Positions 1 to 64,000 of a stretch of 64,000 nucleotides of DNA are shown piece by piece (positions within the stretch are counted from its first letter, which is position 1; every line of letters begins with the position of its first letter). The DNA lies in the NCBI RefSeq assembly GCF_013394655.1, contig NZ_CP053351.1, positions 2,448,501 through 2,512,500 on the forward strand. Direction: 5' to 3'. Source of the DNA: Winogradskyella schleiferi. Its GTDB lineage: Bacteria > Bacteroidota > Bacteroidia > Flavobacteriales > Flavobacteriaceae. The notes beneath the pieces are model-generated. The model was not told the DNA's origin, searched no databases, and saw only the letters and a list, made by a program, of their open reading frames with translations. A program made the position numbers and the translations under genes.

Positions 1-184
1 TTAGTCCTAAATAGTAGTATAATATACCAGGAGTCATTACTTGACTTAGTAAAATTAAATTTCTAGTTTTGTTTATTATTACTGTAATCGTATCAGTTAT
101 GTCAGACATAATTCAATAAATGGAACCCCTATTAATTAAAGCGTACTACGATTCAGTAACAAGTCAGTACGAGAATAACTTCAA
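1..184. other. Intergenic leader, nothing recognised
   Basis: AT-rich sequence at the window edge before the first gene. I see no hairpin, RNA gene or clear TAnnTTTG element in it. It presumably holds the promoter of the secreted protein that follows. Confidence 0.4.
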
Positions 185-775
185 ATGAAAAAAATCTTTA
201 TCATTCTTTTTTTGACCAATATCAGTCTGTCATTTGGTCAAATTTCCACGAAACAATATCAAACCGGTATTTTTGAAACCTATGATAATTTTCTAAAAAA
301 TGAAATTAAGTTACAAGACACTATTACGGCAAAACAGAACCGTAATAAATTAAGTACATCTTTTAGACTGAAGAATAGTAACGGTAAAAAAATTAAAGAT
401 TCCTTTGCCATTTTTGATGGTAACCACTTATACTTTAGAGCGAATTCAATACAGCAGCACTTTACAAATAAAATAAATGACAGCTATAAGATAGACAAAG
501 CTGGGTATTTTAGAGTCCTTTTAAGTAATGATAATTATTTTTATTTTGAAAGCTTTTTTCAATGTAGAAGCGATGCTTCAAATCACAGAATTGGATCGAA
601 TTATCGAGCAGGTATTATATATGACATTTCAAAAGGAAAATTCACTGTTTTTTATACCATAGAGGATTTGAAAAAATTTTTAGAGGAAGCGCTGAATATT
701 AAAGTAAGCTATGACGATAGTGATAGATTAAGTCTGCAGATGGTGAGGTATGCTATGGAAGACTTATTTAAGTAG
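185..775 (+). CDS. Secreted protein of unknown function
   Basis: A 196-residue protein with a clear N-terminal signal peptide of about 19 residues (Lys-Lys, then a hydrophobic stretch ending SFGQ), so it should be exported to the periplasm or beyond. The mature part is rich in Asn, Asp, Tyr and Phe, a composition common in Bacteroidota surface proteins. I recognise no domain and see no catalytic motif. It is convergent with the glycosyltransferase, with only 19 bases between the stop codons. The ATG start is supported by the signal peptide beginning there. Confidence 0.75.
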   Translation: MKKIFIILFLTNISLSFGQISTKQYQTGIFETYDNFLKNEIKLQDTITAKQNRNKLSTSFRLKNSNGKKIKDSFAIFDGNHLYFRANSIQQHFTNKINDSYKIDKAGYFRVLLSNDNYFYFESFFQCRSDASNHRIGSNYRAGIIYDISKGKFTVFYTIEDLKKFLEEALNIKVSYDDSDRLSLQMVRYAMEDLFK

Positions 776-794
776 CTATACGTAAATCCTAAAA

Positions 795-2027
795 TTACCT
801 ATTCTTTTCCTCAATCCACTTACTCATATATTTTGTACTTTGCATACTTTGATACATTAATAACTGACCAATAAAGTTATTTTCACGACATGCATTTAAA
901 TTATTTGAAAGTTCCGCTATTATTTTAGCAAAATCAGATTCAAAATTTGTTTTATCAAAACGTTGGCTCAAAACTTCAAAGCCAATTTGTTGTTTTTGTT
1001 CCCAGATTTCAGAATTTTTATACAACAAAATGACTTTCTCAACAAAAGCCTCAGCATCAACTTTCACAAATCCATTAGTTTCCAATTCACCAAACATTCC
1101 TTCTGCCGCAATATCAGACATTACGCAAGGTGTTCCATTTTGCATAGCATCAATCAATTTACCTTTCAATCCTGCACCAAATCGTAAAGGAGCCAAGCAC
1201 ACTTTTGCGTTTTGCATCACTTCGTTCAGATCTTCCACATAGCCTTTGATCAAAAAGCCTTCATTTTTATTGTTGAGTTGCAATACTTTTTGAGACTCAT
1301 AAGCGCCATAAATATGTAATTCTGCTTTCGGTAATTGCTGTCTTATCAATGGCCAAATGGTTTGTTTTAAATATAAAACGGCATCATAATTTGGAGCGTG
1401 TAAAAAATTACCAATAGTTATGAAATGTCGACGTGCTTTAAAATTCGGCAGTTGTTTTATGTCATCTTCAGAAATGGCATTCAGCAAAAACGGCAAATAA
1501 TAAAGTAAGTTTTTATCGATTTTAAACTGACTTATTAAAATATCCATTTCAGCTTCAGAAATGATTAAGCTTAAATCGCAACGATACATACTTGCAATTT
1601 CGCGTTTAGTAATAGCGTTCTGCAAGTGTTTTATTGAAACATCTTCATTTTGTTTCAAAGCCACTTCCCTAGCCTTCCGTAACCCATGAAAATCTTCGGT
1701 ATCTAAAATTCTTAGCGCATTAGGACATTGCTCTGCTACGCGCCAACCATATTGTTCCTCGGTCATAAAGCGATCAAACAACACGGCTTTTGGCTGTAAG
1801 TCTCTGATAAATGCATCGAAAGAGGAATCATTTAAAAGAATAGGTCGTGTTTCTACATCAATACTGCTTAAATCATAGGTATTTGCTGAAGTTTTAGCAG
1901 CCGAAGAAAACGTAATGGCATAGCCTTGATTCTGAAATTGTTCTACCAACTGAAGCATGCGACTACCAGCTGCCGAGCTTTTAGGCTCTGGCCAAACAAA
2001 ACCAATAATCAACAATTTCTTTTTCAT
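795..2027 (-). CDS. Glycosyltransferase, GT4-type (GT-B fold)
   Basis: A 410-residue protein resembling group 1 glycosyltransferases that move a sugar from an activated donor to an acceptor, usually in polysaccharide or glycolipid synthesis. The N-terminal half has the first Rossmann-like domain (GFVWPEPKSSAAG near residues 9-21). A GNFLHAPN segment lies at about 207-214. The donor-site region FGAGLKGKLIDAMQNGTP (283-300) is the familiar glycine-rich motif before the second domain ends. No transmembrane segment is evident, so it is probably cytosolic. No other sugar genes flank it, so donor and acceptor are unknown. Confidence 0.85.
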   Translation of the reverse strand: MKKKLLIIGFVWPEPKSSAAGSRMLQLVEQFQNQGYAITFSSAAKTSANTYDLSSIDVETRPILLNDSSFDAFIRDLQPKAVLFDRFMTEEQYGWRVAEQCPNALRILDTEDFHGLRKAREVALKQNEDVSIKHLQNAITKREIASMYRCDLSLIISEAEMDILISQFKIDKNLLYYLPFLLNAISEDDIKQLPNFKARRHFITIGNFLHAPNYDAVLYLKQTIWPLIRQQLPKAELHIYGAYESQKVLQLNNKNEGFLIKGYVEDLNEVMQNAKVCLAPLRFGAGLKGKLIDAMQNGTPCVMSDIAAEGMFGELETNGFVKVDAEAFVEKVILLYKNSEIWEQKQQIGFEVLSQRFDKTNFESDFAKIIAELSNNLNACRENNFIGQLLMYQSMQSTKYMSKWIEEKNR

Positions 2028-2114
2028 AGTTTAAAAATTCCAAATAAAAAGTATCCCAAATTCACATGGGCATAGTTTTGGAATTTGGGATTTAGAGATT
2101 GAAATTTGCCTTTT

Positions 2115-2588
2115 TTACTGAGGTTCTTTTAAAAATGCATATTTCAAACGCACCGTTTTTGCCCAAGAAACCACAGCATCAATTTGCTCTTGCGATAAAT
2201 CTGCGTCTCCATGAGTCCATGTATAACTTGGTAATGGCATTTCTTTTTCTTCCACCATTTCAATTAACTCGTCTAGTTTATGATCTTTTTTCTTGTCGGA
2301 ATAGTCATTCCATTTGGAGATATTAAAATGTTTTTTTCCATCTTCAACATGTTCTGCCAACCAATAATTGACTGGTGTAATTTTATCGTACCAAGGATAA
2401 CGCGTATTATCGCTATGGCAATCGTTACAGGTATTTTTCAAAATTAATTTTACGTCTTCCGGCGGATTGGTATCTGCATAAAAAGCTTCAACTGAAGTCA
2501 CATCACCATCATTTTTCTCTGGCCCAAAGAACTGAGCAACTATAAATACTACTAAAAGTAAAAGTCCTATTTTTTTAATAATCTTCAT
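2115..2588 (-). CDS. Haem-binding domain protein (CxxCH), membrane-anchored
   Basis: A 157-residue protein with an N-terminal hydrophobic anchor (about residues 7-21) followed by a single CNDCH haem c attachment motif at 54-58 and the DNTRYPWYDKITPVNYWL stretch typical of the Bacteroidota haem-binding domain family. The haem is expected on the periplasmic side, in redox or sensing work that is not defined. Met ligand candidates lie in the EKEMPLPSYTW segment near residue 120. It is divergent from the HEAT-like gene with 39 bases between starts, so the two share a very compact promoter region. Confidence 0.88.
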   Translation of the reverse strand: MKIIKKIGLLLLVVFIVAQFFGPEKNDGDVTSVEAFYADTNPPEDVKLILKNTCNDCHSDNTRYPWYDKITPVNYWLAEHVEDGKKHFNISKWNDYSDKKKDHKLDELIEMVEEKEMPLPSYTWTHGDADLSQEQIDAVVSWAKTVRLKYAFLKEPQ

Positions 2589-2627
2589 TTTTAATTAATT
2601 TTAGACCTTAAAATTAATCATTTTCCA

Positions 2628-3188
2628 TTGAACAAAGCAGAACTCTACAAAGAATTAACTTACGTGAATCATTCGCGCGAAAATCGATTGAAGTATGCCT
2701 ATCTGGTCATGGATAATCCTGAATTAATTCCATCACTATTGGAGATTCTTTTTGATGTTGATGATAAAATTTCGTGCAGAGCGGCTTGGGTTTTTGAATT
2801 TATGTGTGGTGAAAAACTCGAAGCTATTATTCCCTATCTCGACACATTTACTGAAAACATGTCTAAAGTTCATTTAGATTCTGCGGTTAGACCTGTGGCA
2901 AAGGTTTGTGAATATCTTGTAAAAGCGAATTATTCCAAAACAGACCATATCATTAAAACTAAACTTTTAGAAAAACATAAAGAAAAAATTATAGAGGCCA
3001 GTTTCGATTGGATGATTAATGATGAAAAAATTGCTCCCAAAGCTTACGCAATGAACGCTTTGTTTTTATTGGGACATGAATATGACTGGATTCATAATGA
3101 ATTAGTAATTATATTAGAACGCGACTTTCAGATGCAGAGTTCTGGTTTTAAGGCTCGTGCTCGACATATTTTGAAGAAGATAAAATGA
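2628..3188 (+). CDS. HEAT-like helical repeat protein (not a true adenylosuccinate lyase)
   Basis: A 186-residue, mostly helical cytosolic protein. The pattern of paired amphipathic helices (ELIPSLLEILFDVDDKISCRAAWVFEFM and similar) suggests HEAT/ARM-type repeats, a protein-binding scaffold. From memory, close flavobacterial homologues are sometimes labelled adenylosuccinate lyase, but no lyase signature is present and the genuine purB is at 13.1-14.4 kb. The only reasonable start in frame is TTG, directly before NKAELYKEL; the next Met is about residue 27. Its role is unknown. Confidence 0.75.
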   Translation: MNKAELYKELTYVNHSRENRLKYAYLVMDNPELIPSLLEILFDVDDKISCRAAWVFEFMCGEKLEAIIPYLDTFTENMSKVHLDSAVRPVAKVCEYLVKANYSKTDHIIKTKLLEKHKEKIIEASFDWMINDEKIAPKAYAMNALFLLGHEYDWIHNELVIILERDFQMQSSGFKARARHILKKIK

Positions 3189-3396
3189 GCTCTATGACTG
3201 AAGAATAAGATATATAATTCAAAGCGTCGTGAAAAATATCATCACGCAAAGGTGCAAAGCAGGATTCGTATTAGGAAAAAATAATTTTAATAGTCTTACT
3301 TCACTCTTATTACTTTACACTAACTACTTTAAACTTCTTATTAATTATCGCTAACTGAGCACTGAATACTGCCAACTGTGGACTGAACACTAAACG
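3189..3396. repeat. Intergenic region with degenerate repeat words
   Basis: Gene-free stretch between a plus-strand and a minus-strand gene. It contains an ACGCAAAGGTGCAAAG word near 3245 and a run of ACTGA/ACTG words at 3353-3395 (ACTGAGC, ACTGAATACTG, ACTGTGG, ACTGAACACT). Relatives of the second run recur at 53.17-53.20 kb. No terminator with a U-tract was recognised. Confidence 0.45.
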
Positions 3397-4191
3397 TTAT
3401 TTCGTGACTCTAAAACTACCTGTAGAGTTATCAAAAGCAATCAAATCCTTTGGAAAAAGGGAATCAAAAATACCTTGGGAAATTAAATTACAAGGCTGGT
3501 CGCAAACCGTTTTATCTTTTTGCATCACAATCATGGTGTCACATAATTGAATCGCTAAATCTATTTCATGCGAGGAAAACAGAATCGTTTTACCAGTTTC
3601 CTTAGTTAATTTTTGAAGTAATTTTAATATGTAAGCTTTGTGATACATATCGAGATGTGTTGTTGGCTCATCTAACACAATTATAGCTGTATCTTGTGCC
3701 AAAGCACGTGCTATCATAACTTTTTGTAATTGACCATCACTGAGTTGATAACATCTTTTATCCTTTAACTCCAAAATATTAACTTGGCTTAATGACGAAT
3801 TTATTGTAGCAATATCATCAGTTGTAAGATTTCCTATCCAATTGGTATAAGGATGTCTACCCAAAGCCACCAGCTCAAAAACAGAAAGGTTTTTAGAAAT
3901 TAAAGGTTCGGTTAAAACAATACTCAATTGTTTGGCTAGTTCTAAATTCGAAATTGAATTTAGAATTTTTCCATTCAGTGAAATATGACCAGATAAAGCG
4001 GATTGCACATTAATCAATGTTCGCAATAAAGTTGATTTCCCAATGCCATTAGCGCCAACCAATCCAATTAATTGTCCTTTTCGTAATTCAAAATTAATGT
4101 TTGAAGCAACAACAGTTTCAACTTTTTTGGTTTTGTAACCAATGGTAAGTTGCGCTGCTTTAAGGATGCTATGTTGGTTATTTTCTTTCAT
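3397..4191 (-). CDS. ABC transporter ATP-binding protein, cobalamin/iron-siderophore type (BtuD/FecE-like)
   Basis: A 264-residue ATPase that would drive import of a corrinoid or ferric siderophore across the inner membrane. Walker A is GANGIGKST (46-54), the signature is LSDGQ (150-154), Walker B is IIVLDEP (170-176), and the switch His is at 208 (SSHE). It is the third gene of a minus-strand set with a substrate-binding lipoprotein and a FecCD permease, and faces a cobalamin riboswitch and BtuB-like receptor. Vitamin B12 is therefore the preferred substrate. That assignment rests on context; the family alone does not separate B12 from iron chelates. Confidence 0.9.
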   Translation of the reverse strand: MKENNQHSILKAAQLTIGYKTKKVETVVASNINFELRKGQLIGLVGANGIGKSTLLRTLINVQSALSGHISLNGKILNSISNLELAKQLSIVLTEPLISKNLSVFELVALGRHPYTNWIGNLTTDDIATINSSLSQVNILELKDKRCYQLSDGQLQKVMIARALAQDTAIIVLDEPTTHLDMYHKAYILKLLQKLTKETGKTILFSSHEIDLAIQLCDTMIVMQKDKTVCDQPCNLISQGIFDSLFPKDLIAFDNSTGSFRVTK

Positions 4192-4268
4192 TAATTTATT
4201 TTCAGAATTGTAAGATTTTGAAAACCTGACAAGTCAAACTTCATGCTTCCAACTTCGAGCTTCAATTT

Positions 4269-5291
4269 CTAAAACATCATTTTTCGCTGCCTTACCAACA
4301 ACCAAATTACAACAGGCGCACCAACTAAAGCTGTTATCGCGTTAATCGGCAACGTGTAATCACTTGTTGGCACTTGTGCAATACTATCGCAAATTAACAT
4401 TACAATTGCACCAAATAAAAATACGGCTGGCAGTAATATTTTATGATTAGAGGTTTTAAAAATCTGACGTGTTAAATGCGGAATTGCTAAACCAATAAAA
4501 GCAATTGGTCCTGCAAAAGCGGTTATAGTTCCGGCTATTAAACTAGTTGCTAAAATAATGACGAATCGGCTTTGTTTCAAATTTAATCCCAAACTTTTAG
4601 CATAATTATCGCCAAGTAACAAACTATTTAATCCTTTTATTGAAACTACGCTTAATAGTAATCCTACGGCATAAATTCCGAAGAAAATCAATAGCTCTTC
4701 CCAAGATAAATTGCTTAAACTTCCAAATCCCCAAAATATATATTGCTGTAATTGTTCTGCAGAACTGAAATAAGACAATACACTAACCACAGCGGCTGTA
4801 ATACTTCCGAACATAAGTCCTATAATTAAAATAGCCATAGTATCTCGTACTTTACTCGAAACCGCCAGAACAGCCAAAAGCACAAAAAAGCTACCCAAAC
4901 TGGCAGCAATAACTATACTCCATTTTGAAATTAAAGCCGTTGCAAATACGCCACCGAATAATCCTGAACCCAAAATGACCAAAGCCACTCCCAAACTCGA
5001 ACCAGAGCTGATTCCTAATACAAATGGACCAGCCAATGGGTTTCTAAATAAGGTTTGCATCAATAATCCTGAAATTCCCAAACCAGAACCTACCATAATT
5101 GCTGTGATGGCTTTTGGTAACCTTACTTTAGTAATTATAATTTCCCAAGTTTCGTTTTTGGCGGTACCAATAAGGCTTTCAAATACTTCATAAAATGGAA
5201 TGTTTATTGAACCTAAACTAATGTTAGCCACAAAACATAGCAATAACAATACTGTTAGAAATATAAATGGATATGTGTGTTTGGTTTTCAT
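4269..5291 (-). CDS. FecCD-family ABC transporter permease (BtuC-like)
   Basis: A 340-residue, very hydrophobic inner-membrane permease of the FecCD/BtuC family. Hallmarks are the RLPKAITAIMVGSGLGISG segment near residue 58, the FRNPLAGPFVLGISSGSSLG motif near 82, and the cytoplasmic coupling region GPIAFIGLAIPHLTRQ near 261-276. About ten membrane segments are visible, as expected. It lies 77 bases upstream of the ATPase and 80 bases downstream of the binding protein, on the same strand, and should form the channel of that importer. Length is normal for the family. Confidence 0.92.
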   Translation of the reverse strand: MKTKHTYPFIFLTVLLLLCFVANISLGSINIPFYEVFESLIGTAKNETWEIIITKVRLPKAITAIMVGSGLGISGLLMQTLFRNPLAGPFVLGISSGSSLGVALVILGSGLFGGVFATALISKWSIVIAASLGSFFVLLAVLAVSSKVRDTMAILIIGLMFGSITAAVVSVLSYFSSAEQLQQYIFWGFGSLSNLSWEELLIFFGIYAVGLLLSVVSIKGLNSLLLGDNYAKSLGLNLKQSRFVIILATSLIAGTITAFAGPIAFIGLAIPHLTRQIFKTSNHKILLPAVFLFGAIVMLICDSIAQVPTSDYTLPINAITALVGAPVVIWLLVRQRKMMF

Positions 5292-5371
5292 TTGATATTA
5301 GACCCTTCAAGTTTTGAATTCGACTACGTTCAGCCACCAATAAACCAGCAAGGTCTAGGTAAATTTTATGA

Positions 5372-6523
5372 TTATTCTAATTTTTCAAAAAAATAAGTTT
5401 CATAACCGTCTAACAATTCAGGATGCGCAATTTTAATCAAATCTTTCAACACCAAATCCGGTCTTGCCGTTCCTAATTCATAATACAACACACCTCCTGT
5501 TGCTCCTGTTTTATTGGCAAACGTATAGATGTTTTTGTTTTTAAAAGCTTCAAAATTAGTATAAAGTGAATTGGCTTTTTCTAATTGGTCTAAACTACTA
5601 TAATATGATGGGCTCAACCAAAGTTCCGCATCTTTGGCTTTTACCAATACTGTTTCAAAGCTTAATGCTAAGCTACCATTGCCAGTGGATTCATTCCACA
5701 AGTAATTAACATTGGCGTCTTTTAAAAACTGTGCTTCTGCACTAGAACCATTTGGTAAATACCAAACATCTTTTTCCATGGCGCCACTTAAAACAGAAGG
5801 TCTGTCCGCAGCATTCTTTGCCATCGCTTTTGCTGTTACATAATTAGATTCAATATGATTAAAAATAGAATCGGCTTCTTTTTCTTTACTAAATAAAACA
5901 CCAAAGAATTTAATCCATTCCGCTTTTGCCAAGGCTGAGGATTCTACCCAATCGCCATTATAAATTATAGGAATACCTGCCTTTTTAATAACTTCAAACG
6001 TTTTATTTACGCCATCGACACCAAAACCAACCACTACATCTGGATTGATATCTAGTAAAACTTCTGTATTTATACCTTCATTTTTTCCAAGCTCTCTAAT
6101 TTTTTTTTCGTCGATTAACAGTCTCGTATTTTCTGAAGAAATATAATCCACACCAGGAAATCCGATTAGAGCGTCTTCAACATTTAATAATTCCAATGCA
6201 GGAATATGAGTCGTAGATGTTACAACAATGGTTTCTGCAGGATTCACAATTATGGCATCATACTCATTTCTAGCAAAGGTAGTTTTCGCCATATTTTCTT
6301 TTGAAATAAGAACGTATCTATAAGACTTTTCTGCTTGTGGCCAAGGTTTTGTGATGTTTAAAACTTTAAAGTTTTCATAATAAGCCACCGAAAAACCTTC
6401 AGCATATTTTAAATTGAGTTTTTCTGTTTCAGGAATTGAATTTATCTCTTTTTTAGATGCGTTCTTACATGAACTAACAATTAAAAGAAGTATTACAATT
6501 TTGATAAATTTCATTGGTAACAT
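5372..6523 (-). CDS. ABC transporter substrate-binding lipoprotein (BtuF-like)
   Basis: A 383-residue periplasmic binding protein of the BtuF/FepB type. It starts with a short hydrophobic segment ending in a lipobox-like VSSC (Cys near residue 19), so it is probably lipid-anchored. The DVVVGFGVDGVNKTF region and the later TGNGSLALSFETVLVKAKDAELWL region fit the two-lobed type III binding-protein fold. It would capture the corrinoid delivered by the TonB receptor and pass it to the FecCD permease. An in-frame Met three codons later (start 6514) is an equally good initiator. It is divergent from the riboswitch/receptor gene. Confidence 0.88.
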   Translation of the reverse strand: MLPMKFIKIVILLLIVSSCKNASKKEINSIPETEKLNLKYAEGFSVAYYENFKVLNITKPWPQAEKSYRYVLISKENMAKTTFARNEYDAIIVNPAETIVVTSTTHIPALELLNVEDALIGFPGVDYISSENTRLLIDEKKIRELGKNEGINTEVLLDINPDVVVGFGVDGVNKTFEVIKKAGIPIIYNGDWVESSALAKAEWIKFFGVLFSKEKEADSIFNHIESNYVTAKAMAKNAADRPSVLSGAMEKDVWYLPNGSSAEAQFLKDANVNYLWNESTGNGSLALSFETVLVKAKDAELWLSPSYYSSLDQLEKANSLYTNFEAFKNKNIYTFANKTGATGGVLYYELGTARPDLVLKDLIKIAHPELLDGYETYFFEKLE

Positions 6524-6552
6524 TTGTAACTTATAGATCTTAATCTTATCAT

Positions 6553-6560
6553 TAATTTTG
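6553..6560 (+). promoter_or_regulatory. Candidate -7 element (TAATTTTG) before a 35-residue ORF
   Basis: The sequence TAATTTTG matches the Bacteroidota -7 consensus TAnnTTTG and ends 14 bases before the ATG of the small membrane ORF. No TTG box sits at 19 nt, so the match is partial. Confidence 0.35.
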
Positions 6561-6574
6561 ATAAAAATTCTACC

Positions 6575-6682
6575 ATGAGAGGCGATTCAAATTTAACACT
6601 ATATATTGTTGCTGGAATTATTATTGCCCATTTTTTAATCGGATTCATTTATTTAATCTACAAAATGAATAAAAAAAAATGA
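6575..6682 (+). CDS. Small single-span membrane protein, 35 residues, in the B12 locus
   Basis: ATG to TGA ORF encoding a 35-residue peptide: a short polar N-terminus (MRGDSNLT), one hydrophobic span of about 21 residues, and a basic tail (KMNKKK). The positive-inside rule predicts the C-terminus in the cytoplasm. It lies between the divergent BtuF-like gene and the cobalamin riboswitch, with a TAATTTTG element just upstream. It could be an accessory subunit of the importer or simply chance; nothing in the sequence decides its function. Confidence 0.4.
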   Translation: MRGDSNLTLYIVAGIIIAHFLIGFIYLIYKMNKKK

Positions 6683-6714
6683 TAAAAATCAGCTTTCAAC
6701 TACATTAAAAAGTC

Positions 6715-6722
6715 TAGTTTTA
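6715..6722 (+). promoter_or_regulatory. btuB: Possible -7 element (TAGTTTTA) for the riboswitch transcript
   Basis: TAGTTTTA differs from TAnnTTTG at the last base and sits just upstream of the first conserved riboswitch segment, where a promoter is expected. Weak support. Confidence 0.25.
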
Positions 6723-6730
6723 CGGCGAAA

Positions 6731-6968
6731 TTAGGTTCGACTACAATTAAATATAAGTCGATTAAAAGGGAATCTGGTGAGATTATTTTTATCAAGTCCA
6801 GAACTGTTCCCGCAACTGTAAGTTTTATGCTGAATTTCAGCATCTATTTAAAAGAGTTGTTACTCACTTCAAAACCACTGAGAGATTGGCACCGTTAACA
6901 AAAAGTCAACTTCAAAATGCCATTCTTGGGAAGGTAGTGTAACAAAAAACAAGTCAGGAGACCTGCCA
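6731..6968 (+). promoter_or_regulatory. Cobalamin (adenosylcobalamin-type) riboswitch
   Basis: The conserved elements appear in order: GGTTC near 6734; GGGAATCTGGTG at 6768-6779; CCCGCAACTG at 6809-6818; CCACTG at 6885-6890; TTGGGAAGG ending near 6934; and the B12 box AAGTCAGGAGACCTGCC at about 6951-6967. This is the class that binds cobalamin and lowers expression of uptake genes. It precedes the BtuB-like receptor by about 80 bases. A weak hairpin (AAACTTT 6986-6992 with AAAGTTT 7000-7006) follows and could belong to the expression platform. Confidence 0.93.
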
Positions 6969-7048
6969 ATTTCAACATAGAAGTCAAACTTTCGGGATAA
7001 AAGTTTACATACTAATTTCGGTATGTTCTCGAACAATTAAAAATTAAA

Positions 7049-8995
7049 ATGAACAAAACAAACCTGTTTTGTAGCATCCTTGGTATTGGTATGCTATGCA
7101 CTGGTAATGCTCAAAAATTGCCAGTTACTATTGGGAAAGATTCAATTCCTGTCGAAGAATTAAATGAAGTCGTTGTTACAGATTCTAGATTTTATCTTAA
7201 ACGTGAAAATTCTGGTAAAGTGATTACCAAAATCACTTCAAGGGATTTAGAAAAACTTCAAGGGCAATCCATTGCTGAAATCATTGGTAGAACCGCTGGA
7301 ATAGAAATCAACGGTGTGCGAAGTAATTCCGGACAAAATTTAAGTTATTTAATTCGTGGTGGTCGTAACCGCCAGGTATTAGTGATGATTGACGGCATAC
7401 AAGTCACAGATGCCTCTCAAATTGCAAATGATTATGATTTACGATTATTGAACGCAGACCAAGTAGAATCCATTGAAATTCTAAAAGGTGCATCCAGTAC
7501 ACTTTATGGCACTGGTGCGGCAACGGCTGTGATTAATATTAAATTGAAGGAAGCTTCAAAAAAAGCGTTTAATTTAAATTTAAGAAGTACACTTGGCACC
7601 AATCGATCTTCAGATGAAAAGAATTATGCATTAGAAGATTTTAGAAATAGTCTTTCTGTAAATGGAACTCCTGGTAACCTTAATTATTTAGCCAGTTTTG
7701 GACAGCAATTTACGGATGGATTGTCTGCAATTGAAGCCGGAACCGAATCCGATGCTTACAATAGCTACAACGCTAATCTCAAATTGGGTTATAAATTTAA
7801 CAATGCGTTTAAATTGAATGCGTATGCAAATTATGATAATTTTAAGGCCGATTTTGATGACAGTTTTGCTATGCAGGATGCTAAGCATGTCTCGCTTTCT
7901 AATCAGTACAGAGTCGGTTTGTCACCTGAGTTCAGTTATAAAAATGGAAGTTTAACTGTTAATGCTGCTTATAGTGACGTGGAGCGTGAGATAGAATCTA
8001 GTTTTCCAACACTATTCAATGCTCAAAATATTGTTGTTGATGCTTTCAACCGAAATAACTTTAATGATAAATTTTATACAGTTTTAGGTGTTAATTATCA
8101 AGATAATCAGATGGAAAGTTTTACTATACCTTTTGGCGCGTCAGAATTTAGCCAAGCGATAGACTCTGAAAATGCACAATTTACCATTACAGACCCTTAT
8201 GCGAATGTGGTTTATAATTCAGATTTTGGACTCAACCTTAATGTTGGTTTGAGACTGAATAACCACAGTGAATATGGCAGTCATTTTGTATATGGTGTGA
8301 ATCCTTCTTACAAAGTGGATTTAGATTTTGGTTACCTAAAATTTCTAACAAGTTATAGCACAGCATTTATTACGCCTTCGCTTTACCAATTATTTGAACC
8401 AAGTTTTGGCAATTCTGATTTACAACCTGAAGAAAATGCTACAGCAGAAGTTGGTACAGAAATTTCATTGAAAAACAAAGCAACGCTTAGTTTGGTTTAT
8501 TTCCACAGAAACGAAACTAATTTTATTGATTTTGTTGATACTGGAAATTTTGTGTTTCAATATCAAAATACTGTAACATCCTTTACAGCTAGTGGTTTAG
8601 AATTTGTTGCACAAGCCAAACTTATTGAAAAATTAAATCTAAACCTCAACTTAACTTACACGTCTGTTGATGAAGATTTAAGTTTAAGAATTCCAGAAAT
8701 TAAACTGAATACCAGACTGGATTTCGATTTATCTGATACTACTATTTTAAGTTTATCCTATCAATACAATGACGATAGAGACGATTCTGTTTACAACCCT
8801 GATACCTTTCAAAATGATAAAATCACTCTAGATTCTTATGGATTACTTGATTTTTATATCAGCCATAAAATCATTGCTCACAAAATGACTGTTTTTGCCA
8901 ATGTGACCAATATCTTTAATGAAGACTATCAAGAACTTTTTGGTTTTACCACCAGAGGACGAGGTGTTAATATAGGGCTTAATTTGAATCTGTAA
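7049..8995 (+). CDS. btuB: TonB-dependent vitamin B12 receptor, BtuB-like
   Basis: A 648-residue outer-membrane receptor that would bring cobalamin into the periplasm using TonB energy. It has a signal peptide (about 1-21), a TonB-box-like segment ELNEVVVT near 38-45, a plug domain (about 55-170) with IRGGRNRQVLVMIDGIQV and ESIEILKGASSTLYGTGA, and a beta-barrel ending in an aromatic-rich C-terminus and a final Leu. Substrate assignment rests on the riboswitch immediately upstream and the facing FecCD/BtuF importer. No Shine-Dalgarno is seen before the ATG, as is usual in this phylum. Confidence 0.92.
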   Translation: MNKTNLFCSILGIGMLCTGNAQKLPVTIGKDSIPVEELNEVVVTDSRFYLKRENSGKVITKITSRDLEKLQGQSIAEIIGRTAGIEINGVRSNSGQNLSYLIRGGRNRQVLVMIDGIQVTDASQIANDYDLRLLNADQVESIEILKGASSTLYGTGAATAVINIKLKEASKKAFNLNLRSTLGTNRSSDEKNYALEDFRNSLSVNGTPGNLNYLASFGQQFTDGLSAIEAGTESDAYNSYNANLKLGYKFNNAFKLNAYANYDNFKADFDDSFAMQDAKHVSLSNQYRVGLSPEFSYKNGSLTVNAAYSDVEREIESSFPTLFNAQNIVVDAFNRNNFNDKFYTVLGVNYQDNQMESFTIPFGASEFSQAIDSENAQFTITDPYANVVYNSDFGLNLNVGLRLNNHSEYGSHFVYGVNPSYKVDLDFGYLKFLTSYSTAFITPSLYQLFEPSFGNSDLQPEENATAEVGTEISLKNKATLSLVYFHRNETNFIDFVDTGNFVFQYQNTVTSFTASGLEFVAQAKLIEKLNLNLNLTYTSVDEDLSLRIPEIKLNTRLDFDLSDTTILSLSYQYNDDRDDSVYNPDTFQNDKITLDSYGLLDFYISHKIIAHKMTVFANVTNIFNEDYQELFGFTTRGRGVNIGLNLNL

Positions 8996-9021
8996 TTACT
9001 CAAATTAATAATTAAATATCT

Positions 9022-9062
9022 AAAAAGCCGCTTTATACATTATAGGGTAAAGCGGCTTTTCT
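9022..9062. terminator. Bidirectional intrinsic terminator
   Basis: A perfect 13-bp stem: AAAAGCCGCTTTA (9023-9035) pairs with TAAAGCGGCTTTT (9048-9060) around a 12-nt loop. Tracts of A on the left and T on the right make it usable on both strands, between the convergent receptor and S41 peptidase genes. Confidence 0.9.
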
Positions 9063-9078
9063 ATTTAAAGCTTAAATT

Positions 9079-10515
9079 CTAATAGTCGATAAACATATCT
9101 TGTTCTAAAGCGGAAACAGGAGTTTCCAATGGTCTATATATTATTGCTTCACTAGACTGATTTGTAGAACGGTCTGCCAATGTTATATTAGCTATTGCAG
9201 CAGCCAATAAAGGCTCATTTACATCTCCTAAAGTTCCTAATGTATGTGCTCGTTCCCTCAATTCAATATCTGGTTGTAATCCATTTGGTGGCACAAGCTG
9301 ATCATTTACATTTGTAGAATTCGCAATTAAAGGTTGCATGGCGTATGTATGGTTTACATTAACATTATCAAAGGAAAAATCGGGCGAATCATATATGGTC
9401 TGTGAAGCTTGTGTTTTTCCAACTGTATTTTCCCCAATTACGACCACTTCTATATAAGAACTTAAACTATTAATAACTAATTCACTCGCAGAAGCAGTTC
9501 GTCGCTCTGTAGTTAACACATAAACTCTAGAAAGATTTAGACTATTAATGGCACCAACACCTTCAATTGAACTGGTAAACAAGAAATTTTGATTATTGTT
9601 ACTTAGATTTTCATTATAGAATAGTTTTGAATAAATTTCTCCTGTAAACTGACCCGTAACCATACTTCCCAAATAAGCCGCTGTCTGCACAGAGCCACCT
9701 CCATTATAGCGCAAATCTATCACCAATTCGGAAACTCCTGCAGCCTGAAATTGCGCAAATGCATCATTTAATTCAGCATCAAAATTCCTATTGAATTGAT
9801 TGTACATTAAATAACCAATATTTTCATTATTGACATTTAAAACTTGGGATACATGAACCGGATTTTCAGTGTAAATGGCTTTAGTTAAGTCCGCACTTTG
9901 TCCATTCAAAGTTATGGTATCATCTGCCAATTCAGGTGTGTTGTTATCGTTATAATCTGCAAAATTCAATGTGTAAGAATCTTGATAAATCGGGTCACTT
10001 AAATCGTCTATGCTAGCATCGTTTAAGGGTTCACCATTTATAGCTCTAAAAATTTGACCGCGCTGTAAACCTAAATTATCCGCAACACTATTATTGAGAA
10101 CTAGAGTTATAGCTCCAAAAACTTCAGTTTCACTTCCTGGCACTCTGTATAAATTGAATTCGATGCCATTATTTAAAGTCGTTCCAGCTTGTTGGTTTTG
10201 TAAATCAAAATAGTTATCATAGATTCTACTAAATCTATCAACAGTACCTGGATTATGCTTTAATGATTCGAATAATTGTTCAGGACTACCAAAATCATTT
10301 AAGTAGTTATTGTATTCTTCATCTGTGGCAAATCTATTGTCTGCTAAATTAGGAACCTCCGACTTATATAAATAGAAAACATTCATCCCTTTCCATACAA
10401 AATCATTAATCTCTAAAGTAGAAGCTGGAATGATATTATCATCCATATCATCAAAACAGCTTGTTAATGCCAAAGCAGCAAAACAAGTAAATAGTAAAAC
10501 CCTAATATTCTTCAT
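9079..10515 (-). CDS. S41-family serine peptidase (C-terminal processing peptidase-like) lipoprotein
   Basis: A 478-residue lipoprotein (lipobox LTSC, Cys 20) with a PDZ domain at about 115-170 and a TSP/S41 catalytic domain at about 230-420. The nucleophile Ser is S342 in RRTASASE and the general base is K367 in GENTVGKTQ; the 25-residue spacing matches the Ser/Lys dyad of Prc-type enzymes. DLRYNGGG at 267-274 is the conserved substrate-binding strand. It probably trims exported proteins in the periplasm or on the outer membrane. It is a lone gene, convergent with the TonB receptor. Confidence 0.88.
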   Translation of the reverse strand: MKNIRVLLFTCFAALALTSCFDDMDDNIIPASTLEINDFVWKGMNVFYLYKSEVPNLADNRFATDEEYNNYLNDFGSPEQLFESLKHNPGTVDRFSRIYDNYFDLQNQQAGTTLNNGIEFNLYRVPGSETEVFGAITLVLNNSVADNLGLQRGQIFRAINGEPLNDASIDDLSDPIYQDSYTLNFADYNDNNTPELADDTITLNGQSADLTKAIYTENPVHVSQVLNVNNENIGYLMYNQFNRNFDAELNDAFAQFQAAGVSELVIDLRYNGGGSVQTAAYLGSMVTGQFTGEIYSKLFYNENLSNNNQNFLFTSSIEGVGAINSLNLSRVYVLTTERRTASASELVINSLSSYIEVVVIGENTVGKTQASQTIYDSPDFSFDNVNVNHTYAMQPLIANSTNVNDQLVPPNGLQPDIELRERAHTLGTLGDVNEPLLAAAIANITLADRSTNQSSEAIIYRPLETPVSALEQDMFIDY

Positions 10516-10611
10516 AGTATATTTTTCTTATTGTACAATTTCTTTCTTTAGTCAATCTTTAGTCAGTAAAACTCTAAATTTACTTACATTATTGTGAAAA
10601 ATAAAAATCTT

Positions 10612-10637
10612 TGTAACAAAATGTAAAGTGTATCGTC
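10612..10637 (+). promoter_or_regulatory. Candidate ECF-sigma promoter, TGTAAC-N16-CGTC
   Basis: TGTAAC at 10612-10617 and CGTC at 10634-10637 are separated by exactly 16 bases. This is the common form of promoters read by ECF sigma factors (AAC-containing -35, CGTC -10). It lies 50 bases upstream of the ECF sigma gene start, consistent with autoregulation. Confidence 0.6.
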
Positions 10638-10687
10638 GTAATAATAGAAGGCAGTAATATTGTTTTCACCAACCAATCAAATAAGTA

Positions 10688-11197
10688 ATGAAACAGGCAG
10701 ATTTTGTAGATATCGTGATGCCGTTTAAGGATAAAGTATTTCGTTTAGCAAAGCGATTATTAGTGTCTCGTGAAGAAGCGGAAGATGCAACTCAAGAGAT
10801 ACTATTAAAATTATGGAAGAACAATAAAAAGATTGGTGACTATAAAAATGTAGAAGCGTTTTCAATGACCATGACCAAGAATTTTTGTTTGGACCGTTTA
10901 AAATCGAAACAAGCGCAAAATTTAAAAATTGTACATAGTAATTATACGGATAACAATTCTTCATTACAAAAACAAGTTGAAGCAAAAGATAGCGTGGACT
11001 GGGTGTCTAGAATAATGGAAGACCTACCAGAACAACAAAAAATAATAGTGCAATTAAGAGATATTGAAGAATATGATTTTGCGGAAATCGCCAAAATGCT
11101 AGACATGAATGAAACAGCAATACGCGTCAATTTATCGAGAGCACGAAAAACAATAAGAGAAAAATTAACTAATACACATCGACATGGTATTAAATAA
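10688..11197 (+). CDS. ECF-type RNA polymerase sigma factor
   Basis: A 169-residue sigma-70 family factor with only regions 2 and 4. Region 2 is at about 10-75 (REEAEDATQEILLKLWKN), and region 4 at about 110-160 (LPEQQKIIVQLRDIEEYDFAEIAKMLDMNETAIRVNLSRARKTI) has the helix-turn-helix that reads the -35 box. It starts a four-gene operon whose second gene overlaps its stop by 14 bases and encodes a single-span membrane protein, as expected for a sigma/anti-sigma pair. The signal sensed is not evident. Confidence 0.92.
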   Translation: MKQADFVDIVMPFKDKVFRLAKRLLVSREEAEDATQEILLKLWKNNKKIGDYKNVEAFSMTMTKNFCLDRLKSKQAQNLKIVHSNYTDNNSSLQKQVEAKDSVDWVSRIMEDLPEQQKIIVQLRDIEEYDFAEIAKMLDMNETAIRVNLSRARKTIREKLTNTHRHGIK

Positions 11198-11669
11198 TAT
11201 AGAAAAATTAATAGAAAAGTATAACAATGCGGAGACAACGCTACAGGAAGAAGCGCAATTAAAAGCGTATTTCTTAAGTGATAAAGTAGCACCACATTTA
11301 GAGCATTACAAACCGATGTTCCAATACTTTTCGCAATCAAAAAATGAGCAGTACACTAAAGACGTTCCATTAAAAACTAAAAACACAAAATTGTATCAAT
11401 GGATTTCTGTCGCAGCTGTTGCCGTTCTAATGCTTGGTTTAATTGTACCAACTTTTATTGGTCCTACAGAAGAAGAAAAACAAGAAGCACTTTTGGCTTA
11501 TAACCAAACCATAGATGCTTTTAATTTAATCTCTATAGGTATGAATGAAGGCAAACAACAACTTAATTCGCTGATTTTAGTTTCGGATAATTTAAATGAA
11601 GGAATGGAAGAAGCCGGAAGGTTAAGTGAATTTACAGAAACAACAAACAAAATTTTTAAAAACAAGTAA
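11184..11669 (+). CDS. Single-span membrane protein, putative anti-sigma factor
   Basis: A 161-residue protein with a cytoplasmic N-terminal part of about 70 residues, one transmembrane segment (about 72-93, WISVAAVAVLMLGLIVPTF), and a periplasmic C-terminal part. The N-terminal helix-rich region (NIEKLIEKYNNAETTLQEEAQLKAYF) resembles sequences seen in small Bacteroidota anti-sigma factors. Translation is probably coupled to the sigma gene through the 14-base overlap. The role as sigma inhibitor is inferred from topology and position; there is no zinc-binding HxxxCxxC motif. Confidence 0.75.
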   Translation: MVLNNIEKLIEKYNNAETTLQEEAQLKAYFLSDKVAPHLEHYKPMFQYFSQSKNEQYTKDVPLKTKNTKLYQWISVAAVAVLMLGLIVPTFIGPTEEEKQEALLAYNQTIDAFNLISIGMNEGKQQLNSLILVSDNLNEGMEEAGRLSEFTETTNKIFKNK

Positions 11670-11690
11670 CACACAAAAAATTAAGAAATT

Positions 11691-12263
11691 ATGAAAAATT
11701 TAATTGTAATAATCGCGCTAATTGTAGCACCATTTATGTCAGGAGCACAAAGTATTTTTGATAAATACGAAGATATGTCTGAGGTCGCCTCCGTAATTGT
11801 TAATCAGAAAATGTTCAGCATGATTGCCAGCATAGATATTGACATGGACGATCCTGAAGCCCAAGAATATATGAATATGGTTAAAAAAATCACTGGACTT
11901 AAAGTATTCACAACTGGTGACAGTAAAGTTTCAGCAGATATGAAAGCGACTGTTGATAAATATTTAAAATCATCTCAGCTTGAAGAACTCATGCGAATGA
12001 AAGATGGCGAACAAACCGTAAAATTCTATGTAAAAGAAGGCAGTGACGAAAACCATGTAAAAGAACTTTTAATGTTTGTAAGTGGTCTTAAAGAATTAAC
12101 CAAAGATCAAAACATTGAAATTAATGGTAAAAAACGGGAGTTTGAAACCGTGTTACTATCATTAACAGGTGATATAGATTTAAGACAAGTTTCTAAAATC
12201 ACTAACCAAATGGATATACCAGGAGGTGAGCAGTTAAAGAAAGCTGGAGATAAAAAACAATAG
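11691..12263 (+). CDS. DUF4252 domain protein, exported
   Basis: A 190-residue exported protein (signal peptide about 1-19, ending SGAQ) matching the DUF4252 pattern: SIFDKYEDMSEVASVIVNQKMFSMI near the start and the VKFYVKEGSDENHVKELLMFVSG segment. No catalytic residues are known for this family. It is the third gene of the ECF operon and is followed after 4 bases by a second DUF4252 protein that is a lipoprotein. The pair may form the output or sensor of the sigma system at the envelope. Confidence 0.85.
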   Translation: MKNLIVIIALIVAPFMSGAQSIFDKYEDMSEVASVIVNQKMFSMIASIDIDMDDPEAQEYMNMVKKITGLKVFTTGDSKVSADMKATVDKYLKSSQLEELMRMKDGEQTVKFYVKEGSDENHVKELLMFVSGLKELTKDQNIEINGKKREFETVLLSLTGDIDLRQVSKITNQMDIPGGEQLKKAGDKKQ

Positions 12264-12267
12264 AATC

Positions 12268-12813
12268 ATGATACAATCAATCAAAAAATCAATAGTAGTG
12301 TTGTTTTTGGTTGCCGCTTTTACCAGCTGCAACCAAGGACCAACATTGCAAACCTATTATGTAGACAACGAGTTAAAACCTGGTTTTGCTTCGTTTGATG
12401 TCCCAACCAGTTTTGTTAATGTTGAAAACATTGATATGACTAAAGAACAGAAAGAAGCTTATAATTCTGTTGATAAGTTGAATGTACTCACTTATATGAA
12501 AGAAGATACAGAAGCTGAAGACTATACGCTAGAACTAGAAAAGGTAAAATCCATTCTAAAAGATCCTAAATACGAAGAGCTAATGCGTGGAGGCAACTCT
12601 ACCGATGGAAAATTTGTCATTAAATATTTAGGTGATATAGACAATATTGATGAACTCATCATTTTTGGAAATGCCAACAATAAAGGCTTTATGATCGCAA
12701 GAATTTTAGGAGATGATATGAATGCTAGTAAATTAATGTCGTTAAGTTCTGTATTACAAAATGCAAAATTTGAAGATACCAATCTTAATGGCCTTACAGA
12801 TTTTTTTAAATAA
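12268..12813 (+). CDS. DUF4252 domain lipoprotein
   Basis: A 181-residue lipoprotein (lipobox FTSC, Cys 21), recognisably a diverged paralogue of the preceding protein: FDVPTSFVNVENIDMTKEQKEAYNSVDKLNVL and the FVIKYLGDIDNIDELIIFGNANNKGF segment align with the DUF4252 pattern. It ends the ECF operon. Its mature part carries the usual LxVLTYMKE-like core strand. Function unknown; the paralogous arrangement suggests a soluble/lipidated pair. Confidence 0.85.
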   Translation: MIQSIKKSIVVLFLVAAFTSCNQGPTLQTYYVDNELKPGFASFDVPTSFVNVENIDMTKEQKEAYNSVDKLNVLTYMKEDTEAEDYTLELEKVKSILKDPKYEELMRGGNSTDGKFVIKYLGDIDNIDELIIFGNANNKGFMIARILGDDMNASKLMSLSSVLQNAKFEDTNLNGLTDFFK

Positions 12814-12858
12814 CAAATGTCTCAATGAAATTTAAATAAACTGACAATTATTTAAATG

Positions 12859-13089
12859 TTAATATGAATCGTCTTGGAGCTTGTCTTCAGGACGATTTTT
12901 TTTAGCATCATTTTTTAAACCATATATAATGGCTACAACAAATAAAATTCCAAAACCTAAGAATAAAACGACTTTAATAATAATATAATCGAGCACATCA
13001 CACAAACCTGCAACAAACCAACTCAACGCAACAATAGATACGCAAGATAATGCGATAGCGTCTTTGGTTTGTGGGATGAATTGTTTCAA
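12859..13089 (-). CDS. Small two-span membrane protein
   Basis: A 76-residue protein with two hydrophobic segments (about 12-30 and 36-58) and a charged C-terminal tail (KNDAKKNRPEDKLQDD). It lies 13 bases downstream of purB on the same strand and is probably co-transcribed with it. I do not recognise the family. The Met start gives a sensible hydrophilic N-terminus before the first span. Confidence 0.65.
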   Translation of the reverse strand: MKQFIPQTKDAIALSCVSIVALSWFVAGLCDVLDYIIIKVVLFLGFGILFVVAIIYGLKNDAKKNRPEDKLQDDSY

Positions 13090-13102
13090 ATTTTATGTAA
13101 TT

Positions 13103-14446
13103 TTAGATACCCGTATAATTACTAGGTGTAATCTTTTTTAATTCAGATTTAATAGCTTCAGAAACCTCTAAGGTATCAATAAAATCTGAAATGGAACTTT
13201 GGGTAATTGCTTGGTTGGTTCTTGTCAATCCTTTTAAAGCTTCATATGGGTTTGGATAACTTTCACGTCTTAAAATGGTTTGGATCGCTTCTGCAACTAC
13301 AGCCCAATTATTCTCTAAGTCTTGAGCGAATTTTGGTTTATTCAACAGTAATTTGCCCAAACCTTTTACAGTAGATTTAAAGCCAATAATCGTATGCCCA
13401 AACGGTACACCAACATTTCTTAAAACGGTACTATCGGTTAAATCACGTTGCAATCTAGAAATTGGTAATTTAGCAGACAGATGCTCAAAAATAGCATTGG
13501 CAATACCTAAATTCCCTTCACTATTTTCAAAATCAATAGGATTTACTTTGTGTGGCATGGCAGAACTACCAACCTCGCCTGCTTTTATTTTTTGCTTGAA
13601 ATAATCCATAGATACATAGGTCCAAATGTCCCTATCCAAATCAATGATAATGGTATTGATGCGCTTTAAAGCATCAAACAAAGCAGCTGCATGATCGTAA
13701 TGTTCTATTTGCGTGGTCGGAAACGAATGTTGTAAACCTAATTTTTCTTGAACGAATGTTGTTCCAAATGCTTTCCAATCAATATTAGGATAAGCTACTT
13801 TATGGGCATTAAAATTTCCTGTTGCACCACCAAATTTTGCAGCACCTGGTACATTATTCAATAAATTGAATTGTTCCTTTAATCTTACTGCAAAAACTTC
13901 AATTTCTTTTCCTAAACGCGTTGGCGATGCTGGTTGTCCATGTGTTCTCGCTAACATTGGGATATCTGCCCAATCTTTTGCCAAGCCTTGAATTTTTTCT
14001 AAAAGTGATACATATTCAGGCACGTAAACATCGTTCATCGCTTCCTTAATACTTAAAGGAATTGCCGTATTATTAATGTCTTGTGAGGTCAATCCAAAGT
14101 GGATAAACTCTTTATAGGCTGATAACTCTAAAGCATCAAATTTCTCTTTAATGAAGTATTCAACAGCTTTTACATCGTGATTGGTTACTTTTTCAATCTC
14201 TTTTATTGCAGAAGCATCTACAGCTGTAAAGTTTTTGTAAATCGCTCTTAAATCTTCAAAAACAGAACTTGAAACAGATTCTAATTGTGGCAATGGCAAT
14301 TCACACAATGCAATAAAGTATTCAATTTCTACCAACACACGATATTTAATCAGTGCTTCTTCCGAAAAATAATCTTTTAATTTTTCGACTTTAGATCGAT
14401 ATCTACCATCAATTGGTGAAATTGCATTAAGAGGAGAAAGTGCCAT
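13103..14446 (-). CDS. purB: Adenylosuccinate lyase
   Basis: A 447-residue cytosolic enzyme of the fumarase/aspartase superfamily. It cleaves SAICAR to AICAR and adenylosuccinate to AMP in purine synthesis. The family signature GSSAMPHKVNPIDFEN near residue 295 holds the catalytic flexible loop Ser, and TSQDINNTA and ARTHGQPASPTRLGKE carry substrate-binding and catalytic His residues. Length is normal. A TATATTTG -7 element lies about 24 bases upstream, and a small membrane-protein gene follows it. Confidence 0.96.
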   Translation of the reverse strand: MALSPLNAISPIDGRYRSKVEKLKDYFSEEALIKYRVLVEIEYFIALCELPLPQLESVSSSVFEDLRAIYKNFTAVDASAIKEIEKVTNHDVKAVEYFIKEKFDALELSAYKEFIHFGLTSQDINNTAIPLSIKEAMNDVYVPEYVSLLEKIQGLAKDWADIPMLARTHGQPASPTRLGKEIEVFAVRLKEQFNLLNNVPGAAKFGGATGNFNAHKVAYPNIDWKAFGTTFVQEKLGLQHSFPTTQIEHYDHAAALFDALKRINTIIIDLDRDIWTYVSMDYFKQKIKAGEVGSSAMPHKVNPIDFENSEGNLGIANAIFEHLSAKLPISRLQRDLTDSTVLRNVGVPFGHTIIGFKSTVKGLGKLLLNKPKFAQDLENNWAVVAEAIQTILRRESYPNPYEALKGLTRTNQAITQSSISDFIDTLEVSEAIKSELKKITPSNYTGI

Positions 14447-14469
14447 TTATGTTGGTTTTTTTGAAGCAT

Positions 14470-14477
14470 CAAATATA
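14470..14477 (-). promoter_or_regulatory. purB: Candidate -7 element for purB (TATATTTG)
   Basis: On the minus strand TATATTTG matches TAnnTTTG and ends 23 bases before the purB ATG. The region where a -33 box should sit carries a GTTTAGAGTTTAGAG repeat word instead of TTG. Confidence 0.5.
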
Positions 14478-14698
14478 CTGATAAGTTTGTAGTTTAGAGT
14501 TTAGAGTTCAGGGTTTTTTCCTTTATAGAATTTTAAAATTAGTTATTAGAATTTAAAATGTTTTTATAAAAATTATGGATTTTCTGATACGCAATGTGTA
14601 AAATAAAAATTTTTACATATAATATATTTTATTGATTTTCAACCCTTAACCATTTTAAAAACCTATATTTAACTTGAATTATAAATAGCTTCACATTT

Positions 14699-14803
14699 AT
14701 GAACCTTTATACTCCATTTTTCAAATTAACTTATTTTTTATTTATGTCAATTATTTCTGGTTGCAAAGAAAAAGCTACATCATTTATTAAACCTCATAAT
14801 TAA
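14699..14803 (+). CDS. Tiny lipoprotein-like ORF (34 residues)
   Basis: ATG to TAA ORF of 34 residues with a textbook lipoprotein signal: a hydrophobic stretch (PFFKLTYFLFMSII), then lipobox ISGC with Cys 22, leaving a mature peptide of only 13 residues. It ends 17 bases before the TPR gene and could be co-transcribed with the TPR/SCO genes. It may be a genuine small lipoprotein or the remnant of a longer one, since lipobox-plus-stop is also what a truncated gene would leave. Confidence 0.45.
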   Translation: MNLYTPFFKLTYFLFMSIISGCKEKATSFIKPHN

Positions 14804-14820
14804 TATTAAACTCAAAACTC

Positions 14821-16551
14821 ATGAAATCGCATTTGAATATTATTTTAGCAAGTATTATTTTAGTTGTTTTGGCTTATTTCACTTTTAATAAACCGGCAGA
14901 AGCAACGCCACCAAAAGCGCCTAAATTAGCAATGAATTTTGTAAAATGTACATCAACAAAATTCTTATTAGAAGATGTAGATACCACAAAACAGATTTCG
15001 CCACTATTTAAAAATCTAGGAAATCTGCATTTTTCAATTAGTACGGAAAACGAAAGAGCTCAAGCATTTTTTGACCAAGGATTAAAATTATCATACGCTT
15101 TTAACCATGCCGAAGCACATCGTTCGTTTATGGAAGCATCGCGATTAGATCCAAATTCCGCTATGGCATATTGGGGACAAGCATTTACACTCGGACCAAA
15201 TATTAACGATCCTCTTCCACCAGAAGAGCGTAAAATAAAAATCAACGAAGCCATTACAAAGGCTCAACAACTGGCCTCAAAAGCAAGTTTGAAAGAACAA
15301 GTGTTGATAGAAGCATTGTCTAATAGATATAGTAATGATTTAACTGCCGATATACCTAAATTGAATATGATGTACATGCATGCAATGACCAAAGCTGCGG
15401 CACAGTTTCCTGAGGATGCAAACATTCAAATTCTATATGCAGCGTCAGTAATGAACACTGTACCTTGGAATTATTGGGACAAGGATGGAAATCCGTCTCC
15501 GAATATTAAGGTAGCAAAAGCAGCTCTTGAAAAAGCTATGTTGCTTGAACCTGAAAATCCTGGCGGACATCATTATTATATTCATATGGTCGAACTTCCT
15601 TATCCAGATATTGGCGTGAAGAGTGCTGATAAACTGGCTTCTCTTATGCCTGGCGCCGGACATATTGTACATATGCCATCACATATTTATATAAGAGTTG
15701 GGCGCTACAAGGATGCTGTTATTACAAACCAAAAAGCAATTTTAGCTGATGAAGATTATATATCTCAATGTTTTGCCCAAGGGCTCTATCCTCTTGGTTA
15801 TTATCCTCATAACATTCATTTTTTGTGGTCTTCCGCAAGTTTATTGGGAGCCAGTGATGTTGCAATTGATGCGGCAAAAAAAACAGCAGAAAAAGTGCCT
15901 GTTGGTGAATTTATTGAAATGCCCTTTCTTCAAGATTTTGCCGCTACTCCATTGTTGGCATATACTCGATTTGGTAAATGGAATGAAATCTTAACTATTC
16001 CTGCGCCTAAGTCAGAAATTAAACACCTTAACCTTATGCGTCATTATGCAAGAGGAATTGCGTTTATTCGAAAAGGTAATATTAAAGAAGCCCAAGAAGA
16101 ATTGGACGCTATCGTGGTTCTAAAAAATGATCCAGAATTAGAAACCTTAATCGCCACAGCCAATAATGCCTCAATTCATTCTGCTAATATCGCCTATGAA
16201 GTCGTAGCAGGAGAATTAGAAGCCTTAAAAGGAAACATTCCCAAAGCTATTGAACATCTTGAAAATGCCGTGGTTTTCGAAGATGATTTAACCTATACCG
16301 AACCTGCAGCATGGCATATTCCAACAAGGCAAAACTTAGGCGCAATTTTATTAAAAGCTAAAAAATATGATGATGCAGAAAAAGTATATGAAGAAGACTT
16401 AAACATTTTAAGACAAAATGGATGGTCATTAATAGGATTGTATAAAACCCTTAAAGCACAAGGAAAAAATGATGAAGCAGATATTATAAAAAAAGAGTTT
16501 GATATTGCTTGGAAAGATTCAGACATAAAAATTGACAATTCTGTTTTGTAA
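14821..16551 (+). CDS. Tetratricopeptide-repeat protein, membrane-anchored or exported
   Basis: A 576-residue protein with an N-terminal hydrophobic segment (about 5-22) and many TPR-like helix pairs: FDQGLKLSYAFNHAEAHRSFMEASRLDPNSAMAYWGQA at about 80-120, further repeats in the middle, and HIPTRQNLGAILLKAKKYDDAEKVYEED near 500. Conserved His-rich strings such as HHYYIHMVE and HMPSHIYIRVGRYKDA (about 255-300) are unusual for plain TPR scaffolds and might bind metal. It is followed after 14 bases by a SCO copper chaperone, suggesting a joint periplasmic role in metal or cytochrome oxidase assembly. That role is inferred. Confidence 0.78.
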   Translation: MKSHLNIILASIILVVLAYFTFNKPAEATPPKAPKLAMNFVKCTSTKFLLEDVDTTKQISPLFKNLGNLHFSISTENERAQAFFDQGLKLSYAFNHAEAHRSFMEASRLDPNSAMAYWGQAFTLGPNINDPLPPEERKIKINEAITKAQQLASKASLKEQVLIEALSNRYSNDLTADIPKLNMMYMHAMTKAAAQFPEDANIQILYAASVMNTVPWNYWDKDGNPSPNIKVAKAALEKAMLLEPENPGGHHYYIHMVELPYPDIGVKSADKLASLMPGAGHIVHMPSHIYIRVGRYKDAVITNQKAILADEDYISQCFAQGLYPLGYYPHNIHFLWSSASLLGASDVAIDAAKKTAEKVPVGEFIEMPFLQDFAATPLLAYTRFGKWNEILTIPAPKSEIKHLNLMRHYARGIAFIRKGNIKEAQEELDAIVVLKNDPELETLIATANNASIHSANIAYEVVAGELEALKGNIPKAIEHLENAVVFEDDLTYTEPAAWHIPTRQNLGAILLKAKKYDDAEKVYEEDLNILRQNGWSLIGLYKTLKAQGKNDEADIIKKEFDIAWKDSDIKIDNSVL

Positions 16552-16565
16552 CTAAAAGATTATCA

Positions 16566-17228
16566 ATGTCACTAACAAAAAATAACTGGATAACAATTAT
16601 ACTCATCATCATAGTTAGTGTATTAGTTTATTTTTATTTTGAAAATAACGCTCAAAGCAAAATATTACCAGTTTATAATCCTTCTGATTTTAATCCAGAA
16701 TTAGTCGATAAAAATCTTCAAAACAAAAGTAAAAACCACACCATTTCAAATTTTAATCTCGTAAATCAAAATGGTAAAACCATCACTCAAGAGGATTATG
16801 AAGACAAAATTCATGTAACGGATTTCTTTTTTACACGTTGTGGTAGTATTTGTCCAATTATGACGAGTAATATGGCTCAAATACAAAAGGAATTTTTGAA
16901 TGATGATGATATTATGCTTTTGTCCCTGTCAGTCACACCAGAAATTGATAGTATTTCTGTATTACGAGAATACGCCAATAATAAAGGTGTTATAGATTCT
17001 AAATGGAATATTACCACAGGAAACAAAAAGCATATTTATGAACTGGCACGCAAAAGCTATTTTGCGGTTGTAGAACAAGAGGATGGTGGATTACAAGACT
17101 TTATTCATACGCCAAACTTTATTCTAATTGATAAAAAGAAACAAATTCGCGGTATCTATGATGGTACAAATAGCGAGGCTATTGAACAATTAATCACAGA
17201 TATAAAAACTTTAAAATCTAGCCACTAA
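16566..17228 (+). CDS. SCO1/SenC family copper chaperone
   Basis: A 220-residue thioredoxin-fold protein with an N-terminal membrane anchor (about 9-25). The copper-binding motif is C92-GSI-C96 in FTRCGSICPIM, and the third ligand is His 181 in DFIHTPNF, so the full Cys-Cys-His set is kept. Family members deliver copper to the CuA centre of cytochrome c oxidase or act as thiol reductases in the periplasm. It follows the TPR gene by 14 bases and probably shares its mRNA. Confidence 0.92.
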   Translation: MSLTKNNWITIILIIIVSVLVYFYFENNAQSKILPVYNPSDFNPELVDKNLQNKSKNHTISNFNLVNQNGKTITQEDYEDKIHVTDFFFTRCGSICPIMTSNMAQIQKEFLNDDDIMLLSLSVTPEIDSISVLREYANNKGVIDSKWNITTGNKKHIYELARKSYFAVVEQEDGGLQDFIHTPNFILIDKKKQIRGIYDGTNSEAIEQLITDIKTLKSSH

Positions 17229-17281
17229 GTTTAAGAGAGTTTCCTTAACTATATTATCTTTGATAAATTTCTCTTTTCAAT

Positions 17282-18667
17282 ATGAACGACACACTTATTC
17301 TATTAATTACAATCATTATTTCCGCTGGTATTGGTGCCTTTATAGGTCTTAAATTTTCACAATTAAAAAGCAAAAGCGATAAAAGCACATTGGAGGAACG
17401 CAACGCTAATTTGCAGCAACAATTCAATGAATTTAAACAATTTTCTGAAGCCGAAAACCAAAAACAAGATCAGTATTTCAATCAATCATTAAATGAATTG
17501 AAAGAAAACATCTCTAAAATTGAAACGGAACGTGAAGCCATAAGACGAGAAAAAGACTTATTAAACTCAGAATTATCAAGACGAAATTCCGAATATGAAA
17601 ATCTTGAAAAAGCAAACCTAAAGCGTGATGAAGAATTAGCCCAACAACAAGAACAACTACGAAAGGATTTTGAATTGATGGCTTCTAAAATATTAGATGA
17701 AAAGTCAGAAAAATTCACACTTCAGAATAAAGAGAATATCAAGAATATTTTAAATCCGCTTGAAGAGAAAATTAAAACTTTTGAAAAGAAAGTTGAAGAC
17801 ACCCAAAAGGAAAGCATCAGTATGCACTCGGCTTTGAAAGAACAATTATTAGGCTTAAAAGATCTGAACCAACAAATGGCATTGGAAGCCACAAATTTAA
17901 CCAGAGCCTTAAAAGGCGATAGTAAAACCCAAGGAAATTGGGGCGAATTGGTATTAGAGCGTGTGCTGGAAAAATCTGGACTGGAAAAAGATAGAGAGTA
18001 TTTTGTACAACAGAATTTTCAACGTGAAGATGGTTCCCGTGTGATGCCAGATGTGGTGTTGCATCTTCCCGATTCTAAAAAGATGATTATCGATGCGAAG
18101 GTTTCTTTAACAGCTTACGAACAATTTGTAAATGCAGAAGAGGAACAACGACCGTTGTTTTTAAAAGCACATGTCAACTCTATCAAAAAACATGTGGATC
18201 AATTATCTGCCAAGAATTATCAAGATTTATATGATATTGAATCGCCTGATTTTGTATTAATGTTTATTCCTATTGAACCCGCTTTTGCAGTGGCGATAAA
18301 CGAAGATAATTCGCTTTACAATAAAGCTTTTGAACAGAACATAGTCATCGTTACACCTTCTACCCTTTTAGCGACATTACGCACTATAGATTCCATGTGG
18401 AATAATGAAAAACAACAACAAAATGCATTGGAAATTGCAAAACAAGCTGGCGCTCTTTATGATAAATTTGAAGGTTTAGTTACCGATTTAACTGGTGTCG
18501 GCAAAAAGATTGACGCAGCCAAAAGTGATTATTCAGCTGCTATGAACAAATTAGTGGATGGTAAGGGTAATTTGATTTCACGCGTTGAAAAAATTAAAAA
18601 AATGGGTGCAAAAGCCAAGAAAGCACTTCCTGAAAGTATTATTAAACGTGCAAATGAAGAGAATTAG
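17282..18667 (+). CDS. rmuC: DNA recombination protein RmuC
   Basis: A 461-residue protein with an N-terminal membrane segment (about 5-24), a long coiled coil (about 30-200, rich in Glu, Lys and Gln), and the RmuC nuclease-like domain (about 200-400). Key strings are TQGNWGELVLERVLEKSGL, DGSRVMPDVVLHLPDSKKMIIDAKVSLTAYE, and FIPIEPAF. RmuC limits inversion and rearrangement at repeats in E. coli, and the IIDAK motif resembles restriction-like nuclease cores. Single gene; 133 bases separate it from the SatD operon. Confidence 0.93.
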   Translation: MNDTLILLITIIISAGIGAFIGLKFSQLKSKSDKSTLEERNANLQQQFNEFKQFSEAENQKQDQYFNQSLNELKENISKIETEREAIRREKDLLNSELSRRNSEYENLEKANLKRDEELAQQQEQLRKDFELMASKILDEKSEKFTLQNKENIKNILNPLEEKIKTFEKKVEDTQKESISMHSALKEQLLGLKDLNQQMALEATNLTRALKGDSKTQGNWGELVLERVLEKSGLEKDREYFVQQNFQREDGSRVMPDVVLHLPDSKKMIIDAKVSLTAYEQFVNAEEEQRPLFLKAHVNSIKKHVDQLSAKNYQDLYDIESPDFVLMFIPIEPAFAVAINEDNSLYNKAFEQNIVIVTPSTLLATLRTIDSMWNNEKQQQNALEIAKQAGALYDKFEGLVTDLTGVGKKIDAAKSDYSAAMNKLVDGKGNLISRVEKIKKMGAKAKKALPESIIKRANEEN

Positions 18668-18700
18668 TCTATTAGTCCACTTCTAAGGAATAATTAATCA

Positions 18701-18776
18701 TATGCCTTAAATATGGCATATATTATTTTATTCCTTTTTAAAGGCATAAATTTGTTTATTCCGTTGAAAAGGCATA
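18701..18776 (+). promoter_or_regulatory. Cluster of four GGCATA/TATGCC half-sites (putative operator)
   Basis: TATGCC at 18701-18706 and GGCATA at 18715-18720 form an inverted repeat (TATGCC-N8-GGCATA). Two further direct GGCATA copies are at 18743-18748 and 18771-18776, spaced 28 bases apart. The last two run straight into TAAATTTG and TACATTTG, so a protein bound there would cover the -7 elements. The first gene downstream encodes a SatD-family protein with a C-terminal helix-turn-helix, a plausible autorepressor. Confidence 0.5.
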
Positions 18777-18782
18777 CATTTG
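18752..18782 (+). promoter_or_regulatory. Candidate promoter TTG-N20-TACATTTG
   Basis: TTG at 18752-18754 and TACATTTG at 18775-18782 are separated by 20 bases, close to the Bacteroidota consensus. The start codon follows 18 bases later, which gives a short leader. The TTG is itself the end of a second possible -7 element, TAAATTTG at 18747-18754. Confidence 0.6.
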
Positions 18783-18800
18783 AAATGAAATATAAATAGT

Positions 18801-19415
18801 ATGACCAGCGTAATAACAGGCGACATTATAAAATCTAGAGATGCAATAAGTGAAGAGCTATGGCTTATTCCATTAAAATCAGCATTATCTAAATTATCCA
18901 ATGATGCTTCATTTTATGATATTTATAGAGGAGATAGTTTTCAGTTAGAGTCTAATTCCATTGAAGACAGCTTTAGAACATCTGTATATATTAAAGCATT
19001 TTTGAAATCCATTAAAGGTATAGATGTTAGAATGTCAATTGGTATTGGCACAAAAGATTATGAAGGCAATACTGTGAGTGAATCTAATGGTGAAGCTTAT
19101 ATATTCTCTGGAGAAACCTTTGATAATCTCAAAAAAGAAAAACAAAATCTGAAAATAAAAACCAGCAACGATACGCTAAATGAAGAATTAAATCTATATT
19201 TTAGGTTGGCGTTAATTGCAATGGACAATTGGACGGTTAATTCTGCAGAAATTGTAAAATTAAGCTTAGAACATCCTGATATGATTCAATCTAAATTGGC
19301 AAAAATAATCGGCATTAATCAAGATGCCGTAAGCAAAAGGCAAAAACGTGCTTACTTAGATGAAATTTTAGAATTGGATGCACTTTTCAGAAAAAAAATA
19401 GCCACATTACTATGA
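18801..19415 (+). CDS. SatD-family protein with C-terminal helix-turn-helix
   Basis: A 204-residue cytosolic protein. The N-terminal part (SVITGDIIKSRDA, then FYDIYRGDSFQLE and DVRMSIGIGTKDYEG) has the pattern of the SatD family, reminiscent of nucleotidyl-cyclase-like folds with conserved Asp in GD and RGDSF. The C-terminal part (about 150-185, DMIQSKLAKIIGINQDAVSKRQKRA) looks like a helix-turn-helix. It overlaps the DUF3307 gene by four bases (ATGA), an association I recall from other Bacteroidota. DNA binding at the upstream GGCATA sites is inferred. Confidence 0.82.
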   Translation: MTSVITGDIIKSRDAISEELWLIPLKSALSKLSNDASFYDIYRGDSFQLESNSIEDSFRTSVYIKAFLKSIKGIDVRMSIGIGTKDYEGNTVSESNGEAYIFSGETFDNLKKEKQNLKIKTSNDTLNEELNLYFRLALIAMDNWTVNSAEIVKLSLEHPDMIQSKLAKIIGINQDAVSKRQKRAYLDEILELDALFRKKIATLL

Positions 19416-20128
19416 TCCTTATAATTTTAAAACTCATTTTTGCGCATCTTATAGGTGATTTCTTTCTGCAATCACACAAATGGGTTAAGCATAAAGAAAA
19501 AAACAAACTAAAATCTGTTTGGCTATATGTGCATGTTGCGATTCATGTGGCATTAATGTTTCTGCTGATTTGGGATTTATCGTATACGCCGTTAATTTTA
19601 GGAATCGGTTTAATACATCTCATCATTGATGGATTAAAACTTATTTTACAGCGTAAAAAAACAAAACGGTTGTTCTTTTTTATAGACCAGGTATTGCACA
19701 TTATTTCAATAATAGGATTAACGTTTATTCTTTATGGTACTGATTTCGATTTTACTTTAGATTTAAGTAACCAATTTATCTTATTGATTATTTGTGTCGC
19801 ATTTTTAACGCAACCAACTTCCATTTTCATGAAAACCATTTTTTCTAAATGGAACATTTCCAAACTTACCAAAGACAACGAATCGCTAAAAGATGCCGGT
19901 AAATATATTGGAGTTTTAGAGCGTCTTTTGGTATTTATATTTATTGTTGTAGGTCATTGGGAAGCTGTAGGATTTTTAATAACCGCTAAATCCGTTTTTC
20001 GATTTGGTGACTTAACTGCTTCCAAAGAACGGAAACTAACGGAATACATTTTAATAGGTACATTAATCAGTTTTGGCATTGCTATAATCACTAGTTTGCT
20101 ATATTTAAATCTTTTGACATATGTTTAA
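19412..20128 (+). CDS. DUF3307 family membrane protein
   Basis: A 238-residue integral membrane protein with about six hydrophobic segments. The N-terminal AHLIGDFFLQSHKWVKHKEKNK with following HVAIHVALMF is the DUF3307 signature, with conserved Asp, Gln and His residues. The ATG overlaps the SatD stop (ATGA), and its own stop is overlapped by the thioesterase gene by 8 bases, so the three are surely translated from one mRNA. Biochemical function is unknown. Confidence 0.85.
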   Translation: MILIILKLIFAHLIGDFFLQSHKWVKHKEKNKLKSVWLYVHVAIHVALMFLLIWDLSYTPLILGIGLIHLIIDGLKLILQRKKTKRLFFFIDQVLHIISIIGLTFILYGTDFDFTLDLSNQFILLIICVAFLTQPTSIFMKTIFSKWNISKLTKDNESLKDAGKYIGVLERLLVFIFIVVGHWEAVGFLITAKSVFRFGDLTASKERKLTEYILIGTLISFGIAIITSLLYLNLLTYV

Positions 20129-20660
20129 AACCACTGAAGATTCCAGGATTCAAATTTCAGAATTAATGAAACCACATCATGCTAATTTCGGTGGAAAAAT
20201 CCATGGTGGTTATATTTTGAGCCTAATGGATAATGTGGCTTTTGCTTGCGCTTCAAAACATTCCCGTAAATATTGTGTCACAGCATCCGTGAATAAGGTC
20301 AACTTCTTAAATCCAATTGAGGTCGGTGAATTGGTGACCATGAAAGCTTCGGTTAATTATGTTGGTAAATCGTCTATGGTCGTTGGTATTAGAGTAGAGT
20401 CTGAAAATATTACAACAGGAGAAAAGAAACATTGCAACTCGTCTTATTTTATAATGGTCGCGGTGGATGAGGATGGAAATACTTTAACCGTTCCAGGCTT
20501 AATTTTAACTAATAAATTGGCTGCCAAGCGTTTTATTAAATCCATAATCAGAAAAGAAAGCGACACCAAGCGAAGTGAGGATTTAGAAAATCTTTATAAA
20601 AACGTTGATGACCACTTGGAACAGCTTAAAAATTATAATGTGAAAATTGATTTTAAGTAA
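20121..20660 (+). CDS. Acyl-CoA thioesterase, hotdog fold
   Basis: A 179-residue cytosolic protein of the hotdog superfamily, resembling YciA/BFIT-type acyl-CoA thioesterases that release free acids from CoA esters. The core motif is HANFGGKIHGGYILSLMDNVAF at about 19-40, with the catalytic Asp near 37, then VNKVNFLNPIEVGELVTMKASVNYVGKSSM. A charged C-terminal extension (about 140-179) is extra. It is the third gene of the SatD operon, which gives no obvious substrate clue. Confidence 0.87.
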   Translation: MFKTTEDSRIQISELMKPHHANFGGKIHGGYILSLMDNVAFACASKHSRKYCVTASVNKVNFLNPIEVGELVTMKASVNYVGKSSMVVGIRVESENITTGEKKHCNSSYFIMVAVDEDGNTLTVPGLILTNKLAAKRFIKSIIRKESDTKRSEDLENLYKNVDDHLEQLKNYNVKIDFK

Positions 20661-20726
20661 AAAAGCCATTTCTCCCAATAGTTATCAGGACTGAAATAGC
20701 TTTAACTTAAAATATATTAAATGTCT

Positions 20727-21143
20727 TTATTGTTTAATAAATCGTTTGGTCTGTGATTCGTTTTCGTCCGAAACTTTAACCAGATACACGCCAGTTTTCC
20801 AACCCGAGACATCTACAGAAGCTTCCAACTGCGTGATAGTACTTTTATGAATTCGTTTTCCTAAAACATCAAATACTTCAAGTATCATATTATCTGATGT
20901 TCTTGGTAATTTGATATTTAACTTATTCTTCGAAGGGTTTGGTGAAATCTTGAAACTTTCATCTTGAAATAAATCATCATTCAATTCAAGATTTAAAAAA
21001 CACAAAGAATTATAGGATTCCGAAGCACCAATAAAATCTGCATGTTCTATAAATTCAATAGCACTATTTTGATACGAAGCCGAATGGGCAAACATAGTAC
21101 CAAGGGTAAATATTGATATAAGACTGAGTAATAATTTTTTCAT
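20727..21143 (-). CDS. Short secreted protein consisting mainly of a T9SS type A sorting domain
   Basis: A 138-residue protein: signal peptide (about 1-19), a passenger of only about 45 residues (HSASYQNSAIEFIEHADFIG onward), and a C-terminal type IX sorting domain (about 65-138) with SPNPSKNKLNIKLP, LEVFDVLGKRI and GVYLVKVSDENESQTKRFIKQ. The sorting domain would take it across the outer membrane and be cut off, leaving almost nothing as cargo. It may be a true small cell-surface peptide or the tail of a decayed larger gene. Confidence 0.85.
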   Translation of the reverse strand: MKKLLLSLISIFTLGTMFAHSASYQNSAIEFIEHADFIGASESYNSLCFLNLELNDDLFQDESFKISPNPSKNKLNIKLPRTSDNMILEVFDVLGKRIHKSTITQLEASVDVSGWKTGVYLVKVSDENESQTKRFIKQ

Positions 21144-21219
21144 ACAATTTGGGTATTGTTATAGCTAAGTTAGTAAATATTAATGAATAACACTTACACT
21201 TCATCGAAAACTATGCCAA

Positions 21220-24075
21220 TTATCTACTCAAATACATTTTTCGTCTTGCATACAAATCGTAAAACTGATCGTCCTTTAAACTATCAATAAATAAAATACT
21301 TTCTCCAGTACTTTTCATTTCTGGTCCTAATTGTTTATTCACATTAGGGAATTTATTAAATGAAAATACCGGTTGTTTTATCGCATAACCTTCTAATTGA
21401 GGATTAAAGTCAAAATCCGTCACTTTTTTCTCGCCCAACATTACTTTGGTCGCATAGTTTACATAAGGTTCTTTATAAGCTTTGGCGATAAATGGAACAG
21501 TTCGCGATGCTCTTGGATTGGCTTCAATGATATAAACAATATCATCTTTTATAGCAAATTGTATATTTATTAAACCTACAGTATCCAAAGCTCTAGCAAT
21601 CGTGTGGGTATGATCTATGATTTGCTGCATGACTAAATCACCTAAATTAAAAGCAGGTAAAGTCGCATTACTATCACCTGAGTGAATACCACATGGCTCA
21701 ATATGCTCCATAATCCCAATAATGTAAACATTACCATCTGCATCACAAATCGCATCTGCTTCGGCTTCAATGGCACCATCTAAATAATGATCCAATAATA
21801 GTTTATTACCTGGAATAGATTTTAATAAATCGATCACATGAGATTCCAGTTCTTGCTTATTAATCACAATTTTCATCCCTTGTCCACCAAGTACGTAAGA
21901 AGGTCTTACTAAGATTGGAAAGTCCAGAACATCAGCAATCGCTAAGGCCTCATCGGCAGATTCTGCCACATCGAATTCTGGGTAAGGAATATTGTTTTCT
22001 TTCAATATGTTTGAAAAACTTCCTCTATCTTCAGCTAAATCGAGCGATTTGAAGCTGGTTCCCATAATCTTAACACCCCATTTTTCTAATTTTTCAGCTA
22101 ATTTTAATGCGGTCTGCCCTCCTAATTGTACGATAACTCCTTCTGGTTTTTCATGTTGAATGATATCATAAATATGTTCCCAGAACACAGGTTCAAAATA
22201 GAGTTTATCTGCAATGTCAAAATCGGTTGAAACGGTTTCAGGATTACAGTTAATCATGATGGTTTCGTATCCACATTCGGCTGCAGCTAAAACGCCGTGC
22301 ACACAGCAATAATCAAACTCAATACCTTGACCAATTCGGTTAGGCCCAGAGCCTAAAACGATGATTTTCTTCTTATCTGTTACTACACTTTCATTATGTA
22401 CATACCGATTTCCGTCTGGAGTCTCAACTTCACTTTCAAAGGTTGAATAATAATATGGTGTTTGTGCTTTAAATTCCGCAGCACAAGTATCTACTAATTT
22501 AAAAACACGGTTAATATTAAATTCCATTCGTTTATTGCGAACCTCACTTTCTAAACAACGCAGCATATGCGCGATTTGTCGATCTCCATAGCCTTTTTGT
22601 TTCGCTTCAAGTAATAAATCGCGCTCAATAGTACCAATCGTATAGGTGGAAATTTCTTTTTCAAGTTGAAACAATTCTTCGTATTGTCTTAAATACCACA
22701 TGTCGATTTTTGTAATCTCGTGAATTCGGCTCAACGGTATTCCCATTGCAACAGCATCATATATTACAAATACGCGATCCCAACTTGCGTGGGTCAATTT
22801 CTCAATTACAGTATCATAATCTTTATAACCTTTACCGTCGGCACCAAGTCCATTACGCTTAATTTCTAACGATTGGGTGGCCTTGTGCAATGCTTCTTGG
22901 AACGAACGACCAATGGCCATAACTTCACCAACAGCCTTCATTTGAAGACCCAATGTTCTGTCAGAGCCTTCGAATTTATCGAAATTCCAACGTGGAATCT
23001 TTACTACTACGTAATCTAAGGTAGGTTCGAATAATGCCGAAGTTGATTTTGTGATCTGGTTCTTTAATTCATCTAGGGTATAACCTAAAGCTAACTTCGC
23101 CGCAATCTTAGCGATTGGGTAACCTGTAGCTTTACTTGCCAAAGCAGAAGAACGTGATACACGAGGGTTGATTTCTATAGCTATAATTTTTTCCTCTTCA
23201 TCAGGGCTCACGGCGAACTGAACATTACAACCACCTGCAAAATCTCCGATACTGCGCATCATATGAATTGCCATATCCCGCATTTTTTGCTGTGTTTTAT
23301 CAGATAAGGTCATTGCTGGCGCAACCGTAATGGAATCACCCGTATGAATTCCCATAGGATCCATATTCTCAATGGTACAGATTATTACAACATTATCGTT
23401 TTTATCTCTTAATAATTCAAGTTCATATTCTTTCCAGCCTAATAATGCTTTATCAATCATAACCTCATGAATAGGGGAAATTTCCAGTCCTCTGGTTAAG
23501 GATTCATCAAACTCTTCTTCATTATATACTATGGCCGCTCCTGCTCCGCCCAAAGTAAATGATGCCCTAATACATAAAGGAAACCCAAATTCTTGGGCTA
23601 TTTCCTTTCCTCTCAAAAATGAGGTAGCTGTTGCTTGAGGTGCCATACCAACACCTATTTTTAGCATTAACTCCCTAAATTTTTCTCTATCCTCAGTAAT
23701 ATTAATCGCGTCGATATCAACACCAATAATATTGACACCAAAATCTTCCCAAATTCCTTTCTCGTCAGCTTCAATACAAAGATTTAAAGCCGTTTGTCCG
23801 CCCATTGTAGGTAGAACCGCATCAATTTGAGGATGGTCTTTTAAAATCTGAATTAATGATTTAGTTGTCAATGGTAGCAAATACACATGATCTGCCATTT
23901 GTGGATCCGTCATTATGGTTGCAGGATTGGAATTGATTAAAATAGTTTCAATTCCATCTTCTCGTAAAGATCGTAAAGCTTGAGACCCTGAATAATCAAA
24001 TTCACAGGCCTGCCCAATAACGATAGGACCTGAACCGATTAGTAAAATGGACTTTAAGTTTTTATTTTTTGGCAT
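21220..24075 (-). CDS. carB: Carbamoyl-phosphate synthase large subunit, lacking the C-terminal allosteric domain
   Basis: A 951-residue enzyme that makes carbamoyl phosphate for pyrimidine and arginine synthesis from bicarbonate, ammonia and two ATP. Both ATP-grasp halves are present: LIGSGPIVIGQACEFDYSG at the start and VLGSGPNRIGQGIEFDYC near 570, plus the oligomerisation region between them. The family is usually about 1,050-1,075 residues. This one stops about 25 residues after QLGPEMKSTGE, where the MGS-like domain that binds UMP and ornithine would begin. The small subunit carA is not in the window. A TATTTTTG -7-like element lies at 24128-24135. Confidence 0.95.
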   Translation of the reverse strand: MPKNKNLKSILLIGSGPIVIGQACEFDYSGSQALRSLREDGIETILINSNPATIMTDPQMADHVYLLPLTTKSLIQILKDHPQIDAVLPTMGGQTALNLCIEADEKGIWEDFGVNIIGVDIDAINITEDREKFRELMLKIGVGMAPQATATSFLRGKEIAQEFGFPLCIRASFTLGGAGAAIVYNEEEFDESLTRGLEISPIHEVMIDKALLGWKEYELELLRDKNDNVVIICTIENMDPMGIHTGDSITVAPAMTLSDKTQQKMRDMAIHMMRSIGDFAGGCNVQFAVSPDEEEKIIAIEINPRVSRSSALASKATGYPIAKIAAKLALGYTLDELKNQITKSTSALFEPTLDYVVVKIPRWNFDKFEGSDRTLGLQMKAVGEVMAIGRSFQEALHKATQSLEIKRNGLGADGKGYKDYDTVIEKLTHASWDRVFVIYDAVAMGIPLSRIHEITKIDMWYLRQYEELFQLEKEISTYTIGTIERDLLLEAKQKGYGDRQIAHMLRCLESEVRNKRMEFNINRVFKLVDTCAAEFKAQTPYYYSTFESEVETPDGNRYVHNESVVTDKKKIIVLGSGPNRIGQGIEFDYCCVHGVLAAAECGYETIMINCNPETVSTDFDIADKLYFEPVFWEHIYDIIQHEKPEGVIVQLGGQTALKLAEKLEKWGVKIMGTSFKSLDLAEDRGSFSNILKENNIPYPEFDVAESADEALAIADVLDFPILVRPSYVLGGQGMKIVINKQELESHVIDLLKSIPGNKLLLDHYLDGAIEAEADAICDADGNVYIIGIMEHIEPCGIHSGDSNATLPAFNLGDLVMQQIIDHTHTIARALDTVGLINIQFAIKDDIVYIIEANPRASRTVPFIAKAYKEPYVNYATKVMLGEKKVTDFDFNPQLEGYAIKQPVFSFNKFPNVNKQLGPEMKSTGESILFIDSLKDDQFYDLYARRKMYLSR

Positions 24076-24151
24076 GAGACGTTCTATTTAGTGTTATGCG
24101 ATTTTATTTTTTATTGATTTGGCTGTGCAAAAATAAGTAACAATAGGATAC

Positions 24152-24186
24152 AAAAAAAGGCGTTACACCTAAGTAACGCCTTTAAT
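24152..24186. terminator. Intrinsic terminator downstream of rpmH
   Basis: AAAGGCGTTAC (24156-24166) pairs perfectly with GTAACGCCTTT (24173-24183) around a 6-nt loop, with a run of seven A on the left, which is a U-tract for minus-strand transcripts. It should end the rpmH mRNA before carB. Confidence 0.88.
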
Positions 24187-24206
24187 ATATTAACAATTGT
24201 TAATCA

Positions 24207-24368
24207 TTATTTTTTATGTCTTGATTCAGTTGAAACTGACAATTTTTTTCTTCCTTTAGCTCTTCTACGTGCTAAAACTTTTCTTCCGTTAACAGAAGCC
24301 ATTCTTTCTCTGAAACCGTGTTTGTTTCTTCTCTTTCTTTTTGACGGTTGAAACGTTCTTTTTGGCAT
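24207..24368 (-). CDS. rpmH: 50S ribosomal protein L34
   Basis: A 53-residue, strongly basic protein: [19 protein letters not shown], then [24 protein letters not shown] and a short [10 protein letters not shown] tail. This is the complete L34 pattern, a small component of the large ribosomal subunit. In many bacteria rpmH sits next to rnpA and dnaA; here it stands alone with its own strong promoter and terminator, followed by carB. Confidence 0.97.
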
Positions 24369-24431
24369 GTCTTATATTTTTAAAAACTAATATTCTTTTT
24401 AATGGGTTTAGAGCTATCTCAAAACTGCGTG

Positions 24432-24461
24432 CAAATATACAACAAGTTTTTACTTTAGCAA
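24432..24461 (-). promoter_or_regulatory. rpmH: Consensus promoter of rpmH: TTG-N19-TATATTTG
   Basis: Read on the minus strand, TTG (24461-24459) is followed by exactly 19 bases and TATATTTG (24439-24432). Both boxes match the Bacteroidota housekeeping consensus. About 63 bases of leader separate it from the ATG. Confidence 0.75.
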
Positions 24462-24509
24462 ATAGCAAAAAGAAAATTTTTGAATAGATTTTAAACTCTT
24501 AGTTTTTAT

Positions 24510-24517
24510 TATCTTTG
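24510..24517 (+). promoter_or_regulatory. -7 element TATCTTTG that excludes the upstream TTG start
   Basis: TATCTTTG matches TAnnTTTG. Its last three bases are the TTG that would be the first codon of the longest ORF of the next gene, so that start is very unlikely and the ATG at 24542 is preferred. No good -33 box is visible. Confidence 0.55.
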
Positions 24518-24541
24518 CGCTCTGCAAAAATACACAGATAT

Positions 24542-25120
24542 ATGTTTAATAAAAATATAAAATTAGTCATTGCCACTTTAATAATTGCTTTTGGGATCTA
24601 TCAATTCACAGAAGGTTATATTGGCAACGGCATCATGTATATCCTACTTTCTACCATTTTTATTTTCCTTTACTTTAAAAATGAGTTGATCTTATTGGCT
24701 TTTTTAAGATTAAGAAAGCAAGATTTTGCTGGTGCGAAAAAATGGCTGGATAAAATAAAAAATCCAGAAGGAGCCTTGGTAAAAAAACAACAAGGCTATT
24801 TAAATTACCTCAATGGGATCATGGTATCTCAAACCAATATGAATGAAGCTGAGGGTTACTTTAAAAAAGCGATTAATTTAGGATTATCCATGGATCATGA
24901 TTTGGCCATGGCAAAATTAAATTTAGCAGGAATCGCATTTTCTAAGCGACGCAAGCCTGAAGCCATGAAGTTATTGGCTGAAGCTGAAAAATTGGACAAA
25001 AGGGATATGCTTAAAGATCAGATAAAAATGATGAAGCAACAGATGAAAAAAGCTGTAATCCCTAAACAACAATATGGTCAGCCAACTTCGGCAAGACAGA
25101 ACCGTAGAAGTAGACGATAA
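24542..25120 (+). CDS. TPR-like membrane protein
   Basis: A 192-residue protein with two adjacent hydrophobic segments (about 7-22 and 26-44) followed by a cytosolic, basic region with TPR-like helices (LNYLNGIMVSQTNMNEAEGYFKKAINLG and AKLNLAGIAFSKRRKPEAMKLLAEAEKL). The last 25 residues are Gln/Arg-rich and disordered-looking. Start chosen at ATG because an upstream TTG lies inside the -7 element. It is convergent with cardiolipin synthase; the stop codons abut. Function unknown, perhaps a scaffold. Confidence 0.78.
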   Translation: MFNKNIKLVIATLIIAFGIYQFTEGYIGNGIMYILLSTIFIFLYFKNELILLAFLRLRKQDFAGAKKWLDKIKNPEGALVKKQQGYLNYLNGIMVSQTNMNEAEGYFKKAINLGLSMDHDLAMAKLNLAGIAFSKRRKPEAMKLLAEAEKLDKRDMLKDQIKMMKQQMKKAVIPKQQYGQPTSARQNRRSRR

Positions 25121-26569
25121 TTATAATAATGGTGCCATGAGACGGGCAACCGCTTCAATGAGTTTTGTGCGTTTAGAACGGTTTTGCCAAGATTCTAAAT
25201 TTAGTTGCTCGCAATCTTTTAAGTCTTCATTAAAAAAATCTGTGAGTTGGCTGCTAATTTCTTTATTGTAGATTAAAGCGTTCACTTCAAAATTAATATT
25301 GAAACTTCTATAATCCATATTGGTTGTTCCGACTGTGCTAAAAACTCCATCGACAACCATAGTTTTAGCATGAATAAATCCTTTCGTATAATGATATACC
25401 TCAACGCCTGCTTCTAATAACCTTTCCAAATACGAATTGGTTGCGTATTCCGCAATCCAAGAATCTGACTTTTTGGGCACTATAATTTTAACATCCTTAT
25501 TGCTTCTGGCTATGACTTGAAGCGCTGTTATAATCTCACTATTAGGTATAAAATATGGCGTTGTAATGTACACATGATCATCCGCATTGGTAATGGCAAC
25601 AAATATGGCTTCCATAATATTTGACCAATCGGTATCTGGGCCGCTTGCCGCAATCTGAAGTGGGATGTTTTCTTTACAAGTGTGTTCAGGAAAATATTTT
25701 TTTGTAATGTTTAATTCTGAGCCACTAACAAAATCCCAAGATGTAAAAAACAAAATCTGTAGCGGTTTTACAGCTTCACCAACGATACGAATGTGCGTAT
25801 CTCTCCAATATCTATTATTATTTGAATTGACATAGTCGTCTGAAACATTAATACCTCCAACATAACCTATTTTCCCATCAAGAACCACGATTTTTCGATG
25901 GTCGCGATAATTCATTTTACCTGTTGAATTAGAAAACCAAACAGGCATAAAGGGATACATTTCTATACCACAATCTTTTAACTGACGTTTCATTTTAGAA
26001 GATATTGAACTTCCTACATCATCAATCACTATTCTAATCTCTAAACCTTCCTTTGCTTTTTCAATCAATAGATTAAGCAATTCTGTACCAATTGCATCAT
26101 CGTTGATTATAAAATATTCTAGATGTATATGATGCTTTGCTTCCTTTAGATCCTTGAAGAGCATCTTAAACTTTGCGTCGCCATTTTTGATAAGTTTCAC
26201 ATCATTATTAATAGTCAGTTTTGATTTTTCATTATTATAAAGTAAAGGAATGAGTTTTGATTTTTCTTCAAGAAGATCATCAATTTCTTCAATCTCTTTG
26301 GTGTTGAGTTCTAACTGATCTTGAATTCTTTCTACTACAGATTGGTTTAAAACATGCTTTCTACTAAACAGTTTCGTTTTACGGTATTCCTGTCCAAAAA
26401 GATAATAAACGATTAATCCTAAAAATGGTAAAGCCAACAAGCCAATAATGTAACTTATGGCCTTGGTTGGATTTAGTTTTTTAAGCAGAATTGTAATAAC
26501 CGCAGACAATGCGATCGTATAATTGAGCACAAAAATGATTTGCCAGATATGGTTTCTAACAAATTCCAA
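25121..26569 (-). CDS. cls: Cardiolipin synthase (phospholipase D type)
   Basis: A 482-residue inner-membrane enzyme that joins two phosphatidylglycerols, or PG with a related lipid, to cardiolipin. Two N-terminal membrane spans (about 10-30 and 38-58) are followed by two complete HKD motifs: H224-x-K226-x4-D231 (RDHRKIVVLDG) and H400-x-K402-x4-D407 (IHAKTMVVDG). Length and architecture are normal for ClsA-type enzymes. It lies 3 bases downstream of the transglycosylase gene, probably in one envelope-related transcript. Confidence 0.93.
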   Translation of the reverse strand: MEFVRNHIWQIIFVLNYTIALSAVITILLKKLNPTKAISYIIGLLALPFLGLIVYYLFGQEYRKTKLFSRKHVLNQSVVERIQDQLELNTKEIEEIDDLLEEKSKLIPLLYNNEKSKLTINNDVKLIKNGDAKFKMLFKDLKEAKHHIHLEYFIINDDAIGTELLNLLIEKAKEGLEIRIVIDDVGSSISSKMKRQLKDCGIEMYPFMPVWFSNSTGKMNYRDHRKIVVLDGKIGYVGGINVSDDYVNSNNNRYWRDTHIRIVGEAVKPLQILFFTSWDFVSGSELNITKKYFPEHTCKENIPLQIAASGPDTDWSNIMEAIFVAITNADDHVYITTPYFIPNSEIITALQVIARSNKDVKIIVPKKSDSWIAEYATNSYLERLLEAGVEVYHYTKGFIHAKTMVVDGVFSTVGTTNMDYRSFNINFEVNALIYNKEISSQLTDFFNEDLKDCEQLNLESWQNRSKRTKLIEAVARLMAPLL

Positions 26570-26572
26570 ATA

Positions 26573-27526
26573 TTAAGGTGTAGACGTGTAATATCCTTTT
26601 TCAGGAATATCAATTAAATATGTTTTACGAGTTTTATTATTCAAATGTGGCTCTCTTAACCAAGGATTATGAAGTTTTAAAATTTTATAATTTATTCCGA
26701 AGTGCTTTGCAAACTGGGCAAAATCAGTAACTGCCGTATCTACTTCCACTTTATGGGTTGGTACTGATTTATACAAATGACTTTTATTAAAGTTGAATCC
26801 ATATTTACTCGGATTTGAGAGAATTTCTTTTAACGCTACAATTCTGAATACATAACGGCCAGTTTCCTCTCCTAATAACAAATCGTAATACCCAGTCACA
26901 TCTTGTTCCTTCAATCGTCTAGAAACACCATAGTTCCCAGCGTTGTAAGCTGCTGCTGCTTTAGTCCATGATCCTAAACTTTCCTTGGCTTTTTTTAAAT
27001 AATGACAGGCAACTTCTGTAGCTTTTTCTAAATTATAGCGTTCATCCACATTATCATTGACCTCTAAACCATTTTCTCTTCCCGTAGCAGACATAATTTG
27101 CCAAACACCACTGGCACCTGCTGGTGATTTTGCAGTTTGGATTAATCCACTTTCAATCACCGCTAAATATTTAAAATCATCTGGGACTCCGTTTTTCTTC
27201 AAAATTGGTTCTATAATAGGAAAGTACTTTTGTGCACGTTTGAACATTAACAAGCCATTTGATTGCCAATAGGTATTAACCAACAACTCTCGATCCATAC
27301 GTTCGTAGATATCTGGATTTTCGATCGGAACGGCTTCACCTGCAAAATTCAAATTTTCTGGCATTTCAAGAGCATAAACATTGTAATTATTTACAATCGG
27401 ATCTTCTTTTACTAATAAATTATCTGAAGGTGCTTTTTCGTCTGGTGACTTTTGCATCGCAAAGATAAAAAAGCCTGATATACAGATCACTCCTATTAGC
27501 GCTAAACTATTTTTTATGATTTTCAT
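26573..27526 (-). CDS. Membrane-bound lytic transglycosylase, MltD-like (GH23)
   Basis: A 317-residue exported or membrane-anchored enzyme (hydrophobic segment about 7-23) that cleaves peptidoglycan to 1,6-anhydromuropeptides. The SLT domain spans about 110-225: catalytic Glu is E125 in LAVIESGL, followed by SPAGASGVWQIMSATGRENGL and AAAAYNAGNYGVSRRL. The C-terminal part (about 250-317, ending KTYLIDIPEKGYY) resembles a single LysM-like unit, fewer than in MltD. It sits between a hydrolase gene and cls. Confidence 0.92.
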   Translation of the reverse strand: MKIIKNSLALIGVICISGFFIFAMQKSPDEKAPSDNLLVKEDPIVNNYNVYALEMPENLNFAGEAVPIENPDIYERMDRELLVNTYWQSNGLLMFKRAQKYFPIIEPILKKNGVPDDFKYLAVIESGLIQTAKSPAGASGVWQIMSATGRENGLEVNDNVDERYNLEKATEVACHYLKKAKESLGSWTKAAAAYNAGNYGVSRRLKEQDVTGYYDLLLGEETGRYVFRIVALKEILSNPSKYGFNFNKSHLYKSVPTHKVEVDTAVTDFAQFAKHFGINYKILKLHNPWLREPHLNNKTRKTYLIDIPEKGYYTSTP

Positions 27527-27589
27527 AATTCTATTTTTTAATTCTTTTTCGTTTTATAAATGTAATCAATCTACGGACAAGTTTCAAAT

Positions 27590-28252
27590 TCAACTTTCAA
27601 TAAGTTTTGGTAAATTTTCGTTAAACCATTTGTATTTATTAATGACCATAATGTGTGTTCCGCCTTCGACAACAATACAATTTCCTCCACAGGAATAGGG
27701 GAAAATAGCATCGTTATCTCCATGAATATATATGGCATCTAGATGTGCTTCTTCTTGATCCCAACAAACCACTTGCTTTATGGCCCAATCGAGATAGGTT
27801 TTATCATTTACGGACAGATATTTTTTGTAAAGATCCACACGCTTTTTTATGGTTTCGCCAAAAGCATATTTAGCCAATAAGTCAATGTTGCTTACCAATT
27901 GGGTCGGTAAAATCTTATAAGCTTTGGTTACTTTGAGTAATTTTAACCGTTTTGGTAATTCGTGATGTGATTTTACACTAGAAACCACAAATAGTTTTTT
28001 AAGCTTTAGATACTTACTCATTTCCTGTACCAAAATACCTCCAAACGAAACGCCTAAAAGCACTACATTATCGTGCTCAATAAATTTACACATACGTTGG
28101 GCGTATGCACTAAGTGTTTCTGTTTTATTGGGAATTTGCCACTCTAACCAATGTATCTTATACCTATCTTCTGGTAGCTTGATATTTTCGAATATAGAAG
28201 GATTTGCCGCCATGCCTGGCATCAAATAAACATGAGTCAATTTGGGATTCAT
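27590..28252 (-). CDS. Alpha/beta hydrolase
   Basis: A 220-residue cytosolic protein with the alpha/beta hydrolase core. The nucleophile elbow is G67-V-S69-F-G71 (LLGVSFGGILVQ), an oxyanion-type segment YLMPGMAANPSIF is near the start, and the catalytic His is probably in EGGTHIMVINK near residue 200, with an acid in IHGDNDAIF near 180. The substrate is not evident. It begins a minus-strand run with the transglycosylase (63-base gap) and cls. Confidence 0.82.
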   Translation of the reverse strand: MNPKLTHVYLMPGMAANPSIFENIKLPEDRYKIHWLEWQIPNKTETLSAYAQRMCKFIEHDNVVLLGVSFGGILVQEMSKYLKLKKLFVVSSVKSHHELPKRLKLLKVTKAYKILPTQLVSNIDLLAKYAFGETIKKRVDLYKKYLSVNDKTYLDWAIKQVVCWDQEEAHLDAIYIHGDNDAIFPYSCGGNCIVVEGGTHIMVINKYKWFNENLPKLIES

Positions 28253-28341
28253 AGGTCTTAAAACATTTTACTCGGGACGCCTTAAAGATTTACAATTTAA
28301 GGTTTTAACAACAATAACCTAATTTTTTGGTTGATTTTTTG

Positions 28342-28349
28342 TACCTTTG
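28342..28349 (+). promoter_or_regulatory. Candidate -7 element TACCTTTG
   Basis: TACCTTTG matches TAnnTTTG, about 66 bases upstream of the small acetyltransferase gene. The T-rich region before it lacks an ideally placed TTG. Confidence 0.45.
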
Positions 28350-28415
28350 CCCAGCAAAACTATATAAATTTATAGTATCTACGCTACCAACCGCTGAATT
28401 TAATAAAGAGAAATT

Positions 28416-28712
28416 ATGACAGAAACTGCTGAACTGATTGACAATGATTTTCTTCGTCAATTTGAATTAAAGGTTGAAAACGACATGGCTATTATTGAAT
28501 ATTCCTTACAGGAACGTAAGATATTCTTAACAAAGATGATTATTCCTGATGCCATTAGAACAGACGAATTTGAATTGGATTTTATTGATTTGGTATTCTC
28601 AAACATTAAGGAACGAAACATTAGTGTGGTACCAACAAGCCCTGAAATCGCAAAATTTGTAAGACGAAACAGAAAATATAAACGGATGTTACCCGTTGGT
28701 ATTCGTATATAA
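28416..28712 (+). CDS. Small GNAT-like N-acetyltransferase (YjdJ type)
   Basis: A 98-residue protein of the short GNAT-like group that keeps only the acetyl-CoA-binding half of the fold. The pattern FELKVENDMAIIEYSLQERKIFLTKMIIPDAIR, then LVFSNIKERNISVVPTSPEIAKFVRRNRKYKRML, matches this family. The substrate is unknown. A single gene with a -7 element upstream and a strong terminator downstream. Confidence 0.82.
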   Translation: MTETAELIDNDFLRQFELKVENDMAIIEYSLQERKIFLTKMIIPDAIRTDEFELDFIDLVFSNIKERNISVVPTSPEIAKFVRRNRKYKRMLPVGIRI

Positions 28713-28717
28713 TTTAA

Positions 28718-28771
28718 GACGTTAGATAGACGTTAGACGTTAGACGTTAGACGTTAGACGTTAGACGTTAG
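28718..28771. repeat. Heptamer tandem repeat (GACGTTA)7
   Basis: One GACGTTA copy (28718-28724), a 4-base interruption, then six perfect tandem copies (28729-28770). It lies between the GNAT stop codon and its terminator, so it is transcribed in the 3' untranslated part. No coding role is evident. Confidence 0.95.
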
Positions 28772-28777
28772 AAATAT

Positions 28778-28816
28778 AAAAAAATCCGATGCTTTGATGA
28801 AGTTTCGGATTTTTTT
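28778..28816. terminator. Bidirectional intrinsic terminator
   Basis: AAAAAAATCCGA (28778-28789) pairs perfectly with TCGGATTTTTTT (28805-28816) around a 15-nt loop. It serves the convergent GNAT and lipocalin-like genes. Confidence 0.85.
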
Positions 28817-28835
28817 GTTTTTTTTAGGATCAGAC

Positions 28836-29384
28836 TTACAATTTAGTAAATACCAATGTTAAATCTTGTTCAACAATAACATCAAAACCAACATTTTCTT
28901 CAATATACAACCCTTCTTCCAATACAAACGATAAAGTGTTACCATTTAAAGTTGCCAATAAAATAACCTCGTAGATTGTGCCATCTTCTTCATATGTTGT
29001 AGTAATAGTAACGGTATTCCCATTTACTGAATAACTCGCAGGACTATTACTTACTTCATCTTGGCACTCTATTGTATAGACATAATCTGAGGTAGATCCC
29101 GCTACTAATTCGGCATATATATCAGCATAAGAGGTAGTCATATATGTTGCTACGTTGTTATTAAAAACAATGGTTTCATTATTGTAACAATTCATTTCTT
29201 CTAATAAATTGGTGCTCGCAGTACCGTCATTATTTAAATCATAGGAAGACCCTGAAACATTCCAAGCTGTAAGTTTCCAAGCACCTTCAATATTACTAGA
29301 CGTGTTATCATCATCGTCACTTGAGCATGCTGTTGTTAAAGATAAACTTGTTAAAACAAATAAACCTAAGATAAATTTTTTCAT
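28836..29384 (-). CDS. Lipocalin-like lipoprotein
   Basis: A 182-residue lipoprotein: signal peptide with lipobox TTAC (Cys 20), an acidic SSDDDDN linker that resembles Bacteroidota surface-export signals, and a beta-rich domain starting IEGAWKLTAW, the usual opening of lipocalin-like proteins of this phylum. Later strands (ASYSVNGNTVTITTTYE, LLATLNGNTLSFVLEE, DLTLVFTKL) fit that fold. Ligand unknown. Monocistronic, between a terminator and mtaB. Confidence 0.82.
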   Translation of the reverse strand: MKKFILGLFVLTSLSLTTACSSDDDDNTSSNIEGAWKLTAWNVSGSSYDLNNDGTASTNLLEEMNCYNNETIVFNNNVATYMTTSYADIYAELVAGSTSDYVYTIECQDEVSNSPASYSVNGNTVTITTTYEEDGTIYEVILLATLNGNTLSFVLEEGLYIEENVGFDVIVEQDLTLVFTKL

Positions 29385-29448
29385 AATTAATTTGAATTTT
29401 TTTAATTTGGCTGTAAATATAGGACTAGAATCAAACTACGCAAATATA

Positions 29449-30780
29449 TTATTCTACCAGTTCATTTATAAACTCTAACCTTACTAAACCATCGTCATCT
29501 ATGTTAGTGAGAATCACATTATGAAGTGTATTTACCAAATCCGGATTCCATGGTGCTTTAACCTTAACGTAGTTCTCCGTAAAACCATGAATGTAACCTT
29601 CTTTATTTTCGCCTTCAAACAATACAGTTCTTTCCGTGTTTAATTGCTTTTCATAAAACGCACGTCGCTTTTTAGCCGATAATCCTCTTAGCATTTTACT
29701 GCGTTTTGCCCTAACATTTTTATAAACGGCACCTTCCATTTCTGCTGCTTCTGTATTGTCGCGTTCAGAATATTGGAACACATGTAAATAAGAAATATCC
29801 AATGTATTCAAAAAATTGTAAGTTTCTAAAAAAAGTTCATCCGTTTCTCCAGGAAAGCCAACTATGACATCCACTCCAATACAAGCGTGAGGCATAACTT
29901 CTTTTATTTTTGAAACTCTATCGACATATAATTCCTTCATATAGCGACGTTTCATCTTTTTTAAGATGTCATTGCTTCCGCTTTGCAACGGAACATGAAA
30001 ATGTGGTACAAATGCTCTAGATTTTGAGACTAAATCTATGGTTTCGTTTTTTAATAAATTGGGCTCAATGGATGAAATTCTTAGTCGTTCAATACCTTCC
30101 ACTTTATCGAGTTCAGTAACTAAATCTAAAAAAGTATGTTCGTGTTTTTTATTCCCGAATTCACCTTTTCCGTAATCGCCAATGTTCACTCCAGTTAATA
30201 CAATTTCCTTAATATTTTGTTCTGAAATTTCTCTGGCATTCGCAAGAACATTAGCCATAGTATCACTACGGGAAATACCTCTAGCCAACGGAATGGTGCA
30301 ATACGTACATTTATAATCGCAACCATCTTGAACCTTTAAAAATGCTCTGGTTCTGTCACCAATGGAATAACTGCCGACATAGAAATCGGCTTCTTCAATT
30401 TCGCAAGAATGCACTTCTCCGAAGTCGTTTTTAGTCAAATCATTTAAATAATCCGTGATTTTGAATTTCTCCGTTGCTCCCAAAACCAAATCCACGCCAT
30501 TCACATCTGCTAATTCTTCAGGTTTTAATTGGGCATAACATCCAATGGCTGCCACAAATGCTTCAGGATTATTTTTTTGAGCTTGTTTTACAATAGACTT
30601 AAATCGTTTATCCGCATTTTCGGTTACAGAACAGGTATTAATCACATAAATATCCGCCTTCTCCTTAAAATCCACACGATCAAAACCTTCATCTGTAAAA
30701 CCTCTGGCAATTGTTGAAGTTTCAGAAAAATTAAGTTTACAACCTAGTGTATAAAATGCGACTTTTTTTGTTGGATTCAT
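29449..30780 (-). CDS. mtaB: tRNA (N6-threonylcarbamoyladenosine37-C2)-methylthiotransferase MtaB
   Basis: A 443-residue radical-SAM enzyme that adds the methylthio group to t6A37 of ANN-decoding tRNAs. Three Cys of the N-terminal UPF0004 cluster are C14 (TLGCKLN), C50 (NTCSV) and C81 (IGCYAQ). The radical-SAM cluster is C154-x3-C158-x2-C161 (DGCDYKCTYCTIP). A TRAM domain occupies about 375-440. The CKLN form of the first motif favours MtaB over MiaB. It is divergent from the peptide-binding lipoprotein with a short gap. Confidence 0.92.
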   Translation of the reverse strand: MNPTKKVAFYTLGCKLNFSETSTIARGFTDEGFDRVDFKEKADIYVINTCSVTENADKRFKSIVKQAQKNNPEAFVAAIGCYAQLKPEELADVNGVDLVLGATEKFKITDYLNDLTKNDFGEVHSCEIEEADFYVGSYSIGDRTRAFLKVQDGCDYKCTYCTIPLARGISRSDTMANVLANAREISEQNIKEIVLTGVNIGDYGKGEFGNKKHEHTFLDLVTELDKVEGIERLRISSIEPNLLKNETIDLVSKSRAFVPHFHVPLQSGSNDILKKMKRRYMKELYVDRVSKIKEVMPHACIGVDVIVGFPGETDELFLETYNFLNTLDISYLHVFQYSERDNTEAAEMEGAVYKNVRAKRSKMLRGLSAKKRRAFYEKQLNTERTVLFEGENKEGYIHGFTENYVKVKAPWNPDLVNTLHNVILTNIDDDGLVRLEFINELVE

Positions 30781-30825
30781 TCTTGTACTTTTACCAAGTT
30801 GGCAAATTTACAACATATAAGTTAT

Positions 30826-32463
30826 ATGCTAAAACTCACACCGTTCTCATTCAATAGATTTCTTTTTGGTACATTATTTTTGATGATATGTTCTTGTACG
30901 TCTATAGATAACATTCAAAACCATGATCTCGTTTTTAGATATAACGAACACAAAAACATCGGCTCACTCGATCCCGCATTCTCAAAAGACTTGGCTGATA
31001 TTTGGGGAACACACCAGTTATTTAACGGGTTGGTGCAGATGGACGACGCATTAAACGTTAAGCCGTGTATTGCCAAAAATTGGACGATAACCGATAGTGC
31101 AAAGACCTACACGTTCAACTTGAGAAAAGATGTTCTATTCCATAAACATGAATTGTTCGGACGAGATTCCACAAGAAAAACAACTGCTTCAGATTTTGAA
31201 TATAGTTTCAACCGATTGAGAGACAGATTCATTGCATCTCCTGGAAGTTGGGTTCTAAATAAGGTGGACGATTTTTCAGCCCTCAATGATTCAACATTTC
31301 AAATTAAATTAAAACAGCCATTTCCTGCGTTTTTGGGTTTACTGACTATGAAATATTGTTCTGTTGTCCCAAAAGAGATTGTAGAACATTATGGCTCAGA
31401 TTTTAGGTCGAACCCAATCGGAACGGGACCATTTAAATTCAAGCGTTGGGAAGAAAATTTGAAATTGGTCTTTAGACGCAATAATCATTATTTTGAAACC
31501 GATTCAATAGGGCAACCACTGCCCTATCTTGAAGCTATTTCCATTACATTTTTACCAGACAAACAGAGTGAGTTTCTCCAGTTTGCACAAGGTAATATAG
31601 ATTTCGTATCGGGTTTAGATGGCTCTTATAAGGATGAAATTTTAACGGCTGAAGGAGAATTGAGAGCGAGCTATGCCCATGATGTAAAAATGATTCGTGG
31701 CCCCTATCTCAACACAGAATATTTGGCGTTTTTTATGGAAACTGAAGTCAACACCATTCAATCCGGAAAATTAAGGAAAGCGATTAACGTTGGTTTCGAT
31801 AGAAGCAAAATGATGACGTATCTGAGAAACGGCATCGGAATTCCTGCCAATGGAGGTTTTATTCCAAAGGGATTGCCAGGTTTTGATGCTTCCATAGGTT
31901 TTACTTATCAACCCGAATTAGCTAAACAATTAGTATCCGAATTTAAATCTGAAACAGGAATACAAAACCCTGAAATTACCTTAACTACTACAAGCAATTA
32001 TTTGAGTTTTTGTGAATTTATTCAGCGCGAGCTTCAAAAAACAGGTTTAAACGTGAATGTCGATGTGATACCTGCTTCAAGTTTAAAAGATGCCAAAGCG
32101 AATGGCCAGCTCGATTTTTTTAGAGCGAGTTGGATTGCAGATTATCCTGATGCTGAAAATTATTTGTCATTATATTACAGCAATAATTTTGCACCAAACG
32201 GCCCAAATTATACACATTTCAAAAGCGAAGCATTCGACAAAATGTATGAAGCATCATATTTAGAAACTGATCCAGAATTGAGAGCGCAACTTTATACCAA
32301 AATGGATTCCTTGATTATGGACGTGGCTCCTATTGTACCCTTATTTTATGATGAAGTTGTTAGGTTTACGAGAAAGAATGTGCAAGGCTTAGGGATCAAT
32401 GCCACTAATTTATTGGAATTGAAATCTGTAAGAAAGTCATTTAATATGACGGAAGTTGAATGA
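30826..32463 (+). CDS. Peptide/oligopeptide ABC transporter substrate-binding lipoprotein (SBP family 5)
   Basis: A 545-residue extracytoplasmic solute-binding protein. From the ATG the N-terminus is a lipoprotein signal ending MICSC (Cys near 24). The family pattern follows: NIGSLDPAFSKDLADIWGTHQLFNGLVQMD, then DFEYSFNRLRD, NPIGTGPFKFKRWEENLKLVFRRN, and ARASWIADYPDAENYLSLYYS. A longer reading frame begins at TTG 30799 but would bury the signal peptide, so ATG 30826 is chosen. No transporter permease genes are adjacent; it must work with one encoded elsewhere. Confidence 0.88.
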   Translation: MLKLTPFSFNRFLFGTLFLMICSCTSIDNIQNHDLVFRYNEHKNIGSLDPAFSKDLADIWGTHQLFNGLVQMDDALNVKPCIAKNWTITDSAKTYTFNLRKDVLFHKHELFGRDSTRKTTASDFEYSFNRLRDRFIASPGSWVLNKVDDFSALNDSTFQIKLKQPFPAFLGLLTMKYCSVVPKEIVEHYGSDFRSNPIGTGPFKFKRWEENLKLVFRRNNHYFETDSIGQPLPYLEAISITFLPDKQSEFLQFAQGNIDFVSGLDGSYKDEILTAEGELRASYAHDVKMIRGPYLNTEYLAFFMETEVNTIQSGKLRKAINVGFDRSKMMTYLRNGIGIPANGGFIPKGLPGFDASIGFTYQPELAKQLVSEFKSETGIQNPEITLTTTSNYLSFCEFIQRELQKTGLNVNVDVIPASSLKDAKANGQLDFFRASWIADYPDAENYLSLYYSNNFAPNGPNYTHFKSEAFDKMYEASYLETDPELRAQLYTKMDSLIMDVAPIVPLFYDEVVRFTRKNVQGLGINATNLLELKSVRKSFNMTEVE

Positions 32464-32599
32464 CAGAAGACGGAAGAGCTAAAAGTTTTAGCACAAAGTT
32501 CCACAAAAAAGGCATAAAGCTTCACAAAGAAATAAAGAATTCGCTTAACAAATAAGTTCTATTATGTTATGGTTAAGTCGCGATGTGTCCCTAAAATAA
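32464..32599. other. Intergenic region with CACAAAG-type words
   Basis: Between convergent genes. Contains degenerate words AGCACAAAGTTCCACAAA and AGCTTCACAAAGAAATAAAG (about 32490-32540), similar in style to words at 3.25 kb and 63.3 kb. No terminator stem was recognised. Confidence 0.4.
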
Positions 32600-33511
32600 T
32601 TATTTACCAGAAAATCCCGAGAAATAATACAAATCGTCACCACCTTCTCCTCTTAATCGCCTTGAAGATAAGTAGCCTGTTGTTAAATCATCATTCAAAA
32701 AAAATGAAAAGTCATCTCCACGATCGTTAATTGGTGCATCTAATGAGACTGGTTTTTGGTCCTCATCATTGGATTCCAAATCGTAACTGTAAATATCTAT
32801 ACCTCCTTTTCCACCGCGTCTATCGGAAGAGAAATAAAGCTTGTTATCTGCACTTACAAATGGAAATATCTCGGTTCGAGAGGAGTTAATCTTTTCGCTT
32901 AATTTAGTAACTTCACCATAGGTTTTATGGTCAGAAACCGATACTTTATATAAATCTGATTTTCCTTTTGTGCCTTTTACATCGGCAATAAAATAGAGCG
33001 TAGAGCCATCAGGGCTTAACGCAGGATGTGCAAAATTATGGTCAGGATCGCAAAATGGCAATGTTGTAAAATTAGTCCAACCTATGCCTTCTTCATATTC
33101 GGCACGCTGGATCAATAGGTTGAACGTATTCTTATCTTGTAATTTATTCTCTCCTTTTTCCGTATGGTTAGATGTAAAATACATATATTTCCCATCTTTA
33201 GAATAAGTGGCTACCGACATATTAGACATGCCAACCTCTGGTCTTTTTAGAAGCTCAACATTTTTAATTTCACCATCCTCATCTATAGTACCTTCATAAA
33301 TACCAAAAAGTTGTTGAGAAAATTTGTCTAAAATAGCACGACCTCTTTTGGTCACTAAGTTAGAACTCAAAAGGACTTTATCATTTACAACTCTTGCAGC
33401 AAAATGATCAAGTTTATTATTGATTTTAAGATTTTTAATCTCAACCTCTTGCGAAAATCCAAGGCTTATAAAAAATAAAAAAAGTAGGGTAAATTTGGGT
33501 AATGGTTTCAT
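32600..33511 (-). CDS. PD40/WD40-like beta-propeller protein, secreted
   Basis: A 303-residue exported protein: signal peptide MKPLPKFTLLFLFFISLGFSQ, then repeated PD40-type blades (YSKDGKYMYFTSN, LSPDGSTLYFIADVKGTKGKSDLYKVS, VSADNKLYFSSDRRGGKGGIDIYSY, GYLSSRRLRGEGGDDLYYFSG). Such propellers often precede OmpA-like domains in this phylum, but none is present. The longer frame from TTG 33544 reads through a duplicated fragment of the GlmU-like gene and is rejected. The ATG lies one base after the relic stop codon of that fragment, suggesting an ancestral tight operon with a GlmU-like gene. Confidence 0.82.
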   Translation of the reverse strand: MKPLPKFTLLFLFFISLGFSQEVEIKNLKINNKLDHFAARVVNDKVLLSSNLVTKRGRAILDKFSQQLFGIYEGTIDEDGEIKNVELLKRPEVGMSNMSVATYSKDGKYMYFTSNHTEKGENKLQDKNTFNLLIQRAEYEEGIGWTNFTTLPFCDPDHNFAHPALSPDGSTLYFIADVKGTKGKSDLYKVSVSDHKTYGEVTKLSEKINSSRTEIFPFVSADNKLYFSSDRRGGKGGIDIYSYDLESNDEDQKPVSLDAPINDRGDDFSFFLNDDLTTGYLSSRRLRGEGGDDLYYFSGFSGK

Positions 33512-33512
33512 G

Positions 33513-33568
33513 TTATTCTCTTCTATATTGTTTTGTTTCTTCAAATATGTGTTCTAAAATGGCCTTGT
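33513..33568 (-). pseudogene. Relic copy of the GlmU-like gene 3' end (left direct repeat)
   Basis: These 56 bases match 40132-40187 at 53 positions, with a 42-base identical core at 33521-33562. Read on the minus strand they encode KAILEHIFEETKQYRRE plus a stop, against KSILEHIFEETKQYRKD plus a stop in the intact gene: 14 of 17 residues identical and the three changes conservative. Upstream the frame soon reaches a stop. This is a displaced 3' end of a slightly diverged allele, sitting one base before the PD40 start codon. Confidence 0.85.
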
Positions 33569-33596
33569 AGAAGTGGTTTTAAAATTTTTATGTTTT

Positions 33597-35384
33597 CTAT
33601 TTAACTTCAAAAATACTATTTATATAGATTTTTTCACCCTGTTCCGTAAATCCTTCAAGTACTATCTCGTAAAAACCTGTCACACTAGAGGTATAAAATT
33701 CAATTTCCTTTCTTGGAGCATCTACTATAAATCTTGGCTTCCATAATAATAGCGTTCTAAAATCTGGCACGTGTTTATCAATTGATTCGTGAGTTTGGTA
33801 AAAGTAACGTTTAGGGTTTATTACTGGTTTCACATTTAATTTAAGTACACTGCCTTGATCAAAGTTAAAATTATTTGGTGTTTTTAGTCTAATATCAATT
33901 ATGCCATTATAAAATATCAATCCATCAATATATGTGCCTTTCACCAAGTTTATGGACTCTATCTCCTTTGGATCGTATTCCACAACATATTTTTCGTCCA
34001 TAAAATGTACTCCATTGAAAATTAACAATGGACTTGCTTCATCAAATAATCTAGTATTATCTATAGCGTTATTCTCATAAACCAAAAACTTATAGTCTTG
34101 TCCATCGTTTCTAATAGCAGCTTGCTGCACCACCTCAACAAATGTTTCTTTTAGTGTTTTAAAACGTGTATAATCATCTAAAACATATACTAAATCTGGC
34201 TTTCCGTAAAAAGGTAACGGATTCTGCTGATTTATGATGCTATCTCGTTTTAGGTTGAAATAGGCACTTTCTACTTGATTAAAAACACTTCGATTCTCGA
34301 CCCAGTTCCGAATATCCTTATTAATTTTTAAGGGATAAAACTTCAAATCATCATAAGCATCAAAATATGTTGAGTCTAATAGTATCTTATAATAATGTTG
34401 ATCTTTTAGTTCTAATTGCAAATAGCCAACTTTATCATCATAGTTTTCAATCATATTAAAATAAAACTCACCTGACTTATTTGTTGTTGCCGACTTATAA
34501 ATCACATCATCTCCTTGCATGGACAACGAAACCGAAATCTTCTCTACTGGTTTATTGTCTTTTATGTTTATAACCTTACCAGATATTAATTCACCTCTGT
34601 AATCTGGTAGACGCAGTTCTTTCACCTTTTGTTCGTTTTCTATATTTTGATTGGTGTTGTTATGTGCCACAAAAATCGAATTCATTTTTTTTACTGAAAG
34701 CGTATAACTGCCAAAATTGGAAGCCCCTTCTTTATTTTCAATCTGAAGCGTAACTTTTTGTCTTTTGGCATACACACTATCAATGGTAAATAAAGTGATT
34801 TCTGAATTGACATTTTTTTGTTCAGTCATTAATTTTTTATTGACTAAACCAATTTCAATATACTTTTCTGTAGCTCCAAATGTGCTTATAAGGTTATTGT
34901 CCCAAGCATTCAAAAATGGATTAATCAGATACACGTCATTGTGAGCATAGGCATTCTCATAATTATTTAAACTCCAATTGGTATAGCCTATTAGTTTGTA
35001 TTGTCCAGTTTTTAATGAAGTAGGCAAGAAAAAATCACCTGAGGCTCTGCCATTTAGCAGTTTTAATTTATGCTTAAAAACTACATTTCTATTACGATCA
35101 ACTAGTTCTACATAAGCTATCTTACTAATATCACTATATGAGTTTGTTATTAGACTATAGAAGTCATAATATAAAGTTTCCCCAGATAAAATAATACTAT
35201 CGTTAATTTTTAAGAACACCTTTTCGGAAGGCACGTCTTGAGTCAAAGATAATTTATTGGAATCCTTTTGAGCATTTCCAATGTAACTAAAAGTTAGGAC
35301 AAAAAATACTATGCCAATATTTGTGATTAATCTTCCCAAAATTCTGGTATTACAGTTGATGAAATTCTTGTACAATCTCCACAT
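33597..35384 (-). CDS. Large exported protein with carboxypeptidase-regulatory-like domain
   Basis: A 595-residue protein with a signal peptide that ends FSYIGNAQ near residue 39. A first Ig/MG2-like domain (EKVFLKINDSIILSGETLYYDFYSLI, GDFFLPTSLKTGQYKLIGYTNW) resembles domains of alpha-macroglobulin-type and TonB-linked proteins. A carboxypeptidase-regulatory-like domain (GKVINIKDNKPVEKISVSL) lies near 260-330. Its ATG lies 58 bases inside the DUF4249 gene; a TTG near 35339 would shorten the overlap and give a neater signal peptide. Last gene of the four-gene cassette between the direct repeats, probably working with the TonB receptor at the surface. Confidence 0.7.
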   Translation of the reverse strand: MWRLYKNFINCNTRILGRLITNIGIVFFVLTFSYIGNAQKDSNKLSLTQDVPSEKVFLKINDSIILSGETLYYDFYSLITNSYSDISKIAYVELVDRNRNVVFKHKLKLLNGRASGDFFLPTSLKTGQYKLIGYTNWSLNNYENAYAHNDVYLINPFLNAWDNNLISTFGATEKYIEIGLVNKKLMTEQKNVNSEITLFTIDSVYAKRQKVTLQIENKEGASNFGSYTLSVKKMNSIFVAHNNTNQNIENEQKVKELRLPDYRGELISGKVINIKDNKPVEKISVSLSMQGDDVIYKSATTNKSGEFYFNMIENYDDKVGYLQLELKDQHYYKILLDSTYFDAYDDLKFYPLKINKDIRNWVENRSVFNQVESAYFNLKRDSIINQQNPLPFYGKPDLVYVLDDYTRFKTLKETFVEVVQQAAIRNDGQDYKFLVYENNAIDNTRLFDEASPLLIFNGVHFMDEKYVVEYDPKEIESINLVKGTYIDGLIFYNGIIDIRLKTPNNFNFDQGSVLKLNVKPVINPKRYFYQTHESIDKHVPDFRTLLLWKPRFIVDAPRKEIEFYTSSVTGFYEIVLEGFTEQGEKIYINSIFEVK

Positions 35385-36541
35385 TCGGCTCTTACAAAAT
35401 TAAATATTGGATGTTGTCCTCCTAAATATAGAAATTCTGGTTCTGCCACTGAAAATATACTATACATGTAGCTACGATCATTTCGGTCAAAATCTTCTGT
35501 TGTATTATCAATATAATCGAGATCAGTTAAAAATTCACATTCAGAAAAATAAGGTGGTTTTTGAATGTTAAAATCCGAATAATTAAAATACAAACGCGAT
35601 GAAGAAACCGACGATACTTGAAAAAAGCCAACTACACTTTGTTCTGGATTTTCAACGCAGGTTATATTACCTTGAACAAAACCTGGTTGGTTTTCTACCA
35701 AAAGGTTTTCTGTTATTCCCAATTCTTTTAATACTCTATAAAAATTATAAGCTTCAAAAGATTGAACATACTGTTTAACTAAAATACTATAGCGCTCTCT
35801 CAAAATTGCATTCTCCTGTTTTATAAATCTGACCGGAAAATCTACTATCGAACTGACCTCCAACTCATTTAATGACGCTTGAATTATAGCCGTCGAATTC
35901 TTTGTAGAGTAACATACCCTGACATTTTCATCTTTTGGTTGAAGAACAATATCATACTCTAGAGAGTCACCCGAACCAACAACATTTTCTATTGTAAAGT
36001 CAAAATTATTGTAATATGGAGCTATCACTTTATAGGTTTCCTCATAATCGTATTTAAAAAATGTGGCTTCTCCAGCTGCGCTATTAACGAGGACTTGAAC
36101 GCCTTGTTCTCCATTAACTGTTAGTAATTCCGCACTAAGATTTTGAATTTCTGAAACTGGAGGAGCTATCTCTGGGCTTGAGACATAGTTTAATCCATCC
36201 GCTGCAGCTATGTGCAGTATGTATGTTTCACCTTCAAAGGTTTGGAAATTGCTATTAGACATGTAATTACCCATTCCGAAATTACTGAATGTATAGATAT
36301 TTTGATTACCGTCTTCTACCCAAACCTGAGCATCATTTACATAAATTGGCTGTTCAGAATTTAATGGTATTGTTCTGGATAGTTGAATTTTTTGAGGTCC
36401 TAGTTGATCTATTAAAGTAGCTTCAACTACCAATAAACTCTCAAAGTTTTTTTCTGTTAATTCATAGCGTTCAGTACAACTCATAAATAAGCTGACAATA
36501 GCAGAAAAATAAAAGAGCTTTATATAGTGTTTTCTTTTCAT
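35327..36541 (-). CDS. DUF4249 domain lipoprotein
   Basis: A 404-residue protein with a lipoprotein signal ending FMSC (Cys about 21) and the DUF4249 pattern: LLVVEATLIDQLGPQKIQLSRTIPL, DAQVWVEDGNQNIYTF, GETYILHIAAADGLNYVSS, and a late GNITCVENPEQSVVGFFQVSSVSSSRLYFNY segment with the paired Cys near the end (CGDC). DUF4249 genes are regularly found directly after a TonB receptor, as here (the receptor stop and this ATG abut). It probably caps or assists that receptor at the outer membrane. Confidence 0.88.
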   Translation of the reverse strand: MKRKHYIKLFYFSAIVSLFMSCTERYELTEKNFESLLVVEATLIDQLGPQKIQLSRTIPLNSEQPIYVNDAQVWVEDGNQNIYTFSNFGMGNYMSNSNFQTFEGETYILHIAAADGLNYVSSPEIAPPVSEIQNLSAELLTVNGEQGVQVLVNSAAGEATFFKYDYEETYKVIAPYYNNFDFTIENVVGSGDSLEYDIVLQPKDENVRVCYSTKNSTAIIQASLNELEVSSIVDFPVRFIKQENAILRERYSILVKQYVQSFEAYNFYRVLKELGITENLLVENQPGFVQGNITCVENPEQSVVGFFQVSSVSSSRLYFNYSDFNIQKPPYFSECEFLTDLDYIDNTTEDFDRNDRSYMYSIFSVAEPEFLYLGGQHPIFNFVRAECGDCTRISSTVIPEFWED

Positions 36542-39328
36542 CTAAAACTTAAAGTTATATGTAATTGTAGGAATCGGTATAGCAAAAATAGATGTTTTAT
36601 AGGCTTGTATTGAACCTTCATTATTGACATAAAAAACAGAATACGGATTACTTCGACCTAAAACATTATATACAGATATATTTATAAAACTATGTGCTAA
36701 CTTTTCAAGTTTGTGACTGCCTTCAATATTCACACCAAGGTCTAATCTATAATAATCTGGAATCCTTGCTTTATTTCTATCACTATAAATAACTTGTTCA
36801 GTTCCATTAAATATAAACTTTCCGACCGGATAAGTTAAAGGTCTTCCCGTCTGATAATTGAAATTCATAGAAAAACTATAACGCTTAGTAAGTCTAAAGT
36901 TAGAGACTATATTAAAATCATGTGGTCTATCATAATTGGCCGGAAAATAATTACCATTATTTATTGTCTCAGTTAAAAATTGACTTTGTAGCTGTATTAA
37001 TGATCGCGAATACGAGTAACTTAACCAACCATTTAATTTACCATTATTTTTTTTAACCAAAAGTTCTAAACCATATGCTTTGCCTTTTCCTTGTAAAACT
37101 TCGGTTTCTATATTTTCATTCAAACTTAATTGAGCTCCAATTTTAAAGTCCAAAATGTCTGACATTTTTTTATAATACGTTTCAAAACTTAATTCATAGT
37201 TATTATCTGAAAAATTCTTGAAAATACCAAATGACACTTGGTGTGCTACTTGTGGTTTAATATTTAAGTCAGATAATTTCCAAGTATCTACAGGTGACAT
37301 CGTTGTATTACTTGAAAGTAAATGGATATATTGTAAGGTCTTATTATAGGAACCTTTTACTGATAGTGTTGGCGATAAAAAGTAACGACCAGATAATCGG
37401 TATTCTAAGCCACCATAGGTTTTTACAATCGCATTGTTCTCGAAGGATTTTGTTTCTATTACACTATTATCCGATTTTGGCTGAGAAGAATCGTAAACGT
37501 TATAATCTCCTGGTCCTAAAGCAAAATAGAGTGAATACCTTAGACCCAAATCTAAGGAAAGCTTATCGTTGATTTTAAATAAGTCGGAAATAAAGATGGC
37601 AGATTCTAATGCTTTTTCTTTTTCAATACGGTTAGATTCAACATTAGAATTTTCATCTAATGGTTTTATATTTCCTGGCTCAATATTATATAATTTACTG
37701 CTAATACCATAATCGAACTTATGTTGCTTACTCATTAAATATTTCATATTTAATTTAAGCTCTGTTTCATTTAAAGTATAATCGTAGCCGAAGTCGTTAT
37801 TAAAATCACTATCATAAGTGATTTTGAATTTATATTGGGTATTAGCAAGTGTTATCGTTCCTCGATTTTTGTTATCAAACGTGTGATTCCATTTTAAAGA
37901 TGCCAAGCGATTACTATAATCAAACAACGAGTCAGATGTAATGCTAAATTTATCTTTACTATAAAATCCCATAGCGCTAACATCATTTTTATCATCAATT
38001 TTAGAACTATATTTTATGATACCATCATAAAATGAGGCTTCGCTATTACTTATGGTTTCTTCGTCTATAGTATTTAAAATCCAATCAGAATATGTAGCTC
38101 TAACACCAGCAATTATTGAAGATTTATTTTTTGCAATAGGCACCTCTACAGCTAAATTACCAGTTACTGGCCCGATACTACCTTCAGCAGAAAATTTCTC
38201 AGTATTGGATGATTTTGTAGTCATATCTATAACAGATGATAAGCGACCGCCGAATTCAGCAGGAACACTGCCTTTGTATATATTAACACTTCCAGTGGTA
38301 AATGGATTAATAGCCGAAAAAATACCGAAAAAATGTGATGGGTTATACATTACAGCATCGTCCATTAAAATAAGATTTTGATCCGTTTTCCCTCCTCGCA
38401 CATTGTAACCTAAAGCCCCTTCCCCATTAGTTTTAATCCCTGGCATAGTTGTGGCTACCTTTAAAACATCACGTTCACCTAATATCAATGGCACAGTTTT
38501 AATAGCTTCTACATCTATAGATGTCACTCCAGACATTACTTCTTTAACATTCGCATCCCTATCATTTTCAATTAAAACTTCATCTAATAGCGTTAAAGAC
38601 TCTATAAGAGAAAAGTCCAAATTACCATCTCCGTAGACAACAACTTCTTGTGCATTAGTTTCGTAAGCTATTGATTTGGTTTCTATAATGTAAGATCCAC
38701 TAGGTAATTTCAATTCGTAATTTCCATTACTATCTGTAACGGCATTAATGTCTTTACTGACAACATTGACTATTAAATCCGGAATCGGTCTATTTGTATT
38801 TAAATCTTTCACAAGACCAGTTATTTTATACCGCTTTTTTACTGCTGATTTACTAGCTTTACCAATCGCAACCACAGTTCCTCCGGTTCTGATTTTCACA
38901 TTTGTATATTGTTTTATGAGTACAGGAGTTCGAGAATTAATAGAGTCTAAATTACTTTCAGTATCCGAAATGCTATCTTCAGCACTTTTAAGATCTTCAT
39001 TAAAAAAAACACTTGGTAACGTATCAACTATTAAACTATTCTGTGTGAATATGACAGTGTCGTTATAAATTAAATAATTTAGGCTTGTATCTTGCAGAAT
39101 GGTCTTAAGTATAAAATCTAAAGTCTGGGATTTAAAAGCACCTGAGACTTTTATATCCTCTAACCAAGACTCTTGAAAGTAATAATCTTGATGAGTTAAA
39201 TTCTCCAACTCTAGCAAAGCTTCCTTTAATGAAGTCTCATCAAAAGTGATTGAAAACTTATCTGTATGTTGTGCATACAAATTTTGAAAACATAGAAACC
39301 ATATTACAAATAGGATGAGTCCTTTCAT
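36542..39328 (-). CDS. TonB-dependent receptor with N-terminal STN and carboxypeptidase-regulatory domains
   Basis: A 928-residue outer-membrane receptor: signal peptide (about 1-19); STN domain (about 24-95, ITFDETSLKEALLELENLT) of the kind that signals to FecR proteins; an extra linker; carboxypeptidase-regulatory-like domain (about 168-245, GLVKDLNTNRPIPDLIVNV); plug (about 270-370, GYNVRGGKTDQNLILMDDAVMYN); and a beta-barrel ending in Phe. The STN domain predicts a sigma/anti-sigma partner, but none is adjacent. With the DUF4249 gene it forms a receptor pair; no SusD homologue is present. Substrate unknown. Confidence 0.9.
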   Translation of the reverse strand: MKGLILFVIWFLCFQNLYAQHTDKFSITFDETSLKEALLELENLTHQDYYFQESWLEDIKVSGAFKSQTLDFILKTILQDTSLNYLIYNDTVIFTQNSLIVDTLPSVFFNEDLKSAEDSISDTESNLDSINSRTPVLIKQYTNVKIRTGGTVVAIGKASKSAVKKRYKITGLVKDLNTNRPIPDLIVNVVSKDINAVTDSNGNYELKLPSGSYIIETKSIAYETNAQEVVVYGDGNLDFSLIESLTLLDEVLIENDRDANVKEVMSGVTSIDVEAIKTVPLILGERDVLKVATTMPGIKTNGEGALGYNVRGGKTDQNLILMDDAVMYNPSHFFGIFSAINPFTTGSVNIYKGSVPAEFGGRLSSVIDMTTKSSNTEKFSAEGSIGPVTGNLAVEVPIAKNKSSIIAGVRATYSDWILNTIDEETISNSEASFYDGIIKYSSKIDDKNDVSAMGFYSKDKFSITSDSLFDYSNRLASLKWNHTFDNKNRGTITLANTQYKFKITYDSDFNNDFGYDYTLNETELKLNMKYLMSKQHKFDYGISSKLYNIEPGNIKPLDENSNVESNRIEKEKALESAIFISDLFKINDKLSLDLGLRYSLYFALGPGDYNVYDSSQPKSDNSVIETKSFENNAIVKTYGGLEYRLSGRYFLSPTLSVKGSYNKTLQYIHLLSSNTTMSPVDTWKLSDLNIKPQVAHQVSFGIFKNFSDNNYELSFETYYKKMSDILDFKIGAQLSLNENIETEVLQGKGKAYGLELLVKKNNGKLNGWLSYSYSRSLIQLQSQFLTETINNGNYFPANYDRPHDFNIVSNFRLTKRYSFSMNFNYQTGRPLTYPVGKFIFNGTEQVIYSDRNKARIPDYYRLDLGVNIEGSHKLEKLAHSFINISVYNVLGRSNPYSVFYVNNEGSIQAYKTSIFAIPIPTITYNFKF

Positions 39329-39348
39329 TCAATATATCAGAGTTTAAA

Positions 39349-40062
39349 TTATTCAGTATCTAAATGACTAAAAAGAGAAATCATAAAAGCTTTCGAATCT
39401 CGTACTTTTAAAATTTTATTTTTTTTGTAGAATGATTTTATTTTCGACTTTTCTTGTGGTAATACATCTATGATATCATTTTTTGAAGTCAATTGATAAT
39501 ATTCTGTATCATATTCTAGCAGTAAAATTTCAGACTCTAAAAACTCATATAGAACGGTTTTATCAACAAGTCGCTTTTTTATATTTTTTTGGTGCTTTAA
39601 AAATAAATTGAAGTTTTGACCTTTATAAAGTTGCTCAAAAAAACCATTATTATAAAATGAAAATTTTGACGCTTTGTGTGGTAGTCTCAAAAACGTAGAA
39701 CCATAAATTTTAAAAGCATCAATATGCAAAGAACTTAAAATAATTTCAAAACTCTTATCTTCTGTATTGTTTCTAAAAACAATCTGATCTTCAAGGAGAT
39801 CGTATTTTATATTAGCATCGAAGAAAGGTTGACCATTATATTGAAGAAAAGCTGTTGTATATACGTTGGATTTAAAAAATCTAAAGTCATTTTTTGAATA
39901 GGTCCTATTAAAATCATCTACAAACCTTATACCTTGACTTAAATCATTATTAATCGTTCCTACGATCTTATCAAACTCTTTATAGTTATTTGAAGAATTA
40001 TTTTGTGAAAAAATTGTGACAGGAATAAGTAAATAAAATACTACGTTAATATTGAATTTCAT
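39349..40062 (-). CDS. Exported protein of unknown function
   Basis: A 237-residue protein with a signal peptide (about 1-19, ending TIFSQ). The mature part is rich in Asn, Lys, Phe and Tyr, with strands such as NDFRFFKSNVYTTAFLQYNGQPFFDANIKYDLLEDQIVFRN and LYKGQNFNLFLKHQKNIKKRLVDKTVLYEF. I recognise no family. It lies 20 bases upstream of the TonB receptor on the same strand and is the first gene of the cassette between the direct repeats, so it is probably co-expressed with the receptor. Confidence 0.72.
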   Translation of the reverse strand: MKFNINVVFYLLIPVTIFSQNNSSNNYKEFDKIVGTINNDLSQGIRFVDDFNRTYSKNDFRFFKSNVYTTAFLQYNGQPFFDANIKYDLLEDQIVFRNNTEDKSFEIILSSLHIDAFKIYGSTFLRLPHKASKFSFYNNGFFEQLYKGQNFNLFLKHQKNIKKRLVDKTVLYEFLESEILLLEYDTEYYQLTSKNDIIDVLPQEKSKIKSFYKKNKILKVRDSKAFMISLFSHLDTE

Positions 40063-40131
40063 TAGGGCTAAGTAATTATGGTCAAAGTTAAGATTAAAAC
40101 GGATTATGCCAAGTTTATAGACCTATATTTA

Positions 40132-40187
40132 TTAGTCTTTTCTATATTGTTTTGTTTCTTCAAATATGTGTTCTAAAATGGACTTGT
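40132..40187 (-). repeat. Right direct repeat: 3' end of the intact GlmU-like gene
   Basis: The last 56 bases of the GlmU-like gene, including its stop codon (40132-40134), recur at 33513-33568 with three differences. The identical core is 40140-40181. Together the two copies bracket the four-gene receptor cassette in direct orientation, 6,619 bases apart. Confidence 0.92.
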
Positions 40188-41307
40188 CTTGGTCTGTAAA
40201 TTCTTCTTTTCGTCTTGCCATAACTACTTCAGCAACTTCAAATGCTTTATTAGTTTTATAGGTTACAAACCCCTTACTTCCTCCCCAAGAAAAACTTGGC
40301 ACAAAATTCCTTGGAAATCCACTTCCAAAGATATTAGCACTTACACCAACAACTGTTCCAGTATTAAACATGGTGTTAATACCACATTTACTATGGTCTC
40401 CCATCATTAAACCGCAGAATTGTAATCCAGTTTTTGCAAAACCCTCGGTTTGGTAATCCCAAAGTCTAACTTCAGCATAATTATTCTTTAAGTTACTATT
40501 ATTTGTGTCTGCTCCGAGATTACACCATTCGCCTAAAACTGAATTACCTAAAAAGCCATCGTGTCCTTTATTAGAAAAACCAAATATGACAGAGTTATTG
40601 ACTTCACCTCCAATTTTACTATATGGTCCAACCGTTGTAGGTCCATATACCTTAGTACCTAATTTCAAGGCTGCATTATTACAAAGTGCCAAAGGACCTC
40701 TAACCATAGAACCTTCCATAATTTCCGCATCTCTACCAATATATATGGGACCAGAACTTGCATTTAAGGTTGCGAAATTTATGACAGCTCCTTTTTCGAT
40801 AAAAATGTTTTCAGGGTTGAGGGTATTTACGGTTGAAGGAATAGGTTGTGACTTTCTATCTTTTGTAATTAAATTAAAATCTTCTGCAATGGCGTCTCCG
40901 TTTTTAGAAAAAATATCCCAAGTATGTTCAATCTTTAAAATATCTCCTTGGAGTTCTATGGCTTCAAATGTTGAAAAATCCGAGTGCTCTTCGCCTTCTT
41001 TAGCATAAAATGCAATGACGTCTTCATCTTTGAACAATGCTTGATTATGCTCTAAATTCCTTACAATTTCAGCAACCTCATAATTTGGAAGAAATGAAGC
41101 ATTGATCATGATATTATCATCCATTTCAACCATAGGAAACTTATCTGCCAAATAATCTTCAGTAATAGTTGTGGTTGTATATTCTAGATAGGATTCCCAT
41201 TTTTGTCGAATAGTTAAAATACCAACTCTGATATCCGCCACAGGTCTTGTAAAGGTAAATGGCAACAAGTTGTTGCGATATGGCCCATCAAATAATATAT
41301 AGTTCAT
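40132..41307 (-). CDS. GlmU-like sugar nucleotidyltransferase with left-handed beta-helix
   Basis: A 391-residue protein. The N-terminus (MNYILFDGPYRNNLLPFTFTRPVADIRVGILTIRQKWE) is the flavobacterial GlmU-family variant of the nucleotidyltransferase domain. The C-terminal half has hexapeptide repeats of a left-handed beta-helix (IGRDAEIMEGSMVRGPLALCNNAALKLGTKVYGPTTVGPYSKIGGEV) as in acetyltransferases. The classical GxGTRM loop of GlmU is absent, so the donor nucleotide chemistry is uncertain. Its final 17 codons are duplicated at 33.5 kb, and the receptor cassette begins just beyond its stop. Confidence 0.85.
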   Translation of the reverse strand: MNYILFDGPYRNNLLPFTFTRPVADIRVGILTIRQKWESYLEYTTTTITEDYLADKFPMVEMDDNIMINASFLPNYEVAEIVRNLEHNQALFKDEDVIAFYAKEGEEHSDFSTFEAIELQGDILKIEHTWDIFSKNGDAIAEDFNLITKDRKSQPIPSTVNTLNPENIFIEKGAVINFATLNASSGPIYIGRDAEIMEGSMVRGPLALCNNAALKLGTKVYGPTTVGPYSKIGGEVNNSVIFGFSNKGHDGFLGNSVLGEWCNLGADTNNSNLKNNYAEVRLWDYQTEGFAKTGLQFCGLMMGDHSKCGINTMFNTGTVVGVSANIFGSGFPRNFVPSFSWGGSKGFVTYKTNKAFEVAEVVMARRKEEFTDQDKSILEHIFEETKQYRKD

Positions 41308-41354
41308 AAATGATTGATGTTAGAAGCTCGAAAATAGAAGTTATCACTCTAAGT

Positions 41355-41370
41355 TCCACTAATTAGTGGA
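41355..41370. promoter_or_regulatory. 16-bp perfect palindrome upstream of the GlmU-like gene
   Basis: TCCACTAATTAGTGGA is self-complementary over all 16 bases. It lies 48 bases upstream of the GlmU-like start, in its presumed promoter region, and after the rpmE2 terminator. It looks like a dimeric repressor site; the cognate regulator is not apparent. Confidence 0.4.
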
Positions 41371-41397
41371 TCAAAAGTAATTTAATTATAGAAAACA

Positions 41398-41429
41398 AAA
41401 AAGCCTTTCTGTTGTTAGAAAGGCTTTTT
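41398..41429. terminator. Intrinsic terminator downstream of rpmE2
   Basis: AAAAAGCCTTTCT (41398-41410) pairs perfectly with AGAAAGGCTTTTT (41417-41429) around a 6-nt loop. On the minus strand it follows rpmE2 by 20 bases and separates it from the GlmU-like gene. Confidence 0.9.
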
Positions 41430-41449
41430 CGATTATCGGTAAGCTTCGT

Positions 41450-41704
41450 TTATTTTTTAAACTTAGCGTATTTGTTTTTGAACTTATCAATACGACCAGC
41501 TGTATCTACCAATTTAGATTTACCTGTGTAGTATGGATGCGATGTTCTAGAAATTTCCAATTTAACTAATGGATATTCAGTACCATCAACGTCAATAGTC
41601 TCATTTGTATCTGCAGTAGATTTTGTTAAAAACACATCGTCATTAGACATATCTTTAAACGCTACTATTCTATAATTTTCTGGATGTATTCCTGCTTTCA
41701 TCAC
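41450..41704 (-). CDS. rpmE2: 50S ribosomal protein L31, type B
   Basis: An 84-residue ribosomal protein: [28 protein letters not shown], then [37 protein letters not shown]. It lacks the zinc-binding CxxC of type A L31, so it is the zinc-independent type B form. Two Met codons open the frame; the second (start 41701) fits the family better. It has its own consensus promoter and terminator. Confidence 0.96.
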
Positions 41705-41738
41705 TAAATGCTTTAAATGTATTCGATTTTTCGAGGTG

Positions 41739-41768
41739 CAAATTTAAGTAATTTTTATAAATGTACAA
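41739..41768 (-). promoter_or_regulatory. rpmE2: Consensus promoter of rpmE2: TTG-N19-TAAATTTG
   Basis: Read on the minus strand, TTG (41768-41766) is followed by exactly 19 bases and then TAAATTTG (41746-41739), 34 bases before the start codon. Same spacing as the rpmH promoter. Confidence 0.75.
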
Positions 41769-41812
41769 TCTTTTTGATGAATTTTATTTCACAAAAATAT
41801 GTAACATTTCTA

Positions 41813-41820
41813 TATCTTTG
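41813..41820 (+). promoter_or_regulatory. Candidate -7 element TATCTTTG
   Basis: TATCTTTG matches TAnnTTTG, 41 bases upstream of the DUF4199 start. No well-placed TTG box. Confidence 0.45.
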
Positions 41821-41861
41821 GATACTAACTAGTCAATTAACTCAGAAATCAACTAATAATT

Positions 41862-42374
41862 ATGGAAAACACTAAACCATCTATTAAACCAATTGCATAT
41901 AATTATGGCCTTTATTCAGGACTTTTAACAATAGCCGGACTTGTAATATTGTATGTTTTAAATATAGAAAGTCATTGGATTATTAGCGTTATAAGTACCA
42001 TGGCAACCATTGCAATATTCTACTTTGGAATTAACGCTTACAAGAAAATGAATGGCAATATATTAAGCATTAGAGATGGCTTAAAAACAGGAATGGGAAT
42101 TGCTTTAGTTGGAGGTCTCATTTCTGCTGTATATGCCGCAATACATTATACATTGATTATTCCAGAATTTCTATTAGGCAAAAAAGAAGAAGCAATCGCT
42201 GATATGATGTCACAAAACCCAAATATGGAAGGTGACTCATTAGAAATGGCAATGAAAATGATTGACATAACAACTTCAGAATTTTTTATTGCGACTATGA
42301 TGCTACTCGGAAGTTTATTTTTTGGATTTATTGTCGCTCTAATTATATCTGCAATTCTGAAAAATGACCGATAG
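41862..42374 (+). CDS. DUF4199 family membrane protein
   Basis: A 170-residue integral membrane protein with four hydrophobic segments (about 14-32, 38-57, 73-98, 140-165). The order of helices and the NAYKKMNGNILSIRDGLKTGMGIALVGGLISAVY segment in the middle match DUF4199, a Bacteroidota family of unknown function. In this phylum it often stands directly before a DPM-like glycosyltransferase, as here (53-base gap), which may mean a shared membrane process. Confidence 0.87.
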   Translation: MENTKPSIKPIAYNYGLYSGLLTIAGLVILYVLNIESHWIISVISTMATIAIFYFGINAYKKMNGNILSIRDGLKTGMGIALVGGLISAVYAAIHYTLIIPEFLLGKKEEAIADMMSQNPNMEGDSLEMAMKMIDITTSEFFIATMMLLGSLFFGFIVALIISAILKNDR

Positions 42375-42427
42375 TATCCTTAAAAATTTTCTCTATTTTT
42401 GAAGTCTAGAAATTAGACAAAAACTCT

Positions 42428-43378
42428 ATGGACATATCAGTAGTAATACCACTACTCAACGAAGAGGAATCTTTAAAAGAATTACACGATTGGATAGTAT
42501 CAGTGATGCTGTCCAATCAGTTTTTTTATGAAATTCTATTTATAGATGATGGTAGTACTGACAAGTCTTGGCAAATTATTTCCGAACTCGTGGAAATAAA
42601 CCCGAATGTAAAAGGGATTCGGTTTTTAAAAAACTTTGGAAAATCACAAGCCTTGCATGCAGGATTTGCGCAAGCCAAAGGCAACGTGGTCATTACCATG
42701 GATGCCGATTTACAAGATAATCCAGAAGAGATTCCTGAACTTTTCAGAATGATAAAGGAAGAGCATTTCGATTTGATTTCCGGCTGGAAAAAGAAGCGTT
42801 ATGATTCCTATTTTTCTAAAAATTTACCTTCAAAATTATTCAATTGGGCTGCAAGACGAACTTCAGGAGTTAAACTCAATGATTTTAATTGCGGTTTAAA
42901 AGCCTATAGCAATACCGTTGTAAAACATATCGATGTCTATGGTGAAATGCATCGCTATATTCCTGTGTTGGCTAAAAATGCAGGTTTTACAAATATCGGT
43001 GAGAAAGTGGTACAACATCAAGCACGTAAATATGGCCATACCAAATTTGGTATGAATCGTTTTATCAACGGTTTTTTAGACCTTATCACTATTTGGTTTA
43101 TTTCGCGCTTTGGCAAAAGACCAATGCATTTATTTGGTGCGCTTGGCGTCATGATGTTCATTATTGGTTTCGGATTTGCATTCTATTTGGGCATTGACAA
43201 ATTATTTCTGAATCCAACCGGAAGACTTATCACTGATCGACCGCAATTCTACATTGCACTATCAACAATGATTATTGGTTCGCAATTCTTTATCGCAGGC
43301 TTTCTGGGCGAACTTGTTTTACGTTCTAAACGGGATCAACAACGGTATTTCATTAAAGAAAATTTGAATCTTCAATAA
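42428..43378 (+). CDS. Family 2 glycosyltransferase, DPM/GtrB-like
   Basis: A 316-residue enzyme that moves a sugar from a nucleotide donor onto polyprenyl phosphate or a related lipid at the inner membrane. The GT-A domain has VVIPLLNEEESLKEL at the start, FIDDGSTDKSW near 40-50, and the metal-binding DADLQDNPEE near 90-100. Two C-terminal transmembrane segments (about 230-255 and 265-292) match the GtrB/ArnC architecture. It follows DUF4199 and precedes the phosphosugar mutase, so a cell-surface sugar pathway is likely. Confidence 0.9.
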   Translation: MDISVVIPLLNEEESLKELHDWIVSVMLSNQFFYEILFIDDGSTDKSWQIISELVEINPNVKGIRFLKNFGKSQALHAGFAQAKGNVVITMDADLQDNPEEIPELFRMIKEEHFDLISGWKKKRYDSYFSKNLPSKLFNWAARRTSGVKLNDFNCGLKAYSNTVVKHIDVYGEMHRYIPVLAKNAGFTNIGEKVVQHQARKYGHTKFGMNRFINGFLDLITIWFISRFGKRPMHLFGALGVMMFIIGFGFAFYLGIDKLFLNPTGRLITDRPQFYIALSTMIIGSQFFIAGFLGELVLRSKRDQQRYFIKENLNLQ

Positions 43379-43470
43379 GGTTCAGAATTTATAAGCTTGT
43401 TAGTCGGTTTCAAATTGCGAATTGTTTATTTTTGTTAAACAAATTATTCAGCTAATAAATCCATACAACC

Positions 43471-45198
43471 ATGATTCACATTAAACCAGAAATTTTAGAT
43501 CGTGTAAACGCCTGGCTAACGCCAACTTTTGACGACGAATCCCAAACACAAATTAAAAATATGATTGCCTCTAATCCAAAAGAATTGGAAGAGAGTTTTT
43601 ATAAAGATCTTGAATTTGGAACTGGTGGAATGCGAGGAATAATGGGATTGGGCACCAATAGAATCAATAAATACACCTTAGGAAAAAACACACAAGGTTT
43701 AAGTAATTATTTAAAAGCGTCCTTCCCTAATGAAGAAATAAAGGTGGCGATTGCTTACGATTGCAGACATAATAGCAACACCTTTGGTAAACTGGTTGCA
43801 GATGTTTTTTCAGCCAATGGCATCAAAGTTTATTTATTTGAAGATTTAAGAGCAACACCGGAATTATCCTTCGCCTTAAAACATTTAAACTGTCATTGTG
43901 GCATTGTGTTGACCGCGTCGCACAATCCACCTGAATACAATGGTTATAAAGTCTATTGGCAAGATGGAGGTCAATTGGTACCACCACATGATTCAGCCGT
44001 AATTGCTGAAATTAATAAATTGGATTATTCTGAAATTAAGTTTGAAGCCAATTCAGATTTAATTCAATACATAGGAAAAGACGTTGATGATGTTTTTATT
44101 GATGCCTCTGTGAAAAATGGAAGTTTTGATACGTCTGCTGAAGCTAAAGCCAACTTAAATATTGTATTCACATCTCTACACGGCACCTCAATTACAGCGA
44201 TACCGGAAACATTAAAACGAGCGGGTTACACTAACGTAAATATTGTTGAAGAACAGCGATTACCAAATGGCGATTTCCCAACCGTCGTTTCTCCAAATCC
44301 AGAAGAGCCAGAGGCTTTAAAAATGGCCATGGAATTAGCAGAAAAAGTGGATGGCGATATTGTCATCGGAACCGATCCAGATTGTGATCGTTTAGGTGTG
44401 GTGACACGTAATTTAGAAAACGAATTAGTAATCCTTAACGGTAACCAGACCATGTTGCTAATGACCGATTTCCTTTTGAAACAATGGAAAAATTCTGGAA
44501 AAATCAATGGGAAACAATTTGTAGCTTCTACTATTGTTTCTACACCAATGATGACGGTTTTAGCCAATGCTTACGATGTAGAAAGTAAAATCGGTCTGAC
44601 TGGTTTTAAGTGGATTGCTAAAATGATAAAAGACTTCCCGGAACTTGATTTTATTGGTGGTGGCGAAGAGAGTTTTGGATATATGGTTGGCGATTTTGTT
44701 CGAGATAAAGATGCGGTAACCTCTACACTTTTAGCTTGTGAAATTGCTGCACAAGCCAAAGCAAAAGGTAAGACCATGTACCAAGAATTGATTGATCTGT
44801 ATGTGGCACACGGTTTCTTCAAAGAACGATTAATCTCTCTAACTAAAAAAGGGATTTCTGGTGCACAGGAAATTAAGCAAATGATGATTGATGCCAGAGC
44901 TAATCCGCTGAAAGAAATCAATGGCCAAAAAGTAGTTTTGATTGAAGATTATGATTTATCAATTTCAAAAAACCTTCAAAACAACGAAGAAACGACTATA
45001 GATATTCCAAAATCAAATGTATTGATCTATTATACTGAAGATGGTAGTAAAATAGCATTGCGACCAAGTGGGACAGAACCTAAGATAAAATTCTATATCA
45101 GCGTAAATACTGATCTTGACAATAAGGCAGACTTCAAAAAAACGGAGCAGTTATTGGATGACAGAATTGATGCCATTCTCAAGGATATGAATTTATAA
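43471..45198 (+). CDS. Phospho-sugar mutase (phosphoglucomutase/phosphomannomutase family)
   Basis: A 575-residue cytosolic enzyme that interconverts hexose 1- and 6-phosphates. The phosphoserine is S150 in [12 protein letters not shown], the metal loop is [10 protein letters not shown] near 305, the sugar loop is GGGEESFGY near 395, and the phosphate-binding loop is [12 protein letters not shown] near the C-terminus. The length matches the PgcA/PGM2 branch. It ends 3 bases before the ABC exporter, an operon-like spacing. Exact sugar preference cannot be read from sequence. Confidence 0.92.
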
Positions 45199-45201
45199 TT
45201 A

Positions 45202-47037
45202 ATGGATTATATAAAAAAGTTATCACGGTTTATTGTTCCGTACAAAAAGTATGCGTTTCTAAATATTTTCTTCAACGTTTTATATGCCCTTTTTGGAACA
45301 TTATCGTTTGTTTCTCTAATGCCAATGTTAAAGGTATTACTGAAAACAGCAGAACCTATTGCTGAAAAACCACTAAGATCTAATTACGATGGGATTCTAG
45401 AATATGGCAACTATCTTGAAGATTCTCTTAACTTTTTTATTACCCAAAAAATTGAAGCGGACGGTCAATACAGCGTATTAATTATAATGATTTGTGTTGT
45501 ATTGGCTACTTTTTTACTTAAAAATGCGGCTGGATACTTTTCAAATTTCTTTTTAGCATATCTTAGAAATGGTATCTTGAAAGATATTAGGAATGAACTC
45601 TATCAAAAAACTGTAAGCCTTCCTATATCCTATTTTTCAGAAAAACGAAAAGGCGATATTATAGCTCGAATATCGGCTGACGTCAACGAAATTCAGAATT
45701 CATTGTTGGCTATTTTAGAATTACTAGTAAGAGAACCGCTAACCATCATTTTCACAATTATTGTGATGTTTACCATAAGCCTAAAACTTACCATTTTTGT
45801 ATTCATATTTATCCCTATTTCTGGTATAATTATATCTAGAGTAGGTAAAAGTTTGAAAAAACATTCGCAACGTGTACAAGAAGAAAATGGTGCATTTTTG
45901 TCGGTGTTGGATGAAACCTTAAACGGTCTAAAAGTCATCAAAGGGTTTAATGCTGAAAGAAAATTTACGTCAACATTTAAAAACTCAACGTCTAGATTAT
46001 ACAAGTTTTCAAATGATTTAGCCCATAGACAGAATCTGGCGTCGCCAACTTCAGAATTCCTCGGTATTGTTGTAATCGCAGTTATTCTATTGTATGGAGG
46101 GCAAATGGTCTTGGTTGATAAAACCTTGACTTCAGATCAATTCATTACCTATATGGCTTTGGCCTACAATATTTTAACACCGGCAAAAGCAATCAGTAAG
46201 GCAACTTACAAAGTAAAAGCAGGCAATGCATCTGCAGATCGTGTCTTAGATATCTTAAATACAGAATCAAGCATTCAAGATGTCGAGAACGCTAGAGTAA
46301 AAACTGATTTTAATTCTGACATAAAACTAAATAATATTTCGTTTAAGTATGAAGACGACTTGGTTCTTAAAAACTTCACTCTTCAAGTCCCTAAAGGAAA
46401 AAGTGTTGCTTTGGTTGGACAATCTGGAAGTGGCAAAAGTACCATTGCGAATCTCGTTACCCGTTTTTATGATGTTAATGAAGGCAGCATTTCCATTGAT
46501 GGCGAAGATATAAAAGACATTACAAAACATTCTTTGCGACGTCTAATGGGATTGGTAACACAAGATTCCATTTTGTTTAATGAGAGTATTAAAAACAATA
46601 TACTTTTAGGTAAAGAAGATGCTACTGACGAAGAAATCATAGATGCTTTAAAAATTGCGAATGCCTGGGAATTTGTAAAGGATTTATCAAAAGGAATTGA
46701 TACTAATATTGGAGATGCTGGTGGTAAATTGTCTGGAGGACAAAAACAACGCTTAAGTATTGCAAGAGCTGTGCTAAAAAACCCGCCAATTATGATTTTA
46801 GATGAAGCGACCTCAGCTTTAGATACCGAAAGCGAACGTTTAGTACAAGATGCGCTTGAAAATATGATGAAAAATAGAACCTCTATCATTATAGCACATA
46901 GACTCTCAACAATTCAAAATGCTGATGAAATTGTAGTGATGAACAAAGGTGAAATTGCAGAACAGGGCACGCACGCTGAATTGATCGCTAAAAATGGTGT
47001 GTATAGAAAACTTGTTGACATGCAGAGTTTTGATTAG
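45202..47037 (+). CDS. ABC exporter, MsbA-like (fused permease and ATPase)
   Basis: A 611-residue half-transporter. The N-terminal membrane domain has six predicted spans (about 20-320). The ATPase domain has Walker A G406-QSGSGKS-T414, signature LSGGQKQRLSIARA near 513, and Walker B IMILDEATSALDTES. Family members such as MsbA flip lipid A or other lipids across the inner membrane as dimers. Being 3 bases after the phosphosugar mutase and near a GT2, a lipid-linked glycan is a reasonable substrate guess. Confidence 0.9.
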   Translation: MDYIKKLSRFIVPYKKYAFLNIFFNVLYALFGTLSFVSLMPMLKVLLKTAEPIAEKPLRSNYDGILEYGNYLEDSLNFFITQKIEADGQYSVLIIMICVVLATFLLKNAAGYFSNFFLAYLRNGILKDIRNELYQKTVSLPISYFSEKRKGDIIARISADVNEIQNSLLAILELLVREPLTIIFTIIVMFTISLKLTIFVFIFIPISGIIISRVGKSLKKHSQRVQEENGAFLSVLDETLNGLKVIKGFNAERKFTSTFKNSTSRLYKFSNDLAHRQNLASPTSEFLGIVVIAVILLYGGQMVLVDKTLTSDQFITYMALAYNILTPAKAISKATYKVKAGNASADRVLDILNTESSIQDVENARVKTDFNSDIKLNNISFKYEDDLVLKNFTLQVPKGKSVALVGQSGSGKSTIANLVTRFYDVNEGSISIDGEDIKDITKHSLRRLMGLVTQDSILFNESIKNNILLGKEDATDEEIIDALKIANAWEFVKDLSKGIDTNIGDAGGKLSGGQKQRLSIARAVLKNPPIMILDEATSALDTESERLVQDALENMMKNRTSIIIAHRLSTIQNADEIVVMNKGEIAEQGTHAELIAKNGVYRKLVDMQSFD

Positions 47038-47190
47038 TGCTAGTGATATTTTACTTCTAATTTAAAATTATACATATTGGATTTTTACTTCACTTTTTAT
47101 CTTTCCGCAGTATTACTAATTATTTAGAAAGCCCATTATTTCAGTGGTAGCATTAAAAAAAATCTGCATAACACTTGTAAATTAACAATA

Positions 47191-47228
47191 AAAAAAAGGA
47201 TGCATATTTAAATACATCCTTCTCTTTT
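47191..47228. terminator. Possible terminator hairpin after the ABC exporter
   Basis: AAGGATG (47196-47202) pairs with CATCCTT (47215-47221), with an inner TATTTAAATA palindrome, flanked by A-rich sequence on the left and CTCTTTT on the right. Stem is short and interrupted, so support is moderate. Confidence 0.5.
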
Positions 47229-47413
47229 GTTACCAGATTTGGGGAACTGATAACGAGTAATAGGTTAAGCTGAGACAAACATAGATTAAATAAAACTATT
47301 ACACAAGAAAAATATGCTTTTTGTCGTATTTTTTTGCATTTTATCGTATTTAAAAGCTTTAACACATTGATAATCAATAAAACGAATTAGCACTAATTTT
47401 AATTAATAATTAA

Positions 47414-47439
47414 TTAAACTTTTTGTAATTTAACCAGTC
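47414..47439 (+). promoter_or_regulatory. Weak ECF-type promoter candidate TTAAAC-N16-AGTC
   Basis: TTAAAC at 47414-47419 and AGTC at 47436-47439 are 16 bases apart, the same spacing as TGTAAC-N16-CGTC before the other sigma gene, with one or two mismatches per box. Sits 20 bases before the second ECF sigma start. Confidence 0.3.
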
Positions 47440-47459
47440 TTAGTACCAAAGTAAAACAC

Positions 47460-48002
47460 TTGATTGACGAATCAGAATTTATAGAGCGTTTACAAAATCC
47501 TTTATCTAAAGAAGCGGCTTTTAGAGAACTGCTGCAGCTCTATAAAGAACGTTTATATTGGCATATAAGAAAAATTGTACTGAATCATGATGATGCTGAC
47601 GATGTGCTTCAAAATACGTTTATAAAAGTCCATCGTAGCATTGACAAATTTAAAGGAGAAAGCAAGTTGTTTTCTTGGCTATACAGAATAGCTACAAATG
47701 AGTCCATTACACTCATCAATAAGAATGCTAAACGCTTACAGATTACAAACGAAGAACATCAAAACAGAGCTATAGATAACTTAACCTCAGATGATTATTT
47801 TGATGGTGATGCTATTCAACTTAAATTACAAAAGGCAATAGCAACCTTACCACAGAAACAACAATTGGTTTTTAACATGCGCTATTTTGAGGAGTTAAAA
47901 TATAAGGACATGTCGGAAATTTTGGATACTAGTGAAGGTGCACTAAAGGCCTCCTATCATATTGCCGCAAAGAAAATAGAAGCCTATTTGACTTCAGATT
48001 AA
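47460..48002 (+). CDS. ECF-type RNA polymerase sigma factor
   Basis: A 180-residue sigma-70 family factor with region 2 at about 25-90 (HDDADDVLQNTFIKVHRSIDKFKGESKLFSWLYRIATNESI) and region 4 at about 120-172 (LPQKQQLVFNMRYFEELKYKDMSEILDTSEGALKASYHIAAKKI). The start is TTG, directly before IDESEF; no ATG is available in frame nearby. It heads a three-gene operon with a single-span membrane protein and a periplasmic helical protein, the arrangement of a sigma/anti-sigma/sensor set. Confidence 0.92.
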   Translation: MIDESEFIERLQNPLSKEAAFRELLQLYKERLYWHIRKIVLNHDDADDVLQNTFIKVHRSIDKFKGESKLFSWLYRIATNESITLINKNAKRLQITNEEHQNRAIDNLTSDDYFDGDAIQLKLQKAIATLPQKQQLVFNMRYFEELKYKDMSEILDTSEGALKASYHIAAKKIEAYLTSD

Positions 48003-48066
48003 ACTATTTTACTAATTTGAAGTCTTATATATAGATACTGAAATACTGAAATTAATTCAGCATAAC

Positions 48067-48570
48067 GTGAAAAAAGAAAACATACATAATATTAAGTCAT
48101 CAGGATTTGAAGTTCCAGAAGATTATTTTGATACGCTGGAAGATCAACTTCTCGAGCGCATTTATGAAAAGGAATTGATTACATCTAAAGAAAATCCTGG
48201 CTTCACTGTGCCAAATAATTATTTTGACACGGTTGAAGATGACATTATAAGTCAATTTAATACGGAAGAAAATCCAGTGATCCGCTTAAATTCTAGAAAA
48301 GCACTTTATTATGTAACTGGATTTGCAGCTAGTTTTGTGTTACTATTCAGTTTATATATTGCCAATAGCGAAAAAATTAATATCAATACTATAGAAACGG
48401 CGAGTATTGAAAATTATTTATACCAAGAGGACTATTCAAATGAGGATTTGGCGTCCCTTTTCATTACAGATGATATTTCAGAAACAGATTTTATTGATGT
48501 GAACATTTCAAACGAAACAATCAATGAATATTTGGAAAACACAGATACTGAAGATTTTATTCTAAATTAA
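48067..48570 (+). CDS. Single-span membrane protein, putative anti-sigma factor with a duplicated motif
   Basis: A 167-residue protein that starts at GTG. The cytoplasmic part contains two copies of a motif: GFEVPEDYFDTLEDQL (about 12-27) and GFTVPNNYFDTVEDDI (about 44-59). A single membrane span follows (about 84-103, LYYVTGFAASFVLLFSLYIA) and then an acidic periplasmic tail. The VPxxYFD motif is seen at the start of many Bacteroidota sigma-linked membrane proteins; here it is duplicated. Role as sigma inhibitor is inferred from position and topology. Confidence 0.78.
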   Translation: MKKENIHNIKSSGFEVPEDYFDTLEDQLLERIYEKELITSKENPGFTVPNNYFDTVEDDIISQFNTEENPVIRLNSRKALYYVTGFAASFVLLFSLYIANSEKININTIETASIENYLYQEDYSNEDLASLFITDDISETDFIDVNISNETINEYLENTDTEDFILN

Positions 48571-48576
48571 AAATCC

Positions 48577-49017
48577 ATGAAGACATTTCATATTTTACTC
48601 CTAACCTTATTCGTTTCTGCGAGTGTATTTGCACAACGACCAGATAGAGAAAAAATAAAAGCTCTAAAGATTGCTCATATTACCGAGCAAATGGATTTAT
48701 CCAAAAAGGAAGCGCAAAAATTTTGGCCAATTTATAATGACAATGAAGACGCTGAAGATCAACTTAGGGAAAAGTTTAGCGCTCTGCGCAATGAAAAATC
48801 CGCAAATGAATTAACCGAAAGTGAAGCGGAAACATATCTTCTTAACATGATTAGCATAGAAAAGGAAAAAACAGAATTACGCTCCAAATTGCTCAACGAT
48901 TTATTGGAAATTTTACCAGCAAAAAAAATTGTTGCCCTTGTACAAGCAGAAAAATCATTCAGACGTAAAATGATTGAAGAATACAAAGAGCGTCAAAGAA
49001 GAATGAAAAAGAATTAA
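48577..49017 (+). CDS. Periplasmic helical protein, putative sensor of the ECF system
   Basis: A 146-residue exported protein (signal peptide about 1-19, ending SVFAQ). The mature part is all helical and highly charged: ITEQMDLSKKEAQKFWPIYNDNEDAEDQLREKFSALRNEK, then EKTELRSKLLNDLLEILPAKKIVALVQAEKSFRRKMIEEYKERQRRMK. The pattern resembles Spy/CpxP-like chaperones and proteins labelled sensor of ECF-type sigma factor in related genomes. It follows the anti-sigma gene by 6 bases and probably feeds envelope stress into it. Confidence 0.82.
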   Translation: MKTFHILLLTLFVSASVFAQRPDREKIKALKIAHITEQMDLSKKEAQKFWPIYNDNEDAEDQLREKFSALRNEKSANELTESEAETYLLNMISIEKEKTELRSKLLNDLLEILPAKKIVALVQAEKSFRRKMIEEYKERQRRMKKN

Positions 49018-49056
49018 GTCCTCAAAAAGGTTACGTATTTAACCATCATATCGAGT

Positions 49057-49671
49057 TTAAATCATCTTAAAATCTAATAACACTTCCTCTTCAATAGACG
49101 CTTGTAAATGATCACCTTTAACGACTAATCCTGTTCCACTTGCAGGAGTTCCCGTAAACATTAGATCTCCTTCTTCCAAGGTCATAAAAGATGATACGTA
49201 AGCAATGATTTCGGCAAAACTATAAATCATTAAACTCGTCGTCCCAATTTGTTTTTGTTCACCATTAATTTTTAAATTGAAGTTAATTGCCTCTAAATCC
49301 AAAAAGTTTGAAACAGGTTTAAATTCTGAAACTGGTGAAGCACCATCAAAACCTTTAGCCAAAGCCCAAGGCCCTTTATTTTCTCTACTCGCAGCCAATA
49401 CGTCCTTGGCGGTATAATCTATACCTACGGCTATTTCAGAAATAAAGGAATTCGCATTTTTTAAGCTAATGTCCTTCCCTCGTTTACCTATTTTAGCAAC
49501 CAGCTCAACCTCATAAGCCAATTGATTTGTGATTTTTGGAAAATCAATGTCCTTATTGCCGGTCACCAAACTTGATTCTGGTTTAGTGAATATCGTTTGT
49601 GCTCCTGTTTTTATAGCATTAATTTCTGATTTATCGTTGACGTAGTTTTTGCCTATTCCTATGATTTTCAT
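49057..49671 (-). CDS. Fumarylacetoacetate hydrolase (FAH) family protein
   Basis: A 204-residue enzyme with the FAH fold, whose members hydrolyse or decarboxylate beta-keto acids such as acylpyruvates. Key segments are IIGIGKNYVND, FTKPESSLV, the metal-binding NQLAYEVELVAKIGKRGKDI with conserved Glu residues, and GDLMFTGTPASGTGLVVKGD. Length fits the short YcgM/FAHD1-like branch. It is a single gene, convergent with the ECF operon. The substrate is not determined by context. Confidence 0.9.
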   Translation of the reverse strand: MKIIGIGKNYVNDKSEINAIKTGAQTIFTKPESSLVTGNKDIDFPKITNQLAYEVELVAKIGKRGKDISLKNANSFISEIAVGIDYTAKDVLAASRENKGPWALAKGFDGASPVSEFKPVSNFLDLEAINFNLKINGEQKQIGTTSLMIYSFAEIIAYVSSFMTLEEGDLMFTGTPASGTGLVVKGDHLQASIEEEVLLDFKMI

Positions 49672-49802
49672 GATGGTTTATGGGTTTCGTTTTGTTATAA
49701 TAAAGATACAAAAGGTAATTATAGACAAGTAAAAATTTCAACACTGCATTTTATTAAGAACAAACATTAGAAGATTACCAACTTCGAACTTCAATCTTCA
49801 CT

Positions 49803-49940
49803 TTAAAACATATCAAACACATAACCCAATAACCAATACAGAATAAAAAACACGACAATTGTTCCAATACAACCACATTTACCACCTCCTATTTTTTTTG
49901 CGCCCCAAGCCGCACCTATAATTCTGAGTAATTTTTCCAT
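49803..49940 (-). CDS. Small Gly/Cys membrane protein (45 residues)
   Basis: ORF of 45 residues with a basic amphipathic start (MEKLLRIIGAAWGAKKIGGG), a KCGC pair at residues 21-24, and one strong membrane span (about 25-41, IGTIVVFFILYWLLGYV). A TAGCTTTG -7 element lies at 49983-49976 on the same strand. The close-set Cys pair at the membrane edge is suggestive but of unknown meaning. Family not recognised; the clear topology and upstream element make it a likely real gene. Confidence 0.6.
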   Translation of the reverse strand: MEKLLRIIGAAWGAKKIGGGKCGCIGTIVVFFILYWLLGYVFDMF

Positions 49941-49975
49941 ATTCGGTTATCTATTTTTTTTGATTCGTATAGTCA

Positions 49976-49983
49976 CAAAGCTA
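49976..49983 (-). promoter_or_regulatory. Candidate -7 element TAGCTTTG
   Basis: On the minus strand TAGCTTTG matches TAnnTTTG, 35 bases upstream of the 45-residue membrane protein. No clear -33 TTG. Confidence 0.4.
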
Positions 49984-50138
49984 ACTTAAACTTTCTAACG
50001 AAGTTGCTTATTAAACTACGATTGTTAATCCATTTACATTGCAACAACGAAAGTTGGGTTCTAACGTACAGCGCACTTTGTAATCTATAGGTAAATATTG
50101 AATTCCTCCCTAACAGAACTGCGAATGCGACCTTGTCC

Positions 50139-50192
50139 GAGACTGAGACTGAGACTGAGACTGAGACTGAGGCTGAGGCTGAGACTGAGACT
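50139..50192. repeat. Hexamer tandem repeat GAG(A/G)CT, nine units
   Basis: Nine consecutive hexamers: five GAGACT, two GAGGCT, two GAGACT (54 bases). It lies about 50 bases upstream of the uvrA -7 element. Read on the minus strand it gives a Ser-Val/Ser-Ala run in an ORF that has no other gene-like features. Confidence 0.95.
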
Positions 50193-50244
50193 GACATTAA
50201 TAAATCCAAATAAACGTTCACATTAAATTAACATCTAAAATCAG

Positions 50245-50252
50245 TACCTTTG
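50245..50252 (+). promoter_or_regulatory. uvrA: Candidate -7 element of uvrA (TACCTTTG)
   Basis: TACCTTTG matches TAnnTTTG, 37 bases before the uvrA start. At the 19-base distance the sequence is TTA, not TTG. An AAGAAGGA stretch near 50270 is one of the few Shine-Dalgarno-like sites in the window. Confidence 0.5.
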
Positions 50253-50289
50253 CAGAATTGCTAAAAATAAAAGAAGGATTTAAACATTT

Positions 50290-53118
50290 ATGAGCCAATT
50301 CAACGATTCCATTGAAGTAAAAGGAGCACGCGTTCACAACCTAAAAAATATAGATGTTACCATTCCGAGAGATAAACTAGTTGTTATAACCGGTCTTTCT
50401 GGTAGTGGAAAATCATCATTAGCTTTCGATACTATTTATGCCGAAGGACAACGTCGCTATATTGAAACCTTTTCGGCTTACGCACGTCAGTTTTTAGGGA
50501 GTTTAGAACGTCCTGATGTAGATAAAATCGACGGTCTGTCACCTGTAATAGCCATTGAGCAAAAAACCACGAGCAAATCGCCACGTTCTACAGTTGGTAC
50601 CATTACTGAAATCTACGATTTTCTGCGTTTATTATATGCCAGAGCAGCGGATGCTTACAGTTATGAAACTGGCGAACAAATGGTAAGCTATAACGATGAG
50701 CAGATAAAAGACCTTATTTTAGAATCGTACAATGGCAAACGAATCAATATTTTATCTCCTGTGGTCCGTTCTCGTAAAGGACATTATCGCGAATTGTTTG
50801 AGCAAATTGCCAAGCAAGGCTTCGTCAAAGTGAGAACAGATGGCGAGATTGTGGATATTGAAAAGGGCATGAAACTAGACCGTTATAAAACCCACGATAT
50901 CGAAATTGTAATCGATAGATTGAAGATTGACGACAAAGAAAACAATGAAAAACGCCTAATGGAATCCATCAATACAGCGATGTATCATGGAGAAGATGTT
51001 CTAATGGTTATTGACCAAGATACCAACGAACCTCGTTTTTTTAGCCGGAATTTAATGTGTCCTTCCTCTGGAATATCCTATCCAAATCCAGAACCGAATA
51101 ATTTCTCATTCAACTCACCAAAAGGAGCTTGCCAAAATTGTAACGGTATTGGTGAATTATATGTGGTCAATGATCGCAAGTTGGTGCCAGACGAATCATT
51201 ATCCATAAAAAATGGCGCATTAGCACCACACGGTCCTCAAAAGAAAAGCTGGATTTTTAAGCAATTCGAAACCATTGCGCAGCGATTTGAGTTTTCATTA
51301 AGTGACCCTTGGAAAGACATTCCCGAAGAAGCCAAACAAGTTATTCTTCATGGCGGAAAAGATAAGTTTACCGTTGAGAGTAAATTGTTAGGGGTTTCAC
51401 GCGATTATAAAATAGATTTTGAAGGTGTCGCCAATTTTATCGAAAGTCAGTTCAACTCAGACTCAACCAAACTAAAACGATGGGCAAAAGAGTACATGGA
51501 TAAGATAGAATGTTCCGTTTGCGAGGGTTCAAGATTACGAAAAGAATCGCTTTACTTTAAAGTGGATGGTAAAAGCATTGCAGAATTGGTAATGATGGAC
51601 GTTGTTGAATTAGGAGCTTGGTTAGATGGACTAACAAATCGATTATCCAAAAAACAACAACAGATTTCAGCTGAAATCATAAAGGAAATAAGAAATAGAG
51701 TTCAGTTTTTACTCGATGTGGGACTCACTTACCTCAGCTTAAACCGGAGTTCTAAATCGCTTTCCGGAGGCGAAGCACAACGTATAAGATTGGCAACGCA
51801 AATTGGCTCACAATTGGTAGGCGTCCTGTATATTCTTGATGAACCAAGTATTGGTTTACACCAGCGTGATAATGAAAAACTAATCAATTCATTAGTGTCG
51901 TTACGGGATGTTGGTAACTCGGTAATCGTCGTTGAACACGATAAAGATATGATAGAACGTGCCGACCATGTGATAGATATCGGTCCTTTTGCTGGTAAAC
52001 ATGGAGGTGAAATCATCAGTGAAGGTACACCAAAAGAATTGCTGAAACAACATACGTTAACTGCGGCATACCTCAACGGTGAAAAGGAAATTGAAGTCCC
52101 AAAGACCAGACGAAAAGGCAATGGTAAAAAAATGGTCTTAAAAGGTTGCACAGGTAACAACCTGAAGAACGTAGATGTTGAGTTTCCTTTAGGGCAAATG
52201 ATTGGTGTTACGGGAGTTTCAGGAAGTGGAAAATCGACCTTAATTAATGAAACCCTCTACCCTATTCTCAATGCACATTATTTTAATGGCGTTAAAAAAC
52301 CAATGCCTTACAAAAGTATCAAAGGTCTAGAGCATTTAGACAAAGTGATTGACATTAACCAATCACCTATTGGACGCACACCGAGAAGTAATCCGGCAAC
52401 CTATACCAAAACCTTCGATGAAATAAGAAGCTTGTTTTCTAAAATTCCCGAAGCGATGATTCGTGGTTATAAACCTGGGCGTTTCAGCTTCAACGTAAAA
52501 GGTGGACGTTGCGAAACTTGCCAAGGCGCTGGTTTACGTGTGATTGAAATGAACTTTCTACCAGATGTTTATGTGGAGTGTGAAACCTGCCAAGGCAAAC
52601 GTTTTAATAGAGAAACTTTAGAAATACGATATAAGGGAAAATCGATAAGTGATGTTTTGAATATGACGATTGAAGAAGCTGTCGGTTTCTTCGAAAATAT
52701 TCCAAAAATTCATAGAAAACTAAAAACCATTAAAAATGTTGGCTTGGGCTATATCACTTTAGGTCAACAAAGTACCACACTTTCTGGTGGTGAAGCACAA
52801 CGTATAAAGTTAGCGACGGAACTCAGTAAACGCGACACAGGAAATACGTTTTATATTCTAGACGAACCTACCACAGGTTTGCACTTTGAAGATATTAGAG
52901 TCTTGATGAAAGTCCTCAATAAATTAGTAGATAAAGGGAATACCGTCTTAATTATTGAGCACAATCTAGATGTGATTAAAACCGTAGATTATATTATTGA
53001 CATTGGTTATGAAGGCGGAAAAGGGGGTGGAAATGTCGTTGCGAAAGGCACTCCAGAGCAAATCGTAAAGGATAAAAAGAGTTATACTGCTCAATTTCTA
53101 AAGAAGGAGCTGGCTTAA
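50290..53118 (+). CDS. uvrA: Excinuclease ABC subunit A
   Basis: A 942-residue DNA-damage recognition ATPase of nucleotide excision repair. Two ABC modules are present: Walker [10 protein letters not shown] (35-43) and GVSGSGKST (near 640), with signatures LSGGEAQRI in both halves and Walker [10 protein letters not shown] and LDEPTTGLH. The UvrB-interacting and C-terminal zinc module ([28 protein letters not shown]) is intact. The first zinc module has CPSSG in place of CxxC, as I recall for other Bacteroidota. Normal length; the IS element inserted beyond its stop has not disrupted it. Confidence 0.97.
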
Positions 53119-53209
53119 AGCGTAAAAACGTATAATCGGAAAATACCTTGAGCCTCATACGTTACACTTTTTACTGAACACTGAGGCCTGAATACCGAAA
53201 ACTAGCCTG
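53119..53209. repeat. Degenerate ACTGAACACTG-type repeat region, IS target
   Basis: Short gene-free stretch after uvrA with the words ACTGAACACTGAGGCCTGAAT and ACCGAAAACTAG (53173-53204), related to the run at 3353-3395. The IS3-family element landed in it: CTG at 53207-53209 is repeated at 54531-54533. Confidence 0.5.
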
Positions 53210-53256
53210 TGTATGTCCCTAGTATAGGTTGACCACTTTAAACAAAGTGTAAACTT

Positions 53257-53655
53257 ATGAAAGCAAACATTAAACTATTAAAAAAGAAACGAATTTATTC
53301 TGAAGAATTTAAACGACAAATCGTAAAAGATTTTGAATCTGGTCAATTTAGCGTGCCTCAATTGGAAAAATTACACAACATAAGCAATACATCAATTTAC
53401 AGTTGGATCCATAAATTTTCTACCTTTAACGAAAAAGGTTCAAGAGTTGTAGAGATGAAAAACAGTAGTGCCCAAAAGATGAAAGAACAACAAGCCCGAA
53501 TAAAAGAGCTTGAAGCCATAGTTGGGCGTAAACAGATAAAGATAGATTATTTGGAGAAGCTAATTGATATTGCAGAAGACGATTTAAGTATAGATATCAA
53601 AAAAAATTCCAACACTCCGCAATCAACTGGTTCAGAACACATAAAGAAACACTAA
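53257..53655 (+). CDS. IS3-family transposase OrfA
   Basis: A 132-residue protein with an N-terminal helix-turn-helix (about 10-55, RIYSEEFKRQIVKDFESGQFSVPQLEKLHNISNTSIYSWIHKF) that binds the IS ends, and a C-terminal leucine-zipper-like coiled coil (about 70-110, KMKEQQARIKELEAIVGRKQIKIDYLEKLID) for oligomerisation. OrfB lies in the -1 frame and is open upstream across the end of orfA, so a fused OrfAB transposase can be made by frameshifting. Confidence 0.92.
   Translation: MKANIKLLKKKRIYSEEFKRQIVKDFESGQFSVPQLEKLHNISNTSIYSWIHKFSTFNEKGSRVVEMKNSSAQKMKEQQARIKELEAIVGRKQIKIDYLEKLIDIAEDDLSIDIKKNSNTPQSTGSEHIKKH
53599..53606 (+). other. A8 slippery run, putative orfA/orfB frameshift site
   Basis: Eight consecutive A, in the orfA frame as AAA AAA AAT. 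A -1 shift here continues as KKFQHSAINWFRTHKETL and joins orfB with no stop codon, giving the usual OrfAB fusion. Both ribosomal and polymerase slippage are possible on such a run. Confidence 0.55.
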
Positions 53656-53663
53656 GTTTTAGT

Positions 53664-54500
53664 ATGAACCAGCTTTATAAAACCATAGGCATCAGTAAAC
53701 AAGCCGTTAACCAGTATGCAAAGCGGCAAGCGGTTTTCGATAGTCGAGTGTCTCAATTAATATTAGAGGCAGATGATCTTCGGGAGGATCATCCTGGTTG
53801 TGGAGTAGAAAAGATGTACAATATATTAGATCCGGATTTTATAGGTCGAGACCGTTTTATAGAAACCATGATGGGTCTTGGTTACAGAATTAAAAAGAAA
53901 AGGAATTATAAACGCACAACAATAGCAGGTAAAAAGTTTTATCCCAACCTAATAAAAGGTCTAAGGGTAAACGCACCAAACGTGGTATGGCAATCGGACA
54001 TAACCTATCTGCCGCTCAACGGAAAACACTATTACGCTGTGTTTATAATAGATGTTTATACAAAAAAGATTGTTGGGTTTATCGTATCTGATAACATGAG
54101 AGCGCAAGCGAATGTAGAAGCACTTAAAATGGCAATCAAGGAAAATAATGCACCCGAGATCCATAACTCGGACAGGGGAAGCCAATACACTTACAGTAAA
54201 TACATAGACTTACTGGTAAGCAATGGCACTAAGATAAGTATGTCTTTAAGTGGACTGGACAATGCATATGCAGAACGAATCAATAGAACTATAAAAGAAG
54301 AATATTTAGATTATTGGAAACCAGAAACCTTCTTTCAATTAAAAAAATGTGTAGCAAAAGCAGTTAAGAATTATAATGAAAAAAGAACACATAAAAGTTT
54401 ACCAAAAATGAGCCCAGACAATTTTGAGAAATATTGGTCAACCTTAAAACCAAAAAATAGACCCATAATGACTATTTTTAACAATGAAGTAAATAACTAA
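53664..54500 (+). CDS. IS3-family transposase OrfB (DDE integrase domain)
   Basis: A 278-residue rve-type transposase. The catalytic DDE triad is complete: first Asp in WQSDITYLP (near 113), second Asp in IHNSDRGSQY (near 172), and Glu in NAYAERINRTIKEEYL (near 208), with about 35 residues between the last two as expected. The N-terminal LILEADDLREDHPGCGVEKMYNIL segment is typical of the IS150-like branch. The ATG call is the ORF start; the native protein is probably the OrfAB fusion. Confidence 0.93.
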   Translation: MNQLYKTIGISKQAVNQYAKRQAVFDSRVSQLILEADDLREDHPGCGVEKMYNILDPDFIGRDRFIETMMGLGYRIKKKRNYKRTTIAGKKFYPNLIKGLRVNAPNVVWQSDITYLPLNGKHYYAVFIIDVYTKKIVGFIVSDNMRAQANVEALKMAIKENNAPEIHNSDRGSQYTYSKYIDLLVSNGTKISMSLSGLDNAYAERINRTIKEEYLDYWKPETFFQLKKCVAKAVKNYNEKRTHKSLPKMSPDNFEKYWSTLKPKNRPIMTIFNNEVNN

Positions 54501-54621
54501 AAAACGGTCAACTCTATTCAGGGAAGTACACTGAAAAAGCAAATTGTTGCGCATTTACTTATATTGTTAACCCAATTGATTAAATTCTATGGTGGTCTTC
54601 ATAATGTTATTTAACTTGTAG

Positions 54622-54816
<195 letters not shown>

Positions 54817-54837
54817 ACACTTTGAAATTTTAAACAT

Positions 54838-54875
54838 TAAGCGTATCCATTCATTTGGGTACGCTTATTTTTTTG
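54838..54875 (+). terminator. Intrinsic terminator after the lmo0937-family gene
   Basis: TAAGCGTATCC (54838-54848) pairs with GGGTACGCTTA (54857-54867), with one G-U pair and an 8-nt loop, followed by a run of eight T. Confidence 0.88.
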
Positions 54876-54989
54876 TCAATATTAGAACAAGATTCCCTCA
54901 ATTTATCTTAACTTTGGTGGTCTTTATATTTAGACAAGGCCATATATTAATATGGCTTTTATATTGTTATACAAAATTTTATCAATTAT

Positions 54990-55676
54990 ATGCAAAGCGA
55001 AATTAAAAACAAAGGCTGGAATGAAATAAAAACAAACGACTCTTGGGCGATTTTTAAAATCATGGGAGAATTTGTAAACGGTTACGAAAAATTGAGTAAA
55101 ATAGGACCTTGTGTTTCTATTTTTGGTTCAGCAAGAACCAAACCAGACCATAAATATTATAAATTAGCCGAAGAAGTTGCTACTAAAATTGTAGATCAAG
55201 GCTATGGCGTTATTACAGGTGGTGGACCAGGTATCATGGAAGCAGGTAACAAGGGCGCACATATTGCAGGTGGAACTTCCGTTGGTTTAAATATCGAATT
55301 GCCTTTTGAACAACATGACAATCCATACATAGACAGCGACAAAAGCTTAGATTTTGACTACTTCTTTGTTAGAAAGGTAATGTTTGTAAAATATTCTCAA
55401 GGTTTTGTGGTAATGCCAGGAGGTTTTGGAACCCTCGATGAATTGTTTGAAGCAATGACTTTAATACAAACTCATAAGATAGAATCATTTCCTATTATTT
55501 TAGTAGGAAAAGATTTTTGGGGAGGTTTGATGGACTGGGTAAAAACCACACTTATAGATGCTAAAAATATAAGCGCTAAAGATTTGGACTTAATTCATTT
55601 AGTAGACAGCGCAGATGAAGTCATAGAAATTCTAAACGATTTTTATAAAGAGTACGACCTTAGTCCTAACTTTTAG
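54990..55676 (+). CDS. LOG-family Rossmann protein (TIGR00730 type)
   Basis: A 228-residue cytosolic protein. The family hydrolyses nucleoside 5'-monophosphates to base and ribose 5-phosphate, in some members on cytokinin nucleotides. The nucleotide-binding motif is PGGFGTLDE (143-151), preceded by GYGVITGGGPGIMEAGNKGA near 70-90 with its own conserved Gly string. The N-terminal helix before VSIFGSARTKPDHKYY is somewhat longer than in the shortest members. Single gene; the physiological substrate here is unknown. Confidence 0.9.
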   Translation: MQSEIKNKGWNEIKTNDSWAIFKIMGEFVNGYEKLSKIGPCVSIFGSARTKPDHKYYKLAEEVATKIVDQGYGVITGGGPGIMEAGNKGAHIAGGTSVGLNIELPFEQHDNPYIDSDKSLDFDYFFVRKVMFVKYSQGFVVMPGGFGTLDELFEAMTLIQTHKIESFPIILVGKDFWGGLMDWVKTTLIDAKNISAKDLDLIHLVDSADEVIEILNDFYKEYDLSPNF

Positions 55677-55863
55677 AATTCAATGCATACTTTCTGATTC
55701 TAGCGAAAAACTGAGAATAGTTTTCACAATTGAAACCATTTTTAAGTTGCATAGCCTGAGCTACAGAACGAAATTTGATGTAAAGTGAGTAAAAAAGATT
55801 ATTTTGCAGCCAATTGAAAAAGTTAAAATAAATTTACCAAAACCATAATTTTTATTCAACGCT

Positions 55864-57138
55864 ATGAAAAAGAAAATTCTAGGTTTTTTCACGATTATAT
55901 GCCTTGCTTTTACCCATGTTTCTGCACAAGAAACAGTTAAAGTAATGTTTTATAATTTATTAAATTACCCTCTTGAAGAAGCCGTTCCAAATCGGATTGA
56001 TGACCTATCTTACATTCTTAATGACTATCAGCCTGATTTATTCTTAGTCTGTGAGCTCAATAACATCACTGGAGCTATGGATGTTTTAAATACCGTTAAG
56101 TCTGCCGTTAATTCTAATTTTGAAATGGCCACTTATGTATCTAATACTTCAGATGATAATTTTGGGGATCAAAATGATTTACAAAATCTACTTTATTACG
56201 ATAGCACAAAATTTACAATAGAAGAAGAAATTATTGTGCCTACGTATTTACGCGATTTTAATGTTTACCGTATACAATTAAACACTATAAATCAGGCCAC
56301 AGATCCTATTGAAATTTATGTCATAATTTGTCATTTAAAGGCATCCAGCGGAACTTTTAATGCACAGAAGCGTTTTGAGATGGTTCAGGATTTAGAAACG
56401 TATTTAGATACTTTACCAACAGACACTAATGTCTTATTGGGAGGCGATTTAAATGTATATACCAATAGTGAAGGCGCCTTTCAAACGTTAATAAGCAGTG
56501 CTAATTCAATTACGTTCGTAGATCCTGCTAACCGAATTGGCAGTTGGCACAACAATCCTAATTATGTTGATGTTTTTACCCAATCTACACGTACTCAAAA
56601 CGGATTGGGAGGCTCAACAGGTGGTTTTGATGACCGATTCGATTTTATACTTACTTCTGAAAACATGACGAGTACGGCAGATGTGACATATGTTCCTAAT
56701 TCTTATCAAGTATATGGCAACAACGGTTTGATTTCTTGTTGGAATAAATCCATAAATTCTTCCGATTGTGAAACCACAGGCTCTCAATTTTCGTATGAAT
56801 TAAGGAATGCATTACACAATTTTAGCGATCATCTTCCCGTTACTGTGTCATTGGAAACGGATGCCACTTTTTTAAGTAACGAAGCTGTTGAACTTTTATC
56901 TGGAATGCAGTTGGAAACTACAATTATTAATCAGAACCTCACGTTAAATATTGATCACTTCGATTTATACAATGAGCGCTTAAACATTTATAATAATTTG
57001 GGACAAAATGTAAAGACATTTCTGATGAATTCTGACAGCAAACAACATTTTAATGTTTCCGATTTGCAAAATGGTTTGTATTATTTGAAGGTATCCAATA
57101 TCCCATCTAACCCTATTAAATTTATCATTGCTAATTGA
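55864..57138 (+). CDS. Secreted endonuclease/exonuclease/phosphatase-fold protein with T9SS sorting domain
   Basis: A 424-residue exported protein: signal peptide (about 1-21, ending VSAQ), an EEP domain (about 24-330) with VMFYNLLNYP, DLFLVCELNN (metal Glu), LLGGDLNVYTNSEG and a final NFSDHLPVTVSLE, and a C-terminal type IX sorting domain (about 345-424, LYNERLNIYNNLGQNV and GLYYLKVSN). It should act outside the cell as a nuclease or phosphodiesterase. The next gene starts inside its stop codon (TTGA), so the two are co-translated. Confidence 0.88.
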   Translation: MKKKILGFFTIICLAFTHVSAQETVKVMFYNLLNYPLEEAVPNRIDDLSYILNDYQPDLFLVCELNNITGAMDVLNTVKSAVNSNFEMATYVSNTSDDNFGDQNDLQNLLYYDSTKFTIEEEIIVPTYLRDFNVYRIQLNTINQATDPIEIYVIICHLKASSGTFNAQKRFEMVQDLETYLDTLPTDTNVLLGGDLNVYTNSEGAFQTLISSANSITFVDPANRIGSWHNNPNYVDVFTQSTRTQNGLGGSTGGFDDRFDFILTSENMTSTADVTYVPNSYQVYGNNGLISCWNKSINSSDCETTGSQFSYELRNALHNFSDHLPVTVSLETDATFLSNEAVELLSGMQLETTIINQNLTLNIDHFDLYNERLNIYNNLGQNVKTFLMNSDSKQHFNVSDLQNGLYYLKVSNIPSNPIKFIIAN

Positions 57139-59975
57139 ATAAACACCTCATTACAACAGTCCTTTTAATTGTTTTTGGCTTCACCATAGAGGCTCAAAAC
57201 GCAATGGATATTAATGCCAAGGTAAATGTGGAAACCAAAACCATTTCCATTTCCCAAACTATTGTTTATCAAAATGAATCTAACGATGTATTAAGGGAAA
57301 TTTACCTCAACGATTGGAATCATAGCTATTCTACAAAATCCACGCCTTTAGCCAAACGTTTTGAAGAAGAGTTCAGTACCAAATTTCATTTGGCGAAAAA
57401 TGAACAACGTGGTTTTACGGTTATAACTTCAATTAAAAACGAGAATGACTCCTCTTTAGAACACAACCGTTTGGAAGCACATCCAGATGTGATAAAGGTG
57501 AAACTAGAAAATCCTTTATTACCCAACAAAACGTACACATTAACGCTCAACTATCAACTTAAAATACCAGACGCTACTTTTACAGATTATGGATTTACTA
57601 AAACTAATGACTTCGATTTAAAATATTGGTATATCACACCTGCAGTTTATGACGGAGAATGGCAGTATTATAGCAATAAGAATTTAGATGATATGTTTGT
57701 TCCAAAGTCGGATATCACTATAAGTATTACGCATCCAAGAAACTATAGAGTTACTTCTGAGTTAAATTTTAGTGCTGTGGGTTTTGATAAAGACGACAAT
57801 ACCCAAACTACAATTCTAACTGGAAAAGATCGTATCGACACCTTTTTATCATTACATAAATTTCCTCCCTATGGCTTTATACAAACGGATGATTTTATTC
57901 TAATTTCAAACATTAGCGAAAAAGGTTTACAAGGTCCCGAAAAAGCGCTTATAACAGACCGCGTAACAAAATATCTATCGGAACAATTAGGCGATTATCC
58001 GCATAGGCAATTGATGGTTACTTCAATTGATTACAGGAAAAACCCACTTTATGGGCTGAATCAATTACCTGCATTTTTCAGACCTTTTCCAGATGATCTT
58101 CAGTACGAATTAAAATTGGTGAAAACCGCTTTAAAAAAATATATTGATAATGTGCTTTTACTAAATCCACGAAAAGAACACTGGTTAAGTGAAGGGCTTC
58201 AAATCTATTATTTGGCCAAGTATGTTGATGAGTATTATCCAGACTTAAAACTATTGGGAACCTTATCTGATATTTGGGGCATAAAGGCATTTCATGCGGC
58301 AGATCTTAATTTTAACTTTCGCTATTTTCTATATGCGATGGAAATTGCCCGGAAAAATAAAGATCAACCTTTGAGCATGTCCAAAGATTCTCTCACAAAA
58401 TTCAATTCAAATATTGCCGGAAAGTATAAAGCAGGCGTCGGACTTAACTATTTAGATGCGTTTGCAGAAGATATCAATTTATCTGAATTAATTACGGAAT
58501 TCCTAGAAACAAATCGATTAAAACAGATTAAAATCAGCGATTTTGAAACTTTTATAACCTCACAAACGGATAAGGACATACGCTGGTTTTTTACAGATTA
58601 TATCAATACCAGAAAGAAAATAGACTTTAAGATTACTGATTTAGAAACTACCGACGACTCTTTAAAATTAACCATAAAGAACAAAAGGAACAATACCATG
58701 CCTATTTCGGTCTTTAAGATGAAAAACGATTCGGTAATGGGTAAATTATGGGTGGAGAACATAAAAGGCACCAAAACCATTTCACTACCAAAGGACAGTA
58801 CCGAGAAGTTTATATTAGACTATGATAATGTTATACCCGAATTTAATCAACGTGATAATTATAGAGCGGCAAAAGGATCTTTTCTGAACAACAAACCTTT
58901 ACAGTTTCGATTGTTTAAGGATATTGAGGACCCAAATTATAATCAGGTGTTCTTGATGCCTTTAGTGGAATTCAACAACATATACGACGGATTGACATTA
59001 GGCGCTAAATTCTATAATAAAACCATTTTAAGAAAACGCTTAAATTACAAGTTCTCTCCGCAATATGGAACAAGTTCTAAGTCGTTTACAGGAGGTTTAA
59101 GTGTTTATTATTCCCATAATTTAGAAAATCAAAATCTTTATGATATTTCCTATGGAATCTCAGCGGCTTACCAATCCTTTGGAGAAGATGCTTTTTTTAC
59201 AAGAATCCGCCCTTCCATTTCATTTAGTTTTAGGGATAATACTGACTTAAGATCCAATAAAACAGATCATATAAACGCAAGGTATATAAGCATAAAAAGA
59301 GAAATTGGAGAAAACGCAACTGTGGTTGTAGATGAACCGGATTATGGTGTCTTCAACTTAAGGTACGTGCATTCAAATCCTGGAGTCATTAATTATTCTA
59401 CAATCAGAACCGATCTTCAAATTGCGGATAAATTCAGTAAAGTATCTTTTAATTATGAAATTAGAAAACTGACTAAAAGCAATCGAAATATCAGCTTCAG
59501 GTTTTTTGCAGGTTTCTTTTTAGAAAACAACTCCGATTTAGGATCTAATTATTTTAGTTTCGCTCTGGATAGACCAACGGATTACTTGTTTGACTTTAAC
59601 TATTTGGGGCGTTCTGAAGCCACCGGAATATTCAGTCAACAAATCATAATTGCAGAGGGTGGTTTTAAATCTAAATTAGAAACACCTTTTGCCAACCAAT
59701 GGATGACAACGGCTAATTTTAGTACGTCTATTTGGAGATATATACAAGCTTATGGTGATGTTGGTTTAGTAAAAAACAAATATGAAAACACCAAATTTGT
59801 TTACGACTCCGGTATCCGATTAACGCTTGTCGAAGATTATTTTGAAATCTACTTTCCTGTGTATTCTAATCTTGGTTGGGAAATTGCGGAACAAGATTAC
59901 GACCAACGTATTCGATTTATGTTCACTGTAGATCCGCAAGTACTTTTAGGTTTATTTAGAAGAAAATGGTATTGA
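57135..59975 (+). CDS. M1-aminopeptidase-like protein lacking HExxH, fused to an outer-membrane barrel
   Basis: A 946-residue exported protein (signal peptide about 1-20). Residues about 25-500 follow the M1 gluzincin layout: a beta-rich N-terminal domain, YGLNQLPAFF where GAMEN would be, and EHWLSEGLQIYYL with Glu 353. The zinc motif HExxH is replaced by KTALK at 330-334, exactly 18 residues before Glu 353, so zinc peptidase activity is unlikely. Residues about 620-946 look like a surface-antigen-type beta-barrel ending in Trp-Tyr. The start is TTG, overlapping the stop of the secreted nuclease, so the two are probably coupled. Confidence 0.8.
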   Translation: MNKHLITTVLLIVFGFTIEAQNAMDINAKVNVETKTISISQTIVYQNESNDVLREIYLNDWNHSYSTKSTPLAKRFEEEFSTKFHLAKNEQRGFTVITSIKNENDSSLEHNRLEAHPDVIKVKLENPLLPNKTYTLTLNYQLKIPDATFTDYGFTKTNDFDLKYWYITPAVYDGEWQYYSNKNLDDMFVPKSDITISITHPRNYRVTSELNFSAVGFDKDDNTQTTILTGKDRIDTFLSLHKFPPYGFIQTDDFILISNISEKGLQGPEKALITDRVTKYLSEQLGDYPHRQLMVTSIDYRKNPLYGLNQLPAFFRPFPDDLQYELKLVKTALKKYIDNVLLLNPRKEHWLSEGLQIYYLAKYVDEYYPDLKLLGTLSDIWGIKAFHAADLNFNFRYFLYAMEIARKNKDQPLSMSKDSLTKFNSNIAGKYKAGVGLNYLDAFAEDINLSELITEFLETNRLKQIKISDFETFITSQTDKDIRWFFTDYINTRKKIDFKITDLETTDDSLKLTIKNKRNNTMPISVFKMKNDSVMGKLWVENIKGTKTISLPKDSTEKFILDYDNVIPEFNQRDNYRAAKGSFLNNKPLQFRLFKDIEDPNYNQVFLMPLVEFNNIYDGLTLGAKFYNKTILRKRLNYKFSPQYGTSSKSFTGGLSVYYSHNLENQNLYDISYGISAAYQSFGEDAFFTRIRPSISFSFRDNTDLRSNKTDHINARYISIKREIGENATVVVDEPDYGVFNLRYVHSNPGVINYSTIRTDLQIADKFSKVSFNYEIRKLTKSNRNISFRFFAGFFLENNSDLGSNYFSFALDRPTDYLFDFNYLGRSEATGIFSQQIIIAEGGFKSKLETPFANQWMTTANFSTSIWRYIQAYGDVGLVKNKYENTKFVYDSGIRLTLVEDYFEIYFPVYSNLGWEIAEQDYDQRIRFMFTVDPQVLLGLFRRKWY

Positions 59976-60241
59976 TCTGATTTCAACCTTTTTAATGCGC
60001 TAAAACTGAAAACCTATAATGAGATTATTAGCAAATTCTTATTGAAAAGTTAAATTTCTGATTTTATTTAAACAATTCTCCGTCTTTAGTTTACTTTTTT
60101 GAGAATAATTCAAGATTATAACGTTCTATGCTATTGCATAAAATTTTAATTTTTCGTACTTTCGCAATACCAGATACTTCTTAAAATGATTCTTATTATT
60201 ATTTTGGAATTTATTTGGACCTACACTTAAACAGTACTTGC
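59976..60241. other. Intergenic, nothing recognised except a weak -7 element
   Basis: AT-rich region between two plus-strand genes. TACTTTCG near 60158 resembles TAnnTTTG with one mismatch and could serve the dehydrogenase gene. The TTG at 60215 that opens a longer frame has no start-like context. Confidence 0.35.
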
Positions 60242-62653
60242 ATGAAGACCAACCCTAACACCAAAACAGAAATTACATTTGAAGATTTTAAAGCTGAAGT
60301 TTTAAATGATTACAAACTGGCAGTAACCAGTAGAGAATGTAGTTTGTTGGGTCGTAGGGAAGTTTTAACAGGAAAGGCAAAGTTTGGTATTTTTGGAGAT
60401 GGAAAGGAAATCCCACAAATTGCTTGGGCAAAAGCTTTTGAAAATGGCGATTTCAGATCAGGTTATTACAGGGATCAAACTTTTATGATGGCCATTGGCG
60501 AATTGACCATCGAACAGTTCTTCGCAGGATTATACGCTAATACAGATATAAAAGACGAACCAATGTCAGCCGGTCGCCAAATGGGAGGCCATTTTGCAAC
60601 GCATAGTTTAGATGCTGATGGGAATTGGAAAAATCTAACAGAGCAGAAAAACTCAAGTGCAGATATTTCACCTACAGCAGGACAAATGCCTAGACTTTTA
60701 GGGTTGGCACAAGCGTCTAAAATATACAGAAAAGTTAAAGGCATTGATACTACAAATTTTTCTAAATCGGGAAATGAAATTGCTTGGGGAACCATTGGTA
60801 ATGCGAGTACAAGTGAAGGCTTGTTTTTTGAAACCATAAATGCAGCAGGTGTTTTACAAGTGCCAATGATCGTTAGTATTTGGGATGATAATTATGGTAT
60901 CTCTGTACACGCCAGACACCAAACTACAAAAGAAAATATTTCTGAAATTCTAAAAGGTTTTCAACGCAACGAAGACGATAAAGGATATGAGATTTTCAGA
61001 GTCGATGGTTGGAACTATCCAGAATTAATGGATACCTACCAAAGAGCTGCTAAAATCTCTAGAAAAGAGCATGTGCCTGTAATGATTCATGTTCAAGAAT
61101 TAACGCAGCCGCAAGGGCATTCCACATCTGGATCCCATGAGCGTTACAAGGATCAGGAACGTTTAGCTTGGGAAGCCGAATACGATTGTAATGCGCAAAT
61201 GCGCAAATGGATTATTGAAAATAATATTGCCACGACCGAAGAATTGATTGTTTTGGAACGTAGCATTAAAAAAGAAGTTAGAGCCGCTAAAAAGGCCGCT
61301 TGGACAGCATTCCATAATCCTATTTTATCCGAGCGCACTGAAGCACTAAACTTGTTAGATAAATTAGCAGCTTCTAGCCCGAATGGCGTTTTCATCAAAA
61401 AATTTAAAAACGATTTAGAAGCTTTAGATGAGCCATTACGACGCGATATATTGTCTGCCACACGAAGAGCATTGCGGTATGTGGTTTCAGAATCATCTTC
61501 TGAGAAATTGGCGCTTCAGAATTGGATAAATAATTACATCACTAAAATTCAGCCTAAATACAGTTCACATTTACATAGCGAATCAGAGCACAATGCTTTG
61601 AATCAATCTGAAATTATACCAACCTATGCCGATGATGCCAAAGATGTTGATGGACGCGTTGTTTTACGGGAAAATTTTGATGCTATTTTCAATAGTTATC
61701 CAGAAGCTTTAATTTTTGGAGAAGATGCTGGTTATATTGGAGATGTGAATCAAGGTTTGGAAGGGCTTCAGGAAAAATATGGAGCGCTTCGGGTTTCTGA
61801 TACAGGGATAAGGGAAGCCACCATTATCGGTCAAGGTATTGGGATGGCTATGCGTGGTTTAAGACCTATTGCTGAGATTCAGTACTTAGATTATATTATG
61901 TATGCACTTCAAATCATGAGTGATGATTTGGCAACGGTACAATACAGAACTAAAGGTCGCCAAAAAGCGCCATTAATTGTAAGAACCCGTGGTCATCGTT
62001 TGGAAGGCATCTGGCATTCTGGATCACAAATGGGAGGCGTATTAAACTTGGTCAGAGGTATCCATGTGTTAGTCCCAAGAAACATGACTAAAGCTGCCGG
62101 ATTCTACAACACGCTGTTAGATAGTGACGAACCAGCTTTAGTCATTGAATGTTTAAACGGTTACCGACTTAAAGAGAAGTTACCCAACAATATTGGAAAA
62201 TTTAAAACACCAATTGGAGTGGTCGAAAAAATTAGGGAAGGCGACGATATTACCTTAGTCTCCTATGGCTCTACCTTGCGTTTGGTAGAACAAGCTGCAA
62301 AAGAACTTCAAGTCGTTGGTATTGATGCAGAAATTATTGATGTGCAGTCTTTATTACCGTTTGATTTAAACCATGATATTGTAAAAAGTATAGCCAAAAC
62401 AAACAGAGTTATGGTTATTGACGAAGATGTCAAAGGTGGCGCTTCGGCTTATATTTTAGATCAAATATTGAATGTGCAAAATGCGTTTCAATATTTAGAT
62501 AGCCAACCAAAAACTTTAGCAGCCAAACCTCACAGGCCAGCTTACGGAACTGATGGCGATTATTTTTCAAAACCTTCTGTAGAGGATATTTTTGAAGCGA
62601 TTTATGAGGTTATGCATGAATTGAGTCCTCATGATTATCCAAAATTGAGATAA
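60242..62653 (+). CDS. 2-oxo acid dehydrogenase E1, alpha and beta subunits fused
   Basis: An 803-residue thiamine-diphosphate enzyme. The first half corresponds to E1 alpha (GREMGGHFATHSLD-like QMGGHFATHS, TPP-binding AWGTIGNASTSEGLFFETINAAG) and the second half, from about 470, to E1 beta (ALIFGEDAGYIGDVNQGLEGLQEKYG, GMAMRGLRPIAEIQYLDYIMYA, VRTRGHRLEGIWHSGSQMG). It decarboxylates a 2-oxo acid, probably branched-chain, and passes the acyl group to an E2 that is not in the window. Start chosen at ATG; a TTG start nine codons upstream would add an unlikely leader. Confidence 0.9.
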   Translation: MKTNPNTKTEITFEDFKAEVLNDYKLAVTSRECSLLGRREVLTGKAKFGIFGDGKEIPQIAWAKAFENGDFRSGYYRDQTFMMAIGELTIEQFFAGLYANTDIKDEPMSAGRQMGGHFATHSLDADGNWKNLTEQKNSSADISPTAGQMPRLLGLAQASKIYRKVKGIDTTNFSKSGNEIAWGTIGNASTSEGLFFETINAAGVLQVPMIVSIWDDNYGISVHARHQTTKENISEILKGFQRNEDDKGYEIFRVDGWNYPELMDTYQRAAKISRKEHVPVMIHVQELTQPQGHSTSGSHERYKDQERLAWEAEYDCNAQMRKWIIENNIATTEELIVLERSIKKEVRAAKKAAWTAFHNPILSERTEALNLLDKLAASSPNGVFIKKFKNDLEALDEPLRRDILSATRRALRYVVSESSSEKLALQNWINNYITKIQPKYSSHLHSESEHNALNQSEIIPTYADDAKDVDGRVVLRENFDAIFNSYPEALIFGEDAGYIGDVNQGLEGLQEKYGALRVSDTGIREATIIGQGIGMAMRGLRPIAEIQYLDYIMYALQIMSDDLATVQYRTKGRQKAPLIVRTRGHRLEGIWHSGSQMGGVLNLVRGIHVLVPRNMTKAAGFYNTLLDSDEPALVIECLNGYRLKEKLPNNIGKFKTPIGVVEKIREGDDITLVSYGSTLRLVEQAAKELQVVGIDAEIIDVQSLLPFDLNHDIVKSIAKTNRVMVIDEDVKGGASAYILDQILNVQNAFQYLDSQPKTLAAKPHRPAYGTDGDYFSKPSVEDIFEAIYEVMHELSPHDYPKLR

Positions 62654-62768
62654 ACTACATTTTTTATTAAAAGACAAATTAGAGCAGTTAATTAGTGTAT
62701 AGTTGACTGCTTTTCCCTTTATCAAAATCTTTATATTTAACCAATTATACAATGCCTATATTTATCAT

Positions 62769-63245
62769 ATGAAGATTGAATCCATAGTCACCATAAAAAA
62801 AGAATTAAAACATCTTTCGCAAGAAGAACTTCTGGAGCTTTGTCTACGTTTGGGAAAGTTCAAAAAGGAAAATAAAGCGTTATTGACCTATTTGTTATTT
62901 GAATCCCATGATGAAGATGGTTACATCGCAAGTGTCAAATTAACTCTAGACGAATTGTTTGAAGGGATTAACTCAGACAGTTATTTTTACATGAAGAAAA
63001 CGATTCGAAAAATTCTAAGACAGATTCGGATTTATAGTCGATATTCACTTAAGAAAACAACCGAAGTTGAACTCCTGCTCTATTTCTGTGAACGCTTAAA
63101 CGAATTAAAACCATCAATTCATCGAAACACCACGTTGAGTAATCTTTATGAACGCCAGATTCTTTCCATCAAAAAGAAAATTAGTGTGCTGCACGAGGAT
63201 TTACAGTATGATTATAATTTGCAATTGGAGGAGTTTGGACGCTAA
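62769..63245 (+). CDS. Conserved helical protein of unknown function
   Basis: A 158-residue soluble protein, rich in charged helices: KIESIVTIKKELKHLSQEELLELCLRLGKFKKENKALLTYLLFE, then DSYFYMKKTIRKILRQIRIYSRYSLKKTTEVELLLYFCERLNEL. No catalytic motif and no signal peptide. The longer frame from 62703 adds a leader of 22 residues with no start-like context, so ATG 62769 (MKIESIV) is chosen. It is a single gene following the dehydrogenase by about 115 bases. I do not recognise a named family. Confidence 0.7.
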   Translation: MKIESIVTIKKELKHLSQEELLELCLRLGKFKKENKALLTYLLFESHDEDGYIASVKLTLDELFEGINSDSYFYMKKTIRKILRQIRIYSRYSLKKTTEVELLLYFCERLNELKPSIHRNTTLSNLYERQILSIKKKISVLHEDLQYDYNLQLEEFGR

Positions 63246-63561
63246 AAATTTCTCGCAGAGGCGCTAAGCTGTACGCAGAGAAACTTAGGCTTAGAACTAT
63301 TACATAATGTTAATCGGAGAAGACACAAAGATTCACGAAGAAAAAAAGCTGACACAAATTTCACTAATTCTCACCAATTATTGCGCTGAAATAACTTGAT
63401 ACGGATTTCACAGATTAACACGGATAAAAATAAAATAATAGCCTTGTTAAATTAAAATCTTTAGGATTCACAAATATAAACTCAGACTGTAAACAAAATT
63501 ACTGCCTAAATATGACAAAGACTGCGAACTAATTTTCCCCTCTGGGGAACTAAAGGGGCTT
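63246..63561. repeat. 316-bp gene-free region made of degenerate repeat words
   Basis: Contains in turn CTCGCAGAGGCGCTAAGC and TACGCAGAGAAACTTAGGC (63253-63291), GACACAAAGATTCACGAAG (63320-63340), CACAAATTTCACTAATTC (63354-63372) and GATTTCACAGATTAACACGG (63404-63422). Such near-tandem words recur at intergenic sites of many Bacteroidota and other bacteria, in my recollection. No ORF, RNA or terminator was recognised. Confidence 0.55.
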
Positions 63562-64000
63562 CTACTGCTTGCTAGCCTTCCGGCTACCCTCATACATTTC
63601 GTATTTAACTAATCGCGCTTCAAGCTTAGCGTTGAATACCTTAATTTTTCGTGATGGTCTTAAGCCCACTGATTTTAAAGCTTCCAAATTAGACGTAATT
63701 AGCCATGCATTGGTTCCTGGATAACCATGTTTTAAGGTGGTCCCAATATTCCCGTAGAATTCTTCAACATTCAAGTTTTCTAAACGTTCGCCATATGGTG
63801 GATTAAAAACCATGTGCAATTTCTCGTTACCTGATTTTTGGGTTTTAAAGAAATCTTCATGTTGAATATATATAAATTCATCCAAATGCGCATTCTTTAT
63901 ATTTTCCTTCGCTTTGGCAATTGCAGAAGGCGACTTATCATAACCAATTATTTTATGATGAAAATCCCTTGTTTTCTTCAATAAGGATTCCTCAATTGTT
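63562..64000 (-). CDS. THUMP/RlmL-type RNA methyltransferase, C-terminal part (runs off the window)
   Basis: The reading frame is open to the window edge, so only the last 146 residues are present. They contain the SAM-binding strand IIGYDKSPSAIAKAKENIKNA, then the catalytic NPPYGERLENL motif (NPPY) of class I methyltransferases acting on guanine or adenine exocyclic nitrogens, and the C-terminal VFNAKLEARLVKYEMYEGSRK. This matches the RlmL/RlmK-like (m2G) 23S rRNA methyltransferases. The N-terminal THUMP domain lies outside the window. Confidence 0.88.
   Translation of the reverse strand, partial: TIEESLLKKTRDFHHKIIGYDKSPSAIAKAKENIKNAHLDEFIYIQHEDFFKTQKSGNEKLHMVFNPPYGERLENLNVEEFYGNIGTTLKHGYPGTNAWLITSNLEALKSVGLRPSRKIKVFNAKLEARLVKYEMYEGSRKASKQ

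Follow-up and report, generated by a model that had tools for sequence, protein, structure and literature searches.

A putative receptor operon inserted behind a GlmU-like gene in Winogradskyella, with a duplicated gene end that may be a scar of one-sided homology

In the Winogradskyella genome analyzed here, a four-gene operon with a putative function in outer-membrane uptake lies between a GlmU-like gene and the gene that is its direct neighbor in the nearest relative, and a 56-nt relic of the GlmU 3' end is found behind the operon. Comparison of the locus with its counterparts indicates that the insertion is real, and we see about an even chance that the operon was added via one-sided homology at a shared gene end, in which case the relic would be a scar and not an attachment site.

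In the window, the 64-kb stretch of DNA that was analyzed, the GlmU-like gene (40132..41307, minus strand; TIGR03991, alt_bact_glmU) is intact with 391 aa, and the gene is present in 65 of the 68 Winogradskyella genomes searched, its own genome counted. Its last 56 nt (40132..40187, minus strand) recur as a direct repeat on the same strand at 33513..33568 with 53 of 56 identical positions (95%). Read along the minus strand, the mismatches fall on positions 6, 49 and 53, leaving a perfect core of 42 nt. The left copy, located immediately upstream of the PD40 gene (32600..33511, minus strand), closes with TAA, followed by one base and the ATG of PD40 at 33511. Both the repeat with its core and this junction had been described in the initial annotation and were borne out. 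When the window was shuffled three times by mononucleotides, the 56-mer reached no more than 31/56 in an ungapped match, and the GlmU-end repeat was the sole direct repeat of at least 55 bits in the window. With 301 bases around the left copy as query, only these two places in the genome (G000; 4,560,973 bases) were matched, which rules out a dispersed ordinary repeat, one of the two findings that the initial annotation had named as fatal to an insertion.

The inserted segment comprises 6563 nt (33569..40131, minus strand) and, as described in the initial annotation, contains four minus-strand genes and no integrase gene, the latter according to an ORF and domain search between the repeat copies. 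The first gene, c1 (39349..40062, minus strand), encodes an unassigned protein of 237 aa without Pfam or NCBIfam match at 0.001, which is probably exported, judged from its N-terminus; c1 matches were found in 79 of 397 family genomes sampled (own genome counted). It is followed by a TonB-dependent receptor of 928 aa (36542..39328, minus strand) with N-terminal FecR_C, CarbopepD_reg_2 and Plug matches, of which we read FecR_C as STN-like; no solved structure was matched by the receptor sequence at 0.001. The DUF4249 protein of 404 aa (35327..36541, minus strand; PF14054, 8.3e-36) adjoins the receptor, as defines a TonB-DUF4249 operon, and its gene overlaps by 58 nt with c4 (33597..35384, minus strand; 595 aa), which has a CarboxypepD_reg match under the curated cut-off. 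Structure predictions without alignment for c1 and c4 had mean pLDDT values of 36 and 35, too poor for use. A TonB-dependent transporter with a DUF4249 partner, BT2172/BT2173, is described in PMC11003636; the receptor of the window likewise adjoins DUF4249, whereas its operon, with a putative function in uptake, has four genes, adding c1 and c4. The GC content of the operon genes was lower than that of their neighbors (0.25-0.33 vs 0.34-0.37), which is weak evidence from the comparison of base composition proposed in the initial annotation.

The PD40 gene is the original downstream neighbor of the GlmU-like gene, as judged from its domain match and the gene order in congeners. The adjacent flank (29449..32463) is conserved: the SBP_bac_5 gene (30799-32463, plus strand) and the MiaB-like radical SAM gene (29449-30780, minus strand) both follow GlmU in 63 of the 64 loci of congeners. 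The operon was found at GlmU in none of the 64 other Winogradskyella loci, so that the situation in which all close relatives share the gene order with both copies was not encountered. In the nearest relative, G014, the site is empty and reads GlmU TAA-C-ATG PD40, exactly the undivided GlmU/PD40 pair, one base between stop and start, that the initial annotation had predicted. We propose that the insertion postdates the split from G014. When the last 45 nt of GlmU were sought a second time, the match reached 43/45 in the window vs at most 30/45 in 144 other GlmU loci (129 distinct). In these loci, of which between 206 bp and 16.5 kb behind GlmU was covered, the GlmU end did not recur, and other cargoes at the GlmU end, as envisaged in the initial annotation, were found in none of them.

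Both copies in the window carry CACATATTTG, which occurs elsewhere in only one of the 144 other GlmU loci (129 distinct), that of G014, indicating that both copies originate from the species' own clade. With both copies of this origin, the slightly diverged 3' end may have been brought by the incoming DNA, as the initial annotation proposed, or may be the resident one. They differ from each other at 3 of 56 positions, and each differs from any other GlmU locus at 5 or more. At 4-fold sites, GlmU was the most diverged from G014 among six genes compared (GlmU 0.52, MiaB-like 0.46, SBP5 0.38, GT 0.27, PD40 0.22, 84-aa ORF 0.14). This high divergence would agree with GlmU having been imported along with the operon, but does not prove it. 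Along the gene, the differences from G014 ranged from 3 to 12 per 84 nt, with 8 in the last block and no step, so that there is no break inside GlmU; an imported tract within the gene is ruled out by this evenness; the whole gene may have been imported.

GlmU was found in the fetched flank of only one of 60 other operon loci, that of G164, which belongs to another genus. There, the operon follows directly behind GlmU with a gap of 70 bp, vs 69 bp in the window, and is the closest of the 61 operons compared (TonB receptor 62% aa identity, SH-aLRT 99 in a quick tree), whereas G365, a congener of G164, is empty behind GlmU. No copy of the gene end accompanies the operon of G164, nor that of G466, which is linked to dnaE, and the repeat is therefore not intrinsic to the operon. 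Linkage to dnaE was also found in G312, and a second scar with the layout of the window exists at dnaE in G403. There, dnaE and the operon are followed by a copy of the dnaE-trx intergenic region that is truncated, a 164-nt relic of the dnaE 3' end, another gene and trx. The relic is 98% alike to the dnaE end and begins at TATTAAAT, a microhomology common to the intergenic region and dnaE; this joint and the duplicated intergenic region suggest that the operon was located at dnaE in the donor as well. The ends of GlmU and dnaE are unrelated sequences. The initial annotation had proposed a recurring receptor exchange site at GlmU; occupancy in a second genus speaks for it and the absence from all 64 congener loci against it, so that an exchange site spanning two genera is weakly supported. 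For dnaE, which holds two unrelated operons (p-AU 1e-5), the comparison of loci argues better for such a role.

Scars are an exception in the operon family, which also includes penicillin-acylase-linked operons. When the 0.8-kb flanks on either side were compared, the strongest direct repeat exceeded the maximum of 61 mismatched control pairs (18) in 5 of 61 operon loci (G403 155, window 47, L305 37, L277 31, L279 20), and the other 56 had no flank repeat above control, indicating that repeats are not a rule. With longer flanks, the values were 283 (G403), 88.7 (window), 103 (L305), 59.9 (L277) and 39.2 bits (L279), with a control maximum of 38.3. The L305 repeat is part of a degenerate repeat, and L277 (G099) has the classical integrase layout, in which a fragment of the tRNA-Ala 3' end brackets the operon. 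Repeats of at least 55 bits spanned the operon in 4 of 61 loci, the window counted, each with a different sequence; L252, L255, L261, L279 and L302 contained repeat pairs of that size that did not span it. Among 128 non-operon loci (114 distinct), one pair of at least 55 bits was found at 3-12 kb spacing (68%), which we take for a paralogue. Carriage by known plasmids or phages was rejected: 25 plasmid records matched the TonB receptor, all below 60% identity and the best-ranked at 38%, and c1 had no match among phage records at 1e-5.

One-sided-homology integration, as we envisage it, would start with the operon (c1 - TonB receptor - DUF4249 - c4) arriving on incoming DNA that bears a GlmU gene end adjoining it. 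Crossover with the resident GlmU would occur through that end alone, while the far end, 28 bp after c4, would be joined, with no long homology, to a point 56 bp short of the resident GlmU end; equivalently, the fragment might circularize at that joint and integrate by a single crossover. Either course would yield intact GlmU, operon, 56-nt relic and PD40. The donor would be a close relative outside the sample in which the operon adjoins GlmU, and a strain with such linkage and an own-clade GlmU end was not found among the loci compared. The operon was observed linked to GlmU in G164 and to dnaE in G466 and G312, the immediate donor of the window not being found, and an illegitimate joint with short homology at the other end was observed in G403. 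Delivery may have occurred by natural transformation; ComEC is present in the Winogradskyella genome, as in 10 of 14 control genomes including E. coli. The initial annotation had considered homologous recombination between diverged alleles, which comes close to this route except that only one homologous end would be used. Since the copies are 98% alike in G403 and similarly alike in the window, the crossover would lie near the stop codon in both cases, which is unexpected for a long homologous flank and counts against the one-sided route, as do the tRNA-Ala layout of L277, the rarity of scars and the lack of a divergence step in GlmU.

Genomic islands that integrate via tyrosine integrases in the 3' ends of genes or tRNAs typically show an intact gene, the insert and a duplicated 3' end, and the window has the same arrangement. 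The operon could accordingly be cargo of an integrase-borne or trans-mobilized (CIME-like) islet whose attP carried the GlmU 3' end, with the repeats as attL and attR. The L277 locus is in line with this, and the genome-wide recombinase search, which covered the tyrosine recombinase domain PF00589, gave nine matches; eight are over the cut-off and all lie outside the window. However, neither an integrase within the insert nor the same repeats in relatives were found: the sequence exists in two genome copies only, G164 and G466 at their gene ends are repeat-free, the 144 other GlmU loci lack a second GlmU end, and the second scar derives from the unrelated dnaE end, so that no core is common to the sites. 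We thus regard the integration mode that the initial annotation had likened to elements in tRNA or gene 3' ends as unlikely. The G403 scar with its TATTAAAT microhomology and a repeat that is not intrinsic to the operon are the grounds for favoring one-sided homology over att sites, and the same route may apply to the event in the window.

A homology-independent insertion that duplicated its target, by a long staggered break or replication template switching, would have generated identical copies that later acquired three substitutions. Both copies look own-clade, and their divergence of 0.056 is below the 4-fold divergence from G014 (GlmU 0.52, PD40 0.22, pooled 0.37), as would fit a younger duplication. 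This explanation nevertheless leaves the same-gene position of the closest operon in another genus unexplained and fits poorly with the G403 joint in microhomology, where intergenic flank was carried along and duplicated; we judge it improbable. That the operon has stood behind GlmU since ancient times and was cleanly lost again and again in other species, a reading already disfavored, appears very unlikely: G164 is occupied at the same place, but the 64 congener loci, sister G014 among them, and the G164 congener G365 are empty, and repeats that would allow clean loss are absent from G164. In addition, the closest two receptors found elsewhere in Winogradskyella (G013, G056) share 51% identity with that of the window, and their fetched flanks lack GlmU. 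Similarly unlikely is the idea that operons of this type act as non-autonomous mobile islets which move among the 3' ends of housekeeping genes (glmU, dnaE, tRNA-Ala) via a common trans-acting mechanism duplicating 40-164 nt of the gene end.

One-sided homology has a laboratory precedent. In PMC3240628, 14 E. coli clones sequenced after conjugation with a plasmid are reported to carry gene-end duplications of 109-950 bp, which the study ascribes to a circular molecule that had lost part of its homologous segment and integrated by single crossover. Such homology-facilitated illegitimate recombination shares the single homologous end and the duplicated anchor-gene end with our case, in which the 56 and 164 nt are inferred from sequence instead of laboratory events. 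Accessory operons at fixed core-gene junctions, with alternative contents per junction and no mobile-element genes, were compared within species in 2017 (PMC5635113), and double recombination at both flanks was proposed there; the case of the window is similar in its setting but spans genera and carries a one-sided scar.

Flavobacteria vary in their surface receptors; among the 397 family genomes sampled, the operon family described here is represented in 79. Genes of mobile elements are absent from the insert in the window. The two scars together with empty and occupied sister loci suggest that operons may be transferred by anchoring on the end of a conserved neighbor and may be added rather than swapped. 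This idea is testable, and a relic of a gene 3' end behind an accessory operon is a signature that can be counted across genomes.

The direct repeat described in the initial annotation was recovered as given there, with copies at 33513–33568 and 40132–40187, 53 of 56 identical positions and a perfect core of 42 nt. With 301 bases surrounding the left copy as query, only these two places matched in the 4.56-Mb genome of Winogradskyella schleiferi. The right copy is the functional 3' end of the GlmU-like gene, which was assigned to TIGR03991, and the left copy is a relic of this end in front of the PD40 gene. Four genes on the minus strand separate the copies. Their products are the 237-aa protein c1, which matched no family, a TonB receptor whose N-terminal domain is FecR_C (STN-like), a protein of the DUF4249 family and the 595-aa protein c4. 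Family names and the precedent of BT2172/BT2173 (PMC11003636) predict TonB-DUF4249 uptake as the function of this operon.

GlmU was found in 65 of 68 genomes of the genus, own included, and the other 64 loci were fetched and compared with the window. None of the four operon proteins had a match in these 64 congener stretches (E up to 1e-8). In the nearest relative, G014, whose GlmU is 96% identical, the GlmU TAA is followed by one C and the ATG of PD40, which is exactly the predicted empty site. Thus, the proposal that a GlmU/PD40 pair was split by insertion of the operon was right, and we observed neither both copies in all relatives nor a dispersal of the repeat in the genome. A PD40 match was present behind GlmU in 50 congener loci (in L118 as a fragment only) and absent in 14; the gene (32600–33511 in the window) seems to have been lost repeatedly. 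Matches to the further flank genes, SBP5 (30799–32463, plus strand) and MiaB-like (29449–30780, minus strand), occurred in 63 of the 64 loci, the exception being L151, the sequence of which stops about 750 bp behind GlmU. Eight congeners (L119, L120, L125, L126, L130, L145, L146 and L157) contain approximately 3 kb of extra DNA between these two genes.

Read from the codons at the three differing sites, the left copy encodes the genus consensus residues A, R and E, the right, functional copy S, K and D, and G014 A, R and D. Both copies contain CACATATTTG, which, of the 144 further GlmU loci compared (129 of them distinct in sequence), occurred in G014 only. The copies differ from each other by a distance of 3, and the nearest other locus is at 6 from the right and at 5 from the left copy. 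Since CACATATTTG is shared and the copy-to-copy distance is small, both ends appear to originate from the species' own clade rather than from a distant donor. Along GlmU, divergence from G014 showed no step, and at 4-fold sites it was the highest of six genes (0.52; others 0.14–0.46), so that the whole GlmU gene may have been imported from a related species. Between 29449 and 41307, 4-fold divergence from the G014 locus (L113) varied from gene to gene across this range of 0.14–0.52, and recombination between relatives may be frequent in this region.

Operon DNA matched in 141 of 299 family genomes, own included, many matches covering part of the receptor only, and c1 was found in 79 of 397, again including our own. 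Besides the window, 60 operon loci were fetched, 58 chosen from the family hits of the operon DNA and of c1, out of 92 other c1 matches listed, plus the genus loci of G013 and G056. TonB followed c1 in all 60 loci, a DUF4249 match lay within every stretch (in L279 the best one upstream of c1), c4 matched in 58 (none in L295 and L309), and some loci carried extra DNA between the operon genes. By sequence reading, a YifB/ComM-like gene is the downstream neighbour in five other loci (L279, L290, L296, L303 and L306). GlmU was directly upstream in a single one of the 60 loci, that of G164 from another genus, with a GlmU-c1 spacing of 70 bp versus 69 bp in the window. This operon is also the closest by sequence among the fetched loci (TonB 62% and c1 38% aa identity), and its receptor is the sister of the window's (SH-aLRT 99; quick tree, 62 rows). 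The GlmU site is empty in G365, a congener of G164, c1 had no match in G366 and G367, and no GlmU relic was found downstream of c4 in G164. Because the operon of G164 is GlmU-linked, G365 is empty and a relic is missing after c4, related operons were gained at the same GlmU end in two genera, once with and once without a scar.

When the 0.8-kb flanks of 61 operons were compared for repeats, G403 stood out: dnaE, the gene for DNA polymerase III alpha, has 164 nt of its 3' end repeated there at 98% identity. In this genome, the operon comes after dnaE; next are a truncated dnaE-trx intergenic region, the dnaE relic and, on the opposite strand, a gene of 528 aa without Pfam match, before the intergenic region itself and trx. 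Within the same genus, G466 has dnaE, operon, intergenic region and trx without relic, and G464 lacks the operon as well. The relic of G403 starts at TATTAAAT, a sequence found both in the intergenic region and at the end of dnaE. The intergenic regions of L292 (G403), L330 (G466) and L316 (G464) contain a repeat-like stretch, ATTCTAAATAG...GAGTAGTGAAAGC, a diverged form of which is found twice in G403. In L277 (G099), the 3' part of an intact tRNA-Ala(GGC) gene recurs as a 40-nt copy (92.5%) on the other side of a related operon (7451–7490 and 14483–14522); no integrase gene was recognised between these repeats, although the layout is integrase-like. L305 (G289) has a 137-nt, 77% repeat with palindromic core on both operon sides, which looks like a dispersed repeat.

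For the window, additive integration by one-sided homology is the proposed route and ranks first at an even chance; no donor was found among the loci compared. In G403, either the operon or the 528-aa gene may have been the later arrival. The layout there fits such one-sided entry at dnaE: a fragment of dnaE end, operon and intergenic region would enter by homology at dnaE, and its far end would be joined by microhomology, or the fragment would be circularised there and then integrated by one crossover. Gene-end duplications of 109–950 bp, sequenced in 14 E. coli clones, were ascribed to a single crossover of a circular molecule (PMC3240628). Att-type integration, with the repeat as att site, is improbable for the window and does not fit G403, because the operon at the same dnaE place in G466 has no repeat. 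Homology-free duplication of the target ranks level with it, equally improbable. Natural competence in the family is reported for Riemerella (PMC8383284); Winogradskyella contains ComEC, which is not specific for competence. Searches of open-access papers on DUF4249 with TonB, on horizontal transfer of TonB-dependent receptors in Winogradskyella and on operon exchange in Bacteroidetes yielded no description of the locus or of such scars.

Of the 61 operon loci, 31 share their upstream neighbour with another locus, in 10 groups, some within one genus (penicillin-acylase-like 6, lysophospholipase-like 5, GlmU 2, dnaE 2 and others; names except GlmU and dnaE are readings of the sequences). When the ten site labels were mapped onto the tree of receptors, 10 changes were required, only one above the minimum of nine; lineages of the operon mostly keep their site. 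A single clade for the operons of G312 and G403/G466 was rejected (p-AU 1.2e-5, for a group picked after the tree was seen). Since these operons are unrelated, dnaE is the exception, one gene end that received two different operons.
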